From Rhodobacter maris (GTDB taxonomy: Bacteria; Pseudomonadota; Alphaproteobacteria; Rhodobacterales; Rhodobacteraceae), in NCBI RefSeq assembly GCF_900217815.1, contig NZ_OBMT01000012.1:1-64000 (forward strand): a stretch of DNA of 64,000 nucleotides, given 5' to 3'. The translations under genes were made by a program, and so were the position numbers. The notes beneath the pieces are model-generated. The model was not told the DNA's origin and did not search any database. It saw nothing but the letters and a program-made list of their open reading frames with translations. Shown here one piece after another: positions 1 to 64,000 of the stretch; position 1 is the first letter of the stretch, and the number at the start of each line of letters is the position of its first letter.

Positions 1-1782
1 GACAAGGCGGCACAGATCCGGGTTGCCGATGAGGTCTTCGGCGGCACCGGCGGCGAGCGCTTCGTCGAAATGCTCGACCGGGGCGAGGCCAGCATTGCCG
101 CGGTGATGAAGCGCGCCTCGGTGCTCACCGAAGAACAGATCGCGCAGGCCGATGAGCTCGACCGGCGCTATACCGCGCTCACGGCGAGCCTGCATCGCGG
201 CTGGCAACAGGCGGCACTCGGCGCCGCCGACTTTGTGGCCCAGGTGCTCAATATCCAGACCGAGACCGACAATCTCGCCGCCTCTGACCTCTTTCGCAAC
301 CGCTTGCAGGCACCGCAGATCCTCGGGCCGGACGTTGACGGTGCGTTGAAGGACAACGGGCAGGCGGTGGCAGACAATGCCGAAGCCATTTCCGATTTGC
401 TGAGCCTTTACGAGAGCTTCGGGGCCGAAGCTGACAGGCTCGCACCGATCCTGAGCCGCTTCGGTGGTGAGCTGAACCGCATGGGCGAGACCGCGGCCGG
501 GCAGAGCTTGCAGGATGTGGCCCTCTCGATGCAGAGCCTCACCGGCAAGCTCGATGCAGGCGAGATCAGCGCGGGTGACTTCGAGCGGCAGATGCGGGCG
601 CTGATCGAAGAGGCGCAATCGGCCTTCCGCGCGCTCGGTGACATTGACGATGCGCGCTTTGCCAAGGTCATTGACCGGCTGGGCGGGCTCTGGACCGCGC
701 TTGAGGCGCTGCGCACGAAGGCGGCAGAGCTGCGCAACACCCTGCCGGGCGGGGGGCCTGCGCTCGGTGACACGCGCGCCGAGGCGATTGCCGAGGCTCG
801 TTCGGGCAGCTATGCGCAAAGCAGCCCCTATGTGCTCGACAGCTCCCCCCGCCCGAAACAGCCGCCGCCGCTTCTGGGCGAAACAGGCCCCGAGCCCGGT
901 GCGGGCAAGCGCGGTGGCGGGCGCGGTGCCGATGACTTCGCCCGCGTCGTCGCCGACCTTGAACGCGAGAAAGCCGCCCTTGATGCCGAAGCCGCTGCGC
1001 TGATCGCGTCTGCCGCTGCCGGGCGTGATTATGCCGATGCGGTGGAACTGGCCCGCACCCGTGCCGAACTCCTGACCGCAGCCGAGCGCGAGGGCAAGGC
1101 GATCACGCCCGAGCTGAGCGCGCAGGTTGATCAGCTCGCGCAAAGCTATGTGGCGGCAGGCAACCGCGCCGAAGCGGCGGCAGACAAGCTCAAGCGGATC
1201 GACGAAGCGGGCAAACGCGGGGCCGCGACATTGACCGACCTCTTCACCGGCGTTCTCGAAGGTTCCATGAGCGCCGAAGAAGCGCTCGGGCAACTTCTCC
1301 TGAAGCTCGCCGAGGTGCAATTCGAACGCGCGATGACGGGGCTCTTCACCGGCGCCTTGGGCGGCTTTGGCACATGGCTCGGCGGGGCGCTCGGCTTTGC
1401 CTCGGGTGGATATACCGGCGACGGCGGCAAGCTGGAACCGGCGGGCATCGTTCACCGGGGCGAGTTCGTCATGTCGAAGGCCGCAACCGCGCGTCTGGGC
1501 GTTGGCAACCTAGACGCCCTGCACAGTGCTGCCCTTCGCGGTTACAGCGACGGCGGCTTTGTCGGGGGTTCGGCACCGAAGGCGATGGGGGCGCTCGGTA
1601 AGGCCACGGCCGCGCCAGTAATCACGCTCAACAATGCGGTGACGGTGAACGCGAGCGGCGGCACGCCCGAAGCGAATGCCGACCTCGCCCGGCAAGTGGC
1701 AGATCAGACCGAGCGGGCGATGCGCGCCGTTGTGGCCGAAGAGATCATGCGTCAGATGCGCCCCGGCGGCATGATGCGCTGA
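1..1782 (+). CDS. Phage tail tape-measure protein, 5' end outside the window
   Basis: The reading frame is open from base 1, so the true start lies upstream; 593 residues are visible. The N-terminal part is a long helical region rich in Ala, Glu and Leu, as expected for a tape measure that sets tail length. The last 150 residues carry the signature of lambda gpH-type C-terminal domains: a hydrophobic Gly-rich stretch (around residues 440-465), then GGYTGDGG, then a GIVHRGEFVMS segment. Tape measures line the tail tube and are ejected during infection. No tail-tip, fibre or lysis gene follows; the next genes are small unknown ones. The R. capsulatus gene transfer agent is an unlikely source because an integrase and tRNA junction lie downstream. 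The family call is firm; whether the phage is still active is unknown. Confidence 0.8.
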   Translation, partial: DKAAQIRVADEVFGGTGGERFVEMLDRGEASIAAVMKRASVLTEEQIAQADELDRRYTALTASLHRGWQQAALGAADFVAQVLNIQTETDNLAASDLFRNRLQAPQILGPDVDGALKDNGQAVADNAEAISDLLSLYESFGAEADRLAPILSRFGGELNRMGETAAGQSLQDVALSMQSLTGKLDAGEISAGDFERQMRALIEEAQSAFRALGDIDDARFAKVIDRLGGLWTALEALRTKAAELRNTLPGGGPALGDTRAEAIAEARSGSYAQSSPYVLDSSPRPKQPPPLLGETGPEPGAGKRGGGRGADDFARVVADLEREKAALDAEAAALIASAAAGRDYADAVELARTRAELLTAAEREGKAITPELSAQVDQLAQSYVAAGNRAEAAADKLKRIDEAGKRGAATLTDLFTGVLEGSMSAEEALGQLLLKLAEVQFERAMTGLFTGALGGFGTWLGGALGFASGGYTGDGGKLEPAGIVHRGEFVMSKAATARLGVGNLDALHSAALRGYSDGGFVGGSAPKAMGALGKATAAPVITLNNAVTVNASGGTPEANADLARQVADQTERAMRAVVAEEIMRQMRPGGMMR

Positions 1783-1971
1783 GACTCCACAGGAGCGCCG
1801 TGGAGCGCGTTCTTCCTCCCGCGGGCAGGTTGGGCCGGAACGGGGCATGAGGTGACTCAGAAACCCCTCTCTGAGTCTCTGGCGGTGCTGCGGAGGCAGG
1901 GACCGGGAACGGGTGTTTCAGCCGAGGGAGAGAAGCGGGCGCAGCCCGCGAACGACCGGGGAAGGGAAGCA

Positions 1972-2063
1972 TGTCAGCATTCCTTTCCGCGGTTTCCTAT
2001 TTTGGTCCAAATATTATTTGTTGAGTAAATTAGAATACGAAGCCGCGGAAAGGAATGCTGACA
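1972..2063. repeat. 21-bp perfect inverted repeat with a 50-bp AT-rich spacer
   Basis: The arms at 1972-1992 and 2043-2063 are exact reverse complements (outer bases TGTCAGCATTCC, inner bases CCGCGG). The spacer 1993-2042 is mostly A and T. It could be a regulatory stem-loop, a paired protein-binding site or a miniature inverted-repeat element. I see no target-site duplication next to the arms, which argues weakly against a transposed element. Confidence 0.85.
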
Positions 2064-2084
2064 CACCTCCGGTTCAAACCTACT

Positions 2085-2154
2085 TTCCTCGGTTAGGTTT
2101 CCCCTTCCTCGGCCGAATTGAGCTTCCTCGGCAAAATCCCCGCACCATCCTCGG
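2085..2154. repeat. Four spaced CCTCGG repeats
   Basis: TTCCTCGG occurs at 2085-2092, 2105-2112 and 2124-2131, with ATCCTCGG at 2147-2154. The start-to-start distances of 20, 19 and 23 bases are close to two helical turns, so a protein could bind all copies on one face of the DNA. They lie about 130-200 bases upstream of the next prophage gene. Confidence 0.6.
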
Positions 2155-2220
2155 TTCGAAAGCACCGCCGCGGCGCCTTCAAAGAAATGCACAGAAACGC
2201 TCCGGGGGTGAAGATACCCC

Positions 2221-2249
2221 TTGAAGCGCTAACCGTTAACTATTATAAG
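2221..2249 (+). promoter_or_regulatory. Sigma-70-like promoter for the ribbon-helix-helix-like gene
   Basis: TTGAAG at 2221-2226 and TATAAG at 2244-2249 are separated by 17 bases, a good match to a vegetative promoter, and lie 33 bases ahead of the start codon at 2282. Confidence 0.45.
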
Positions 2250-2281
2250 CATGCATGTAACCCTTCCAACGTGAGTTAATC

Positions 2282-2728
2282 ATGACCAATCATATTCGCC
2301 TTCCCTCGGAACGTATCGAACAACTGCGCCAGATCGCCGAGGCGAGACACACCACCATTGCCGAAGTGATCGCCGGGTTTGTCCGGTCCGAAATCGCCGC
2401 TGGCACGATCCCCGCCGCTGTGCCCGGCATCGACGTTGAAACAGCCGGAACCGAGATCGTCATCAAGGCGAACGGCTTCGAGGCCTCAGTGCCGATGCAT
2501 GAGGGTCCGACGCTCGCCGACGTGCTGAAAGGCGCAGCCACGCTCTCGACCGATCCCGAGCGTAAGAAGCAATGGCTCGAAGGCCTCGGCGCGCTCTCGG
2601 GGGTGCAAGTCAGACGTGCGGGCAACGGCTTGAAGATCGTCTCGCCTTTGACAGGCCAAGTGTTCCCGCTCAACCTCGACGTTGCCGTTGACCTCGGCGA
2701 GGAAATCGCACGCCAAACGACCAAATAA
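2282..2728 (+). CDS. Small prophage protein with ribbon-helix-helix-like N-terminus
   Basis: This 148-residue protein is not one I recognise. Its first 40 residues (HIRLPSERIEQLRQIA, then ARHTTIAEVIAGFVRSEI) have the pattern of a beta strand plus two helices seen in CopG/Arc-type DNA-binding proteins. The remainder is an acidic domain with alternating strands and no motif I know. No strong Shine-Dalgarno precedes the start, but a promoter-like sequence lies just upstream and a bulged GC-rich hairpin (2732-2762) follows. A role as a small prophage regulator acting on the nearby repeats is inference only. Confidence 0.6.
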   Translation: MTNHIRLPSERIEQLRQIAEARHTTIAEVIAGFVRSEIAAGTIPAAVPGIDVETAGTEIVIKANGFEASVPMHEGPTLADVLKGAATLSTDPERKKQWLEGLGALSGVQVRRAGNGLKIVSPLTGQVFPLNLDVAVDLGEEIARQTTK

Positions 2729-2794
2729 GAACAGGGGCGAGCGCGGCAACGCTCCACCCCTGAATATGTCCTTTGATGACCCCTCGAAAATACC

Positions 2795-3463
2795 ATGTGC
2801 TCTGACAACACTCAAGCCTCTACCCCGAGTTTGACCCCTTATTCCGGTCAATCTGACAAGGAGATTGAGGCGTGGTTTCGCTGGAAATACCCGAACGGCG
2901 CGACCGACAAATCGCCGGGGGCCTATGCGGCCGAACTCTTCAAATCACGACCGAACCGCGACGACCCGACCGGGAAAGATGAGTGGTATTCCCGCCTCAC
3001 CGGGGCACAACTCGCTATTCTCGACGATGCGAAGCGCGTGAAGGGCGCCGAAAAGGACGAGAAGAAGCGCATCCAGTTTCGGGGCCGATACGATCTGAGC
3101 GACGAGGAAAGCCGCAAATACTGGGCGCTTCGTGACTTGCCCCCCGTGGGTGGCAAGATGGTGGAATGGGACCGGGCGCGGGACATGTTGCGAAAACGCA
3201 AGAGCGCTGCGCCCCGGAAAAACGCAGACCTCTCGACGATGACACCCGCCGACGCGGAACAGCACCGCCGCAAACAGAACGCCGAGGCCAAGCAACGCTC
3301 GCGCGCGAGGAAGAAAGCCGAGCAAGCTGCCGCGGTTCAGTTGGCCCCGGCCACGGCTCTTGCCTCAACGCAAGCCGCGCCGAGCGATGACATCGCCGCG
3401 TTACTCGCCATTCTCGACGCCGCCGAGATCGCCGCGGAAAATGATGAAGCCAACCGGAAATAG
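2795..3463 (+). CDS. Hypothetical prophage protein with a basic C-terminal helix
   Basis: The 222-residue product is unrecognised. Residues 1-115 are charged with several aromatic residues (EAWFRWKYPNG, DEWYSRLTG), suggesting a small folded domain. Residues about 150-177 form a strongly basic predicted helix (HRRKQNAEAKQRSRARKK) that resembles the DNA-contact region of bZIP proteins, followed by an Ala/Pro linker and a short acidic helix. The basic helix suggests nucleic-acid binding, but this is inference. The stop codon overlaps the first arm of an inverted repeat (3461-3482). No clear ribosome-binding site is visible. Confidence 0.55.
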   Translation: MCSDNTQASTPSLTPYSGQSDKEIEAWFRWKYPNGATDKSPGAYAAELFKSRPNRDDPTGKDEWYSRLTGAQLAILDDAKRVKGAEKDEKKRIQFRGRYDLSDEESRKYWALRDLPPVGGKMVEWDRARDMLRKRKSAAPRKNADLSTMTPADAEQHRRKQNAEAKQRSRARKKAEQAAAVQLAPATALASTQAAPSDDIAALLAILDAAEIAAENDEANRK

Positions 3464-3512
3464 CTATCAAGCTAGATAGCTAAGTAGCTAATTTAAAATA
3501 GAAATTTCTATT
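3461..3512. promoter_or_regulatory. Operator cluster: TAGCTA repeats and a 16-bp perfect palindrome
   Basis: TAGCTATC at 3461-3468 and GATAGCTA at 3475-3482 form a perfect 8-bp inverted repeat; a third TAGCTA is at 3485-3490. The 16-bp palindrome AATAGAAATTTCTATT (3497-3512) overlaps the first two bases of the -35 box at 3511. The arrangement looks like a repressor-controlled phage promoter. Confidence 0.65.
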
Positions 3513-3540
3513 GACGCCGGATTCCGGCCCGGTCTAGACT
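3511..3540 (+). promoter_or_regulatory. Sigma-70-like promoter upstream of the 50-aa gene
   Basis: TTGACG at 3511-3516 is followed by TAGACT at 3535-3540 (18-base spacing) or TCTAGA at 3533-3538 (16-base spacing). Transcription would begin a few bases later, about 25 bases before the start codon at 3572. Confidence 0.6.
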
Positions 3541-3571
3541 CTGCTTATCGAACCACTTCGGAGCACATGGG

Positions 3572-3724
3572 ATGCCGACATTCATCAACGAAGAGACCTA
3601 CACCCGCCTTCTGATCGACCTGCGTGAGGCTGCGCGGGCCGGTGATTGGGAAAGCGCCCTCGCCGAAGTTCTCGGTGGGGTGAACGTCCTGCCCGAGGCG
3701 TGCCGGGGCGACTTTGTGGGGTGA
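3572..3724 (+). CDS. Small hypothetical prophage protein, 50 aa
   Basis: This short frame encodes 50 residues beginning MPTFINEETYTRLL and ending GDFVG. It has a GGAG sequence nine bases before the ATG and sits directly behind the operator-controlled promoter at 3511, which makes it likely to be expressed. The composition suggests a small all-helical acidic protein. An ATG at 3567 lies in another frame. I do not recognise a family. Confidence 0.5.
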   Translation: MPTFINEETYTRLLIDLREAARAGDWESALAEVLGGVNVLPEACRGDFVG

Positions 3725-3975
3725 GAAAAGCGAGCATGCGAGGTTCGCTTGTTCGCGAAAAGACACCAATTTCGAAGCCGGTTGCGGCTCGACCTTTGAT
3801 TCTAAAGGAGAAAACACCAATAATTTGCCTTCGATTTGCCGTGCGACAACCACTCGAAAAGTGTTTAATAACAGGTTTGCCCCGCGCAGATCAGCGCTGA
3901 GCACAAACCGGGACGGGCCGCCCTAGGAAAGCAATGACCCGCCCCTGATCGCAACGTTCGGAAAAGAGGAAAAAC

Positions 3976-4353
3976 ATGACCGAACATCTTAAGACGACAC
4001 CCCTCAAACAGAAGGAAGCCGGTATGGCCCTCGATATCATAAAGAAGCCCAAAGCAGCAACACCTGCCCCGTTCATGATGACCAAAACAATGTTCACCCT
4101 GTGGATCAACAAGATCCGCTTGATTGGCGATTTCGATTTCCGTTATCCGAGCGCATACTTGAGTCAAGAACAGCTCGAAGGCCAATCTGATTGGGAAGAC
4201 GTCGAGATTTATCTCGATACAACCGAGGGCCTTGTGACTGCGCGTCACGAGAAAGACTCAGAGCTGGTATGGGTGACGATCACTCCCCAAGCGCCTTGGT
4301 CAAACATCGAAGACGCTATGCACTGGTTGATGAACGAAGCGAAGGCGGCCTGA
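3976..4353 (+). CDS. Hypothetical prophage protein, 125 aa
   Basis: The gene has a clear ribosome-binding site (AAGAGG, about 8 bases before the ATG) and is closed by a strong terminator at 4415. The first 35 residues are Lys- and Ala-rich and probably disordered; the rest is a compact domain with several Trp (FTLWINK, SDWEDVEIYL, WVTITPQAPWSN). I do not recognise a family. The 251 bases before it are unusually AT-rich for this genome and hold two copies of an AAA(G)ACACCAAT motif (3759-3770 and 3811-3821), possibly its control region. Confidence 0.6.
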   Translation: MTEHLKTTPLKQKEAGMALDIIKKPKAATPAPFMMTKTMFTLWINKIRLIGDFDFRYPSAYLSQEQLEGQSDWEDVEIYLDTTEGLVTARHEKDSELVWVTITPQAPWSNIEDAMHWLMNEAKAA

Positions 4354-4414
4354 ACACCGGCACCATGAACTTGTTCTCGGGCGGGGTGAAAACCTCGCCC
4401 GGCACATAAACGAC

Positions 4415-4444
4415 AATGCGGGCGCTTCGTGTGCCCGCATTTTT
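4415..4444 (+). terminator. Intrinsic terminator
   Basis: AATGCGGGC (4415-4423) pairs with GCCCGCATT (4433-4441) around a nine-base loop, followed by a run of T. It ends the prophage gene at 3976-4353. Confidence 0.85.
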
Positions 4445-4509
4445 CCTTTCCCACCGAACAAGATCGCGACACCGCCCTATAGAGAAAGGGTAATAACCCG
4501 AGCGTCCGC

Positions 4510-4698
4510 ATGTCTGCACCCGTCACCCTTTCCGAGCTTCAAAAGATGCACCAGATGGCCGCCGCTCTGGTGGTAGCTGATCCGGTCTATCTGCCGGTCT
4601 TCGAGCGTATCGAGCTTGAGCTCGCGGCCTGTCAGGCCAAGGATGATGCGATCAGTCGGGCGCGCGCAATTGCTGCCTGTTACAAGGCGGTTGCTTGA
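4510..4698 (+). CDS. Small hypothetical protein, 62 aa
   Basis: A 62-residue, mostly helical and Ala-rich protein (MSAPVTLSELQKMHQ at the start). It runs toward the integrase gene and the two 3' ends overlap by 19 bases. The ribosome-binding site is weak. Codon use is like that of its neighbours, and the position after a terminator makes it a plausible small phage gene. I do not recognise a family. Confidence 0.4.
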   Translation: MSAPVTLSELQKMHQMAAALVVADPVYLPVFERIELELAACQAKDDAISRARAIAACYKAVA

Positions 4699-5972
4699 AG
4701 CAGCTCTTGCATGTGCTCAAGCGTGGCGCCGTCACCATAGCGCTCGCGCGAGAGGCGATGCCCGAGCAAGTCGCGCCTGATCCTGTCATCAATCCCCGCG
4801 GCGAGCATCCGGTCTTCGAATGAGTGACGCAGCGAATAGAGCGTGTGGTCTTCGCTTTCCATGAGCCCGTTTTCACGCAAAAACTTGTTGATCGTAGCGG
4901 AAAGGCTGGCGCTGCTCTCCCGGTAGCGCGGAAAGCCCTCTGGGAAGGCGCGCAGGGCCTCAAGCGACACGCCAAGAAGGGGAACGATGCGCTTCGCGTG
5001 CTTCGTCTTCACTTGCCGACCTTCCGGCTCAATCGAGATATGCGGGACGTTGTGATTGAGCTTGATTGTCTTCGACGACAGGGCGGCGAGTTCCGAAGGT
5101 CGGCATCCCGTGTTGACCATCGCAAGCAGGATCGCGCGCGCCTCGGGGTTCAGCCCGTCCAGCGCACCCGGCGCAAGCAGCTTCTCCTTGATCCATTTCA
5201 CTGAGAAGGGCGGGCGCTTCTTGGCGTCACCTTCCTTGAAGGCTAGATCAGTGAGCGGCAGCACGAGGCCGAGCCGCTTCATTCTGTTGACAGTCTTCAA
5301 TATGTCGCCGAGGTGAATCAGATCCTTGTTTGCGCTGTTGGGTGTCAGCTCTTCTTCTTCGAGCCGTTCCATCCACCAGTTGCGGAAGTCGAGCATGTCG
5401 TCGCCGCTGATTTCGTGAATCGCTTTGTCACCGATGACCGCGATGAAGTTCTTCACGGCCTTGATCCTCGGGTTCTTCCAGCGCCGAAGCTGATCTTCGG
5501 ACTTGCCAAGGGTCTTGTCCTTCGCGAGATTCCAGTAAAGCTCAAGTGCCTTACTCACCGAGAGCGCAGGGGTTGGTTCTGCGCCAAGCAGCGCGGCGGC
5601 ATCGCGCATGTCCGGCGCCGTGGGTTTGTCCTTGAAACCGCCGACTTCCGCGAAGCGATCCCGCAGCTCTTCGAGCGGAAGCTTCGCGACCTGATCGGCC
5701 CGCATATAACGAAAGCCACGCGCCTCGGCCAAGTCGCGGGCGGCCTCAAAACGCGCCGCTGCATCCGTGGTGTCGCCCGCGAGCTTCGCTTCCCAGCCCG
5801 CAACCATCTGTTCCCAGGTTGCGGCCTCTTTCGTCTGCGCGACCGCGCGGGAATCCGTGTGCAGGCTCACCCATATGAACTCTCGCGGTTCAACCGACGC
5901 GTAACGTTTCGGGACGCGCCGATAGAGGTGCAAGGTTCCCTTCACCGAGCCGCCGCGAGTCTTGATCGCCAT
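4680..5972 (-). CDS. Tyrosine-recombinase integrase of the prophage
   Basis: A 430-residue site-specific recombinase. The N-terminal 100 residues form an Arm-type domain (GGSVKGTLHLYRRVPKRY), the middle is a SAM-like core-binding domain, and the C-terminal catalytic domain has TGCRPSEL (Arg, about residue 290), LRHSFEDR (His-x-x-Arg, about 380), LLGH and RERYG (nucleophilic Tyr, about 411). The start at 5972 gives MAIKTRGG; a longer frame to 6059 exists but its extra residues look non-coding. The gene is read away from the tRNA-Ser gene, 140 bases from the tRNA 3' end. It would catalyse insertion and excision at that tRNA. All catalytic residues are present. Confidence 0.92.
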   Translation of the reverse strand: MAIKTRGGSVKGTLHLYRRVPKRYASVEPREFIWVSLHTDSRAVAQTKEAATWEQMVAGWEAKLAGDTTDAAARFEAARDLAEARGFRYMRADQVAKLPLEELRDRFAEVGGFKDKPTAPDMRDAAALLGAEPTPALSVSKALELYWNLAKDKTLGKSEDQLRRWKNPRIKAVKNFIAVIGDKAIHEISGDDMLDFRNWWMERLEEEELTPNSANKDLIHLGDILKTVNRMKRLGLVLPLTDLAFKEGDAKKRPPFSVKWIKEKLLAPGALDGLNPEARAILLAMVNTGCRPSELAALSSKTIKLNHNVPHISIEPEGRQVKTKHAKRIVPLLGVSLEALRAFPEGFPRYRESSASLSATINKFLRENGLMESEDHTLYSLRHSFEDRMLAAGIDDRIRRDLLGHRLSRERYGDGATLEHMQELLQATAL

Positions 5973-6062
5973 GATGTGCCCCTGAATGCTTCGGGGCGAG
6001 TGTAGCACAAAGTGTAATGCAAAATGTATAGCAAAAAGCGCCGGCGGGCACGAGTGCAAATC

Positions 6063-6088
6063 AAAAACCCCCTGAATATCAAGGGGTT
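6063..6088 (-). terminator. Intrinsic terminator between tRNA-Ser and integrase
   Basis: Read on the minus strand, AACCCCTT pairs with AGGGGGTT (one G-T wobble) around a seven-base loop and is followed by five T. It would end the tRNA-Ser transcript before the integrase gene, and may be phage-borne because it lies on the prophage side of the tRNA. Confidence 0.65.
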
Positions 6089-6111
6089 ACCGGACTTCAA
6101 ATGATTGTGAA

Positions 6112-6201
6112 TGGCGGAGACGAAGGGATTCGAACCCTCGAGACGGTTTCCCGCCTGCACCCTTAGCAGGGGTGTGCCTTCGACCACTCGGCCACGTCTC
6201 C
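6112..6201 (-). tRNA. tRNA-Ser(GCU), probable prophage attachment site
   Basis: The minus strand folds as a class II tRNA of 90 bases: acceptor GGAGACG/CGTCTCC, anticodon loop CTGCTAA (anticodon GCT), a long variable arm, T-loop GTTCGAATC, discriminator G and an encoded CCA (6112-6114). Its 3' half faces the integrase, the usual arrangement when a tyrosine integrase uses the tRNA 3' end as attB. The matching att copy would lie beyond the left edge of the window. Confidence 0.95.
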
Positions 6202-6716
6202 GTCGATCCGTATATGCGGCAAGTCCCGGCAGAACAAGCGCCTTTTTACTGTGGCCGGAGGCCGCAGGCAAAGCGCAGGGTGTTTGATCCCCTGATCGAG
6301 GAAACGATCCATTCACTGGACTGGATTGACGCCCTCCGGGACAGGGGCGTCGCGACTGCGCCGCGTCCCCTCACGCTCTCCGAGATGCACAATGGCCAAT
6401 CACATGCCACGACCGAGGCGTCGAGCGGGAAGCGCGGCATCACTCAAATCCGGTTCACGGCGTGGATGGGGTTGAGTTGACCTGGCCTCACCGGGCCAAA
6501 GCCCCTCACCCCTCTGCAGGTCTCAGGCCATCTGCCGCATGGCCTGCAAATCGGGCACTGGGGAGTGCCGGTCGACCGGCGGCATCCGCGCCGGGTTCTT
6601 CACGACCCTCCAGCGCTTCCGCTGCCGCCCCGGGGCGTCGTGAGTGGTCGTGACAACGTCGAGGCTGGCCTGCCTGCAGCCGCTCTGCCACCGCCCCCGT
6701 TGGCACTGGCCGCGCG
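6202..6716. other. Intergenic stretch without a recognisable gene
   Basis: Open frames exist on both strands but none has a ribosome-binding site or recognisable residues. The region separates tRNA-Ser from the convergent 3' end of the dnaJ-like gene. A GC-rich palindromic patch lies near 6570-6582. I see nothing further. Confidence 0.5.
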
Positions 6717-7340
6717 CTATTTGAAGTTGCGGCTGTCCTTGATCTGGTCCCAGGCCCAGACAACTTGCTGCAGAAGTTCTTCCTGAGACCGGTCGCCACC
6801 GTTCATGTCGGGATGCAGCACCTTGATCAACGCCTTGTAACTTGCGCGGATCTCGGTCTTCGTCATCGTGTCCTTCGCCTCGAGGATCTCGAGCGCGCGT
6901 CGCTCGGTCGGTGGCAGCTTGCGCCCCACCGCGGCACGGCCCGGGTTCTGCGTCGCATTCTGCCCCAGAAGTTCCATCGGATCGGTGATGCCATGGCGCG
7001 CCCACCCCATCTCTTCCTTCGAGCGCCCGAAAGGCTTGGTGGGGCGCTCCCAGACATTGGCATTGTCGAGGAAGGCCTGAAATTCCTCCTCGCTCTGCCC
7101 CTGGAAATAGTTCCACTTCAGGTTGTACTCGCGCACGTGATCCTTGCAGAACCAGAAATAGTCATCGAGCACTTTCGGGCTCTTGGGGGCGCGATACTGG
7201 CCCGGCTCGTTGCAATCGGGATGATCGCATTTGCGCGTCGAGGTCTCGAATGCGCCCGACATGCCGCGTTTGCCCTTGGTGCGGCGCTGCTTGTCGGCAG
7301 CCGCGGAGATGTTGAAGCCGAAGGGGTCGGTCTTGCTCAT
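6717..7340 (-). CDS. DnaJ-domain molecular chaperone
   Basis: A 207-residue protein. The C-terminal 60 residues are a J domain in which the J signature is intact: helix II, then HPDMNGGD as the HPD loop, then QEELLQQVVWAWDQIKD. The N-terminal part has two Cys-containing segments (CDHPDCNEPGQY and FWFCKDHVREYN), which could form a small metal-binding site. The J domain at the C-terminus is typical of an alphaproteobacterial family often encoded near cobalt chelatase genes, though none is visible here. It should stimulate DnaK ATPase with an unknown client. The start at 7340 (MSKTDPFGFN) fits the family; the longer frame to 7508 is Arg-rich non-coding sequence. Confidence 0.88.
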   Translation of the reverse strand: MSKTDPFGFNISAAADKQRRTKGKRGMSGAFETSTRKCDHPDCNEPGQYRAPKSPKVLDDYFWFCKDHVREYNLKWNYFQGQSEEEFQAFLDNANVWERPTKPFGRSKEEMGWARHGITDPMELLGQNATQNPGRAAVGRKLPPTERRALEILEAKDTMTKTEIRASYKALIKVLHPDMNGGDRSQEELLQQVVWAWDQIKDSRNFK

Positions 7341-7542
7341 GGGGCCTCGCGCATTCTCATCCTCGGCATCGCTTCTTGCGGCAACGGACCGACTCGGGGG
7401 GGAGAGGATAGAGCATTTGCCGCGAAGGCCAAGAGGCAAACTGCCCCTGGGCCTCTCCCGGACGCCGCAACGCTGCACAAGCAAGGATTTTCTGCCGCAT
7501 CGCAGCAAAATATTTTGTTTACAGCCCGCTTGGGTCGGTTAA

Positions 7543-8730
<1,188 letters not shown>

Positions 8731-8746
8731 GCCGCGCCCGCGAACC

Positions 8747-8774
8747 GCCCCCGGAGAAACCTCCGGGGGCTTTT
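8747..8774 (+). terminator. Intrinsic terminator after the takP-like gene
   Basis: A perfect 10-bp stem (GCCCCCGGAG with CTCCGGGGGC) around a four-base loop is followed by four T. Confidence 0.9.
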
Positions 8775-8820
8775 CCTTGCCCGGCGCACTCCCTAGATAG
8801 AAGAAAACAAAGGGGGAGAC

Positions 8821-9591
8821 ATGCCCGGCATCCTGATCACCGGCGGCGCGAAACGGATTGGCGCGGCGATGGCGCGCGGCTTCGCAGGGGCGGGCTTCCG
8901 CGTCATGCTGCATTACCGCGCCTCTCGCACGGAGGCCGCAGATCTCGCTGCCGAGCTGAACCGCGATGGCGAGATCTGCCGTATTGTCGCGGGCGATCTT
9001 GCAGATCCGGCCGCGGTGCAGGCGGTGTTCGATGCGGCGGCAAGCTGGCTCGGGCGGGTTGATGTCCTGCTCAACAATGCGTCGAACTTCATGAATGACG
9101 ATGTCTTCACGCTGAACGATGCGACGATGGATGCGCATTTTGCGGTGAACCTGAAGGCGCCGGTGGCGCTTGCCGCACGACTTGCCGCGCAGGAGATGGA
9201 CGGCGCCGACGGGCTGGTGATCAACATGCTCGACAACAAGGTTCTGGCGCTGAACCCGGATTTCTTTTCCTACACTTTGTCGAAAGCGGCGCTCCATGCC
9301 GCGACAGAGATGCTGGCGATGCGCTTTGCGGGCGCGCCGCGGGTGAACGGCATCGCTCCCTCGATCACCCTAATCTCCGGCAAGCAGACCCCCGAGAACT
9401 TTGAAAAATCAAGCCGCATCAACCCGCTGGCGCGGCAAGTGACGCCCGAAGACCTCGTGCGCGCGGCGCTCTATCTCTGGACGGCGAAAGGGGTGACGGG
9501 CACAGTGATCGCGGTCGACGGCGGCCAGTCGCTCTGGCAATTGCCGCGCGACGTGGCCTTTCTGGTCAAGGAAGGATACCTGCATGGCTGA
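8821..9591 (+). CDS. SDR-family reductase, likely pteridine (dihydromonapterin) reductase
   Basis: A 256-residue short-chain dehydrogenase. It has the NADP(H) motif TGGAKRIGAAMA, the HYRASR segment typical of pteridine reductases, NNAS in place of the usual NNAG, and the catalytic pair in FFSYTLSKAAL (Tyr-x3-Lys). The TGGAKRIG start and the basic HYR segment match the FolM/PTR1 branch, which reduces dihydromonapterin or dihydrofolate. The gene overlaps folB by 8 bases, which supports a pterin or folate role. A strong GGGGGAG ribosome-binding site precedes the ATG. The assignment within the large SDR family rests partly on context. Confidence 0.75.
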   Translation: MPGILITGGAKRIGAAMARGFAGAGFRVMLHYRASRTEAADLAAELNRDGEICRIVAGDLADPAAVQAVFDAAASWLGRVDVLLNNASNFMNDDVFTLNDATMDAHFAVNLKAPVALAARLAAQEMDGADGLVINMLDNKVLALNPDFFSYTLSKAALHAATEMLAMRFAGAPRVNGIAPSITLISGKQTPENFEKSSRINPLARQVTPEDLVRAALYLWTAKGVTGTVIAVDGGQSLWQLPRDVAFLVKEGYLHG

Positions 9592-9919
9592 GCTCGTCAT
9601 CCGCCTGGAAGAACTTGAGATTACAATGTTTCTCGGCATCCATGACTTTGAGCGCGCGCGCCCGCAACGGGTGCTCGTCTCCGCCGAGATCACCGTCACC
9701 GGCACCGACTGGACGGCCGGAACATTCTTTGATTACGATCCGGTCGCCGCTTTCATCCGCTCTTTCAACGGCACACGGATCGACACCCAGGAAGAGCTGG
9801 TGAGCCGCATCCATGCCTTCGTGCGCGCGCGCGAAGGCGTGGTCCATGCGGCGGTTGCCTCGAAGAAACCCGATGTCTACCCCGATGCAAAGGCGGTGGG
9901 CGTGCTGCTGCGTGGCTGA
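9584..9919 (+). CDS. folB: Dihydroneopterin aldolase
   Basis: This 111-residue protein matches the FolB family in length and motifs: an early MFLGIHDFER segment (family IGxxxxER), FDYDPV in the middle and ASKKPDVYPDAKAVGV, which contains the catalytic lysine region (KP), near the end. FolB converts 7,8-dihydroneopterin to 6-hydroxymethyl-7,8-dihydropterin and glycolaldehyde in folate synthesis. It is translationally coupled to the upstream reductase through an 8-base overlap. Confidence 0.85.
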   Translation: MAELVIRLEELEITMFLGIHDFERARPQRVLVSAEITVTGTDWTAGTFFDYDPVAAFIRSFNGTRIDTQEELVSRIHAFVRAREGVVHAAVASKKPDVYPDAKAVGVLLRG

Positions 9920-10025
9920 AACGGCCCGCCCGGGGGCTGCTGTTCAGGGATGCAGGCGCTCCGAAGCAAGACCTTAACCTTTCCGGCCCAGAGTCCCGGG
10001 CAAGTATGATCAGGGCGAGGGTTTT

Positions 10026-13000
10026 ATGCCGGGGGGATTCGCGGATTTCGAAGCCATTCTGACCGGGTTTCCGGGAGCGATCGCGCTCGTGGAAGCCTCG
10101 GGCCGTCTGTGCTGGGCCAATCCGGCCTTCACCCGGCGTTTTGCCGCTGAGATCGACCCTGTCGGGCGGACGCTGGCCGATCTTCTGCCCGAGACATTGC
10201 TGCGCCGCCTGATTCCCACTCTTGCGATGACCCCCGGCGGCCCGGCCCGTTTCCGGGTCAGTTGCGAGGATGGCGGGAGCGGGACTTGCCCGCTCGATGT
10301 CTCGGTCTGGAGCCTGCCCGCCCCCCCCGAACCCGACTCAGGCGCGGTGCTTTACGCCGTGCAGCTCACCGAGGCGCTCTCCAGCGAGGCCGCCGCCGGA
10401 AGGCTCGGCCTTGCCCTCGCCCGCGCCGAGGCGGAACTCGAAGCCGCGCGCGCCGAGGTCGATATTCTGCGCATCTCTTCCGAGGCGAGCGGTGTCGTCG
10501 CCTGGCATCGCTTTCCGGAATTCGGCTATGGCGAGATCGGCGCGCATTTCGGCACCATGCTCGGCTATCCCGCCGAGGAACGCATCGATATCACCAAGCT
10601 CGCGGAGCTGACCCATCCCGACGATTACGAAATCACCAAAAGCGACTTCCTCGCGATGGTCGATGGCGAGAGCCAGTCTTTTTGCCATGATTTCCGGGTC
10701 CGCCGCGCCAATGGCAGCTGGGCCTGGATCACCTCGCGCGGTCAGCGCATCGACCGGAGCGATCAGGGTCTGCCGGTGATGATGTGCGGCGCGCTCACCG
10801 ATATCAGTGACCGCAAGGACAGCGAGGCCTGGGTGCTCGAGGCCTTTGCCGAGGCACAGGAGGCGCGCGACGCCGCCGCGGGAAGCGCCGAGATGATGCG
10901 CACCGCGATCCTGTGTGGCGAGATCGCCGTCTGGACGCTCTGCCCCGACCTCGGCGAATCCTGGCTGCCTGACGAGGGCTATCAGTTGCTCGGCTACAAG
11001 CCGGGGGCTTTCATCCCGGATCATGCCGGCTGGCAAAGCCTGTTTCACCCGGAGGACCGCGACGAGTCGATTGCCCAGATGCGCGCGCTGGTCTCTGGCG
11101 AGAGCACGGTTTACGCGGTCGAGCACCGGCTGCGCCATGGCGACGGCAGCTACCACTGGTATCGGATCGTCGCGCGCAAGATCGACCGCTCCGCGCGCGG
11201 CCTGCCCTATCTCATCTCTGGCGCGACGACCTGCATCGACCGGGTCAAGGAAAACGAGCGCCGCTTGTCGGAAGCGCTCGCCGATGCGCAACAAAGCCGC
11301 GCGCTCGCCGAGGAACGGTCCGAACTGCTGCGCACCTCGGCAATCTGTGCCGGAATCGGCCATTTCTCGATCTGCCCCGAAACCGGCGAGGGCTGGACCG
11401 CGGACGAGACCTATCAGCTCTTCGGATTCGCGCCGGGCACTTTCCCATCGACCGAGGCCGGCTGGCGCGCGCTGATCCATCCCGACGACTTGCCCGAAGC
11501 GATCAAGCAGGCCGAGGCGATGAAAGCAGGTTGCTCGGACCTTTACTCGCATGATCACCGCAGGCGCCATGCTGACGGCAGCTGGCACTGGTATCGCGCA
11601 GTGGCCCGCAAAATCGACCGCACCGATCAGGGCCTGCCCTATCTGCTCTCCGGCGCAATCATCAATATCGACGCGGTGAAAGAGAACGAGCGCCGCCTCG
11701 CCGATGCCGCCACCCAGGCCGAAGAGGCGCGCGCCCGGCTCGACAATCTGGCCGACAACGCCCCCGGCGCACTGTTCGAATACCGTCGCGATGCCTCGGG
11801 CGCGGCGGCGCTGCCCTATTTTTCGGCCAAGCTGCCCCTTATGCTTGGGGTCAACGCACGCGATCTGATCGCCGACGCGAGCACGATCTATACGCATATG
11901 ACCGAGGAGCATCGGGCGCAGATCCGCGAAATGATGGAGGTCTCGCAGCAACGTAACAGCAGCGCGATGGCCCGGTTCGCAATCGACCACCCGCAACACG
12001 GGCGGCGCTGGCTCGCGGTTCTCGCCCAGCCCTATTCGCAATCCGATGCGGCAACGATCTGGTTCGGCAACCTGCTCGATGTCACCGAGCAGGTGGCGAT
12101 CGAGGAACGCGCCCGGAGCGCCGCCGAGGAGCTGCGCCGGGTACACGACCGGATGATGACGATGGCCGAGCATGCCCCCGGCGCGATTTTCGAGCTGCGT
12201 CGCCTGCCCACAGGGGCGCTGACCTTCGCCTTCTTCTCCCGCGTGCTGCCCGAACTTCTCGGCGTGAACCCGACCGATCTCAAGGCCGACATGAACGTGC
12301 TGTTCACCCATTTCCCGATCGAGGATCTTGAGCGCGCGCAGGAGGCGATAGACCAGTCTGCCCGGACGATGACGCGGTTCGAGCTCGAACACCGGATCGA
12401 CCATCCCGAACGCGGCTTGCGCTGGATCCATGTCTCGGCGCAGCCCTTCGCCCGGCCCGACGGCACGATCGTCTGGTATGGCAATACGATGGATGTCACC
12501 GAGCGGGTCGAGACCGAGAAGCGCGCGGGCGAGGCGGCCGATGCGGTTCGACATGCGCTCGAACGGCTCGCCTGGATCGCCTCGATCGCGCCGGCCGGGC
12601 TTTACGAATTCAAGCGCGCGGCTGACGGCTCCACATCGATCCCCTATGCCAGCCCCTATTTCGAAGAGTTGATGGGGCTTGGCTATGGCTTCTTCCAGCA
12701 GAACCGCTCTGCCGAAGAGGTTTTTGCCAATGTGCATCCGGACGATCTGGATGATTTCATCGGCGCGCAAGGGCTGACGGCGACCAAAATGGAATTCTGG
12801 AACCAGCGGTTCCGCGTCGAACACCCGAGCCGAGGCGAGATCTGGCTGGCCAATTCCGCCACCCCGCGTCGGCTTGAGGACGGTGCGGTGGTCTGGACCG
12901 GCGCCCTGCATGATGTCACCCAGGACGTGCGCCGCGAGGCGGAGCTGCGCTCGGCGCATCTGCTTGCCGAAGACATGCGTGCCGAGAACGAGCGTCAGGC

Positions 13001-14318
13001 GCTTCATGACGGGCTCACCAGCCTGCCGAACCGGCGCTATTATGACAAGGTGCTCGCGCAGCGCATCGCCGGGGCGCAGGACGGCAGCAAGCGCGATTGC
13101 ACGCTGATCCGCATCGATCTCGACCATTTCAAATATGTCAACGACACGCTGGGCCATGAGGCAGGCGACATGGTGCTGGTGCGGGTGGCGCAGGCGCTCC
13201 GCGAGACGCTCCGGGCCAGCGACTTTGCCGCGCGGATCGGCGGCGACGAGTTTTCCATCGTGCTGCGTTCGGGCAGCTCCCGCGAGGAGGCGCGCGCGAT
13301 CGTCGAGCGGCTGCAGGCGAAGCTTGGCGAGCCGCTCCTCTTCGAGGGGCGGCAATGCCGGTTCGGCGCCTCCTTCGGCATCGCGCAGACCGAGGATCTG
13401 GCGCAGATGGGCTCCGAGATCCAGCTCTTCGCCGATGCGGCGCTCTACCGTGCCAAGAATGCTGGGCGCAACCGGATGGAATTCTTCACGCCCGAGCTGC
13501 ACACCAACCTGCTGCTTGACCGCCGTCTCGCGGCAGAACTGCAAGAAGGGCTCGACCGCGACGAATTCGTGCCCTTCTTCCAGGCCCAGGTGTCAGCCGA
13601 GAACGGCGCGCTGACCGGGGTGGAAACGCTTTTGCGCTGGCACCATCCCGAGCGCGGCCTGCTCGCCCCCGATGCGTTCATGCATGTGGCCGAACAGCTG
13701 CGGCTCGTGCCGGAGATCGACCGCGTGATGATGGAGAAATCGCGCGGGGCGCTCGCGCGCTGGCGTGCCCGCGGCCTGCAGGTGCCCAAGATTTCCTTCA
13801 ACGTCTCGGCCGGGCGGATGAACGACCCTGACGTGGTGCAATCGGCGCGCAGCATGGTCGATGGCGAGACGCGGGTGACTTTCGAGCTTCTCGAATCGAT
13901 CTTCGTCGAAGAGGAAAGCGAGACCTTCCGGTTCCATCTCGATGCGATCCGCGAGGCCGGCATCGAGATCGAGATCGACGATTTCGGCTCCGGCCATGCC
14001 TCGATCATCGGGTTGATGCAAATCGCCCCCTCGGCCCTGAAAATCGACCGACGCATCATCGCCCCGGTGGCGCGCGATTCGCGCGCGGCGAACCTCGTGC
14101 GCGCGATCATCGAGATCGCCGAGACGTTGGGCATCGGCACGGTGGCCGAGGGCGTGGAGACCGAGGCGCAAGCCTCGGTGCTGCGCGAACTCGGCTGCGA
14201 TATCTTACAGGGCTATTTGTTCTCGATGCCCCTTTCGGCCGATGATTTCGCGCGTCGGCAAGGAGTTACCTGGCTACCAGGCCCGGAAGGCCTCCCGCAG
14301 GCACGGCGGAGCTCCTGA
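10026..14318 (+). CDS. Seven-PAS GGDEF-EAL cyclic-di-GMP protein
   Basis: A 1430-residue cytoplasmic protein without membrane segments. Seven PAS or PAS/PAC units fill residues 1-965, several ending in the PAC pattern (for example GALTDISDRKD). Units 3 and 4 are near-duplicates (HWYRIVARKIDR and HWYRAVARKIDR, each followed by VKENERRL), as are units 5 and 6 (APGALFEYRR and APGAIFELRR). The GGDEF domain (about 990-1150) has an intact RIGGDEF at 1072 with the RASD inhibitory site exactly five residues ahead. The EAL domain (about 1165-1415) has ETLLRW, FNVSAGR, FELLES, IDDFGSGH, LKIDR and EGVETEAQ, so the catalytic residues appear complete. It could both make and degrade cyclic-di-GMP in response to several cues. 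It stands alone, with a GCGAGG ribosome-binding site. Confidence 0.93.
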   Translation: MPGGFADFEAILTGFPGAIALVEASGRLCWANPAFTRRFAAEIDPVGRTLADLLPETLLRRLIPTLAMTPGGPARFRVSCEDGGSGTCPLDVSVWSLPAPPEPDSGAVLYAVQLTEALSSEAAAGRLGLALARAEAELEAARAEVDILRISSEASGVVAWHRFPEFGYGEIGAHFGTMLGYPAEERIDITKLAELTHPDDYEITKSDFLAMVDGESQSFCHDFRVRRANGSWAWITSRGQRIDRSDQGLPVMMCGALTDISDRKDSEAWVLEAFAEAQEARDAAAGSAEMMRTAILCGEIAVWTLCPDLGESWLPDEGYQLLGYKPGAFIPDHAGWQSLFHPEDRDESIAQMRALVSGESTVYAVEHRLRHGDGSYHWYRIVARKIDRSARGLPYLISGATTCIDRVKENERRLSEALADAQQSRALAEERSELLRTSAICAGIGHFSICPETGEGWTADETYQLFGFAPGTFPSTEAGWRALIHPDDLPEAIKQAEAMKAGCSDLYSHDHRRRHADGSWHWYRAVARKIDRTDQGLPYLLSGAIINIDAVKENERRLADAATQAEEARARLDNLADNAPGALFEYRRDASGAAALPYFSAKLPLMLGVNARDLIADASTIYTHMTEEHRAQIREMMEVSQQRNSSAMARFAIDHPQHGRRWLAVLAQPYSQSDAATIWFGNLLDVTEQVAIEERARSAAEELRRVHDRMMTMAEHAPGAIFELRRLPTGALTFAFFSRVLPELLGVNPTDLKADMNVLFTHFPIEDLERAQEAIDQSARTMTRFELEHRIDHPERGLRWIHVSAQPFARPDGTIVWYGNTMDVTERVETEKRAGEAADAVRHALERLAWIASIAPAGLYEFKRAADGSTSIPYASPYFEELMGLGYGFFQQNRSAEEVFANVHPDDLDDFIGAQGLTATKMEFWNQRFRVEHPSRGEIWLANSATPRRLEDGAVVWTGALHDVTQDVRREAELRSAHLLAEDMRAENERQALHDGLTSLPNRRYYDKVLAQRIAGAQDGSKRDCTLIRIDLDHFKYVNDTLGHEAGDMVLVRVAQALRETLRASDFAARIGGDEFSIVLRSGSSREEARAIVERLQAKLGEPLLFEGRQCRFGASFGIAQTEDLAQMGSEIQLFADAALYRAKNAGRNRMEFFTPELHTNLLLDRRLAAELQEGLDRDEFVPFFQAQVSAENGALTGVETLLRWHHPERGLLAPDAFMHVAEQLRLVPEIDRVMMEKSRGALARWRARGLQVPKISFNVSAGRMNDPDVVQSARSMVDGETRVTFELLESIFVEEESETFRFHLDAIREAGIEIEIDDFGSGHASIIGLMQIAPSALKIDRRIIAPVARDSRAANLVRAIIEIAETLGIGTVAEGVETEAQASVLRELGCDILQGYLFSMPLSADDFARRQGVTWLPGPEGLPQARRSS

Positions 14319-14818
14319 GCCGCCGCTTGGCTCTTGCGGCGTGGACAGCCCGGGCCGAGGCGGCAAATGCCAGGCGCGAACACGGGTTTGCGGGCGGGCA
14401 TATCTTCACGGCCTGATCGGGCCCGATGAAAAGGCCCCGTCCATGCGGACAAGGGGCAGCAATGGGCCGAGCACATTGATCAGCTCGAAGCCTTCGCAAC
14501 GGGCGGTTTGCCGATGTGAGGTTGCGGCATTGCATCCGCAGCAATCGGTGACATCTGACGTTCGTACGGCCGGCTGTGGACAGCGCATTGCGCAGGATGC
14601 GGACGCAGCTTGTTCGAAAACGCAGCTGGCGCGACCAATGCAATGCGTCCTGAACCGCCGGATGAGAGCATGGTGGCACCGCATCGCGGGGAATTGCCAA
14701 TAGCTCACCTAATGCAGCGATGGTGAACATTCTCCTTTGCGGGAGCCTGCGGCTTGCCCTTAGCTGATCGAGAAAACGGGCGTGTCCGCCGCAGCCCGAT
14801 CCATCAGGGAGACGAACC
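14319..14818. other. Intergenic region with an isolated minus-strand terminator
   Basis: No credible protein gene is visible in these 500 bases. A terminator pointing leftward sits at 14429-14457 although no minus-strand gene lies upstream of it, so a small RNA transcribed leftward from 14460-14800 is possible. Otherwise nothing is recognisable. Confidence 0.5.
14429..14457 (-). terminator. Orphan intrinsic terminator, minus strand
   Basis: On the minus strand GCCCC-TT-GTCC pairs with GGAC-GGGGC (two-base bulge) around GCAT and is followed by CTTTT. Its design is like the terminator at 34051, but no minus-strand gene precedes it. Confidence 0.6.
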
Positions 14819-15736
14819 ATGCCGCCAAGGATGCGCCTAGAGGGCATCTACACCCCCGTCATCACACCATTTTCTGCCGCAGGCGAGATCGACTATGACG
14901 CCTTGGCCGAGCTGGTCGAACGGCTCGTTGGCGCGGGGGTGCATGGGCTCATCTCGGGCGGGTCCACCGGCGAGAACTATGCCGAAACGGTCGAGGAACG
15001 TCTGGCCATCGCCCGCTTCGTGACCGAGCGCGCCAAGGGGCGGCTGCCGGTCATCATCGGCACGGGGGCGATGCGCACGCCCGATTCGATCGCGCTGGCC
15101 GCGGGCGCGCGCGAGATGGGGGCGGATGCGATCTTGCTGGGCAGCCCGCCCTATGCGGTGCCGACGGAACGCGAAAACGCGCTCAATGCGCTGGCCATCG
15201 ACCGCGCCGCGGATCTGCCGATTATTCTTTACAACTACCCGGGTCGGATGTGCGTCGAGATGGGGCGCGATTTCCTTGACCGTGTGGGGCGCTCGCGGAA
15301 TGTCATCGGCATCAAGGAAAGCTCGGGCGACATCAACCGCTTGCATCTGCTTGCCCGGGATTATCCGCATATCCAGCTGAGCTGCGGCATGGACGATCAG
15401 GCGCTTGAATTCTTCGCCTGGGGCGCGCGCAGCTGGATCTGCGCGGGCTCGAACTTCCTGCCCGAAGAGCATATCGCGCTTTACGAAACCTGCGTGGTGC
15501 GGGGCGATTTCGCCAAGGGCCGCCGGATCATGTCGGCGATGCTGCCCTTGATGCGCGTGCTCGAACAGGGCGGCAAGTTCATCCAATGCGTCAAGCACGG
15601 GGTCGAGACCACCGGGCTTTACGCCGGAGCGATGCGCCCGCCGCTCAAGGGGCTGAACAAGGACGACAAACGCGAACTCGAACAGGTGATCGGGACGCTG
15701 AAAACGACCGTCGCCGCGATCCTGAAGGGGAACTGA
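14819..15736 (+). CDS. DapA-family class I aldolase/lyase
   Basis: A 305-residue TIM-barrel enzyme of the dihydrodipicolinate synthase/N-acetylneuraminate lyase superfamily. It has GGSTGEN for the carboxylate-binding loop, ILYNYPGRM with the catalytic Tyr, and GIKESSGD with the Schiff-base Lys. These enzymes act on 2-oxo acids: aldol cleavage, or dehydration and deamination as in hydroxyproline or glucarate breakdown. True DapA is unlikely because the gene starts a catabolic operon. An aldehyde dehydrogenase begins 2 bases after the stop and an FAD amine oxidase follows. The start is set by GGGAGA just upstream. The superfamily is firm; the substrate is unknown. Confidence 0.85.
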   Translation: MPPRMRLEGIYTPVITPFSAAGEIDYDALAELVERLVGAGVHGLISGGSTGENYAETVEERLAIARFVTERAKGRLPVIIGTGAMRTPDSIALAAGAREMGADAILLGSPPYAVPTERENALNALAIDRAADLPIILYNYPGRMCVEMGRDFLDRVGRSRNVIGIKESSGDINRLHLLARDYPHIQLSCGMDDQALEFFAWGARSWICAGSNFLPEEHIALYETCVVRGDFAKGRRIMSAMLPLMRVLEQGGKFIQCVKHGVETTGLYAGAMRPPLKGLNKDDKRELEQVIGTLKTTVAAILKGN

Positions 15737-15738
15737 CC

Positions 15739-17247
15739 ATGGCCGATCTCTTGACGCACGAAGACTACCAAGCGCGCGCCGCCAGCCTCGATCTGCCGCA
15801 AAACGCCTTCATCGACGGCAGTTTCCGCCCGGCGCTGTCGGGCAAGACCTTCGAGACGCTGAACCCGGCCACGGGCTCCGTTCTTGGCATGATCGCGGCC
15901 TGCGGAGCCGAGGATGTCGATTTTGCCGTTTCGAAAGCGCGCGCGGCTTTCGATGACGGGCGCTGGTCAAAACTGCCGCCGGGGGCGCGCAAGGATGTGC
16001 TGATCCGTCTGGCCAAGCTGATGACGCGTGATGCCCGTGACCTCGCGGTGATGGAAAGCCTCGACAGCGGCAAGACGATTTATGATTGCGAAACCGTCGA
16101 TGTGCCCGAGGCGATCCATGTGATCAAATGGCATGCCGAACTGATCGACAAGATCTATGATCAGGTTTCCCCCGCCTCCGACGACCATATCGCGATGATT
16201 GTACGCGAGCCGGTGGGGGTGGTCGGCCTCGTGCTGCCGTGGAACTTCCCGCTTCTGATGCTGGCGTGGAAGATCGGCCCGGCGCTGGCCGCGGGCTGTT
16301 CGGTCGTGGTGAAGCCTGCCGCCGAAACCACGCTGACGGCGCTGCGCATCGCGGAACTTGCCCATGAGGCCGGTGTGCCGCGCGGCGTTTTCAACGTCGT
16401 CACCGGATCGGGCGCCGAGGTGGGCGAGCCGCTGGGCCGTCACCCCGATGTCGACATGGTTTCCTTTACCGGCTCGACCGTCACCGGGCGGCGCTTCCTG
16501 CACTATTCGGCGGACAGCAACCTCAAGGAAGTGGTGCTGGAACTGGGCGGCAAGAACCCCTGCATCGTGCTCGATGACGCCGAACATCTGGATGCCGTTG
16601 CCGCGCATGTGGTCAATGGCGCGTTCTGGAACATGGGCGAGAATTGCTCCGCGGCCTCGCGACTGATCGTGCAAAAGGGGATCAAGGCGCAGCTGCTGAC
16701 ACGGGTGGCGGAACATCTGCGCGCCTGGGTGGTGGGCGATCCGCTCAACCCGGAAGTGCGGGTGGGGGCGCTGGTGTCCAAGGCGCATTTTGGCAAGGTT
16801 TCCGCCTATCTGGAGGCCTGCAAGGCCGAGACTATCCATCTGGGCGGCCAGATCATCGCCGAGGGGTTCATCGAGCCGACCGTGGTTGAAGTGTCCTCAT
16901 CCACCAGCAAACTGGCCGTCGAGGAAATCTTCGGCCCGGTGCTGACAGTGATCGAAGTGGCCAGTTTCGAGGAAGCCATCGCGGTGGCGAATGCGACCGA
17001 CTACGGGCTTTGCGCCTCGATCTTCACCGCAAACGGCAAGCGGGCGCTGCGTGGCGCGCGGGCTTTGCGGGCGGGCACGGTGACGGTGAACAGCTTTGGC
17101 GAAGGCGACATCACCACGCCGTTTGGCGGCATGAAGCTGTCGGGCTTTGGCGGGCGGGACAATTCCATCCATGCGCATGATCAATATACGCAACTGAAGA
17201 CGATCTGGCTGGATCTGACCGACCCCGCCGACAGCTCGACCGATTGA
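15739..17247 (+). CDS. NAD(P)-dependent aldehyde dehydrogenase, PuuC-like
   Basis: A 502-residue aldehyde dehydrogenase of normal length. It has PWNFPLLML (cofactor and catalytic Asn), GSTVTGRR (Rossmann fold), ELGGKNPC (general base Glu) and MGENCSAASR (catalytic Cys). The closest family flavour is gamma-glutamyl-aminobutyraldehyde or betaine aldehyde dehydrogenase. In this operon it would oxidise the aldehyde made by the FAD oxidase encoded 8 bases downstream. The start is the ATG at 15739, 2 bases after the upstream stop; the open frame before it is read from the upstream gene in the wrong frame. Confidence 0.9.
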   Translation: MADLLTHEDYQARAASLDLPQNAFIDGSFRPALSGKTFETLNPATGSVLGMIAACGAEDVDFAVSKARAAFDDGRWSKLPPGARKDVLIRLAKLMTRDARDLAVMESLDSGKTIYDCETVDVPEAIHVIKWHAELIDKIYDQVSPASDDHIAMIVREPVGVVGLVLPWNFPLLMLAWKIGPALAAGCSVVVKPAAETTLTALRIAELAHEAGVPRGVFNVVTGSGAEVGEPLGRHPDVDMVSFTGSTVTGRRFLHYSADSNLKEVVLELGGKNPCIVLDDAEHLDAVAAHVVNGAFWNMGENCSAASRLIVQKGIKAQLLTRVAEHLRAWVVGDPLNPEVRVGALVSKAHFGKVSAYLEACKAETIHLGGQIIAEGFIEPTVVEVSSSTSKLAVEEIFGPVLTVIEVASFEEAIAVANATDYGLCASIFTANGKRALRGARALRAGTVTVNSFGEGDITTPFGGMKLSGFGGRDNSIHAHDQYTQLKTIWLDLTDPADSSTD

Positions 17248-17255
17248 GGGACGCG

Positions 17256-18602
17256 ATGAGCACGCATGAAGCGATCCGCCAACCGCGGTTCACCGGGCCT
17301 GCGGGCTGGGCGGCGATCCTGCCGCCCAGCCCGCCGCGGCCGGTGCTGCAAGGGGCGCAGGGCTGCGACATCGCCATCATCGGCGCGGGCTATGCCGGGC
17401 TCTCGGCGGCGCGCCGGTTGTTGCAGATCGATCCGAAGCTTTCGGTGGGGGTGCTCGAGGCCGGGCATCTGGCCGAGGGCGGCACCGGGCGCAATTCGGG
17501 CTTCATGATCGACCTGCCGCATGAGTTGACGGCCTCGGACTATGCCGCGGGCGGCGAAAGCCGTGACCGGGTGCTGACGCGGCTGAACCGGTTTGCGATC
17601 GATTTCGCGGCGGCGGCGGTGGCGGAATTTGACATCCCGGCGGGCTGGTTTCGCCGCACCGGCAAGATCAACGGCGCGGCCTCGGACGTCGGGTTGGCCG
17701 CGAACCGCGCCTATGCGGAGCATCTGGCTGCGCTGGGCGAGGCGCATGAGATGCTCGACGCGCGCGCGATGCGCGCGCTCACTGGCACCGATTATTATCA
17801 GGGCGGGCTTTTCACCCCCGGCGCGGCGATGCTGCAACCGGCAGGCTATGCGCTGGGTCTGGCGGGGGGGCTCGAACGCGCGGGGCTGCGGATCTACGAG
17901 CGTTCCGGCGTGACCCGGATCGAGACGAATGCAAGCGGCTGGACGGTCAGCACCGCGGGCGGGTCGTTGACCGCCGCGCGCGTCATTCTGGCGACGAACG
18001 GGCATCTGGAAAGCTTCGGTTTCGCCAGGGGGCGGCTCATGCATGTGATGCTGAACGCCTGCATGAGCGCCGAGATGAGCCCGGCGCAGATCCGGGCACT
18101 GGGCGGGGCGGAGGAATGGGGCCTGACCCCGGCCGATCCGATGGGCGCGACGGTGCGGCGGATCGGACCGGCGCAGGGCGGGCACCGGATCGTCATCCGG
18201 CAGGGCGCCTATTACCGCCCCGGCATGGAAACCACTCCGGCGGAACTGGCGCGGCTGGTGCGCGCGATGCGGCGCAAGTTCGACGCCCGCTTTCCGATGC
18301 TGAAGGATCTGGCCTTTGACCATGCCTGGTCGGGGCATCTGTGTCTGACGAAGAACGCCGTCACGATGATGCGCGCGCTTGAACCCGGGCTTTTTGCCGC
18401 TTGCGTGCAAAACGGGCTGGGCACCGCACGGGGCACGCTGAGCGGGATCGGCGCGGCGGAACTGGCGATGGGCCAGCGCTCGGAGATCACCGACTATTTC
18501 GGCGCCGAACCGGAGCCCACAAAACTTCCGCCACATCCATTCGACACGATCGGCGCAAACGCCTATCTTCGGCTCAAGGAATGGCAGGCCCGCCGCGAAT
18601 GA
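17256..18602 (+). CDS. FAD-dependent amine oxidase/dehydrogenase, DAO family
   Basis: A 448-residue flavoprotein of the D-amino acid oxidase/PuuB/OrdL family. The dinucleotide motif GAGYAGLSAARRL lies near residue 40, followed by GGTGRNSGFM, which is typical of gamma-glutamylputrescine oxidase-like proteins. A C-terminal segment (ACVQNGLGTARGTLSGIGAAEL) matches the FAD-domain closure. Members oxidise primary, secondary or N-methylated amines to imines or aldehydes. No PuuA-type glutamine synthetase is present, so the gamma-glutamyl putrescine route is not complete here. The ATG at 17256 with GAGGGA before it is preferred over a TTG at 17244 that overlaps the upstream stop. Confidence 0.87.
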   Translation: MSTHEAIRQPRFTGPAGWAAILPPSPPRPVLQGAQGCDIAIIGAGYAGLSAARRLLQIDPKLSVGVLEAGHLAEGGTGRNSGFMIDLPHELTASDYAAGGESRDRVLTRLNRFAIDFAAAAVAEFDIPAGWFRRTGKINGAASDVGLAANRAYAEHLAALGEAHEMLDARAMRALTGTDYYQGGLFTPGAAMLQPAGYALGLAGGLERAGLRIYERSGVTRIETNASGWTVSTAGGSLTAARVILATNGHLESFGFARGRLMHVMLNACMSAEMSPAQIRALGGAEEWGLTPADPMGATVRRIGPAQGGHRIVIRQGAYYRPGMETTPAELARLVRAMRRKFDARFPMLKDLAFDHAWSGHLCLTKNAVTMMRALEPGLFAACVQNGLGTARGTLSGIGAAELAMGQRSEITDYFGAEPEPTKLPPHPFDTIGANAYLRLKEWQARRE

Positions 18603-18622
18603 AACCCCGGGAAAGGAGTGCG

Positions 18623-19552
18623 ATGGCCCCCGTCAGACGTCGTCATCTGCCCTCTCTCGGTGCCTTCGCCACGTTTGAAGTGGCGGCCAAGCATCTGTCC
18701 TTCACGCTGGCTGCGAAGGAATTGAACGTGACGCAAGGCGCGGTCAGCCAGCAGATAAGGCTTCTGGAAACCGCGCTTGAGACGCCCCTTTTCATCCGCA
18801 AGCACAATGCGCTTGATCTGACCGAGGCGGGCAAGGCGCTCTTTGCCTCGGTCACGGTCGGGCTCGATGCGATTGCCGATGCGGTGGCTGCGATCTCGGG
18901 CGGGACCGAGCCGCAGCAGGTCACTGTCTCGGCCACCGACGGCATGGCGCGGTTCTGGCTCAAGCCGCTGATCGACAGTTTTCGCGCCCTGCACCCCGAG
19001 GTGGGCTTCACCATCCTCGCCTCGGATGCCGATGACACTTTGCGCAACTATGCGCAGGTGGACATCGCGCTGATCTGCGGCAACGACCGGTGCGAGGTCG
19101 GCGAGCAGGTGCATTTCCTGTTTCCCGAACTGGCACAGCCGGTCTGCGCGCCCGCCTATCTGGCCGCGCATGGGCCCTTTGAGACGGTCGAAGTCTTTAA
19201 TCAGATCAATCTTTTGCACCTACATGACAGCCATTGGAACGCCGATGCGATCGGCTGGCAGCCGCTGGGCTGGACGGAATGGTTTCGCGCCAATGGCGGG
19301 GTCTGGGCCAAGGCGCCCTCGAGCCTGATCACCAACAAGGTCGGTCTTTTGATCGAGGCGGCGCTGGTGGGCGAAGGCGTGATGCTGGGCTGGCACCACA
19401 TGGTGCGTCGCCATATCGAGGCGGGCGAACTGGTCTTTGCCCATCCCGGCACGATCGGCGCGGGGCGCGGCAATTTCCTCAACTGCCGTCAGGCGGCGTT
19501 GCGCCGCCCCGCCGTCGCGCGTTTCGTGGCGCATCTGCTGGCGGCGCTCTGA
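18623..19552 (+). CDS. LysR-family transcriptional regulator, GcvA-like
   Basis: The 309-residue protein has an N-terminal winged helix (LPSLGAFATFEVAAKHLSFTLAAKELNVTQGAVSQQIRLLE), a short linker helix and a co-inducer domain with ITNKVGLLIEAALVGEGVMLG near the end. The SLxAFxxFE opening and VTQGAVSQQ recognition helix place it in the GcvA subgroup, which controls amino acid and amine metabolism genes. It begins 20 bases after the oxidase stop with AAAGGAG as ribosome-binding site; an alternative ATG overlapping the oxidase stop at 18599 would add 8 residues. It probably regulates the catabolic genes or the transporter operon downstream. Confidence 0.9.
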   Translation: MAPVRRRHLPSLGAFATFEVAAKHLSFTLAAKELNVTQGAVSQQIRLLETALETPLFIRKHNALDLTEAGKALFASVTVGLDAIADAVAAISGGTEPQQVTVSATDGMARFWLKPLIDSFRALHPEVGFTILASDADDTLRNYAQVDIALICGNDRCEVGEQVHFLFPELAQPVCAPAYLAAHGPFETVEVFNQINLLHLHDSHWNADAIGWQPLGWTEWFRANGGVWAKAPSSLITNKVGLLIEAALVGEGVMLGWHHMVRRHIEAGELVFAHPGTIGAGRGNFLNCRQAALRRPAVARFVAHLLAAL

Positions 19553-19793
19553 ACCCTTCTTGCAATAGTTTCCCTTATGCCGCGCCGCACGAAAAACTCG
19601 TTTGCGGGCAGATGCGAGGCTGACGGATACTTCTGGAATTCCGGGCAACCGGAGCGCCGGTGAGACATCAGAAGCTCTTCGGCACGGGAGATGAAACAGA
19701 GCAAATCGACGCTATCGGTCCCGCCGCAGCCCTGCGCCGCGCGATCCCGGCTGCGCGTCAGATTTGTTCGGAAATGACCAACAGGAGAGCGAG

Positions 19794-20645
19794 ATGCGGA
19801 AGTTTCTGGGTGCGATCTGCACGGCGGCGATGGTGATGGGCGGGGCTGGCGCGGCGCTGGCCGAGGGCAAGGTGATCCATATGGGCACGATGTCCTGGGA
19901 AGACCTGACGCCGATCACCGGCATCACCAAGAAGGTGCTGGAAGACAAGGGCTACACCGTCGAGGTGACCGAGTTTTCCGAATGGGGCATCGCCTTTGCC
20001 GCGATGACGCGCGGCGACATCGACATCATGGCCTCGCAGACCGATTACGTCGCGCATGATTACTGGACCAAGAACATGACCGCGCTGGAAAAGATCTCGC
20101 CGGTCTCGCACGGGCTCTATCAGGCCTTTGCGGTGCCCTCCTATGTCGATATCGCCTCGATCGAGGATCTCAATGCCAATGCCGACAAGTTCGGGGCGAA
20201 GATCATCGGCATCGAACCCGGTTCGGGGCTGATGCGCGATGCGGCGACGGCGGTTGAGGATTACGGTCTGGATCTGGAACTGGTCGAAGGCTCGACCGGG
20301 GCGATGACGGCGGCGCTGAAATCGGCGGCCGACCGCAAGGACTGGATCGTCGTCACGGTCTGGACGCCCTCGTGGATGATGCTGAAATACGACCTGAAGT
20401 TCCTCGCCGATCCGAAGGGCGTCTTCCCCGGGCCGCAAAGCTACTACTGGGTCGGCGCGAAGGGCTTTTCCGCCGCCAACCCGGCCGCGCGCGAGGCGAT
20501 CGCCAGCGTCTATGTGCCGCTTGAGGACATCACCGCGATCAACGCGGCAGTGAATGATGGCAAGACGATGGATCAGGCCGTGGCCGACTGGCTGGCCGCC
20601 CATGCCGATCTGGTGTCGCGTTGGGAAGACATCAAGGCCGAATGA
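19794..20645 (+). CDS. Glycine-betaine-type ABC transporter substrate-binding protein
   Basis: The 283-residue protein has a Sec signal peptide (MRKFLGAICTAAMVMGGAGAALA) and an OpuAC/ProX fold. Aromatic residues that could build a cation-pi cage for a quaternary amine are in MSWEDLTP, YWTKN and VWTPSWMMLKYDLKFL, the last being a hallmark of betaine and choline binders. An AGGAGA ribosome-binding site lies 7 bases before the ATG. It leads a four-gene transporter operon, and its 240-base upstream region probably carries the promoter. Likely ligands are betaine, carnitine, stachydrine or related compounds; which one cannot be read from sequence. Confidence 0.87.
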   Translation: MRKFLGAICTAAMVMGGAGAALAEGKVIHMGTMSWEDLTPITGITKKVLEDKGYTVEVTEFSEWGIAFAAMTRGDIDIMASQTDYVAHDYWTKNMTALEKISPVSHGLYQAFAVPSYVDIASIEDLNANADKFGAKIIGIEPGSGLMRDAATAVEDYGLDLELVEGSTGAMTAALKSAADRKDWIVVTVWTPSWMMLKYDLKFLADPKGVFPGPQSYYWVGAKGFSAANPAAREAIASVYVPLEDITAINAAVNDGKTMDQAVADWLAAHADLVSRWEDIKAE

Positions 20646-20712
20646 ATTCCACCGGCCCGGGGGCGCCCCTGCCTGCGGGCCGTTCAATTCCTGCGCGCGA
20701 AAGACCATCGGC

Positions 20713-21777
20713 ATGACGCAAGACCCCTCTGAAATCCTCATCGACTGCCGCGATGTCTGGAAAGTTTTCGGCGAACGCGCCGAAGACGCGATCGCGGCGA
20801 TCCGCACGCACGGCGCGGGCAAGCGCGAGGTGCTGCGCGATTTCAACTGCGTGGTCGGCGTGGCCGAGGCCAGCTTCCAGATCCGCAAGGGCGAGATCTT
20901 CTGCATCATGGGGCTGTCCGGCTCGGGCAAATCCACCCTTGTCCGGCTGCTCAATCGCCTGATCGAGCCTTCCTTGGGCGAAATCTCGATCCGCGGCCGC
21001 AACATCTCGCAGATGAACCGCAAGGATCTGCGCGCGCTCAGGGCGCATGAGATCGGCATGGTGTTTCAGTCGGTGGCGCTGATCCCGGGCCGCACGGTGC
21101 TCGACAATGCCGCCTTCGGGCTGGAGGTGCAGGGCGTTGCGCGCGCCGAACGCCACCGCATCGCGCTGGATGCGCTGGCGCGGGTGGGGCTGTCGGACTG
21201 GGCCAATCACTTGCCGAAGCACCTCTCGGGCGGGATGCAGCAGCGCGTCGGGCTCGCCCGCGCCATCGCCTCCGACCCCGGCATCATCCTGATGGACGAA
21301 CCGTTTTCGGCGCTTGACCCGCTGATCCGTCGGCAATTGCAGGACGAATTCCGGCAACTGACCAAATCCTTGGGCAAATCCGCCGTCTTCATCACCCATG
21401 ATCTCGACGAGGCGATACGGATCGGCGACCGGATCGCGATCATGAAAGACGGGATGATGATTCAGATCGGCACCGCCGAAGAAATCGTGCTGCACCCGGC
21501 CGATGCCTATGTGGCGGAATTCGTCGCCGGAATTTCGCGGCTGCATCTGGTCAAGGCGCATTCGCTGATGCTGCCGCCCGGCGCTTATGCCGGTCCGGTC
21601 GAGAAACTGGCCCGCACCGCGCCCGAGGCCGACGTGCAGGCGCTGATCGATCTGGTGCTGGCCGCGCCCGAACAGGCGGTAGCGATTGCCGAGGGCGAGA
21701 CGCTTTTGGGCGTCGTGACCGCCCGCACCCTGTTGCAGGGCATCCGCGGCGAAGACGCCGATCAGAAGGCGCAGTAA
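20713..21777 (+). CDS. ProV/OpuAA-like ABC transporter ATPase
   Basis: This 354-residue ATPase has Walker A GLSGSGKST, Q-loop MVFQSVALIPG, signature LSGGMQQR, Walker B IILMDEPFSALDP and the switch His in FITHDLDEA. The long N-terminal insert before Walker A and the MVFQ-type loop are typical of quaternary-amine importers. The C-terminal 70 residues correspond to the regulatory tail, which looks short for a tandem CBS pair. The start at 20713 (MTQDPSEIL) is preferred because the longer frame runs through the preceding gene. Confidence 0.92.
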   Translation: MTQDPSEILIDCRDVWKVFGERAEDAIAAIRTHGAGKREVLRDFNCVVGVAEASFQIRKGEIFCIMGLSGSGKSTLVRLLNRLIEPSLGEISIRGRNISQMNRKDLRALRAHEIGMVFQSVALIPGRTVLDNAAFGLEVQGVARAERHRIALDALARVGLSDWANHLPKHLSGGMQQRVGLARAIASDPGIILMDEPFSALDPLIRRQLQDEFRQLTKSLGKSAVFITHDLDEAIRIGDRIAIMKDGMMIQIGTAEEIVLHPADAYVAEFVAGISRLHLVKAHSLMLPPGAYAGPVEKLARTAPEADVQALIDLVLAAPEQAVAIAEGETLLGVVTARTLLQGIRGEDADQKAQ

Positions 21778-21778
21778 G

Positions 21779-22636
21779 ATGGCATGGCGTGACGGCATCA
21801 AGGCCTTCGATGCGGCCATCGACGCGGGCATGGTCTGGATTTCCAGCCATGGCAACGAGGCCTTCGCGCTTTTGCGCGGGCTGCTGGAGGGCGGCTTCGG
21901 CGCGATCCTGTGGCTCTTGGCCGAACTCCCGTTCTGGGCGCTGGCGGGCATGGTGGGGGCGCTCGGTTGGCGGTTGCTGGGGGCGCGCTTCGGGGCCTTT
22001 GCCACGGCAAGCCTTGCGCTTTGCGCCGCGCTCGGGCTTTGGACCGAGACGATCGAGACACTGGCGCTGGTTCTGTCGGCAACGACGATGGCGGTGCTGA
22101 TCGGCGGCGGCATCGGCGTTTTCGCCGGGCTATCGCCACGGCTCGCGCAGGTGCTTGATCCGGTGCTGGACCTGATCCAGACCCTGCCGCCCTATCTTTA
22201 CCTGCTGCCTGCCATCGCCTTTCTGGGCTATGGTCCGGCCACCGCCATTCTGGCCACCTTCATCGTCGCGGTGCCGCCCACGGTGAAGCTGACCGCGCTT
22301 GGCATCTCGCGCACGCCCGTCGAGTTTCTGGAACTGGGCGCGGCCTCGGGCGCCAGCGGCTGGCAGGTCTTTGCCAAGATCCGCCTGCCCTTCGCGCTGG
22401 CCTCGATCATGGCCGGGGTGAACCAGAGCCTGATGATGGCCTTTGGCATGGTCGTCATCGCCGGCATCGTCGGCTCGGGCGGGCTTGGGCAAACCATCTA
22501 TGCCTCGGTGCGCACGCTCGACATCGCCCGTTCGGTCGATGCCGCCATCGCCATTGTCGTCCTGACCATCGTGCTTGACCGCCTGAGCCAGACCGCCGCC
22601 CGCCCCCAAGGCCAGCAAAAGGAGATCCGCACATGA
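21779..22636 (+). CDS. ProW-like ABC transporter permease, first subunit
   Basis: A 285-residue inner-membrane protein with about six hydrophobic helices. The LGLWTETIETLALVL segment and the EAA-loop region (ELGAASGASGWQVFAKIRLP) are characteristic of glycine betaine importer permeases. The ATG lies one base after the ATPase stop, and the 3' end overlaps the second permease by four bases (ATGA). Confidence 0.9.
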   Translation: MAWRDGIKAFDAAIDAGMVWISSHGNEAFALLRGLLEGGFGAILWLLAELPFWALAGMVGALGWRLLGARFGAFATASLALCAALGLWTETIETLALVLSATTMAVLIGGGIGVFAGLSPRLAQVLDPVLDLIQTLPPYLYLLPAIAFLGYGPATAILATFIVAVPPTVKLTALGISRTPVEFLELGAASGASGWQVFAKIRLPFALASIMAGVNQSLMMAFGMVVIAGIVGSGGLGQTIYASVRTLDIARSVDAAIAIVVLTIVLDRLSQTAARPQGQQKEIRT

Positions 22637-23454
22637 GCGATCCGCTGTTTTCCCCCGGCACGCTGATCGCCGCGGGTCTCGACTGGCTGAACACCCACGG
22701 GCATGGCGTTTTCGCGCTGATCGGGGGCGCGGCAGAGGCGGTGCTCGATGGCGCCGAGACGGCGCTGCGCCTGCCGCCCGCCTGGGCCTTCATCGGCGCG
22801 GTCACGGCGCTGGCACTTTGGGCCTTTGGCGGGCGCATGGCGCTTTTGGCGGCGGTGTCGCTGGGGCTCTGCCTTGCGGCGGGGCTTTGGAAACAGGGGA
22901 TGCAGACGATTGCGCTCGTCTCCGTTTCGGTCACGGCGTCTGTGGCGCTGGCCTTTCCGCTTGGCCTTCTGGCCGCGCGGCGGCCGCGGCTGGAACGGGC
23001 GCTGCGCCCGGTGCTCGACATCATGCAGACGGTGCCGCCATGGGTCTATCTGATCCCGGCGGTGATGATCTTCAGCCTCGGCAAGGTGCCCGCGCTGATT
23101 GCCACCGTCGTTTACGGCATCCCGCCGATGCTGCGCATCACCACGCTTGCGTTCAAGGAAGTCCCGCATGAGCTGGTGGAACTGGGGCAAGCCTCGGGCG
23201 CGACCCCGCTTCAAGTGCTGAGCAAGCTTGAAATCCCCGCGGCCCGCAAGACGCTGCTGGTCGGGCTGAACCAGACGATCCTTTTGTCGCTGGCCATGGT
23301 GGTGCTGGCCGGTCTTGTCGGCGGCGGCGGTCTGGGGGCAGAGGTGACGCGCGGGCTGACCCGGATGGAGATGGGGCTTGGACTGCGCGCGGGTCTCTCG
23401 ATCGTCGCTGTTGCCATCTTCCTTGATCGCATGTCACGCAGGGCGCTGGAATAA
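22633..23454 (+). CDS. ProW-like ABC transporter permease, second subunit
   Basis: A 273-residue permease with the same topology and a similar EAA loop (ELGQASGATPLQVLSKLEIPAA). Both permeases share an LWxxxxxTxALV motif, so they are paralogues that probably form a heterodimer, unlike E. coli ProW. It overlaps its partner by four bases and is followed after 15 bases by the AraC-type regulator. Confidence 0.9.
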   Translation: MSDPLFSPGTLIAAGLDWLNTHGHGVFALIGGAAEAVLDGAETALRLPPAWAFIGAVTALALWAFGGRMALLAAVSLGLCLAAGLWKQGMQTIALVSVSVTASVALAFPLGLLAARRPRLERALRPVLDIMQTVPPWVYLIPAVMIFSLGKVPALIATVVYGIPPMLRITTLAFKEVPHELVELGQASGATPLQVLSKLEIPAARKTLLVGLNQTILLSLAMVVLAGLVGGGGLGAEVTRGLTRMEMGLGLRAGLSIVAVAIFLDRMSRRALE

Positions 23455-23469
23455 ACGCCCGGAGCGACG

Positions 23470-24537
23470 ATGACCGATTCTGCGCCCTTGGTGCCGCTTG
23501 GCGCCGCTTTCTTCCCGGTCAAAACCCCGGGCGAGACCCGCAAATACGCCTTTCTGCTGGTGCCGGGGTTCACGCTTTTGGCCTTTTCCTCGGCGGTGGA
23601 GCCGTTGCGCATCGCCAATCAGCTCTCGCAGCAGCCGCTTTATCAATGGCGGCTGCTGTCGGAGGAGGGTCAGGCGGTGGCCTCGTCTTCGGGGATTTCG
23701 GTCTGCACCGATGACGATCTTGCGGCGCTGCCGCGCGACACCCGGCTCTTTGTCTGTTCGGGCAATCCGGCCAGTGCCGCCGCCGCGCCGCCGGTGGTGG
23801 CGATGGTCAGCCGCCATGCCCGCTTTGGCGGCACCGTGGGCGGCATTTGCACCGGCGCCGTGGCGCTGGCCGAGGCGGGGCTCTTGGCGAACACGCCCTT
23901 CACGCTGCATTGGGAAAACCAGCCCGCCTTTTGCGAGGCCTTTCCCGATCTCTCGCCCAGCCCGACGATGTTCGAGATCGCGCCACGGGTGATGACCTGC
24001 GGCGGCGGGGCCGCCTCGACCGACATGATGATTGCGCTGATTGCCGCCGATCACGGCGCGGAATTTGCGGCGATGGTGTCGGAAATGTGCCTGCGCAAGG
24101 TGATGGTCGGGGTCGATGCGGCGCAGCGTTCGGCGCTTTCGGTGTTGATCCGCTCGCGCAATCCGGGGCTGATCGCGATGGTGGCGCGGATGAAGGCGCA
24201 TCTGGAAGACCCGCTGCCGCTGACCGAGCTGGCGCGGCTTTCAGGCTATTCGCGCCGTCATGTGGAGCGGATGTTCCTGTCGGTTCTGGGCGAAACGCCG
24301 GGGGATTTCTATCGCGGGCTGCGGCTCGACCATGCGCGCAATTTGCTCTCGACCACCGATATGCCGCTGATCGAGGTGGCGGTGGCTTGCGGCTTTGGCA
24401 GCGTGGCGCATCTGTCGCGCAGCTTCCGCGCAAGGTTCGGCATCGCCCCCACCAAATTCAGCCGGGGCCTGCGCGGCGGTCCTGAACCTGCCCAGATGCG
24501 CCGATCAACCAGCCGTCCCAAGCAGCCGGAAAGCTGA
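23470..24537 (+). CDS. GlxA/GbdR-type AraC-family regulator
   Basis: The 355-residue protein joins a DJ-1/PfpI-like domain (residues about 25-215, with GGICTGAVALAEAGLL containing the elbow Cys) to an AraC-type double helix-turn-helix (about 235-335: LARLSGYSRRHVERMFLSVLGETPGDFYRGLRLDHAR, then EVAVACGFGSVAHLSRSFRARFG). Regulators of this class include GbdR, CdhR and SouR, which respond to glycine betaine, carnitine and sarcosine in Pseudomonas. Its position at the end of the transporter operon suggests it senses the imported amine or a breakdown product. This is a second regulator in the cluster besides the LysR protein. Confidence 0.88.
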   Translation: MTDSAPLVPLGAAFFPVKTPGETRKYAFLLVPGFTLLAFSSAVEPLRIANQLSQQPLYQWRLLSEEGQAVASSSGISVCTDDDLAALPRDTRLFVCSGNPASAAAAPPVVAMVSRHARFGGTVGGICTGAVALAEAGLLANTPFTLHWENQPAFCEAFPDLSPSPTMFEIAPRVMTCGGGAASTDMMIALIAADHGAEFAAMVSEMCLRKVMVGVDAAQRSALSVLIRSRNPGLIAMVARMKAHLEDPLPLTELARLSGYSRRHVERMFLSVLGETPGDFYRGLRLDHARNLLSTTDMPLIEVAVACGFGSVAHLSRSFRARFGIAPTKFSRGLRGGPEPAQMRRSTSRPKQPES

Positions 24538-24619
24538 GCCAAGCCGCCTCCAGACAGCTTGGCTTGCGTTCGCCGCGCGGATTTGGTCTCGCACCAACAA
24601 GGCTGCGCGCCGCGTTGTT

Positions 24620-25642
24620 TTACGCCTCCACCTGCAAAAGGGTCTTGATCGCGCGGCGTTCGTCCATCGCGCGGTAGCCCTCCTCCACCTCCGCGATGGG
24701 CAGCACCAGATCGAAGACCTTGCCCGGGGCGATCCGGCCCGCCAGCACCCTGTCCATCAGATCGGGCAGGAAGCGGCGCACCGGGGCGGGGCCGCCCAGC
24801 ATCCGCTGCTGCTTGAAGAACATCTGCTGACCGTCGAAGCTGACGCCATGCGGCACGCCGACATAGCCGATCGAGCCGCCGGGACGGCACACGCCCGTCG
24901 CCTGCGCCATCGACCCGACGGTGCCCACCGCCTCGATCACCGAGGCCGCACCGATGCCCCGGGTCAGCTCCAGCACGCGCGCGATCCCCTCTGCACCGCG
25001 TTCGGAAACGATGTCGGTGGCGCCAAACTCCAGCGCCAGTTGTGACCGCGCCGCATGCCCGCTCATCGCGATGATGCGTTCCGCGCCCAATTGTTGCGTC
25101 GCCATCACCCCCATCAACCCGACCGCGCCATCGCCCACCACGACCACCGTTCCGCCTTCGCGCACATCGGCCGCCACCGCACCATACCAGCCGGTTCCCA
25201 GCACATCCGACACCGCCAGCATATGCGGGATCATCGCGGCATCGGGCATCTCCTTGGTGGCAACCAGCGTGCCATCGGCCAAGGGCACGCGGGCATAGGG
25301 CGCCTGCGCGCCGGTCATGAATTCGCGCCTCTCGCACGACGATTGAAAGCCGAACTGGCAATGCGGGCAGGTGTTGTCCGAAAGGCAAAAGCTGCCCACG
25401 ACGAACTGGCCGGGTTTGACGGAGCGGACCTCAGAGCCCACCTCGACCACGACGCCGCAATATTCGTGGCCCATGTGCATCGGCGCATCGATCGGGTTTG
25501 CGCCGCGATAGGGCCAAAGGTCCGAGCCGCAGATGCAGGTGGCCGCCAGCTTGATGATCGCATCGGTGGGTTTGAGAATTTTCGGATCCTCGACACGTTC
25601 ATAGCGAACGTCGCCGGGGCCGTGCATCACGGTTGCATACAT
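24620..25642 (-). CDS. Zinc-dependent alcohol dehydrogenase, MDR family
   Basis: A 340-residue medium-chain dehydrogenase. ICGSDLWPY carries the first catalytic Cys, GHEYCGVVVEVG the zinc His-Glu pair, and CPHCQFGFQSSC three Cys of the structural zinc site with one more nearby. The Rossmann motif is VVGDGAVGLMGV. The start at 25642 (MYATVMHG) has AAGGA upstream; a longer frame to 25681 has no ribosome-binding site. It is divergent from a LysR gene, with a palindrome between them, so that LysR protein probably controls it. The alcohol or aldehyde substrate is unknown. Confidence 0.9.
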   Translation of the reverse strand: MYATVMHGPGDVRYERVEDPKILKPTDAIIKLAATCICGSDLWPYRGANPIDAPMHMGHEYCGVVVEVGSEVRSVKPGQFVVGSFCLSDNTCPHCQFGFQSSCERREFMTGAQAPYARVPLADGTLVATKEMPDAAMIPHMLAVSDVLGTGWYGAVAADVREGGTVVVVGDGAVGLMGVMATQQLGAERIIAMSGHAARSQLALEFGATDIVSERGAEGIARVLELTRGIGAASVIEAVGTVGSMAQATGVCRPGGSIGYVGVPHGVSFDGQQMFFKQQRMLGGPAPVRRFLPDLMDRVLAGRIAPGKVFDLVLPIAEVEEGYRAMDERRAIKTLLQVEA

Positions 25643-25721
25643 CTTCTGTCCTTTCTTACGGGGCATCCGGCCCAGCGGCATGGGCGCAAGCTAGGGGTTT
25701 TCCGTCCCGACGATAATGCGC

Positions 25722-25740
25722 TAGACCGGTATTGGGTCTA
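25722..25740. promoter_or_regulatory. LysR-type operator between dehydrogenase and regulator genes
   Basis: TAGACC (25722-25727) and GGTCTA (25735-25740) form a perfect inverted repeat with a 7-base spacer, fitting the dyad expected of LysR regulators and lying 17 bases before the regulator start. Confidence 0.6.
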
Positions 25741-25756
25741 TCTTCGGGGAAGATGA

Positions 25757-26650
25757 ATGCGGCGCGATGAAATGGGCGATCTGATCGCCTTTCTGGCAGT
25801 GGCGGAGGAGCGCAGCTTTACCCGCGCGGCGGCGCGGCTCGGCACCTCGCAAAGTGCGGTCAGCGCCGTGGTGCGGCGGCTTGAAGAGCGGCTTGATGTA
25901 CGGCTGCTGACCCGGACCACCCGGTCAGTTTCCGTGACCGAGGCGGGGCAGCGGCTGGTGGATGCGCTGCGCCCGGCCTTTGACGGGATCGAGGCGCAAC
26001 TTGCCGCGCTCGATGACATGCGCTCGCGTCCATCGGGCACGATCCGGCTGACCGCCTCGCGCCATGCGGCCGAGCGGATCGTGATGCCGGTGGCGAACCG
26101 GCTGATGGCCGATTACCCCGAGCTGCGGGTAGAAATCCTTCTCGATCAACGTTTTGTCGATATTGCGAAAGAGGGGTTCGATGCCGGCATCCGGCTTGGC
26201 GAAAGCGTCGATCGGGACATGATCGGGGTCAGGATCTCGGGCGATCTGCAACTGGTCGTGGCTGGCTCGCCCGCCTATTTCGCCCGCAGTCCTGCGCCGC
26301 AAACTCCGCAAGACCTGACGGGGCACAACTGCATCAACCTGCGCCTGCCGACGCTCGGCGGGCTTTATGCGTGGGAATTCGAAAAGGACGGCCGCCCCCT
26401 GACGGTTCGGGTCGAGGGGCAATTCACGACGAACGACCCCGAGCTTGCGCTTCATGCGGCGCTCGATGGCCGGGGGCTTGTGTGCCTGATGACCGATTAT
26501 CTTGCCCCGCATCTCGCCTCGGGGCGGCTGGTGCGGGTGCTCGCCGACTGGTGCCCGCCGTTTCCGGGCTATCACCTTTACTACCCCAGCCGACGCCAGA
26601 TCACCCCGGCGTTTCGGCTTCTGATCGACGCGCTGCGCTGGCGGGGGTAG
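25757..26650 (+). CDS. LysR-family transcriptional regulator
   Basis: A 297-residue LysR protein: winged helix at residues 5-65 (DLIAFLAVAEERSFTRAAARLGTSQSAVSAVVRRLEERL) and a periplasmic-binding-like effector domain from about 90. It belongs to the large subgroup that often controls neighbouring oxidoreductase genes. It is divergent from the zinc alcohol dehydrogenase (115 bases apart), and the dyad at 25722 is a likely binding site for both autorepression and control of the dehydrogenase. Confidence 0.92.
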   Translation: MRRDEMGDLIAFLAVAEERSFTRAAARLGTSQSAVSAVVRRLEERLDVRLLTRTTRSVSVTEAGQRLVDALRPAFDGIEAQLAALDDMRSRPSGTIRLTASRHAAERIVMPVANRLMADYPELRVEILLDQRFVDIAKEGFDAGIRLGESVDRDMIGVRISGDLQLVVAGSPAYFARSPAPQTPQDLTGHNCINLRLPTLGGLYAWEFEKDGRPLTVRVEGQFTTNDPELALHAALDGRGLVCLMTDYLAPHLASGRLVRVLADWCPPFPGYHLYYPSRRQITPAFRLLIDALRWRG

Positions 26651-26672
26651 CCCCCCGCCAAGGGTCGGGCGG

Positions 26673-27806
<1,134 letters not shown>

Positions 27807-27907
27807 GACGAAGATCAGCCTTAGCGCAATTCAGGCACTGGTCAGAGCAGTGCATTGCGCGCAGATCGGCGGCGAGATCGGCCAAACTGGCCGGGAAAGG
27901 TCAGACC

Positions 27908-29311
27908 ATGCCGCAGATGCCCCTGCCCTCCCGACGTCGCACACAACATGCCGTGTTGATCGTCGTACTTGCAACCTACATGATGATCATTCTTGACACA
28001 TCAATCGTGATCACCGGCCTGCCCGAGATCCGCGACGGCCTTGGCTTCAGCCCGACCGGGCTCAGCTGGGTGCAAAACGCTTATACGCTCAGCTTCGGCG
28101 GCTTCATGCTTTTGGGCGCGCGGGCGGGTGATGTGCTGGGGCGGCGGCGGGTCTATCTGGCGGGGCTGGCGGTGTTCCTGCTCGCCTCGGCTGTGATCGG
28201 GCTGGCGCCGAGTGCGGGGGTCTTGTTGATCGCCCGCGCGGTGCAGGGCGCAGGGGCGGCGGTGCTGGCGCCGACGACGCTCTCGCTTTTGACCATCCAC
28301 TTTGCGGAAGGGGAAGAACGCAACCGTGCCCTTGCGCAATACGCCGCCGCCGCCGGGATCGGCTCGAGCCTTGGGCTTGTGCTGGGCGGGGTCTTTGCCG
28401 GCTGGATCTCGTGGCGGGTCGGCTTTCTGGTCAACGTACCGGTGGCGGGGGTGCTCTATTGGGCCGCCGCACGGCTTTTGCAGCGCCATCCCGGCACCGG
28501 GGGGCGGCTTGACATCAGCGGGGCCATCCTGTCGACGCTGGGCATGGCGGGGCTCGTCTATGGCATCGTGCGCTCGGCCACAGCGGGCTGGACCGATCCG
28601 GTCACCCTGGGCACGATTGCGACGGGGCTGGCGCTGATCGCGGCTTTCCTGATCGCGCAGCGCCGCCGGGCCAACCCGCTCTTGCCGTTGCGCCTGTTCG
28701 CCAGCCGCGAAAGGGTCGGCGCCTATCTTGCCCGGATGATGTTTCTGGGCGCGATGGTCAGCTTTTTCTTCTTTTCCACGCAACTGATGCAAGGCGAGTT
28801 GCACCTGACGCCGGTGCAGGCGGGGGTTGGCTTTCTGCCGGTGACGGTACTGACCTTCCTTGCCTCGCTTTCCCTGCCGCGCCTTGTGCGGGCCTTCAGC
28901 AACGGCCCGGTGCTGATCGCGGCCTTCCTTGCCATCGCTTTGGGCCTTGTCTGGCTGGCGCAGGCAAGCCTTGACGGCTGTTACCTCGACGCCGTCGCGG
29001 CGCCCATGCTTCTGATCGGCATCGGTAACGGGCTGGGTCTTAGCCCGCTGACCGCCGCCGCGATGCGCGGGGTCGCCCCCGAGGAGGCCGGGGCTGCCTC
29101 GGGTCTGGTGAATGTCGCGCATCAACTGGGCGGCACGCTGGGGCTGGCCACGCTGATCACCGTTTTCGCCGCCGCGATGCGGGGCGTTTCGCCCCCCGAG
29201 GCGGCCCTTGCCCAAGGGATTGTGGCCGGGCTGCACGGGGCGGCGGCTTTGGCGGGGCTTGGGGGGATGATCAGCCTTGCCCTGATCCGTCCGGCCGAAT
29301 GTCGGCGGTAG
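27908..29311 (+). CDS. DHA2-type MFS drug exporter
   Basis: A 467-residue membrane protein with about 14 hydrophobic segments. It carries the DHA2 motifs LDTSIVITGLP in helix 1, GARAGDVLGRRRVYLAG between helices 2 and 3, and GIGSSLGLVLGGVFAGWISWR (motif C region). Such proteins expel hydrophobic drugs by proton antiport. The start at 27908 is preferred because the longer frame from 27746 crosses the palindromes and encodes Arg-rich residues. The neighbouring reductase suggests a shared response to a toxic organic compound. Confidence 0.9.
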   Translation: MPQMPLPSRRRTQHAVLIVVLATYMMIILDTSIVITGLPEIRDGLGFSPTGLSWVQNAYTLSFGGFMLLGARAGDVLGRRRVYLAGLAVFLLASAVIGLAPSAGVLLIARAVQGAGAAVLAPTTLSLLTIHFAEGEERNRALAQYAAAAGIGSSLGLVLGGVFAGWISWRVGFLVNVPVAGVLYWAAARLLQRHPGTGGRLDISGAILSTLGMAGLVYGIVRSATAGWTDPVTLGTIATGLALIAAFLIAQRRRANPLLPLRLFASRERVGAYLARMMFLGAMVSFFFFSTQLMQGELHLTPVQAGVGFLPVTVLTFLASLSLPRLVRAFSNGPVLIAAFLAIALGLVWLAQASLDGCYLDAVAAPMLLIGIGNGLGLSPLTAAAMRGVAPEEAGAASGLVNVAHQLGGTLGLATLITVFAAAMRGVSPPEAALAQGIVAGLHGAAALAGLGGMISLALIRPAECRR

Positions 29312-29835
29312 CGCCGGCAGACCCGCGTTTCGAGGAGGCGCGTGGGGCCGCGGACCACCCGGTAGCGGGTCGGTCCCGCCGGGAACCGTGCTTCGCTCGA
29401 CAACGATGGACGACGCCTATTTCCAGTTTCAGCGCAGCGACCTTGGAGGCGGCCCGCCATACTTAAAGTCCGTTTGCCACCCGTCGAGACGGTGCCAGGC
29501 TTCGCACCGCGCCCCGCACGATCGGCGGCTCAGGGCCGCCCACGCCTCTCGCTGAGATTGCTGCAGCGGCGGTTTCTGGGGCAGTATTTGTCGTACCGGA
29601 GGAGCCCGTCGCTGAACACAACGCGGTGCATCGAAGCGGTCGTTCGCGCGTGGGCTGCAAGAAGGGTGTCGTGGCTTTCCCCTCGTTCGGGTTTGAGGCG
29701 TCAGAGCCCCTCTTGGCCGTCAAGAATATCCTTCCATGATGCGCTTGGCGGGGTCTTTGCCCCGGCGCAGACCCGGCATGTCCGGCACGAGAGGTCGTCT
29801 CGGAGCAAATCCATTTGAGGCCAAGGACGCCGGGC
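29312..29835. other. Intergenic stretch without a recognisable gene
   Basis: Two converging genes end at the borders. No open frame here has a ribosome-binding site or a recognisable product. Several GC-rich short dyads are present near 29360-29390 and 29755-29770 that may serve as weak terminators. It may be decayed coding sequence. Confidence 0.4.
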
Positions 29836-31200
29836 TCAGGCCAGCCCCGCCAAATGGGTCAGAATTCCAAGGCTCGCCGACCCGGCCAGCACCCCTGCCA
29901 TGCCCCAGCCACGCTTGAACACCGCCCAAAGTGCCAAGGCGGCAATCAGCGTCGCGGGCAGATCGAGCGTGGTGATCTGCGGCAGATCAAGAGCGGCCGG
30001 CCCGAGATCGACCCGCCCCACCTCGCGCCAGAGCAGATGCAGCGCGAACCAGAGCGCAAGGTTCGTGATCACCCCCACCACCGCCGCCGTCACCGCCGAA
30101 AGCGCCGCGCCCAGGGCCCGGTTTGTGCGCAGCCGCTCGATGAAGGGCGCGCCAAGGAAAATCCAGGCAAAACAGGGGGCAAAGGTCACCCAGCTGGCAA
30201 GGAGGCCGCCCAATGTGCCCGCAATGAGCGGCGCCTCCCAGCCCGCGATGCGAAAGGCCGCCATGAAGCCCACGAATTGCAGCACCATGATCAACGGCCC
30301 CGGCGTCGTTTCCGCCATGCCCAGCCCGTTCAGCATGTCGCCCGGGGCAAGCCAGCCGTAATCGGTTACCGCCGCCTGCGCCACCCAAGCCAGCACCGCA
30401 TAGGCGCCGCCAAAGCTCAGCACGGCCAGTTTCGAAAAGAAGAGCGCAATCGCGGTGAAGACACTCTCCGGCGCAAGCAGACAAAGCGCCGCCACCGGAA
30501 CCAGCCAAAGCATCAGCACCACGGTGGCTGCCTTCAGCGCGGCGCGACGCTCGGCTCCGGTCGGGTCGCCGTGCTCCTCGCCCAGAACCGTTTCGGCATC
30601 GGTGATCGCAGGGGCGCCCGCCGCGCCATGCCCGCCGGGAGCGAAGGCCTTGGGCGCGATCAGGCCACCAAGCACGCCAATCAGCGCCGACGCCGCCACG
30701 ATGAGCGGAAACGGCAGCGCAAAGACGAAAATCCCCACAAAAGCAGCCAGCGCCAGCGCCCGTTGCGCCGCCGTCTTTAACGCGCGTTTCGCCACCCGCG
30801 CCACCGCCTGCGCAACGATCGCCAGCACCCCGGCTTTGAGCCCGAAGAACAGGCCCGCAACCAGCCCGACCTCGCCCCAAAGCGCATAGATCCAGCTGAG
30901 GGCCATCAGTGCAGCCACACCGGGCGCGATGAACAGCAGGCCCGCCAGCAGTGCGCCGCGCACGCCATGCATCAGCCAGCCGATATAGGTGGCCAGCTGC
31001 ATCGCCTCGGGACCGGGCAACAGCATGCAAAAGTTCAGCGCATGCAGGAAACGCGCGTCTCCAAGCCAGCGTTTCTCCTCGACAAGAATGCGGTGCATGA
31101 CCGCGATCTGCCCCGCCGGCCCGCCAAAGGACAGGCCCGCGATCCGCGCCCAGACGCGCGCCGCTTCGCCCAGACCGGGCCGTTCGATGGTCGCGGGCAT
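29836..31200 (-). CDS. chrA: Chromate transporter ChrA
   Basis: A 454-residue long-chain CHR protein with two homologous halves. Each half opens with the family motif: LSFGGPAGQIAVMHRILVE (about residue 20) and LSFGGAYAVLAWVAQ (about 270), followed by PGPEAMQLATYIG and TPGPLIMVLQFVGF. About ten membrane helices are predicted. It exports chromate, driven by the membrane potential. The ATG at 31200 has GGAGG in front. It follows the cut copper operon on the same strand after 76 bases, where a TGCGGG/CCCGCA hairpin lies (31235-31255), so it may be partly co-transcribed as a metal-resistance unit. Confidence 0.92.
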   Translation of the reverse strand: MPATIERPGLGEAARVWARIAGLSFGGPAGQIAVMHRILVEEKRWLGDARFLHALNFCMLLPGPEAMQLATYIGWLMHGVRGALLAGLLFIAPGVAALMALSWIYALWGEVGLVAGLFFGLKAGVLAIVAQAVARVAKRALKTAAQRALALAAFVGIFVFALPFPLIVAASALIGVLGGLIAPKAFAPGGHGAAGAPAITDAETVLGEEHGDPTGAERRAALKAATVVLMLWLVPVAALCLLAPESVFTAIALFFSKLAVLSFGGAYAVLAWVAQAAVTDYGWLAPGDMLNGLGMAETTPGPLIMVLQFVGFMAAFRIAGWEAPLIAGTLGGLLASWVTFAPCFAWIFLGAPFIERLRTNRALGAALSAVTAAVVGVITNLALWFALHLLWREVGRVDLGPAALDLPQITTLDLPATLIAALALWAVFKRGWGMAGVLAGSASLGILTHLAGLA

Positions 31201-31276
31201 CAGGGCCCTCCTGCGGCAAGGATGTGCTGCCCCATGCGGGCCTGTCAAACCCGCACGGAACAGGCTTGGGCGCAGA

Positions 31277-31747
31277 TCAGGCCGCGTCGTAATGGGCAAA
31301 GACGCGGGTCTGGCCGTCGGGCGTGATCAGATGCACGTCATAGGCCTCGCGCTGATCTTCAGGCCCCATGCCGGGGGCGCCGAGCGGCATTCCGGGCACG
31401 GCCAGCCCGAGCGCCGCGGGGCGTTCTGCCAGAAGCCTTCGGATGTCGGCCGGGGGAACGTGGCCCTCGATCACATATCCCTCGACGCGGGCGGTATGAC
31501 ACGAACGCATCGGCGCGGGGATGCCGCTTTGCACCTTGAGCGCCTGCAGCGCGTCGTAATCGATCACCCGCACCGTCACGGCAAAGCCGTCGGCCCGCAA
31601 CACATCGATCCAGGCTTCGCAGCAACTGCAGTCGGGATCCTTGACGACAGTGATTGCCACCGGTTCTGCGGCGGCAAGCGGGGACGCGGCCAGAAGCCCC
31701 GCCACAAGGGCGAGGATCTGACGGCGGGACAGGTCGTGCTTGGTCAT
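31277..31747 (-). CDS. cutG: DUF411 periplasmic copper chaperone, CutG-like
   Basis: A 156-residue exported protein with a twin-arginine-like signal (LSRRQILALVAG) and a thioredoxin-like DUF411 domain. The metal motif CSCCEAW lies near residue 40, and PMRSCHTARV and HVPPADI follow as in the family. In R. capsulatus the corresponding third gene of the cut operon, cutG, supplies copper to the CutO oxidase in the periplasm. The gene lies 12 bases after cutO. The function is transferred from family and context. Confidence 0.87.
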   Translation of the reverse strand: MTKHDLSRRQILALVAGLLAASPLAAAEPVAITVVKDPDCSCCEAWIDVLRADGFAVTVRVIDYDALQALKVQSGIPAPMRSCHTARVEGYVIEGHVPPADIRRLLAERPAALGLAVPGMPLGAPGMGPEDQREAYDVHLITPDGQTRVFAHYDAA

Positions 31748-31759
31748 GTCGGTTCCCCC

Positions 31760-33244
31760 TCAGGCGCTGACGTGGAATTCGGTCATCATGCCGGTGGCGA
31801 GATGCCCCATGTGGTGACAATGCAGCATCCATGGCGCGGCCTCGCCCGCATCCAGCGCGACCGTCACGCTGCCCATCGGCGGCACCGAGACGGTATCGCG
31901 CACCGCGCCCTCGAAACGGGCGCCGTTCACCTCGACCACCTGAAACACATGGCCGTGCAGATGCATCGGATGCGCCATCATCGACATGTTGTGAAACATC
32001 ATCTCGACTCGTTCGCCCGATTTCGCCTTCACGGGCAAGCGGTTATCCCATGTCCGCCCGTCGATCGTCCATTGATAGGGCATCATCATCCCCATCAGCA
32101 TCACCATCGGCTGCGCTGTGGCAGTCCGTGCGGGAAGCGGCGTGACGGCGCGGAGCGCCAATTCCTGCGTCATGTCCCCCGAGACCGCCGAATGGGGCAC
32201 GTCAGAAAGATCGGCCAGCTTCGGCACTGCCGCCCCTTTCGGCGCGAGGATCAGCCCGGTGCGCTCGCGCGTGCCTTCGCGCAGCGCAAGGATCGGCAGG
32301 GCGGCGCCGTCGCCCGGCATCTCGATTTCAATGTCGAGCCGCTGCCCGGGCGAAATCGCAAACCGCGTGCCCGGCAGCGGCACCACCGGGTTGCCATCGA
32401 CCGCGACGAGCCGCGCCTTTGCCGCGCCGGTGTCGATCCAGAAGGCGGTCATCGCCGCCCCGTCGATCACCCGCAGCCGCACCCGGCCGCCCTTTTCGAC
32501 CCGCACCACCTCGGGATCGGCGAGCGTCCGGTCGTTCGCCAGATAGGCGTCGAAGTCGTAATCGTTCAGATCCATCGACATACCGCCTTCCATCGCGGCG
32601 TGCATCTCTGCCATGCCGGGCATGGACATCATGGCGCCCATTCCCCCCATGCCCTGCATGCCCGGCATCGGCGCGGCGGAATGATCCATGGCGTTGTGGT
32701 CCATCGCCGTGCCGCCGGTGATCGTCTCGAGCACCTCTTGCGGGGTCGCAAAGGCGAAGTCATGGAGCAGCATCACCACTTCCTGCCGGTCTTCGGCGAC
32801 CTCTTCGGGGCGGCGCACGATCAGCGGCGCGGCCAGAAGACCGATTTCCTGATCGGGGATGTGGCTGTGCATCCAGAAAGTGCCCGGGCGGGCTTCGAAA
32901 TCGAAGCTGCGGCTTTGGCCGGGTTTCAGCATCGGGTTGGTGTTCGGCACGCCGTCTTGCGCATTGGGCGGGATCTGCCCGTGCCAATGCACGATGGTGT
33001 CGATCGCAAGCGCATTCGTCAGATCGGTGCGAAAGCGCTGGCCCGGATCAAGGCGCAGGCCGGACCGGCCCTGCGCATCCAGAAGGCCCATCACGGTCGC
33101 TGCACGACCATTCACCTCGATCACCCGCGTCGTGGCGGTGAGCGAAAAGGCGTCGGCAGCAGCCCGGGCGCGGGCAGGCACAAGGGGGAGCGCGGCAAAG
33201 GCCGCAGAGGCGGCCAGAAAGCCGCGGCGGGAAAGATTGGTCAT
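31760..33244 (-). CDS. cutO: Multicopper oxidase CutO (Cu(I) detoxification)
   Basis: The 494-residue oxidase has a twin-arginine signal (LSRRGFLAASAA) and all four copper-binding segments: HWHG, WMHSHI, HPMHLHGH and HCHHMGHLATGM. A Met- and His-rich insert at about residues 180-225 (MDHNAMDH, MPGMQGMGGMGAMM, MEGGMSM) resembles the CueO substrate loop that feeds Cu(I) to the type 1 site. It oxidises periplasmic Cu(I) to Cu(II). The GGAG ribosome-binding site is buried in a hairpin with the end of cutF, so translation should depend on cutF reading. Confidence 0.93.
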   Translation of the reverse strand: MTNLSRRGFLAASAAFAALPLVPARARAAADAFSLTATTRVIEVNGRAATVMGLLDAQGRSGLRLDPGQRFRTDLTNALAIDTIVHWHGQIPPNAQDGVPNTNPMLKPGQSRSFDFEARPGTFWMHSHIPDQEIGLLAAPLIVRRPEEVAEDRQEVVMLLHDFAFATPQEVLETITGGTAMDHNAMDHSAAPMPGMQGMGGMGAMMSMPGMAEMHAAMEGGMSMDLNDYDFDAYLANDRTLADPEVVRVEKGGRVRLRVIDGAAMTAFWIDTGAAKARLVAVDGNPVVPLPGTRFAISPGQRLDIEIEMPGDGAALPILALREGTRERTGLILAPKGAAVPKLADLSDVPHSAVSGDMTQELALRAVTPLPARTATAQPMVMLMGMMMPYQWTIDGRTWDNRLPVKAKSGERVEMMFHNMSMMAHPMHLHGHVFQVVEVNGARFEGAVRDTVSVPPMGSVTVALDAGEAAPWMLHCHHMGHLATGMMTEFHVSA

Positions 33245-33246
33245 GG

Positions 33247-33284
33247 TGATCTCCGGTTCAAGAAGGGGAACGTGGCGAAGATCA
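33247..33284 (-). promoter_or_regulatory. cutF-cutO translational hairpin hiding the cutO ribosome-binding site
   Basis: On the minus strand TGATCTTCG (33284-33276) can pair with CGGAGATCA (33255-33247) over nine positions with one G-T wobble and a 20-base loop. The 5' arm begins exactly at the cutF stop codon TGA; the 3' arm contains the GGAG of cutO. A ribosome paused at the end of cutF would open the stem. Confidence 0.75.
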
Positions 33285-33623
33285 GACGCGGGGCGGCGGG
33301 CCCTCGGGTTCGGGGGAAACGAGCGCCAGCAGCACCGGAACCGCAGGCGGGAAGAGGCGCGAGATACGCTCGGCCCGTTCTGCGGGCTGCACCGGCTCGG
33401 GCGTCAGCGACGCGGACAGACAATGATGCAGGCAGCCGTCCGGCGCGGCAGGGTCGGTATGGTGTGAGGCAGACAGAGACGGCATCCCGCCCATGTCCTT
33501 CATGCAATCAGTGCCGTGATGCGGACAGGCCGGAGGCGCGGCGACGACCGGTGCAGCGGTTCCAAGCGCCGCCAGAAAGACGGCGATCAGGGTCAGGCGA
33601 AGCAGGGCGCAAAGAATCCGCAT
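33282..33623 (-). CDS. cutF: CutF-like copper-sensing leader protein
   Basis: A 113-residue protein with a signal-peptide-like N-terminus (residues 1-29, ending VVAA), Cys at 33 and 40, a CLHHC motif at 64-68, several His and Met residues, and a Pro-rich tail ending in EPEGPPPRV. R. capsulatus CutF has the same plan, with a Cys-x3-Cys motif and a proline-rich end, and its translation is needed for copper-dependent CutO production. The three consecutive prolines just before the stop are a plausible pausing sequence. The start at 33623 gives a proper signal sequence; an upstream ATG at 33710 adds residues unlike one. No enzymatic role is apparent. Confidence 0.8.
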   Translation of the reverse strand: MRILCALLRLTLIAVFLAALGTAAPVVAAPPACPHHGTDCMKDMGGMPSLSASHHTDPAAPDGCLHHCLSASLTPEPVQPAERAERISRLFPPAVPVLLALVSPEPEGPPPRV

Positions 33624-34174
33624 GGGCGCAGCATGGCACGAGACGGGGCCGCTGTCAGGTGACGATTTCATGAGCAAAGCGTGGCGGCTCCCTCGGTTCT
33701 CTTCAGGCATGATGATGCGACATCACCGTGAGCAAATTGCCCGGGGTGCCTTTGCCAAACCTTGCGCTGCGCCCGGCACGACCGAAGGCAATGGGCGGCT
33801 CACACCCCTTGCTGCGGTGGGCTCGAATGACCGGTTCGCAGGCCGGTGCCGTGAAGGTCGTTTGCCTCGAAAGGGCCGGGTACGTCGATCCGCACCGGGA
33901 GCGTCACGGCACTATGCGCGGCAGGTCAGGCCGGGCAGATCGGGCCGTGTCCGACGCTCTGACCTTTGCGGGGAGAATACGGCCGAGGCGGGCTTGCCGC
34001 CGAGAAACTGGTCTTGTTCGCCCCCGCTTCGTGGCAAGACCCAACGCAGGAAAAGGCCCCCATCCTTGCGGACAGGGGCCAGGTTCGTCGATCAGGCTCT
34101 TCATTGGTGCCCGAGGTTTTGGTTTCGCCTGGGCCTTCTCGACGTCTGGGGCAAGCGCACCTGCCCCCGATCTC
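33624..34174. other. Intergenic stretch with one terminator
   Basis: The left part must hold the cut operon promoter, but I see no clear copper-regulator site. A strong minus-strand terminator lies at 34051-34080. Open frames here have no ribosome-binding site and Arg-rich translations. Nothing else is recognisable. Confidence 0.45.
34051..34080 (-). terminator. Intrinsic terminator of the 85-aa gene
   Basis: On the minus strand GGCCCCTGTCC pairs with GGATGGGGGCC (two G-T wobbles) around a GCAA tetraloop and is followed by four T. It lies 94 bases beyond the stop of the 85-aa gene. Confidence 0.85.
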
Positions 34175-34432
34175 TCAATTCAACACGCGCGCGCCCGCTT
34201 TCATCAGCGTGACGGTGGTGGTCGCGCCGCCCATGCGGATGTCGGTCACATCGAGCCCCTGCACCGCCGCAGCACCCCCGGCCGCCTCGCCCGTGACCTC
34301 AATCGAGGCGCCGCCGAAGGTGGCATCGAGCAACCGCCGCAGCGCCTCGCCCTTCGCCTCGGCTTCATAGCCGCCGGGGATAGGGCGCAGCGCCACTTCG
34401 GGCAGGGTCTTGGTGCCAACGATCAGATGCAT
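34175..34432 (-). CDS. Small hypothetical protein, 85 aa
   Basis: An 85-residue protein, MHLIVGTKTLPEVALRPI at the start and VTLMKAGARVLN at the end, with alternating strand-like hydrophobic residues and no signal or membrane segment. It follows the GrlR-like gene on the same strand after 63 bases and is closed by a strong terminator at 34051, which supports it being a real gene. The ribosome-binding site is weak. I do not recognise a family. Confidence 0.55.
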   Translation of the reverse strand: MHLIVGTKTLPEVALRPIPGGYEAEAKGEALRRLLDATFGGASIEVTGEAAGGAAAVQGLDVTDIRMGGATTTVTLMKAGARVLN

Positions 34433-34495
34433 GAGCTTCTATTGCCTATAGGAAGAAGAGTTTCAGGAGGCATCGCGCTGCCCCCTGATCGACGT

Positions 34496-34843
34496 TCATT
34501 CAGCTGCCACGAGATTAGCCCGTTGCAGTTCGACGGTTACCTTGAGATTTGGCTTCCCCGAAACATACCCAGAGAAAACGCCCCTGCCGGAGACCAATTG
34601 ACCTTTGAGTTCCAACACGAAACTGCTCAAAGGTCCGAAGATCGACATTCCGTAGCCGGAGTGTTGACGAACACTCACTTTGCCGACCAGTGTATCTCCC
34701 TGCTCTTGGAACTTGCCGGAGAAAATAAACGCTGAGTCGCCCCCTTTCACAGTCAGGTCCTCGAGTTCAATAACCCCGGCCCCGACTGAGCCCAAGCTAC
34801 TACGGAAACGCACCGTGTAAGTGCCATTGCTAGTGTGGGACAC
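34496..34843 (-). CDS. GrlR-like small beta-barrel protein, GTG start
   Basis: The 115-residue product follows the pattern of the GrlR family: NGTYTVRFRSSLG, GAGVIELEDLTVKGGDSAFIFSGKFQEQGDTL, VRQHSGYGMSIFG, then a Leu-Gly-rich strand. GrlR is a lipocalin-like protein known as an anti-activator of the enterocyte effacement island in pathogenic E. coli, but homologues occur in many bacteria without that island and their role is unknown. The start is GTG at 34843, fixed by AAAGGAG seven bases upstream; a longer ATG frame to 34999 lacks this signal. Codon use is less GC-rich than in neighbouring genes, suggesting acquisition. Confidence 0.7.
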   Translation of the reverse strand: MSHTSNGTYTVRFRSSLGSVGAGVIELEDLTVKGGDSAFIFSGKFQEQGDTLVGKVSVRQHSGYGMSIFGPLSSFVLELKGQLVSGRGVFSGYVSGKPNLKVTVELQRANLVAAE

Positions 34844-35016
34844 AGCCCAACTCCTTTCGATTTTCCCACAACCTCCCACGTTTTCCATGGGATAGGTCTG
34901 TGGATAGACCGACACGTTATTGATACCGCCCCTCAGCCATGATTTCCCGAGCCTATCGACCCGGGAGGGCCGAGATTTGGTAATCCGACGGTGTGCCAAT
35001 CATCCGCCGGAAAGCC

Positions 35017-35045
35017 GGGGCGCAAAGCTCGAACCTTTGCGCCCC
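35017..35045 (-). terminator. Hairpin terminator of nrdJ
   Basis: A perfect 11-bp stem (GGGGCGCAAAG with CTTTGCGCCCC) around a 7-base loop lies directly after the nrdJ stop. It lacks a long T run. Confidence 0.6.
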
Positions 35046-35058
35046 AACCTTCAACCTC

Positions 35059-38000
35059 TCAGCTACAACCGCTCGTGGCGCCGCAGGTGTTGCATTTCAT
35101 GCAGGTGCCGTTGCGCACGAGCGTATAGTTGCCGCATTCGCCGCAGGCCTCGCCCTCGTAGCCCTGCATCTTCGCCTTGGCGCGCGCATCCATCGCCACC
35201 ACGCCCGAGGCGATCGCGGTCGAGACGGCGACATTGGCCCCCACCGCCATCGCGGTCTCGGGCACCAGCGTGTTGAGCGCCGCCACCGGGTCCATCTGCC
35301 CGGCCCCGCCGCGCAGCACCACAAGCTCTTGCGGCAGCCGCTTGCGCAAATAGCCGGTCGAGGAGATCTGGCGCAGCACTTCGAGCGATTTCGAGGCCGC
35401 GCTCTCGCTCACCGGCTCGACATTGCGCTTGCCCTCGTTGGCGCCGCCACCAAGGTCGTCGAAAGCAGTGCCCTGCGGCTTGATATGGGCCAGATCGGTA
35501 CGGTCGAGATAGCTCACCGCCAGTTCGCGGAACACATAGTCCAGTATCGAGGTGGCGTTCTTGATGCTGTCATTGCCCTGCACCATGCCCGCGGGCTCGA
35601 ATTTGGTGAAGGTGAAGGCATCGACGAATTCTTCCAGCGGCACACCATATTGCAGCCCCACCGAGACCGCGATTGCGAAGTTGTTCATCATCGCGCGGAA
35701 GCCCGCGCCTTCCTTGTGCATGTCGATGAAGATCTCGCCCAGCGAGCCATCGCCATATTCGCCGGTGCGCAGATAGACCTTGTGGCCACCGACCACGGCC
35801 TTTTGCGTGTAGCCCTTGCGGCGGTCGGGCAGTTTTTCGCGGTGCGAGCGAACGATCTCCTTCACCACGATCTTCTCGACAATTTTCTCGGCCAGCACCG
35901 CGGCCTTCGCGGCCTGGCTGCCGGTGGCGAGGATCTCTTCGGCTTCCTCGTCGTCTTCCACCAGCGCCGCGGCGAGCGGCTGGGAAAGTTTCGAGCCGTC
36001 GCGGTAAAGCGCATTCGCCTTGATGCCGAGCGACCAGCTCAGCTCATAGGCCGCCTTCACATCCTCGATGCGCGCACTGTTCGCCATGTTGATGGTTTTC
36101 GAGATCGCGCCGGAGATGAAGCTCTGCGCAGCCGCCATCATGCGGATATGGCTCTCCACGCTCAGATAGCGCTTGCCCTTCTTGCCGCAGGCATTGGCGC
36201 AGTCGAAGACGGCGTAATGCTCGGGCTTGAGGAACGGCGCGCCCTCCAGGGTCATCGTGCCGCAAACATGGTCGTTGGCGGCGTCGATCTGCGCGCGGGT
36301 GAAGCCCAGATGGCGCAGCATGTCGAAAGTGGGGTCGTTGAGCTTCTCGGCCGGGATGCCGAGCGTCTTGGTGCAGAAATCCTCGCCCAGCGTCCATTGG
36401 TTGAAGACGAAGCGGATGTCGAAAGCCGAGGGCAGCGCGGCTTCCACCTTCTCGATCTCGCGCGCGCCGAAGCCATGGCCGATCAGCGCGGTGTGGTTGA
36501 TGCCCGGGCAATTGCCAAGGCTGCCGTGGCCGACCGCATAGGCGATGATTTCCGCGACTTGCGCCGACCCGTAGCCAAGCCCCTCCAGCGCCGCGGGCAC
36601 CGAGCGGTTGATGATCTTGAAATAGCCGCCGCCCGCGAGTTTCTTGAACTTGACGAGCGCGAAATCGGGTTCGATCCCGGTCGTGTCGCAATCCATCACG
36701 AGGCCGATCGTGCCCGTCGGGGCAATCACCGAGACCTGCGCGTTGCGGTAGCCATGCGCCTCGCCAAGCGCGAGCGCCTCGTCCCACGCCATCTTGGCGA
36801 GCGCGATCAACCCCTGATCGGGGCAATTCGGCGCATCCAGCGCGACGGGCGGCACCTGCAGCCCCTCATAGGCGCCGTTGCCATGCGCTGCGGCGCGGTG
36901 GTTGCGGATCACCCGCAGCATGTGGCCTGCGTTTTTCGCATAGCCCGGGAAGGCGCCGAGTTCGGCCGCCATCTCGGCCGAGGTCGCATAGGCGATACCG
37001 GTCATGATCGCGGTCAGCGCGCCGCAGAGCGCGCGGCCCGCATCGCTGTCATAGCCAAGCCCCATGTTCATCAGGAGCCCGCCGATATTGGCATAGCCAA
37101 GGCCCAGCGTGCGGAAATCATAAGAGCGCTGCGCGATTTCCTTCGAGGGGAATTGCGCCATCGTCACCGAGATCTCGAGCGTCACCGTCCAGAGCCGGGT
37201 GGCATGGACATAGGCTTCCGCATCGAACTCGCCGCCCTTGAAGAAGGTCAGCAGGTTCATCGAGGCGAGGTTGCAGGCGGTGTCGTCGAGGAACATGTAT
37301 TCCGAGCACGGGTTCGAGCCGCGGATCGGCCCGTCTTCGGGGCAGGTGTGCCACTCGTTCACCGTGTCATGGAACTGGATCCCCGGGTCTGCGCAGGCCC
37401 AGGCGGCATGGCCGACCTGATCCCACAGATCGCGCGCCTTGATCACTTTGGCCACGCCGCCATCGGTGCGGCGCAGAAGCTCCCAGTCGGCATCGTCCTT
37501 CACCGCCTTCAGGAAGGCGTTGGTGACCCGCACCGAGTTGTTCGAGTTTTGCCCCGAGACCGAGATATAGGCGTCGCTGTCCCAATCGGTGTCATAGGTG
37601 GGGAATTCGATCGAGGTGAAGCCCTGCCGCGCATATTGCAGCACGCGGTTGATATAGGTCTCCGGGATCATCGCCTTCTTGGCGGAGCGGATCGCCGCTT
37701 TGAGCCCCTCGTTCACCGCCGGATCGACGCGTCCGGCCTCCGAGCCGTCAAAGCTGCGGATCGCCTCGAAGATCCGGTTCAGCTCGCGCTCGTGCATTTT
37801 CGAACCGGCAACGAGCGAGGCAACCTTTTGCTCTTCGATCACCTTCCAGTTCACGAATTCCTCGATATCGGGGTGATCCATGTCGCAGATCACCATCTTG
37901 GCGGCGCGCCGCGTGGTGCCGCCCGATTTGATCGCACCCGCCGCGCGGTCGCCGATTTTCAGAAACCCCATCAGGCCCGAGGATTTGCCCCCGCCCGAGA

Positions 38001-38733
38001 GCTTTTCGCCCTCGGCGCGCAAGCTCGAGAAGTTGGTGCCGGTGCCGGAGCCGTATTTGAACAGCCGCGCCTCGCGCACCCACAGATCCATGATGCCGCC
38101 CTCGCCCACGAGGTCGTCCTTCACCGATTGGATGAAGCAGGCATGGGGTTGCGGATGCTCATAGGCCGAGGCCGATTTCACGAGCTTGCCCGACATGAAA
38201 TCAACGTAGTAATGGCCTTGGCTCGGCCCGTCGATGCCGTAAGCCCAGTGCAGCCCGGTGTTGAACCATTGCGGCGAGTTCGGTGCCGCCATCTGCGCCG
38301 CGAGCATGTAGCGCATCTCGTCGAAATAGGCGCGCGCATCTTCCTCGGTCGAGAAATAGCCGCCCTTCCAGCCCCAATAGGTCCAGGCGCCGGCCATCCG
38401 GTCATACACTTGCTTGGCCGAAGTTTCGCCGACAAAGCGTTGATCTTCAGGCAGTTTTTCAAGCTTGGCAGTATCGGGCACGGAGCGCCACAGGAACGCG
38501 GGCAGGCCCTCTTCCTTCACCCGCTTGAGCGCGGCCGGAACGCCCGCCTTGCGGAAATATTTCTGCGCCATCACATCGGCGGCCACCTGGCTGAACTGCT
38601 CGGGAACCTCGACGCAATCGTTGTGGAACACGATCTTGCCATCCGGGTTGCGGATCTCCGAGGTGGTGGTGGTAAAGGCAATTGCGCCATAGGCGCCGCT
38701 TTCCGCCGAGGTGAACTTGCGTTCGATCTTCAT
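35059..38733 (-). CDS. nrdJ: Adenosylcobalamin-dependent ribonucleotide reductase
   Basis: A 1224-residue class II reductase that converts ribonucleotides to deoxyribonucleotides using a B12-derived radical, independent of oxygen. Visible are [11 protein letters not shown] near residue 130, the active-site NPCSEY near 474 and a C-terminal Cys-rich tail ([21 protein letters not shown]) that recycles the redox pair. The length and the zinc-ribbon end match the alphaproteobacterial NrdJ form. The start at 38733 (MKIERKFTS) is preferred; the longer frame has no family residues. No cobalamin riboswitch is visible upstream; an NrdR-like box lies about 390 bases upstream. Confidence 0.96.
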
Positions 38734-39427
38734 CTGCCCGTCCCTTGGTGCGTTCGTGGTCTCGTTTCGGTCTTGAGACGCAGGAAAGATCCGCTTGCAA
38801 ACCCCCGCCCGGGATCTCGCAACTGCGGATCGTGCCTGGCGGCCGACCGTTTTGATTGGCTGTCTCGCTTGAGCGCCCAACACTAAATCTGGTGGCTCAA
38901 CTTATGACGTCCCACAACCTGCCGCGTGTAGCAGGCAGCGTCAACGCAATTTTCACCAATTCCAGGCGCGTTTTTCTGTTGACGGGGGATGGCGGATTTT
39001 CCGCCCAGATTCTTCCACATCCGGCAGGGCCGCGGCGCGGCGCAGTCAGGGCGCGAATTTCCCTTTCGGCGCGCCATTTTACACGTCAAAGTTGTTGATG
39101 ATGTCGAAATCATCCACAGCCCCCCAATATCTTGTGGAGAATTTGAGCGCGGGTCACGCCCGGTCCATGCTGCGGCTGCACGGGGACCGATCTGCCACGG
39201 TTCATCGCCAAAGCGCGGAAAAAGGAAGCAAAAGACGCTCCGAACGACCGCGGGGGATTCGCGGCTTCGGCCCCCTTGCACCACAAGACAAAGCCCCTGC
39301 GAGCAGGCCTCGCCCATACCATATGTAGCGGAAATATCCTTTCGATTCCCGATCCGCAAATAAGGATGGGGCCCCGAGTCGGTACATTTTTCGGATTTAC
39401 AGGAGCACGAAAGGCCCATCGGCAGGA
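38734..39427. other. Long leader region between tRNA-Pro and nrdJ
   Basis: About 690 bases with no convincing gene. They hold a DnaA-box-like TCATCCACA (39110-39118), an NrdR-box-like sequence (39124-39138) and a GGCGGA/TCCGCC hairpin near 38992-39006. Composition is more AT-rich than average near 38880-39130, as expected of a promoter region. Confidence 0.5.
39110..39138. promoter_or_regulatory. DnaA-like and NrdR-like boxes upstream of nrdJ
   Basis: TCATCCACA (39110-39118) differs from the DnaA box TTATCCACA at one position. CCCAATATCTTGTGG (39124-39138) fits the NrdR consensus, a near-palindrome around AATAT. Only one NrdR-like copy is seen, whereas pairs are usual. Confidence 0.4.
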
Positions 39428-39504
39428 TGGTCGGGGCGGCGAGATTCGAACTCACGACCTTCTGTACCCAAAACAGACGCGCTACCAGGCTGCGCTACGC
39501 CCCG
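39428..39504 (-). tRNA. tRNA-Pro(UGG)
   Basis: A 77-base cloverleaf on the minus strand: acceptor CGGGGCG/CGCCCCG, anticodon stem TCTGT/ACAGA with loop TTTGGGT (anticodon TGG), T-loop GTTCGAATC, discriminator A and encoded CCA (39428-39430). Confidence 0.96.
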
Positions 39505-39550
39505 ACGCGCCCTCTCTAGCGGCAGGGCGCGGTGCTGAAAAGCGGAAATC

Positions 39551-40111
39551 TCAGGGAACGAGCGGTGCTACCGCAAACCCCGGCACCAGCCCCAGCTTCG
39601 CCGCCTGTCCGCCGCCGAGCTCAAGCACATAGCGCACCGGCCCGCCCGAGGGGATTGGCGTCTCGTCGAGCGGTCGCGCCCCCGCATGGATCCGCGCGAT
39701 CCGCCCCTCCTCGTCAAGAAAGATCATGTCGAGCGGGATCAGCGTGTCCTGCATCCAGAACGCCACCTCGCGTGGGCTCTCGTAGAAGAACAGCATCCCG
39801 GTTCCGGGCGCGAGCATGGTGCGCCCCATCAGCCCCCGCGCGCGTTCGGCCTCGTCGTCAGCGATCTCCACGGCGATGCCCGCAAGCTCTGCGCCATCCC
39901 GGTCGAGGACGCAGAGCGCCGCCCTGTCACCTGACGCGCGCGCCGCCACAAGGGCGGCGGGGTCATGAGCCTGGGGCGCACAGGGTCCGGCCAGAGCCGC
40001 CCCGGCCGCGCACAAAGAAAGCGATAAACAGATCAGGCGCGCAGCGCCGCTTCCCAGCTTGCGACCTGCGCCGCCATGCGACCGCGCCGTCCCTCGATCA
40101 CCTTCAGACAT
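39551..40111 (-). CDS. DUF192 family exported protein
   Basis: A 186-residue protein with a hydrophobic export segment (LICLSLSLCAAGAALA) and a DUF192 domain marked by ARGLMGRTMLAPGTGMLFFYE, FWMQDTLIPLDMIFLDEEGRI and the closing VLELGGGQAAKLGL. The family is small, often periplasmic, and of unknown biochemical role. The only in-frame ATG (40111) lies 79 bases inside the upstream cold-shock gene and gives an unusually long stretch before the signal helix, so the real start may be a non-ATG codon nearer 40033. Confidence 0.8.
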   Translation of the reverse strand: MSEGDRGTARSHGGAGRKLGSGAARLICLSLSLCAAGAALAGPCAPQAHDPAALVAARASGDRAALCVLDRDGAELAGIAVEIADDEAERARGLMGRTMLAPGTGMLFFYESPREVAFWMQDTLIPLDMIFLDEEGRIARIHAGARPLDETPIPSGGPVRYVLELGGGQAAKLGLVPGFAVAPLVP

Positions 40112-40563
40112 ACCGCTTCCCCCGGCGCCAGATCGGCAAAGCCCGAGCGGCGCAGCACCTCGACATGAATGAACACATCTTCGGGCCGACCGAACACATT
40201 TGCAAAGCCAAACCCCTTGGCCTTGTCAAACCACTTCACCCGTGCCGGTTCATAGGGCAGCGCCGCGACCATCTCGGGGTCGGTCTCGCCCAGATCCTCG
40301 ATCGGCGCGAGCCGGGTTTCGGCCTCGGGCGGCAGGATCTCGAGCACCTCGACCGCCTGCGCACCTCGCGGCGTCGCCTGCACCCGCACCCGGATCCCGG
40401 CATTGTCCGCCACCGATCCCTGACCGAAATTGCGAAGCACATTCGCGTGCAGCAAGATGTCCGGGCCGCCCTCTGCGTCGAGGATGAAACCGAACCCCTT
40501 GCCGGCATCAAACCATTTCACGCGCCCGGTTACTTCCCGGACACTGTTGTGTGTTTCCAGCAT
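40033..40563 (-). CDS. Protein with two cold-shock domains
   Basis: The 176-residue protein carries two CspA-type OB folds. The first (residues 10-75) has GRVKWFDAGKGFGFI and DILLHANVL; the second (105-170) has ARVKWFDKAKGFGFA and DVFIHVEVLRRSGF. Both have RNP1-like and RNP2-like aromatic residues, so both should bind single-stranded RNA or DNA. The tandem form is common in Rhodobacterales and other alphaproteobacteria. The 180 bases upstream have no gene and may contain a long leader as in other cold-shock genes. Confidence 0.92.
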   Translation of the reverse strand: MLETHNSVREVTGRVKWFDAGKGFGFILDAEGGPDILLHANVLRNFGQGSVADNAGIRVRVQATPRGAQAVEVLEILPPEAETRLAPIEDLGETDPEMVAALPYEPARVKWFDKAKGFGFANVFGRPEDVFIHVEVLRRSGFADLAPGEAVCLKVIEGRRGRMAAQVASWEAALRA

Positions 40564-40744
40564 TCGCCGTTGTCCTTGGCCTTGCGCGGGCCGCTTCTGG
40601 ATCTCTCGCGCGTCAGCTTCCAGTTGTCACAGGTCAGCGACCGGTTTCAAGCCGAAAAGACTGTTCGGTTCGGATGTTTTGCAATTCGCGAAGCGTGAAT
40701 GACCGCCGTGATCGGGAACTGTAACCGACCGGATCGAAAGGCTT

Positions 40745-41380
40745 TCACGGATTACGTCGCGTCACCTCCCAGGCGGCTCCGGGAGCCGTTCGGCACCAGC
40801 GGAACCTGTCGTGCAAGCGAAAAGCGCCGTCCGCCCAGAACTCGATCTCCAGCGGCACGAGCCGGAATCCCCCCCAGAACGGCGGGCGGGCAGGCATCGG
40901 CCCATGCATTGCCGTGACTTTCGCCACCTCCGCCATCAGCGCGGCGCGCGAGGGAAGCGCTTCACTTTGCCGCGACGCCCAGGCGCCCAGACGCGACTTG
41001 AGCGAGCGCGAAGCATAGTAGGAATCGGCCTGCGGACCGTCCTCGCGACTCACCAGACCCCGGACCCGAATCTGCCGCCGCAAGCTTTTCCAATGCGCCA
41101 CGAAGGCGGCCTTGCCGAGGCCCGGGCCCGCGCCCTCGATCTCCTGTGCCTTCACCGAGCCGTAATTGGTGTAGAAGAGGAAGGCGCCCCCCGAGGGCGC
41201 GTTTTGCGCTTCGATTTCCTTCAGGAGCACCATCCGGACATTGGGCAGCCCCTCGGCGTCGACAGTGGCCAGCGCGATCGCATTCGGATCGTTGATCTCC
41301 GTCTTTTCCGCTTCGGCAAGCCATGCCTGTGCCAGCGCGAAAGGATCCTCCCCCGCGAAAATTCCCGTCCTGTCGCTCAT
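40745..41380 (-). CDS. pdxH: Pyridoxine/pyridoxamine 5'-phosphate oxidase
   Basis: A 211-residue FMN oxidase that makes pyridoxal 5'-phosphate in vitamin B6 synthesis and salvage. Typical segments are [69 protein letters not shown] and [17 protein letters not shown], in family order. It is divergent from fabI across 141 bases. Confidence 0.95.
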
Positions 41381-41521
41381 CGGATCGTCCTTCCTGGCGG
41401 GCCGCGGGCGCCCCTTCGCTGCGACGACTGGGCCCCTGCCCCGGCGTCAACCCGCCTTGATGCCCCTGCATTCTTCGCCTAATGCTTTCGCACTTACCAG
41501 AGGGAAGCGGGAGAATCCGAC

Positions 41522-42343
<822 letters not shown>

Positions 42344-42362
42344 GCCCAACCCCGAGGGAAGA

Positions 42363-42980
42363 ATGACGCTCGCCGCTTTTCTTGCGATCTATTTCGTGAA
42401 CCTGGCGGCGGCGATCTCGCCCGGCCCGGCGGTGCTTCTGGCCGTGCGCACAAGCCTGCGCGAGGGCTTTGCCCGCGGGGTCTGGCTGGCTATCGGCATC
42501 GGGCTCGGGGCCTGCGTCTGGGCCTTGGCCGCGCTCTTCGGCCTTGCGCTTCTCTTCAAGATCGCCCCCGCCCTTTTGAGCGTGCTCAAGGTCGCGGGGG
42601 CGGGCTATCTTTTCTATCTTGCGGTGAAGATGTGGCGCCACGCACCCGAGCCACTCGATACGCGGATGGATGAGACAACCTCGGCGCGCTCGAACCTTGG
42701 CCTTGTCTGGCAAGGGATCGCGGCACAACTCGCCAATCCGAAACCGGCGGTCTTCTTTGGCACGATCTTCCTCACCTTCATCCCGCCGGATGCGGCCCTC
42801 TGGGCTTATGGCGTGATCCTCTTCATCGTCTTCTTCAACGACGCGGCCTGGAATGTGATTGTGGCGCGGATCTTTTCGCTCGACCATGCGCGCCGCGTCT
42901 ATCTCGGGTTGAAAACCTTCATCGACCGTTTCTTTGGCGGGCTTCTGGGGCTTTTGGGCCTCAAGCTCGCCCTGAGCTGA
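42363..42980 (+). CDS. LysE/RhtB-family amino acid exporter
   Basis: A 205-residue membrane protein with about six hydrophobic helices and the family opening [24 protein letters not shown] PxP-type loop ([15 protein letters not shown]) lies near residue 125. Such proteins export amino acids or homoserine lactones; the substrate is not evident. It lies 19 bases after fabI. Confidence 0.9.
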
Positions 42981-42991
42981 GGAGCACACGC

Positions 42992-43498
42992 ATGGCCGAG
43001 CGCTTGCCGCATGAAAAAGGCTTTCACGTAAGCTGGGACCAACTCCACCGCGACGCGCGCGCGCTCGCCTGGCGGCTGGATGGCAAGGGGCCGGGCGACG
43101 GCGCGTGGCGCGCCATCGTCGGCATCACCCGCGGCGGCATGGTGCCGGCGGCGATTGTGGCGCGCGAGCTCAACATCCGGGTGATCGATACGATCTCGGT
43201 GAAGGGCTACAACCACCAGACCCAATCCGACCCGGTGGTGATCAAGGCACCGCAGGATGATCTGATGGGCGATGGCGGTGAGGGCATTCTCGTCGTCGAC
43301 GATCTCGTCGACTCGGGGCGGACGCTGGAGCTGGTGCGCAAGCTCTACCCGAAAGCGCATTTCGCCACCGTCTACGCCAAGCCGAAGGGGCGGTTGCAGG
43401 TGGATACGTTCATCACCGAGGTGAGCCAGGACACCTGGATCTTCTTCCCCTGGGATATGGCGCTGCAATATGTGCAACCCTATCGCGGCACCGATTGA
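42992..43498 (+). CDS. gpt: Xanthine-guanine phosphoribosyltransferase
   Basis: A 168-residue type I phosphoribosyltransferase. The PRPP motif is [12 protein letters not shown], with [18 protein letters not shown] as the pyrophosphate loop and YAKPKGR and WIFFPWDMA toward the end, as in E. coli Gpt. It salvages guanine and xanthine to nucleotides. It lies 11 bases after the exporter gene and is followed by a terminator-like repeat. Confidence 0.94.
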
Positions 43499-43503
43499 GG
43501 GGG

Positions 43504-43556
43504 GCGGCCCTGCGGGCCGCTTGCCTCCGGCGGGGATATTTTTTGCAAGATGAAAG
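43504..43556 (+). terminator. Terminator with the Rhodobacterales intergenic motif
   Basis: A perfect 7-bp hairpin (GCGGCCC/GGGCCGC, 43504-43520) is followed by CCTCCGGCGGGGATA and six T, then GCAAGATGAAAG. Very similar sequences are common between genes in Rhodobacter, Paracoccus and Roseobacter genomes. The second hairpin plus T run makes it a good terminator for the fabI-gpt run. Confidence 0.7.
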
Positions 43557-43666
43557 CGACGCGGCGTCTTTCGGGGCGCCGTTTTCTTTGCGGCGGGCCG
43601 CCCTCCCTGCCCTTGCCAAGCGCGCGCCCCGGTGGTGAGGTGGCGCGACGTTTGCCGGAGGCCCAG

Positions 43667-44848
43667 ATGACCCTTTCCCCGCTCAACCCCGCGCTTGGTG
43701 CCACCTTCGCTCCCCCGGTGATGGAGGCGCGGCGCTGGCTTGAGGGGGTGCAGTTTGCGCCCGAGCGGCCGCTGATCAACGTGTCTCAAGCCGCGCCGGT
43801 CGAGCCCCCGCCGCTGGCGTTGCGCCAAGCCATTGCGACCGCCGCGCTCGACACCCCCGCCGCCCATCTTTACGGGCCTGTCCTCGGCCTGCCGGATTTG
43901 CGCGCAGAACTCGCCACGCAATGGTCGACGGCTTATGGCGGCGCGATCCGCGCCGATCAGGTGGCGATCACGCAGGGCTGCAACCAGGCCTTTTGCGCGG
44001 CCCTTGCCACGCTTGCGGGCGCGGGCGATGCGGTGCTTCTGCCGACGCCGTGGTATTTCAACCACAAGATGTGGCTCGACATGGCCGGGGTGGAGGCGGT
44101 GCCACTCCCCACCGGCGAGAGCCTGCTGCCGGACCCGGACCGCGCCGCGCGCCTGATCACGCCCGCCACCCGCGCCATCGTGCTCGTGACCCCCAACAAC
44201 CCCGGGGGCGTCGAATATCCGGCAGAGCTTGTGCGCGCCTTTTACGAGCTCGCACGATCGCGCGGCCTCGCGCTGATCCTGGATGAGACCTACCGCGATT
44301 TTGACGCCCGTCCGGGCGCACCGCATGATCTCTTTGCCGATCCCGACTGGGCCGAGACGCTCATTCACCTTTATTCCTTCTCCAAGGCCTACCGGCTCAC
44401 CGGCCACCGCGTCGGCGCCATCGTCGCCTCGGTCGCGCGGCTCGCGGAGGTGGAGAAATTTCTCGACACCGTGGCGATCTGCCCGAGCCAGCTTGGCCAG
44501 ATCGGCGCGCTTTGGGGCATGCGCAACCTTGCTCAATGGGTCGCGGGCGAGCGCGCCGAGATCCTCGCGCGCCGCGCCGCGATGACGGCGGGTTTTGCCA
44601 GGCTCGACGGCTGGAAGCTCCTTGGCTGTGGTGCTTACTTTGCCTATGTCACCCATCCCTTCTCCCTGCCCTCCCCCGAATTCGCCAAAAGTCTCGTGCG
44701 CGAGGCCTCCCTTCTCCTGCTTCCGGGCACGATGTTCATGCCCGCCTCCGACCCAGAAGGCGCGCGCCAGCTCCGCATCGCCTTTGCCAATATCGACACC
44801 CCCACCATCGGCGAATTGATGAGACGGCTTGCCGCCCTCGCGCCGTGA
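43667..44848 (+). CDS. PLP-dependent aminotransferase, class I/II
   Basis: A 393-residue fold-type I aminotransferase. The Schiff-base Lys is in YSFSKAYRLTGHRVG, the cofactor Asn in TPNNPGG and Asp/Tyr in LDETYRDF, with GCNQAF near residue 100 as the phosphate-binding turn. It resembles aspartate/aromatic aminotransferases of the AspC-like I-gamma group, but the substrate cannot be read. The start at 43667 with GGAG before it replaces a longer frame that enters the upstream repeat. It lies just before ppiD. Confidence 0.88.
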   Translation: MTLSPLNPALGATFAPPVMEARRWLEGVQFAPERPLINVSQAAPVEPPPLALRQAIATAALDTPAAHLYGPVLGLPDLRAELATQWSTAYGGAIRADQVAITQGCNQAFCAALATLAGAGDAVLLPTPWYFNHKMWLDMAGVEAVPLPTGESLLPDPDRAARLITPATRAIVLVTPNNPGGVEYPAELVRAFYELARSRGLALILDETYRDFDARPGAPHDLFADPDWAETLIHLYSFSKAYRLTGHRVGAIVASVARLAEVEKFLDTVAICPSQLGQIGALWGMRNLAQWVAGERAEILARRAAMTAGFARLDGWKLLGCGAYFAYVTHPFSLPSPEFAKSLVREASLLLLPGTMFMPASDPEGARQLRIAFANIDTPTIGELMRRLAALAP

Positions 44849-44911
44849 GCCTTGCGGGTCCGCGCCCGAAGCCCTAAACACCGCTGAAAGGCCGAAAACC
44901 GGGAGGACGGG

Positions 44912-46765
44912 ATGTCGACGAAGCTGCGCACGCATGGCAAGGGCGTTGTGGTCTGGATCCTGCTTGCGATGCTCGTCTTCGGGCTCGGCGGCTACGGGGT
45001 GCGCAGCTTCTCGAGCGGCGTCAAGGCGATCGGCTCGGTTGGCGGCACCGATATCACCGTGCAGGACTATGCCAATGCGCTCCGGCAGGAAATGAACGCT
45101 GCTGCGGCGCAGGTTGGCCGAGCGATGAGCTTTGAGGAAGCGCGCGCCATGGGCCTCGACCGCGCGGTGCAGGCGCGGCTCTTCGGGGCGGCAGCGCTTG
45201 GCGAACAGGCCGAGCGGCTGCATCTTTCGGTCGGCGATGCCGAGGTGAGCCGCCAGATCATGCAGGCGGCGCCCTTCCAGGGGGCAGACGGCAAGTTTGA
45301 CCGTACGGCCTACCGCGAGGTTCTGCGCCGTCAGGGCTACACCGAAAAGGCGTTCGAGACCCGGCTGCGCGCCGATATCGCCCGTTCGATCCTGCAAGGA
45401 GCCGTGGCGGGGGGCGCGACGGCACCGAAAACGCTCGTGGATGCTTATGTCGGCTATCTGGGCGAGACCCGCGATATCAGCTTTGCCGAGATCACCGAGG
45501 CGGAACTCTCCACCCCGGTCGGCACGCCCGACACGGCGGCGCTGAAAGCCTATTACGAGGCCCATCAGGCCGATTTCACCAAGCCCGAGGCGCGCGAGAT
45601 CACCTATGTCTGGCTCACGCCCGAAATGCTCGAGGACAAGGTCGAGATCGACGCGGCGTCGTTGCAGGCAAGCTATGACCAGCGCAAGGATGACTATGTC
45701 CAGCCCGAGCGCCGCGCGGTGTCCAAACTCGTTTTCCCGACCGAGGCAGAAGCCGAGGACGGCATGGCGAAGCTGGCCGCGGGCACGGTAACGCTCGCCG
45801 ATCTCGCGAAGGAACGCGGGCTTGACCCGCAAGACATCGCGCTTGGCGAAGTGAGCGAGGCCGAGATCGGCGGCGCGGCGGGCAAGGCAGTCTTTGCCGC
45901 TCAGGGCCCCGGTGTGATCGGCCCCTTCGAGACGGATCTTGGCCCGGCGCTTTTCGAGATCACCGCCATCGTCCCGGGAGAAACGACGACGTTTGAGGAG
46001 GCGAAGCCGGATCTGAAAGCCGAACTCGCGATGGAGCGCGCACGGCGGATGATCTTGGACCAGACGAGCGATCTTGAGGACCGGCTCGCCTCGGGGGCGA
46101 CGCTCGACGAGATGGCGCAGGAAACCGGGATGCAGCTTGGCCATATCTCGCTCTCGGCGGACACCACCGAGGGCATCGCCGCCTATGAGAGCTTTCGCGA
46201 TGCCGCAAACAAGGTGACGGCGGAAGATTTCCCCGAACTCGGCACGCTCGACGATGGCGGCGTCTTCGCGCTGCAACTCGACGGCATCACCCCGGCGGCG
46301 CCGATCCCCTTCGAGGAGGTGCGCGACAAGGTCACCGAGGGCTGGCGTACCGCTGAGCTCACGCGCCTGAAGGAAGAGCGCGCGAAAGCGGTGATCGCCG
46401 ATCTCGCAGCCGGCAAAAGCCTTGCCGATCAGGGTTTTGCCGCTCGCACCGAAGCGGGTCTCGCGCGCGGCGCCTTTGTCGAGGGCGCGCCGCAGGCGCT
46501 CGCCCGCACCGCTTTCGAAACCGCGCCCGGCAAGGCCGCCTCGCTCTCCGACGCTGGCAAGGTCTATGTGATCTCGGTCAGTGCGGTTCATGCTGCCAAT
46601 CTTGAAAGTGCCGAGATGAAGCAGCTCACCGGCACCTTCTCGGACCGGCTGGGCCAGATGATCGGCAATGATCTCGTCGATTTCTACGCGCGCGCCGCGC
46701 AGGACGAAGCCGGCATCACGCTTGACAGCGCCGCGATCAACGCGGTGCAGTCCCAGATCCAGTAA
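44912..46765 (+). CDS. ppiD: PpiD-like periplasmic folding factor
   Basis: A 617-residue protein anchored by one N-terminal membrane helix (VVVWILLAMLVFGLGGYGV), followed by a SurA-N-like helical domain (GTDITVQDYANALRQEM) and a parvulin-type region around residues 250-360. It helps newly exported proteins fold near the Sec channel. The prolyl isomerase signature is weak, as in E. coli PpiD, so it may be a chaperone only. It lies 11 bases upstream of trpE, an arrangement reported in Rhodobacter. Confidence 0.85.
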   Translation: MSTKLRTHGKGVVVWILLAMLVFGLGGYGVRSFSSGVKAIGSVGGTDITVQDYANALRQEMNAAAAQVGRAMSFEEARAMGLDRAVQARLFGAAALGEQAERLHLSVGDAEVSRQIMQAAPFQGADGKFDRTAYREVLRRQGYTEKAFETRLRADIARSILQGAVAGGATAPKTLVDAYVGYLGETRDISFAEITEAELSTPVGTPDTAALKAYYEAHQADFTKPEAREITYVWLTPEMLEDKVEIDAASLQASYDQRKDDYVQPERRAVSKLVFPTEAEAEDGMAKLAAGTVTLADLAKERGLDPQDIALGEVSEAEIGGAAGKAVFAAQGPGVIGPFETDLGPALFEITAIVPGETTTFEEAKPDLKAELAMERARRMILDQTSDLEDRLASGATLDEMAQETGMQLGHISLSADTTEGIAAYESFRDAANKVTAEDFPELGTLDDGGVFALQLDGITPAAPIPFEEVRDKVTEGWRTAELTRLKEERAKAVIADLAAGKSLADQGFAARTEAGLARGAFVEGAPQALARTAFETAPGKAASLSDAGKVYVISVSAVHAANLESAEMKQLTGTFSDRLGQMIGNDLVDFYARAAQDEAGITLDSAAINAVQSQIQ

Positions 46766-46776
46766 CGGAGGCCCCC

Positions 46777-48285
46777 ATGGTTGCCCTTTCTCCCAGTTAC
46801 GAGGCGTTCGAGGCGGCCTGGAGCGCGGGTCAGAACCAGCTTGTCTATGCGCGCCTCGCCGCAGATCTGGACACGCCGGTTTCGCTGATGCTCAAGCTGG
46901 CGGATGCGCGCGAAAACTCCTTCATGCTCGAATCCGTCACCGGCGGCGAGGTGCGGGGGCGCTATTCGATCATCGGCATGAAACCCGATGTGATCTGGAA
47001 ATGCCACGGCGAGAAGGCCTGCATCAACCGGCAAGCCCGGTTCGAGGATCGCTTCGAAGACTTGCCGGGCCATCCGTTCGAGAGCCTGCGTGCGCTCATT
47101 GCCGAAAGCCGGATCGAGATGCCCGAGGATCTGCCCGCCGCGGCGGCCGGGCTTTTCGGCTATCTCGGCTATGACACGATCCGGCTGGTCGAGCATCTGC
47201 CGAACGTCAACCCCGACCCGCTCGGCGTTCCCGATGCGGTGCTCATGCGCCCCTCGGTGGTGGCCGTGCTCGATGGGGTGAAGGGCGACGTGATCCTTTG
47301 CGCCCCCGCTTTCCAGGGCTCGGGGCTTTCGGCGCGCGCCGCCTATGCGCAGGCCGCCGAGCGGGTGATGGATGCACTGCGCGATCTCGACCGCACGCCG
47401 ACCCAGGGCCGCGAGATGGGCGAGGTGGCGAAAGTGGGGCCGTTGCGCTCGAACTTCACGCCCGAGAGCTACAAGGCCGCCGTTGAAAAGGCGAAAGATT
47501 ACATCCGCGCGGGCGATATCTTTCAGGTCGTGCCGGCGCAACGCTGGGCTGCCGATTTCCCGCTGCCGCCGTTTGCGCTTTACCGCTCTCTGCGCCGCAC
47601 CAACCCCTCGCCCTTCATGTTCTTTCTGAACTTCGGCAGCTTCCAGATCGTTGGCGCCAGCCCGGAGATCCTCGTGCGGCTGCGCGCGGGGGAGGTGACG
47701 ATCCGCCCGATCGCAGGCACCCGCCCCCGCGGGCAGACGCCCGAGGAAGATCGCGCGCTTGAGGCCGATCTGCTCGCCGACAAGAAGGAACTGGCCGAGC
47801 ATCTGATGCTCCTTGACCTTGGCCGGAACGATGTCGGCCGGGTGGCGAAGGTGGGGACCGTGCATCCGACCGAGAAATTCGTGATCGAGCGGTATTCCCA
47901 CGTCATGCATATCGTTTCGAACGTGGTGGGCGAACTCGCCGAGGGCGAGGATGCGCTTTCGGCGCTGCTCGCGGGGCTGCCTGCGGGCACGGTGTCGGGC
48001 GCGCCCAAGGTGCGGGCGATGGAGATCATCGACGAGCTGGAGCCCGAAAAGCGCGGCATCTATGGCGGCGGCGTCGGCTATTTTGCCGCCAATGGCGAGA
48101 TGGACATGTGCATCGCGCTGCGCACCGCCGTGGTGAAGGACCAGACGCTCTACATTCAGGCCGGCGGCGGCGTTGTCTATGACAGCGACCCGGAGGCCGA
48201 GTTTCAGGAAACGGTCAACAAATCCAAGGCGCTGCGCCGCGCCGCGGAGGATGCGGGCCTGTTCGTCCGGCACGGCAACAGCTGA
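46777..48285 (+). CDS. trpE: Anthranilate synthase component I
   Basis: A 502-residue chorismate-using enzyme. The N-terminal NSFMLESVTGG is the tryptophan feedback element, and the C-terminal catalytic half has IRPIAGTRPRG, LMLLDLGRNDVGRV, GTVSGAPKVRAM and IYGGGVGYF. With TrpG it makes anthranilate, the first step of tryptophan synthesis. The GGAGG ribosome-binding site lies near the ATG. I see no leader peptide with Trp codons ahead of it. Confidence 0.96.
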   Translation: MVALSPSYEAFEAAWSAGQNQLVYARLAADLDTPVSLMLKLADARENSFMLESVTGGEVRGRYSIIGMKPDVIWKCHGEKACINRQARFEDRFEDLPGHPFESLRALIAESRIEMPEDLPAAAAGLFGYLGYDTIRLVEHLPNVNPDPLGVPDAVLMRPSVVAVLDGVKGDVILCAPAFQGSGLSARAAYAQAAERVMDALRDLDRTPTQGREMGEVAKVGPLRSNFTPESYKAAVEKAKDYIRAGDIFQVVPAQRWAADFPLPPFALYRSLRRTNPSPFMFFLNFGSFQIVGASPEILVRLRAGEVTIRPIAGTRPRGQTPEEDRALEADLLADKKELAEHLMLLDLGRNDVGRVAKVGTVHPTEKFVIERYSHVMHIVSNVVGELAEGEDALSALLAGLPAGTVSGAPKVRAMEIIDELEPEKRGIYGGGVGYFAANGEMDMCIALRTAVVKDQTLYIQAGGGVVYDSDPEAEFQETVNKSKALRRAAEDAGLFVRHGNS

Positions 48286-48297
48286 GCTGCGGCACCC

Positions 48298-49785
48298 TCA
48301 GGGCGCCGCCATCGCCTCTACGGTGGCCGAGAGCGGCGCGAGGTTGAGCGCACTTGCCGCGCCTGCGCGCCAGTCCTCGAGCCCCGCGACGGATTCGGGC
48401 CAGGCCGAGAGCATCACCACCACCGCGCCATCGCGCCCGGCTTCAAAGGCCGCGCGCGCCAGCGTGCGCGTGATGTAGGGCGCTTTTTCACGACGCTGAT
48501 CCAGCTCGCGCCAGATCCGGCTTTGCAGGCCCGCCCCTGCCGCGCCCATGCCCGCCGGACGCGTCACATAGACCATCCCCTCATCGGCGAGCGCCCGCTC
48601 GACCTGCTGGCGCAACAGGCTCACACCCTGAAACACCGGCGGATCGGGCTCGACGAGGGCAAGCGCCTCCGGCATCGCGGCGCGCCATGCGGCAAGCGCC
48701 ACCTCCACATCCTTGGGGTCCGCCCCCGCCGGGAGCGGATCGGCCAGAAGCGCCACCTCGAACCCTGCCGCGCGATAATCGGCGGCAGCGGCGGCGGCAT
48801 CGGGGCGGGCGGGATCGAGCACCACCGTCACCCAGGGGCCAAGCGCCTTGATCGTCTCGCGGTCGAGCCCGCCCGCGGCGGGGCCAACATCGCGCAACAG
48901 CACCGTGAGCCACGGCTTGCCGGGTTTTTCCGCATAGGCGGCAGCAAAGCGCTCGATCGCCGGGCCCTCGGCGGCAGGCATCGGCGCGGCGGAAGGCGCG
49001 GCCGCGGGCGCCTCATCAGACGCCGCCTTGGGTCCGGCCCCGGCAGTGGCAGGCCCCGATTGTGCCGCGGCGCCGATCTGCGGCAACCGGTTCACCCGGG
49101 TGCCCGCGGCATCGTCAAAACCGCGGCCCGTGCCGGGCACGATCACGCCCGGCAGCGCCGGACTGGCAGGAACCAGCGCCCCATCGGGCATCAGGGTGAT
49201 CTCCTGCCCGGGGCCGGGGAGCGCGGCAACCGGTGGCAGATCGGGGGCGACGGTCTCGCCCGGGGGGGCGACAGGCATCTCGGGTGCCGCGCCGGGCAAG
49301 GTTTCAAGCGCGGCCTCCGGCGTCACCGGGTTGGTGGGGGCCGCGGGGGCCTTCGCCTCGGTCTCGGGGCGCGGTGGCGGATCGGTGACCGGATCGGCAG
49401 CGGGTGTCGCGGCCTCGGCCGGAGGCGCGGCAGGTGGCGCCGCCGCTCCGTTCGGCACGGCAGTTTCCGAACCGGGCGTGGGCGGCGTCTCGGCACTGTC
49501 GCGCACGAATTCAGACCCTGCGGGCAGCGGCACCTCCTGCGCCGGCCCACTGCGGGCCGCACTCGCCTCGTCAGATGCGGGGGGCGCTTTGGTCTTGGAC
49601 TCGGGGACAACGGGCGGCACAGCCGTTTCAGGACGGGACATGGCCCCCGGTCCGGCCACGGTTCCGGCGGGGGCGACCGCCGTCCGGGTGGTCGGGGGGG
49701 GAGGCAGTATCAGCGAGGCCGCAGCAAGCCCCAGCCCCGAAACGACGACCCCGGTCGTCAGTCCCGCAATCACGCCACGCGCCAT
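48298..49785 (-). CDS. yibQ: Divergent polysaccharide deacetylase family protein, YibQ-like
   Basis: A 495-residue protein with an N-terminal membrane or export helix (VIAGLTTGVVVSGLGLAAASLIL), a 220-residue Pro/Ala-rich low-complexity stretch and a C-terminal 250-residue NodB-like domain of the YibQ group (KPWLTVLLRDVGPAAGGLDRETIKAL, VTVVLDPARPDAAAAAADYRAAGFEVALLADPL). It probably acts in the periplasm, but the enzyme activity is unproven. It lies between trpE and trpG on the opposite strand, as known for Rhodobacter sphaeroides. Confidence 0.85.
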   Translation of the reverse strand: MARGVIAGLTTGVVVSGLGLAAASLILPPPPTTRTAVAPAGTVAGPGAMSRPETAVPPVVPESKTKAPPASDEASAARSGPAQEVPLPAGSEFVRDSAETPPTPGSETAVPNGAAAPPAAPPAEAATPAADPVTDPPPRPETEAKAPAAPTNPVTPEAALETLPGAAPEMPVAPPGETVAPDLPPVAALPGPGQEITLMPDGALVPASPALPGVIVPGTGRGFDDAAGTRVNRLPQIGAAAQSGPATAGAGPKAASDEAPAAAPSAAPMPAAEGPAIERFAAAYAEKPGKPWLTVLLRDVGPAAGGLDRETIKALGPWVTVVLDPARPDAAAAAADYRAAGFEVALLADPLPAGADPKDVEVALAAWRAAMPEALALVEPDPPVFQGVSLLRQQVERALADEGMVYVTRPAGMGAAGAGLQSRIWRELDQRREKAPYITRTLARAAFEAGRDGAVVVMLSAWPESVAGLEDWRAGAASALNLAPLSATVEAMAAP

Positions 49786-49949
49786 TCTCCGCTCTCCCGT
49801 TTCACGCCTGTTCCGGCTCTTGTGCTTTCTGCGCCCGAGGGCCGCGCCCTCCCAGCGCCTTGCGGGCTTGACCCCGGCCGCCTGCTCTGAGCATCTATAC
49901 CCCGACGTCGGGCCCGGTTCACCCCCAGAATGCGGGCGGCGAGGAAGGA

Positions 49950-50543
49950 ATGCCCATGCTGCTGCTCATCGACAACTACGACAGCTTCACCTACAACCTC
50001 GTCCATTATTTCGGCGAGCTCGGCGCCGATGTGAAGGTGGTGCGCAACGACGCGATGGATGTGCAGGAGGCGATGGGCCTTGGCGCAGAGGCGATCGTGC
50101 TCTCCCCCGGCCCCTGCGACCCCGCTCAGGCGGGCATCTGCATTCCGCTGACGCTGGCGGCCGCCGAGGCGGGCGTGCCGTTGATGGGGGTCTGCCTTGG
50201 CCATCAGACCATTGGCGAGGCTTTTGGCGGCAAGGTGATCCGCGCGGGCGAGATCGTGCATGGCAAGATGGGGGCGATCCACCACGCGGGCAAAGGCGTC
50301 TTTGCCGGGCTGCCCTCACCGTTTCAGGCCACGCGCTATCATTCGCTGATCGTCGAGCGCGAAAGCCTGCCCGATTGCCTTGAGGTCACCGCATGGCTTG
50401 AGGGGGGCATGATCATGGGCCTGCGCCACAAAGAAAAGCTGATCGAGGGGGTGCAGTTCCACCCCGAGTCGATCGCTTCCGAACACGGCCATCAGATGCT
50501 GCGCAATTTCCTCGATACCGCGAAAGTGAAGGTGAGCGCATGA
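49950..50543 (+). CDS. trpG: Anthranilate synthase component II (glutamine amidotransferase)
   Basis: A 197-residue class I amidotransferase: [12 protein letters not shown] at the start, the nucleophile in [15 protein letters not shown] (Cys about 79) and the His-Glu pair in VQFHPESI. It supplies ammonia to TrpE. The gene overlaps trpD by four bases (ATGA). An in-frame ATG two codons later is an alternative start. Confidence 0.96.
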
Positions 50544-51550
50544 GCGAGCTCAAACCCCTGATCGGCCTTGCCGCCGAACGCGCCCTGACCCGCGCCGAGG
50601 CCGAGACCGCCTTTGAGGCGCTCTTTGAGGGCGCGGCGACCCCCGCACAGATGGGCGGGCTTTTGATGGCTTTGCGCACCCGCGGCGAAACGGTCGACGA
50701 AATCGCCGCCGCGGCCGCGGTGATGCGCGCGAAGATGACCCGGATCACCGCGCCTGCAGGCGCGATCGACATCGTCGGCACCGGCGGCGACGGCAAGGGC
50801 ACGCTCAATATCTCGACCGCCACCGCGCTTGTGGTCGCGGGCGCCGGTGTGCCGGTCGCCAAGCACGGCAACCGCAATCTCTCCTCCAAATCCGGCGCCG
50901 CCGATGCGCTCACCGCGCTCGGGCTTGACGTGATGAAAGGCCCGGCCGCCGCGCAACAGGCGCTGAACGAGGTGGGCCTCACCTTCCTCATGGCGCCGAT
51001 GCATCATCCGGCGATGAAGCATATCGGCCCCACCCGGGTTGAACTTGGCACGCGCACGGTGTTCAATCTGCTTGGCCCGCTGACCAACCCCGCGGGCGTG
51101 AAGCGCCAGCTCACCGGCGCCTTCTCCCGCGCCTGGATCCGGCCGATGGCCGAGGTGCTCAAGGCGCTCGGCTCCGAAGCCGCCTGGCTCGTGCATGGCT
51201 CGGACGGTACCGATGAGCTTTCGATCTGCGGCGTGAGCTGGGTGGCGGCGCTCGTCAATGGCGAGATCACCGAATTCGAGGTGCATCCGGAAGAGGCCGG
51301 CCTCCCCGCCCATCCGTTCGAGGCGATCATGGGCGGCGAGCCCTCTGAAAACGCGGCCGCCCTGCGCGCGCTTCTGGCAGGGGCACGGAGCGCCTACCGC
51401 GATGCCGTGCTGCTCAATGCCGCCGCTGCGCTCGTGGTGGCGGGCAAGGCGGGCACGCTCCGCGAGGGCGCGCAGATCGGCGCGGAAAGCATCGACAGCG
51501 GCGCGGCAGAGGCCAAACTTGCCGCGCTGAAAGCGGTGCTCGACGCATGA
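50540..51550 (+). CDS. trpD: Anthranilate phosphoribosyltransferase
   Basis: A 336-residue type III phosphoribosyltransferase with [17 protein letters not shown] for PRPP binding, [21 protein letters not shown] and [14 protein letters not shown], in the standard order. It joins anthranilate to PRPP. It overlaps trpG and trpC by four bases each. Confidence 0.97.
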
Positions 51551-52341
51551 CGAACATCCTCGACCGGATCAAGGCCTACAAGCTTGAGGAAGTGGCGGCG
51601 GCAAAGGCCGCGCGGCCTCTGGCCGAGGTGGAGGCCGCGGCCAAGGCCGAAGCCCCGGCCCGCGGCTTTGCCGAAGCGCTTCGCAACAAATCCGCGCAAG
51701 GCTATGGCCTGATTGCCGAAATCAAGAAAGCCTCGCCCTCGAAAGGGCTGATCCGCCCGGATTTTGACCCGCCCGCGCTGGCCAAGGCCTATGAGGCGGG
51801 CGGCGCCGCCTGCCTCTCGGTGCTGACCGATGGCCCGAGCTTTCAGGGCGCGCCTGACTTTCTCGTCGCCGCCCGCGCGGCCTGTGCGCTCCCCGCGCTG
51901 CGCAAGGATTTTCTCTACGATCCCTATCAGGTCGCCGAGGCGCGTGCCTGGGGGGCGGACTGCATCCTGATCATCATGGCCTCGGTTGAGGACAGCCTCG
52001 CCGTGGAGCTGGAGGATGTGGCCTTTGGCTGGGGCATGGATGTGCTGGTCGAGGTGCATGACGGCGCGGAGCTTGACCGCGCGCTCAAGCACCTGAAATC
52101 GTCGCTGCTGGGCGTGAACAACCGCAATCTGAAGACTTTCGAGGTGACGCTCGATGTCACCCGCACGCTTGCGCCGACGATCCTTGCCGAAGGGCGCGAA
52201 TTGGTCTGCGAAAGCGGGATCTTCACGCGCGAGGACATGGCGGCGATGGCCGAGGTTGGCACGCGGCGGTTCCTGATCGGCGAAAGCCTGATGCGGCAGG
52301 CCGATGTGGCGGGGGCAACCCGCGCGCTGCTCGCATGCTGA
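51547..52341 (+). CDS. trpC: Indole-3-glycerol phosphate synthase
   Basis: A 264-residue TIM barrel with [36 protein letters not shown] and [10 protein letters not shown], giving the catalytic Lys and Glu residues of the family. It closes the indole ring. It is a single-domain enzyme, without the TrpF fusion seen in E. coli. It overlaps moaC by seven bases. Confidence 0.97.
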
Positions 52342-52808
52342 GCCATTTCGACGGCGCCGGAAAGGCGCATATGGTCGATGTCTCGGACAAGCCGGTGACG
52401 GCACGCGAGGCAGTGGCGGAGGGCTGCATCGTGATGGCGCCCGAGACGCTGGCGCTTGTCCTGCAGGGCACAGCGGAAAAGGGCGATGTTCTGGGCATCG
52501 CCCGCGTCGCCGGGATCATGGGAGCGAAGAAGACCTCCGAGCTTATTCCGCTCTGCCATCCGCTGCCGATCACCAGGGTGGCGCTTGAGCTGACGCCCGA
52601 TGAGGCTTTGCCCGGAGTGCGGATCCGCGCCACGGTGAAGACCACAGGGCAGACCGGGGTGGAAATGGAGGCGCTGACTGCCGTTTCGGTCGCCGCGCTG
52701 ACGCTTTACGACATGCTTAAGGCGGCCGAGAAATCCATGCATATCGAGGAGATACGGCTTGTGATGAAGGATGGCGGCAAATCGGGCCGCTATGAGGCCG
52801 CGCCGTGA
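52335..52808 (+). CDS. moaC: Cyclic pyranopterin monophosphate synthase
   Basis: A 157-residue MoaC with [35 protein letters not shown] and a final KSGRYE, covering the substrate-binding His, Glu and Lys residues. With MoaA it makes the first intermediate of molybdopterin. The gene is coupled to trpC and moeA by short overlaps, so the tryptophan and molybdenum-cofactor genes form one transcript. Confidence 0.96.
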
Positions 52809-53983
52809 TTTCTGTCGCGGAGGCGCTCGCGCAGGTGCTGGCGCTCGCCCGACCGCTTCCGCCCGAGCGCGTGCCGCTTGCCGAAGCGCTTGGCCGTGTG
52901 CTGGCCCAGCCGGTCACGGCCCGCCTCACCCAGCCGCCCTTCGATGCCGCGGCGATGGATGGCTACTGGATTGCCGCGGCCGATGCCCGCCCCGGCGCGC
53001 GGCTTATCGTGACCGGCGCGGCCGCGGCGGGCCATGCGCATCAGGGCGCGCTTTCCCCCGGACAGGCCTTGCGCATTTTTACCGGCGCGCCCTGCCCCGC
53101 AGCCCCCGGCCGGGTGATCCCGCAGGAAGATGTGACCCGCGAAGGCGACGGCATCACCCTTGGCACCTTGCCGAAATCCGCCCATATCCGGCCCCGCGGC
53201 GGCGATTTTGCCGAGGGCGCCGAGGTGTTTCCGCGCCGCCCGCTCACACCGCGCGATCTGGGCCTGATGGCCGCGATGAACATCGCAGAGCTGCCGGTGC
53301 ATCGCCGCCCCCAGGTTGCGATCATCGCCACCGGCGACGAACTCGTGATGCCGGGGGAGCGCCCCGGCCCGGACCAGATCCTGTGCTCGAACAGCTTTTT
53401 GCTTGCGGGCGCGGTGACTCAGGCAGGCGGTATCGCGCGCATGCTGCCGATCGCGCGCGATACCGAGGCGAGCCTGCGTGCCGTGCTCGGCGCGGCCGAA
53501 GGCGCCGATCTGATCGTCACTTCCGGGGGCGCCTCGGTGGGGGAGCATGATCTAGTCGGCAAGGTCGCGGGCGAGATGGGGCTCGCGCGCGCCTTCTGGC
53601 AAGTGGCGATGAAACCCGGCAAGCCCTTGATGGCGGGGCGGCTCGGGGGGGCTGTGCTTTTGGGTCTGCCCGGCAATCCGGTGGCCGCGGCGGTTTGCGC
53701 CGATCTCTTCCTTGCACCGGTTTTAAAGCGTTTTCAGGGCCTTGAGATTCCGGCCAGCACCGCCAAAGCGGTGCTTGGTTGCGATGTGCCGCCGGAAGGT
53801 CCGCGTGCGCACTACCAGCGTGCCCGCCTTTCGCTGGGCGGCGATCTTCCGGTGATCACCCCTTTCGCGCAGCAGGATTCCGCGGGGCTGAGCGTATTGG
53901 CGCAGGCGGATGCGCTTTTGATCCGCCCGCCGCAAGACGGCCCCCGGAGCGCGGGCGAGATCGTCGACTATCTGCCGCTTTGA
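52805..53983 (+). CDS. moeA: Molybdopterin molybdenumtransferase
   Basis: A 392-residue MoeA with [11 protein letters not shown] at residues 40-50, [18 protein letters not shown] in the middle, [14 protein letters not shown] and [15 protein letters not shown]. It inserts molybdate into adenylylated molybdopterin. The GGASVGE and LPGNP motifs are intact. It overlaps moaC by four bases. Confidence 0.96.
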
Positions 53984-53993
53984 GCCGGACGCG

Positions 53994-54033
53994 TTGACAC
54001 GAAACGCGAACGAGGTTAGAACAAGAGGTGAAC
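53994..54033 (+). promoter_or_regulatory. lexA promoter with overlapping LexA boxes
   Basis: TTGACA (53994-53999) and TAGAAC (54017-54022) are 17 bases apart. GAAC occurs at 54008, 54019 and 54030 with seven bases between copies, giving two overlapping GAAC-N7-GAAC operators, the LexA-binding form known in Rhodobacter. The central GAAC lies within the -10 box, so LexA would repress its own gene. Confidence 0.88.
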
Positions 54034-54065
54034 GCAGGGGGACGTCTGGCACGAGGGGATCGTGA

Positions 54066-54782
54066 ATGCTGACACGCAAGCAACTGGAACTTCTCGAATT
54101 CATCCAAAAGCGCATGGCGCGCGACGGGGTGCCCCCGTCTTTCGACGAAATGAAGGATGCGCTCGATTTACGCTCGAAATCGGGTATTCACCGGCTCATC
54201 ACCGCGCTGGAAGAGCGCGGCTTCATTCGCCGGCTGGCGCATCGGGCGCGGGCGCTGGAAATCGTGAAACTGCCCGAGTCGCTCGAGGCGGCAGCGGTCG
54301 CCGCCGCAGCGACACCGGCGAAGCCGAAGGTCCGTCCCGAGGGGATCGAAGGCGACCGGGTGGACCCGCCACGCGGCGCGATGGCCGTGGCAGCGGCCGC
54401 GCTGGAGATCCCCCTGATGGGGCGGATCGCGGCCGGGGTACCGATCGAGGCGATTGCCGAGATCTCGCATCATGTGGCGGTGCCCGGCGCGATGGTTTCC
54501 GGCCGAGGCGCGCATTACGCCCTTGAGGTCAAGGGCGATTCGATGATCGAGGCGGGGATCAACGATGGCGACATCGTGGTGATCCGCTCACAGGGCACGG
54601 CGGAGAGCGGCGAGATCGTGGTGGCACTGATCGAGGATCACGAGGCGACATTGAAGCGCTATTTCCGCCGCAGCGGGATGATTGCGCTCGAGGCGGCGAA
54701 CCCGGCCTATGAGACGCGGATGCTGCGCGAGGATCAGGTGAAGGTGCAAGGCCGCCTTGTGGGGCTGATCCGCAGCTATTGA
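54066..54782 (+). CDS. lexA: LexA repressor of the SOS response
   Basis: A 238-residue LexA: winged helix at residues 1-65 ([37 protein letters not shown]), a linker longer than in E. coli (about residues 75-112), cleavage site Ala123-Gly124 in IAAGVPIEA, and the catalytic dyad Ser159 (KGDSMIEAG) and Lys197 (EATLKRYF). Self-cleavage with RecA releases SOS genes. The promoter contains its own operators. The 3' end overlaps the convergent comEC gene by seven bases. Confidence 0.96.
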
Positions 54783-56815
54783 GGCGGGCGGGTCCAGAGC
54801 CGGTTGCCAGCCTCCGTCGTAACCGAGCGCATCCGGCCCGCCACATCGAAGGCGAGCGCACCGCTCCGCGCGAGGCTGCGGCTGTCGTAAAGCGTGCACG
54901 CGCCGGTGAAATCCACGGGCGCGGGTTTGTCAATCACGACCAGAGCCGAAGCCCGGCAGGCCTCGGGCAGGGCCGCGGGCGCGCCCTTCCCCGTCAGATG
55001 CACGAGGGCATGGCCCTGCCACTCCGCCTGCCGGCGGCCCCTCGGGCCGACAAACCCCGGGCGTTCGGCAGCCTCTTCGGGCGTGGCCGTGTCGCCATCG
55101 GCCACAAGCCAGCCCTCGGCGGTATAAACAGGCGCGGCTTTGGACAGGGCGCGTCCCGACGGGGTCATCAGCCCGACAAGCGCGCCCTCAGGCGCGATCA
55201 GCAGGGCCGGGCGTGGGGCGAGCGCCCAGCCGGCAACACTGAGCGCGAGCATGATGACGGCGCAGGCGCGTAGGCCCCCCCGGGCCAGCACGGCGACAGC
55301 TGCAGCGAGCGCCATGGTCGGCAGCACCCATCCGGGCGGCGCGGGAAGCACGCTTTGCGCGCCGTCAAGCCCCGCCACCCAGGCGGCGACGGCGAGCACC
55401 CAGCCGGTGCCCTTGCCCATCACCCAGAGCGCGGGGCCCGCAAGGCCAAAGGGCGCGAGGCAGGCGGCGATCACGCCTGCAGGCATCACCACGACCCCCA
55501 TCATCGGCACTGCGAGCAGATTGGCGAGCAGGCCGTAATGCGACATGCGCCCGAAATGCGCCGCCGCGATCGGCGCGGTGACGACCCCGGCGACCAGCGA
55601 GGTGAGGATCAACATCGCCAGCGGGCGCAACGGAACGGGGATGTGCTTTTGCCAGGCAGGCCAGGGTTTTGCGATCAGGATCAGCGCCACGGTTGCGGCG
55701 AAGCTCATCTGGAAGCCGGGGCCGAGCAGCGCCTCGGGCCAGAGGGCGAGCAGGACGAGGGCGGCAAGTGCTACGGTGTTCAGGGAAAGCGCGCGGCGGT
55801 CGAGCAGCACCGCCGAAAGCATCACCGAGGTCATGATCCAGGCGCGCTGGGTGGCGATATCGGCGCCGGAAATCCACAGATAGGCGGTCGAGGCCAGAAG
55901 CGCCGCGATGGCGGCGATTTTTTTCGTGTTCCACCAGAGCGCCACCCAGCCGATCAACGCGAACCCATGGCGGATCGCGGCGAAAACGAAGCCCGCGAGC
56001 ATCCCCATATGCAGCCCGGAGATCGAGACGATATGATAGAGATTGGCGGCGCGCATCTCTTCGTTCGTGGCCTCCTCGATGCCGGAGCGGTCCCCCGTCA
56101 TCAGCGCGGCCGAGACCGCCCCTGCCTGCCCCGGGATGCGCGCCTGCATCGCCGCGGAAAGCTGCATCCGCAGCCGGTGCGCGGCAAGCGCCCGGTCGTC
56201 CGGGTCGGGCGGGGCGATCACCACGACGGGCGCGCGGGTATAACCGACGGCGCCGAGCCTTTCGAACCAGGCGGTGCGGCGGAAATCCCAGGCACCGGGC
56301 TCCACCGGGCCATTGGGCGGGCTCAGATGCGCCGTGGTCATGACCACCAGCCCCGGCTCCGGAGCGAGCGCATCGCCCCCCCCATGCAACGCGATGCGCA
56401 CCTTTGCGGGCGTGCGCGCGGGGGGAGTGCCGGGCAGGCGCACCTGATCGAGAGTGAGGCGCAACACGTCGCGCGCCGAGCGGTCGATCCGCAGAATTCG
56501 CCCCTCGACCGGGCCATAATAGCGATGCGCAAGCACCGGGGCGGCGACGGTGCGAGCGCGCAGATCGGCGGCCAGAAGCCCGCAAGCGACGAAGATCAAA
56601 AGCGCCGCAGGCAGTCGCACGGGCCCCGCGCCCCGCGCCCAGACCAGCGCAGCGGCGAGCGTCACCGCACCCGCCAACACACGCAGCCCCGCCGTCGGCT
56701 CGTCGGGGAGCGTGAAATAGCCCCCGATCCCAAGACCGAGCGCGAGCGGTGCCCAGAGCATCCAGTCGAGTTGGGCACGCGCAACCGCGCCGAGAGGGTC
56801 GGAAAGCCCGGCCAT
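54776..56815 (-). CDS. comEC: ComEC/Rec2-family membrane protein
   Basis: A 679-residue protein with about ten hydrophobic helices. It carries the N-terminal DUF4131 domain, the competence core with [28 protein letters not shown] and [17 protein letters not shown], and a C-terminal soluble part without an obvious metallo-beta-lactamase HxHxDH signature. In competent bacteria ComEC forms the inner-membrane DNA channel; in R. capsulatus relatives it serves in gene-transfer-agent DNA uptake. The start at 56815 (MAGLSDPLG) is my choice; a TTG at 56914 would add 33 residues. Confidence 0.87.
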
Positions 56816-56994
56816 GCGGAGACCCCGCGCGAGCGGCCCAGCTTCGAAACCGCTGCCCCCGGCGATCCGCTGCACTTGTCGCGCCCCCCCTTGGTGATTT
56901 AGAGAAATCCCCAAGAGAGCCTACGGGCATCATGGTTTCCAAAAGGTTAACGTGGCCGCTCCGGACCCATCGGCGCGCCGCGAGAAAGGCCCCA

Positions 56995-58410
56995 ATGTCG
57001 CAAAAGCCAATGTCGCAAAAGATCGTCACCCGCTTCGCCCCCTCGCCCACCGGCTATCTGCATATCGGTGGTGCGCGCACGGCGCTGTTCAACTGGCTCT
57101 ACGCGCGCGGCCACGGCGGCACGTTCCTTCTGCGCATCGAGGATACCGACCGCGCCCGCTCCACTCCCGAGGCGACGGCGGCGATCCTGAAAGGGCTCGA
57201 CTGGCTCGGGCTCGATTACGACGGCGAGGTGGTGAGCCAGTTCGAGCGCGCGCCGCGCCATGCCGAGGTGGCCCGCGAGATGCTGGCCCGGGGCATGGCC
57301 TACAAGTGCTTCTCCACGCAGGAGGAGATCGAGGCCTTCCGCGAGGCCGCCCGAGCCGAAGGCAAATCGACGCTGTTCCAGAGCCCGTGGCGGGACGCCG
57401 ACCCTGGCACGCATCCCGATGGCGCTTACGTGATCCGCCTGAAGGCCCCGCGCGAAGGGGTGACGGTGATCGAGGACAAGGTGCAGGGCAAGGTGACCTT
57501 CCGCAACGACACGCTCGATGACATGGTCTGTTTACGTTCGGATGGCACACCGACCTATATGCTGGCGGTGGTGGTTGACGATCATGATATGGGTGTGACG
57601 CATGTGATCCGCGGTGATGACCACCTGACCAATGCCGCGCGGCAGGTGCAGGTCTACACTGCGATGGGCTGGGATGTGCCCGCTTTCGCGCATATTCCGC
57701 TCATTCACGGCCCCGATGGCAAGAAGCTCTCGAAGCGCCACGGCGCGGTCGGGCTCGAGCAATATCAGGCCATGGGCTACCCGGCGGCGGGGATGCGCAA
57801 TTACCTTGCCCGGCTGGGCTGGAGCCATGGTGACGATGAATTCTTCACCGATGCGCAAGCGAAGGACTGGTTCGAGCTGGAAGGAATCGGCCGCGCGCCC
57901 TCGCGGCTCGACTTCAAGAAGCTCGAGAACATCTGCGGCCAGCATATCGCGCAGATCCCCGATGCCGATCTGATGCCGCAAATCCACGCTTATCTGGAGG
58001 CGGCCGGGGAAGCTTCACTTTCCCCTCACCAATCCGACGCTTTGCTTGCGGCCCTGCCGCTTGCCAAGACCGGCGCGAAGACCTTTGGGCAACTCCTTGA
58101 AAAGGCGCGCTTTGCACTGATCTCGCGGCCCGTGGCGATGGATGAGAAGGCAGAGAAAGCGCTCGACTCTGTATCCCGTGGTATACTGGGAGAATTGACG
58201 CAGAGGCTGCAAAATGCTAGCTGGACGCGGGAAGACCTCGAAGCCGTTGCCGCGGAGCTGGCGCAGGCGCAGGGAATCGGCCTTGGCAAGATTGCCGCGC
58301 CGATCCGCGCCGCGCTCGCAGGCCGCACGGCCACTCCCTCGGTCTTCGACATGATGGAATTGCTCGGCCGTGACGAAGTCCTGGCCCGGCTGGAAGATCA
58401 GGCGGCCTGA
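56995..58410 (+). CDS. gltX: Glutamyl-tRNA synthetase
   Basis: A 471-residue class I synthetase with [20 protein letters not shown] (HIGH-type motif) and [11 protein letters not shown] (KMSKS-type motif). The C-terminal anticodon-binding domain shows LGRDEV at its end. A 15-bp tandem repeat at 56992-57021 provides two in-frame ATGs (56995 and 57010); the family normally starts close to the second. A terminator overlaps the stop codon. Confidence 0.95.
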
Positions 58411-58423
58411 CCGGGCCGCCTTT
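58400..58423 (+). terminator. Terminator overlapping the gltX stop
   Basis: AGGCGGCC (58400-58407) pairs perfectly with GGCCGCCT (58414-58421) around a six-base loop; only three T follow, so it may act weakly. Confidence 0.55.
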
Positions 58424-58513
58424 CCCGGGAAACCGGAAAGACCGCGAGCCGGATTTGTCGGCTTCCGGCCCAGACGCGCCGACGCGACCCGTCGGCTGAC
58501 AGGAGAGGTTCTT

Positions 58514-59809
58514 ATGGCTGAAACCCAACGCGTTGCCACACTCACGCTAGACGGCAAAACTTACGAATTGCCGGTGATTTCGCCCACCGTCGGGCCGGAC
58601 GTGCTCGATATCCGCAAGCTCTACGGGCAGGCGGATGTGTTCACCTATGACCCCGGCTTCACCTCCACCGCGGCCTGCGAATCGGAGATCACCTATATCG
58701 ACGGGGACAAGGGTGAGCTTCTCTACCGCGGCTATCCGATCGAGCAATTGGCCGAAAAGTCGCACTACCTCGAAGTCTGCTATCTGCTCTTGAACGGCGA
58801 GTTGCCGAACGCCAAGCAGATGGAAGATTTCGAATATCGGATCACGCGGCACACCATGCTGCACGAACAGATCCACATGTTCTTCCGCGGCTTCCGTCGT
58901 GACAGCCACCCGATGGCGACGATGGTGGGCGTGGTCGGCGCGATGTCGGCCTTCTATCACGACAGCTTGGACATCAACGACCCGTGGCAGCGTGAGGTCG
59001 CCGCGATGCGGATGATCGCGAAACTGCCGACGATCGCCGCGATGGCCTATAAATATTCCATCGGTCAGCCGATGGTCTATCCGCGCAACGATCTGAACTA
59101 CGCGGAAAACTTCCTGCACATGTGCTTCTCGGTTCCGGCCGAGCCCTATACCGTGAAGCCGGAACTGGCCAAGGCCATGGACCGGATCATGATGCTGCAT
59201 GCCGATCACGAGCAAAACGCCTCGACCTCGACGGTGCGCCTGGCCGGTTCTTCGGGCGCGAACCCCTTTGCCTGTATCGCCGCCGGCATCGCCTGCCTCT
59301 GGGGCCCGGCCCATGGCGGCGCCAACCAGGCCTGCCTTGAGATGCTGCGCGAGATCGGCTCGGTCGAGCGGATCCCGGACTACATTGCCAAGGCGAAGGA
59401 CAAGAACGACCCGTTCCGCCTGATGGGCTTTGGCCACCGCGTCTACAAGAACTTCGACCCGCGCGCCAAGGTGATGAAGGAATCGGCCGACGAGGTGCTT
59501 GAGCTTCTGGGCATCCACAACAACCCGACGCTGCAGGTGGCCAAGGAACTCGAACGGATCGCGCTTGAGGACGATTACTTCGTCTCGAAAAAGCTCTATC
59601 CGAACGTCGACTTCTATTCCGGTATCATCCTCGAGGCGATGGGCTTCCCCACCGCGATGTTCACCCCGATTTTCGCGCTCTCGCGTACAGTGGGCTGGAT
59701 TTCGCAATGGAAGGAAATGCTCGGCGATCCGACCGGCAAGATCGGCCGTCCGCGCCAGCTCTATACCGGCAAGACGATGCGCGATTATCTCGACGTCGCC
59801 GCGCGCTGA
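58514..59809 (+). CDS. gltA: Citrate synthase, type II
   Basis: A 431-residue hexameric-type citrate synthase that begins the TCA cycle. [15 protein letters not shown] and [14 protein letters not shown] carry the catalytic His residues, and [15 protein letters not shown] and GRPRQLYTG the closing Asp and Arg region. AGGAGAGG precedes the ATG, and a strong terminator follows. Confidence 0.97.
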
Positions 59810-59833
59810 GCGCTCGCAGTGGCGTGCAAGACA

Positions 59834-59858
59834 AGGCCGGGGGAAACCCCGGTCTTTT
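59834..59858 (+). terminator. Intrinsic terminator of gltA
   Basis: AGGCCGGGG (59834-59842) pairs with CCCCGGTCT (59847-59855), with one G-T wobble, around a GAAA tetraloop and is followed by T. Confidence 0.88.
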
Positions 59859-59930
59859 GATGTTGCGGGCCTTGACGGATGCGCCCCGGCGCGCTTCTCT
59901 GGGCCGGTATCGAGCATCTCGGAGGGTCTG

Positions 59931-60356
59931 ATGGGCAAGCCGCAGTCGATCGCGATTTCCGCCACGCCGCAGGAGGTTTTCGCCCGCTATGAGGCGGTGG
60001 AAAGCTGGGCACAATGGGATCCGGAAGTGCGCTCTGTCTCATTGCCCGAGGGGCTGCTCGTGGGCGCGCGCGGCTGGCTCAAGCCGCGCAAGGGGCCGCG
60101 CTCGGCGATCGTGGTGACGGAGGTGACGCATGGGCGCTCCTTCACCGTCGAAAGCCCGCTGCCACTCGCAAAACTGCGCTTTCATCATCGGCTTGAGGCA
60201 ACCGAGACGGGCTGCACCACACAGCATTGGCTGAGCTACGGCGGGCCGCTCGGCTTTTTGCTCGCGCTCACCGCGGGCCGGTCGATCGAAGCGGGGATGG
60301 TGCAGACACTGGCCGGGCTGAAGGCCGAATGCGAGGGCACCGCCCCCATGCGCTGA
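59931..60356 (+). CDS. SRPBCC-family (START-like) protein
   Basis: A 141-residue protein with the SRPBCC pattern: a first strand and helix (IAISATPQEVFARYEAVESWAQWDP), a middle beta sheet, and a long C-terminal helix (SIEAGMVQTLAGLKAECE). Members bind hydrophobic ligands in a cavity. A GGAGG ribosome-binding site precedes the ATG. The ligand and role are unknown. Confidence 0.8.
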   Translation: MGKPQSIAISATPQEVFARYEAVESWAQWDPEVRSVSLPEGLLVGARGWLKPRKGPRSAIVVTEVTHGRSFTVESPLPLAKLRFHHRLEATETGCTTQHWLSYGGPLGFLLALTAGRSIEAGMVQTLAGLKAECEGTAPMR

Positions 60357-60441
60357 GCCCATTCCCCCCTCGGCGTTGCACAGGGCTGCCCCCGGTGCTA
60401 TTTTGCCCCGGGGATCCCGGTGATCCCCGAAAGGAGAGACC

Positions 60442-60756
60442 ATGGTCTGGCTGCTCACGCTTTACACGCTCTTTTCGCTCGCGCTCCTGTTCGGCGCGGC
60501 CGAGCTGGAACGTCGCGCCATCACCGAACGCCGCCGCGGCCCCAATGGCCGGGCGATGCTGCTCTCTCTGGTGATCTCGGTCGTCGCCTCCGTTTTCGTG
60601 ATCATCGGCGGCGCGATCTCCTCGGGCTGGATCTATATCCTGCATCTGCTGGGCGCCTCGATCCTCTATCATGGCTTCATGGGGATCTCGCTCGTGCACG
60701 GGCTGCAGGAGACCTCGGCCCGCACGGCGCGCCAGCGTTTGCCGGCGCGCGTCTGA
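60442..60756 (+). CDS. Small membrane protein of unknown function
   Basis: A 104-residue protein with three hydrophobic segments (about residues 3-22, 39-60 and 63-84) separated by a basic loop (ERRAITERRRGPNGR). AAGGAGAG precedes the ATG, and a perfect GGGGATC/GATCCCC hairpin lies just upstream (60409-60429), possibly a leader structure. I do not recognise a family. Confidence 0.65.
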   Translation: MVWLLTLYTLFSLALLFGAAELERRAITERRRGPNGRAMLLSLVISVVASVFVIIGGAISSGWIYILHLLGASILYHGFMGISLVHGLQETSARTARQRLPARV

Positions 60757-60879
60757 GCCCCGCATCTTCGCCTCCCGCCGCACATCCGCGCCGCATTCCG
60801 CTCGCGTGCGCGCAAATGTCGCTTTCGCGCTGTCTCCTGCCCTGAACCCGGCGCTAGGGTGGCGCAAAGGGAGACGGCG

Positions 60880-62259
60880 ATGTTTCTGAGCGTTTTCGAT
60901 ATTTTCAAGGTGGGCGTCGGCCCTTCCTCCTCACATACGATGGGGCCGATGGTGGCGGGGGGGCGGTTTCTTGAGACGCTGCGCGCCTCGCCCTTCCATG
61001 CAAAAGGGCTGCGGGTGCATCTGCACGGCTCGCTCGCCTTTACCGGCAAGGGGCATGCCACCGACCGCGCCACGATCCTCGGCCTCGCCGGATTCCTGCC
61101 CGAGAGTTACGAGCATGAGGCCGCCGAGGCCGCGCTGACCGCAAACCGCGAGAGCCACCGGCTCTGCCCGGAGGGGCTCACTCCGCTCGCCTTCGACCCC
61201 GATCATGATCTCATTTTCGACTATGGCGCGGCGCTGCCGGGCCATGCGAATGGCATGGTGATCGAGGCGCTCGATGCCGAGGGCGACGTGATCCTGCGCG
61301 AGACCTATTATTCGATCGGCGGCGGCTTCGTGCTGACGGAAGCCGAGCATGCCGCCGTGGATGACCGCGCGCTCTCCACCCCTTCGGCGGTGCCCTTCCC
61401 CTTCCGTTCCGCCGCAGAAATGCTGACGATGGCACATGGCTCAGGGCTGACGATCGCGCAGATGAAATGGCGCAACGAACGCCGCTACCGCTCCGAGGAA
61501 GAGATCACCGCCGGGCTCGCGCGGGTCTGGCAGGTGATGAACGAGTGCCTCACGCGCGGGCTTGAGGGGGCGGGTGAACTGCCGGGGGGCTTGCGCGTCA
61601 AGCGGCGCGCCAAGGCAATTCACGAGGCGCTGCTGGCCGAGCGCGGCATGAACCTCGCCGCGCCGCATACGATCAACGACTGGATCTCCTGCTATGCGAT
61701 GGCCGTGAACGAGGAGAATGCCGCGGGCGGGCAAGTGGTGACTGCCCCCACCAATGGCGCGGCAGGTGTGGTGCCCGCGGTGATCCGCTACTGGCTCGAC
61801 CATGTGCCGGGCGCGACCTCCTCTCGGGTCGGGGAATTCCTTCTCACCGCCGCCGCCGTGGGCGGGATCATCAAGACCAATGCCTCGATTTCTGGCGCGG
61901 AATGCGGCTGTCAGGCGGAGGTCGGCTCGGCCGCGGCGATGGCGGCGGCGGGGCTGGCGGCCGTACTTGGCGGCACCCCCGAGCAGATCGAGAACGCCGC
62001 CGAGATCGCGCTCGAGCATCATCTCGGCATGACCTGCGACCCGGTGAAAGGGCTCGTGCAGGTGCCCTGTATCGAGCGAAACGGGCTTGGCGCGATCAAG
62101 GCGATCTCGGCGGCCTCGCTCGCGCTGCGGGGCGATGGCACCCATCTCGTGCCGCTCGACGCGGCCATCGAGACGATGCGCCAGACCGGGCGTGACATGC
62201 ATGAGCATTACAAGGAAACCAGCCTCGGCGGGCTTGCGGTGAACGTTCCGAACTGCTGA
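60880..62259 (+). CDS. sdaA: L-serine ammonia-lyase, iron-sulfur type
   Basis: A 459-residue single-chain L-serine dehydratase that converts serine to pyruvate and ammonia. The beta domain opens with [19 protein letters not shown]; the alpha domain has [13 protein letters not shown] and Cys residues in [12 protein letters not shown] and GMTCDPV for the 4Fe-4S cluster. The start at 60880 has GGGAGA upstream; a frame with seven more residues lacks it. It converges on lpdA. Confidence 0.94.
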
Positions 62260-62301
62260 TTTCGGGAGAAGCGCGCCCTCCTTGGGCGGGCTCAGCATGC
62301 A

Positions 62302-62327
62302 GCGGGGGGCAGCCTCCCCCCCCCCGC
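62302..62327. terminator. GC-rich hairpin between sdaA and lpdA
   Basis: GCGGGGGG (62302-62309) pairs with CCCCCCGC (62320-62327). It lies between convergent genes and may slow transcription from both sides; no T run is present. Confidence 0.35.
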
Positions 62328-62331
62328 CCGC

Positions 62332-63726
62332 TCAGATATGCAGCGCCCGCCCGTAGGCGTCGAGCACCGATTCGTGCATCATCTCGCTCAGCGTCGGATG
62401 CGGGAAGACGGTCTGCATCAGATCTTCTTCCGTCGTCTCGAGCGTGCGCCCGATCACATAGCCCTGGATCATCTCGGTCACTTCGGCGCCGACCATATGC
62501 GCGCCCAAAAGCTCGCCCGTCTTGGCGTCGAACACGGTTTTCACCATCCCCTCGGCCTCGCCAAGCGCGATCGCCTTGCCGTTGCCGATGAAGGGGAAGC
62601 GGCCGACCTTGACCGCGTAGCCCGCCTCTTTCGCCTTGGCCTCCGTCAGCCCCACGCTCGCCACTTGCGGGTGGCAATAGGTGCAACCCGCAATCGAGCC
62701 GGGCTTGATCGGATGGGCGTGTTTGCCCGCGATGAGTTCGGCCACCATCACGCCCTCATGGCTCGCCTTGTGCGCAAGCCAGGGCGCACCGGCGATGTCA
62801 CCAATCGCATAGAGCCCCGCCACACCGGTGCGGCAGAAGTCATCGACCACCACATGGCTGCGATCGATCTTCACCCCAAGCGCCTCAAGCCCGAGCCCCT
62901 CGACATTGCCGACGATGCCGACCGCCGAAATCACCGTGTCGAATTCCGCGGTCGTCACACCCTTGGCATCTTCAAGATGGGCCACGACCTTGCCGGGAGA
63001 GCGATCAAGCTGCTTCACCGTGGTCTTTTCGAGGATTTTCATCCCCTGTTTCACGAACTGCTTTTTCGCGAAGGCAGAGATCTCGGCATCTTCCACCGGC
63101 AGCACCCGGTCGAGCACTTCCACCACTGTCGTCTCGGCGCCGAGCGTGTTGAAGAAGCTCGCAAATTCGATCCCGATCGCGCCCGAGCCGATGACGAGCA
63201 GCTTTTTCGGCATGCGTTTGGCCACCAGCGCGTGTTTGTAGCTCCACACCAATTCGCCATCGGCTTCGAGCCCGGGCAGTTGCCGTGCCCGCGCGCCGGT
63301 GGCGAGCACGATGTTCTTCGCGGTGATTTCTTCGACGGTATCGCCGGATTTCACCGCCACTACGCCTTGGCGCGGCAGCGTGGCCTCGCCCATGAAGACC
63401 GCGATCTTGTTCTTCTTCATCAGATGGCCGATGCCGCCCGAGAGCTGCTTGGCGACGGCGCGCGAGCGCGCCACCACGGCTTCGAGGTCAAAGCCAACCT
63501 TCTCGGCGGAAAGGCCGAATTCCTTGGCGCGGTGCATCAGGTGGAACACTTCCGCCGAGCGCAGCAGCGCCTTGGTCGGGATGCAGCCCCAGTTCAGGCA
63601 GATGCCGCCCAGATGCTCGCGCTCGACCACCGCGACCTTCAGGCCCAGTTGCGCGCCGCGGATCGCGGCCACATAGCCGCCCGGCCCCGCACCGATAACG
63701 ATCATGTCGAAGCTCTTCGCGGCCAT
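62332..63726 (-). CDS. lpdA: Dihydrolipoyl dehydrogenase (E3)
   Basis: A 464-residue flavoprotein with FAD motif GAGPGGYVAAIRGAQLG, the redox disulfide in GGICLNWGCIPTK, NAD motif GSGAIGIEFASFF and the C-terminal His-Glu pair in FPHPTLSEMMHE. It reoxidises lipoyl groups of 2-oxo acid dehydrogenases and glycine cleavage. The start at 63726 is set by GGAGG five bases upstream. Genes for the other subunits are not in the window. Confidence 0.96.
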   Translation of the reverse strand: MAAKSFDMIVIGAGPGGYVAAIRGAQLGLKVAVVEREHLGGICLNWGCIPTKALLRSAEVFHLMHRAKEFGLSAEKVGFDLEAVVARSRAVAKQLSGGIGHLMKKNKIAVFMGEATLPRQGVVAVKSGDTVEEITAKNIVLATGARARQLPGLEADGELVWSYKHALVAKRMPKKLLVIGSGAIGIEFASFFNTLGAETTVVEVLDRVLPVEDAEISAFAKKQFVKQGMKILEKTTVKQLDRSPGKVVAHLEDAKGVTTAEFDTVISAVGIVGNVEGLGLEALGVKIDRSHVVVDDFCRTGVAGLYAIGDIAGAPWLAHKASHEGVMVAELIAGKHAHPIKPGSIAGCTYCHPQVASVGLTEAKAKEAGYAVKVGRFPFIGNGKAIALGEAEGMVKTVFDAKTGELLGAHMVGAEVTEMIQGYVIGRTLETTEEDLMQTVFPHPTLSEMMHESVLDAYGRALHI

Positions 63727-63800
63727 CGGATCCTCCATCAAAAGATGGTTTGGTGCTAAACTATTTCCGCCCCCGCTTCAAGAAGCCGCACCCAGAATTG

Positions 63801-63824
63801 AAAACGCGCCCCCGGAGGGGCGCG
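63801..63824 (-). terminator. Intrinsic terminator of the DUF924 gene
   Basis: On the minus strand CGCGCCCC pairs with GGGGCGCG around a TCCG loop and is followed by four T. It lies 26 bases beyond the stop of the DUF924 gene and upstream of lpdA. Confidence 0.85.
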
Positions 63825-63849
63825 CGTTGCGAGTCGCTGTGATCGGTGC

Positions 63850-64000
63850 TCAGCGGTCGAGCGAGGCCAGCATCCGGTCATAGCCGCCCGCCCAGAGGAA
63901 GGCCGCCTCCTCATCCGAGGAATAGCGCCCCACCAGCTCATTGCGCCAGGGGAAACGGCCGAAGCGCGCGATCACCGCATGATGCGCCTTGGCATGCAGC
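63850..64000 (-). CDS. DUF924 family protein, 3' end only
   Basis: Only the last 49 residues are inside the window. They read ...HHAVIARFGRFPWRNELVGRYSSDEEAAFLW and end MLASLDR. The VIxRFGRFPxRN pattern followed by S-x-x-E is the C-terminal signature of the DUF924 family, small helical proteins of unknown function. The start lies beyond base 64000. Confidence 0.75.
   Translation of the reverse strand, partial: LHAKAHHAVIARFGRFPWRNELVGRYSSDEEAAFLWAGGYDRMLASLDR

Follow-up and report, generated by a model that had tools for sequence, protein, structure and literature searches.

The window, the whole 64,000-nucleotide stretch of Rhodobacter maris DNA that was analysed, harbours the cutFOG copper switch of Rhodobacter capsulatus in a sister species, with a stem over the cutO Shine-Dalgarno sequence (SD) that would be opened by a ribosome pausing near the end of cutF; we give this reading a probability of roughly 0.85. 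The element is thus the already-known R. capsulatus switch, and extends the published system to a second species. The genes lie in the order cutF-cutO-cutG, with multicopper oxidase and DUF411 products (Table 1), the CutF protein is orthologous to the published one and has both a CxxxC motif and a C-terminal proline-rich end, and a stem-loop hides the cutO SD with CTTC as its anti-SD. The N-terminus of CutF is hydrophobic, and the translation contains both the CLHHC motif and the EGPPPRV terminus described in the initial annotation of this DNA. The window CutF matched no Pfam family at E<=1, DUF2946 (PF11162) included, and a profile search within its own genome gave no match; CutF was labelled a DUF2946 protein by its authors (PMC9973294). 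Past cutG, an open reading frame on the minus strand (29836-31299) resembles, by eye, a chromate-transporter-type membrane protein.

Table 1. Features of the cutFOG locus in window coordinates.
Feature	Position	Strand	Description
cutF	33282..33623	-	113-aa exported leader; Sec-type signal peptide, CLHHC, C-terminal EGPPPRV
CLHHC motif	33420..33434	-	Copper-binding motif (C64-C68); last Pro-Pro 46 residues downstream
Pro-Pro-Pro codons	33291..33299	-	CCG CCG CCC; presumed pause site
5' arm	33276..33284	-	UGAUCUUCG; anti-SD arm, includes cutF stop codon
Inner helix	33256..33271	-	4-bp GUUC/GAAC with 8-nt loop (33271-33268 x 33259-33256)
3' arm	33247..33255	-	CGGAGAUCA; includes cutO SD GGAG (33254-33251)
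cutO	31760..33244	-	Tat-exported multicopper oxidase, 494 aa; ATG 33244-33242
cutG	31277..31747	-	DUF411 protein, third gene of cutFOG

The mRNA across the junction, from the minus strand, reads CCG CCG CCC CGC GUC UGA UCUUCG CCAC GUUC CCCUUCUU GAAC CGGAGAUCA CC AUG. Its two arms form nine pairs, including one G-U, with the first base of the stem falling on the cutF UGA and the cutO GGAG covered, so that the stem originally described from the letters alone was recovered exactly, at 33247-33284. The inner helix, absent from that description, stacks onto the nine-pair stem past a 4-nt bulge. Folding of the 64-nt junction gives a minimum free energy of -17.0 kcal/mol, compared with -11.8 +/- 2.3 for shuffles (z -2.31; 4/200 shuffles equal or better), and the SD is paired with the stop and Pro-Pro region at 1.00, a value attained by 2% of SD-preserving shuffles. 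Rfam holds no family at the cutF-cutO junction.

In R. capsulatus, a stem-loop, a proline-rich end, a Cys motif and copper-dependent export have been described as parts of one switch (Ozturk et al. 2023, PMC9973294; Rademacher 2012, as cited in PMC9973294). There the cutO SD is hidden by a stem, and the SLm mutation, in which the anti-SD CTTC is changed to AAAA, removes the dependence of cutO on CutF (PMC9973294). With the stem intact, none of the Cys motif, the proline-rich end or the Sec signal is dispensable (PMC9973294; for the proline-rich end also PMC8456105), the reported proline mutant being a deletion of the C-terminus rather than point changes, and cutF must be translated in cis (PMC9973294). 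Copper- and CutF-dependent translation of cutO has been published for R. capsulatus only (PMC9973294). Since these genetics already support the core of the switch, a hidden SD opened by translation and export of a CutF with Cys and Pro motifs, the model offered in the initial annotation as its own inference, exact stem and pausing link included, is the one already in print.

L010, a genome from within the genus, encodes exactly the published CutF (118 aa, C69xxxC73, PEPEGPPPRL), and this match in sequence identifies it as the probable published strain. Its stem arms are identical to those of the window, its single CTTC between the cutF stop and the SD lies within the 5' arm, and the CUUC of the window 5' arm corresponds to the bases replaced by AAAA in SLm. 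Gene order, CutF motifs, SD gating and the copper signal are likewise shared, whereas one loop base and a base before the cutO ATG region differ in the window, whose CutF has 113 residues and ends in RV rather than RL. Because the two CutO proteins are about 90% identical, the window derives from a close relative of L010 and not from the same genome.

Mechanistically, CutF would act as a short-lived exported leader that is threaded through SecYEG during its own synthesis. Copper at the Cys motif may delay the ribosome at the C-terminal Pro-Pro-Pro, where it would reach into the 5' arm and free the cutO SD, allowing the copper-detoxifying oxidase CutO to be made; with no delay, the stem would re-form and cutO would stay closed. 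The modelled cost of opening the window SD falls from 9.8 to 5.2, 3.0 and 2.5 kcal/mol with the leading edge of the ribosome 9, 12 and 15 nt past Pro-Pro, the SLm change giving 2.4 kcal/mol. Opening energy was used in place of SD accessibility because weak local pairings remain after removal of the arm, and the accessibility probability stayed low in many cases. With the front of the ribosome taken to be 15 nt from the P-site codon, our own estimate would put it about 9 nt past Pro-Pro if CutF were held in the register of RAPP peptides; a pause one or two codons beyond this strict register would act more fully, since the opening cost then nears the SLm value. We infer both the pause on CutF and its register. 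A melting of the stem by proline pausing, as initially suggested, accords with the genetic need for the proline-rich end, but no arrested CutF chain was detected with LepB fusions in R. capsulatus, whose authors left stalling open; in the same work, export of a LepB-CutF fusion was reduced by copper (PMC9973294).

What computation shows here is the window stem, its persistence among relatives as SD sequestration, and where it sits with respect to Pro-Pro. A CutF protein search over 395 genomes of the family returned 7 matches, almost none convincing, and junctions were therefore collected through CutO homologues; 86 distinct junctions were kept, each with cutO preceded by a gene whose product carries a Cys pair together with a C-terminal Pro-Pro. 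A recognisable SD is present in 78/86, and is mostly paired in all 78, its partner lying -12 to +20 nt from the end of the Pro-Pro codons in 68/78 (87%) and such PP-proximal pairing being absent in about 13%. The same pairing occurs in 25% of shuffles in which the upstream part was shuffled and the SD kept, and in 7-19%, depending on the assumed offset, of ordinary gene pairs, of which only 27 were taken, from stretches of the window's own genome. Five cutO homologues follow a long open reading frame whose C-terminus resembles, by eye, a copper ATPase and which bears no CutF signature; pairing is absent in 4/5, and present in the fifth with a 22-nt gap. Other leaderless cutO cases are mixed, or have no usable upstream reading frame or SD. 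Relatives conserve SD pairing to PP-proximal codons rather than a hairpin of fixed form. In a Paracoccus-like group no SD can be recognised. In L130, L131, L076, L079, L095 and L137, a helix AAATCCATC/GATGGATT follows Pro-Pro, with no GGAG-like SD before the assigned cutO start. In genome G410 (L013, L019, L022), an in-frame TGA interrupts cutO-like sequences at more than one place.

The position of the anti-SD arm tracks Pro-Pro better than it tracks the stop codon. In the R. capsulatus-like class, with two residues after Pro-Pro, the SD partner is centred at +11.5 nt from Pro-Pro, in an arm that overlaps the stop. The RPPK class has five residues after Pro-Pro; there the centre is at +10.5 nt and the arm falls within the final codons of cutF, CGT CTC CTC (Arg-Leu-Leu). 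A third group has the Pro codons themselves as the arm (centre -3.5). Across 32 clusters the arm centre has a spread of 6.6 nt when measured from Pro-Pro and 9.2 nt when measured from the stop, and in the downstream register alone 2.8 and 6.2 nt, values that are descriptive rather than an independent test, the registers having been noticed in the data from which the spread was measured. The start of the window stem at TGA is therefore a detail of one lineage, and the switch is probably not anchored by termination. A hairpin placed by the proline codons of the leader, sometimes within coding sequence, in dozens of relatives looks new; the portions of the R. capsulatus papers available to us report neither arm covariation nor an arm within coding sequence. 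This adds a testable rule, namely that what should matter is how far the anti-SD arm lies from Pro-Pro, and not how far it lies from the stop. The first Pro-Pro codon is CCT in 54/86 leaders, against about 6% of cutO Pro codons, also where it is not the predicted arm. In L083, L085, L016, L103 and other RPPK-class members, hairpins of about CGCCCGGGCC..GGCG and CGGGAC..GTCCCG lie within a branched long-range helix, and the latter hairpin directly precedes AGGAG.

These positions bear on an alternative, which we consider unlikely, in which the stem is opened by any ribosome that terminates on cutF whilst copper acts elsewhere, for example on mRNA stability or on CutO maturation. In the window the stem starts at UGA, so that a terminating ribosome would cover it too, and in R. 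capsulatus CutO activity rises with copper even without the stem and CutF (PMC9973294). Against this, the R. capsulatus Cys and Pro mutants should terminate normally, yet they express cutO only when the stem is broken (PMC9973294), and the arm centre is more scattered about the stop than about Pro-Pro. Termination at TGA, one of the two opening events first envisaged for this stem, is disfavoured, as the arms of other lineages sit 10-20 nt before the stop with their distance from Pro-Pro kept. A stem opened by a ribosome held at Pro-Pro-Pro remains the preferred reading.

Covariation between the arms, named in the initial annotation as a check on the stem, was found between lineages and not within the one to which the window belongs. 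Within the R. capsulatus-like class, pairing at the nine positions is preserved in 83% of cells, as against at most 52% when the arms are slid, and two-sided changes are no more frequent than in shuffles, because the stop codon and the SD fix most letters of the arms. Pooling this class with the RPPK class, whose arm pair is CGUCUCCUC/GAGGAGACG, gives a covariation score above all shuffles, a signal that mostly reflects a single contrast between two lineages, each counted in a fixed register of its own. When arms were exchanged among 34 representatives, cognate arms paired at -12.3 kcal/mol and permuted arms at -9.3 (z -8.0, 0/20000 permutations); this alignment-free comparison used an SD-centred window and one representative per cluster at <40% identity in the spacer between Cys and Pro-Pro, by which relatedness is reduced but still present. 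It was clearer than a first exchange of arms over wide windows, where the effect was modest (median rank 0.16).

These controls also weigh on the idea that the pairing seen in relatives arises incidentally from C-rich Pro codons and G-rich SDs, CCTCC in Pro codons being complementary to GGAGG and the Pro codons themselves forming the arm in one register. We regard this as improbable, since none of the controls (dinucleotide shuffles, ordinary gene pairs, swapped arms) comes near the observed pairing, and in the RPPK class Leu after Pro-Pro, within the arm, is encoded by CTC in 47/50 codons, compared with 23% across the cutO genes at these loci, a bias whose p-value is too small at face value because the sequences are related. 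Less probable still is a hairpin serving mainly as a cutOG mRNA stability element and not as an SD gate, for although the R. capsulatus intergenic region has been linked to cutOG mRNA stability (PMC9973294, PMC8456105), breaking the anti-SD arm alone raises CutO about tenfold (PMC9973294) and makes CutF dispensable, and it is the SD pairing rather than a fixed hairpin that relatives conserve.

The leader peptides carry a spacing of their own. With a filter that allowed 21-74 residues between Cys and Pro-Pro, the first motif Cys lies 44-47 residues before Pro-Pro in 86/86 CutF-like leaders, and 46 residues before it in 70/86, whilst the median identity of this spacer is 0.15. The 45-residue distance in R. 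capsulatus CutF has already been reported (PMC9973294), as has a conserved Cys-Pro-Pro spacing for DUF2946.

Among related systems, SecM-secA and the RAPP/RGPP arrest peptides (e.g. the secDF2 leader, PMC10987492) share with the CutF model a C-terminal arrest motif, co-translational export and a stalled ribosome that opens a stem hiding the next SD. They differ in sensing Sec activity and no metal, and a RAPP/RAGP-like motif is lacking near the C-terminus of the window CutF, which ends in EGPPPRV. The CruR upstream reading frame of Bordetella pertussis (DUF2946) is likewise a short exported leader with a Cys pair at a fixed distance from a C-terminal Pro-Pro, linked to copper and lying in a copper-gene operon; it differs in having CXXC and RAPP, in copper relieving the arrest, and in the proposed Rho-dependent termination (PMC9426467). 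Arrest of CruR has been shown in vitro and by toeprint (PMC12992588). The published CruR model does without SD sequestration, whereas its DUF2946 relatives show SD pairing here: among 42 junctions of DUF2946 (PF11162) leaders from the phylum, with uncurated starts chosen by SD strength only, the SD pairs near Pro-Pro in 76%, against 17% in shuffles, and 20/42 exceed 95% of their own shuffles, in a set with many close relatives, e.g. several rows that are Bradyrhizobium-like by sequence pattern only. This suggests that SD gating may also operate in CruR-type leaders, in a manner compatible with the published Rho-dependent termination.

On balance we hold it an even question whether CutF and CruR leaders share one RNA switch, in which the anti-SD arm is set by Pro-Pro (within it, or some 6-14 nt after it, even in coding sequence) and this RNA constraint shapes the final codons of the leader, the direction of the copper response being set by the peptide, with the pause prolonged in CutF and relieved in CruR, and not by the RNA. 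If true, two systems now explained by different models would have a common mechanism, and the rule would recognise metal-sensing leaders from sequence and predict the downstream genes that they gate. Among the genes downstream of ten DUF2946 leaders are TonB-dependent receptors and a PepSY protein.
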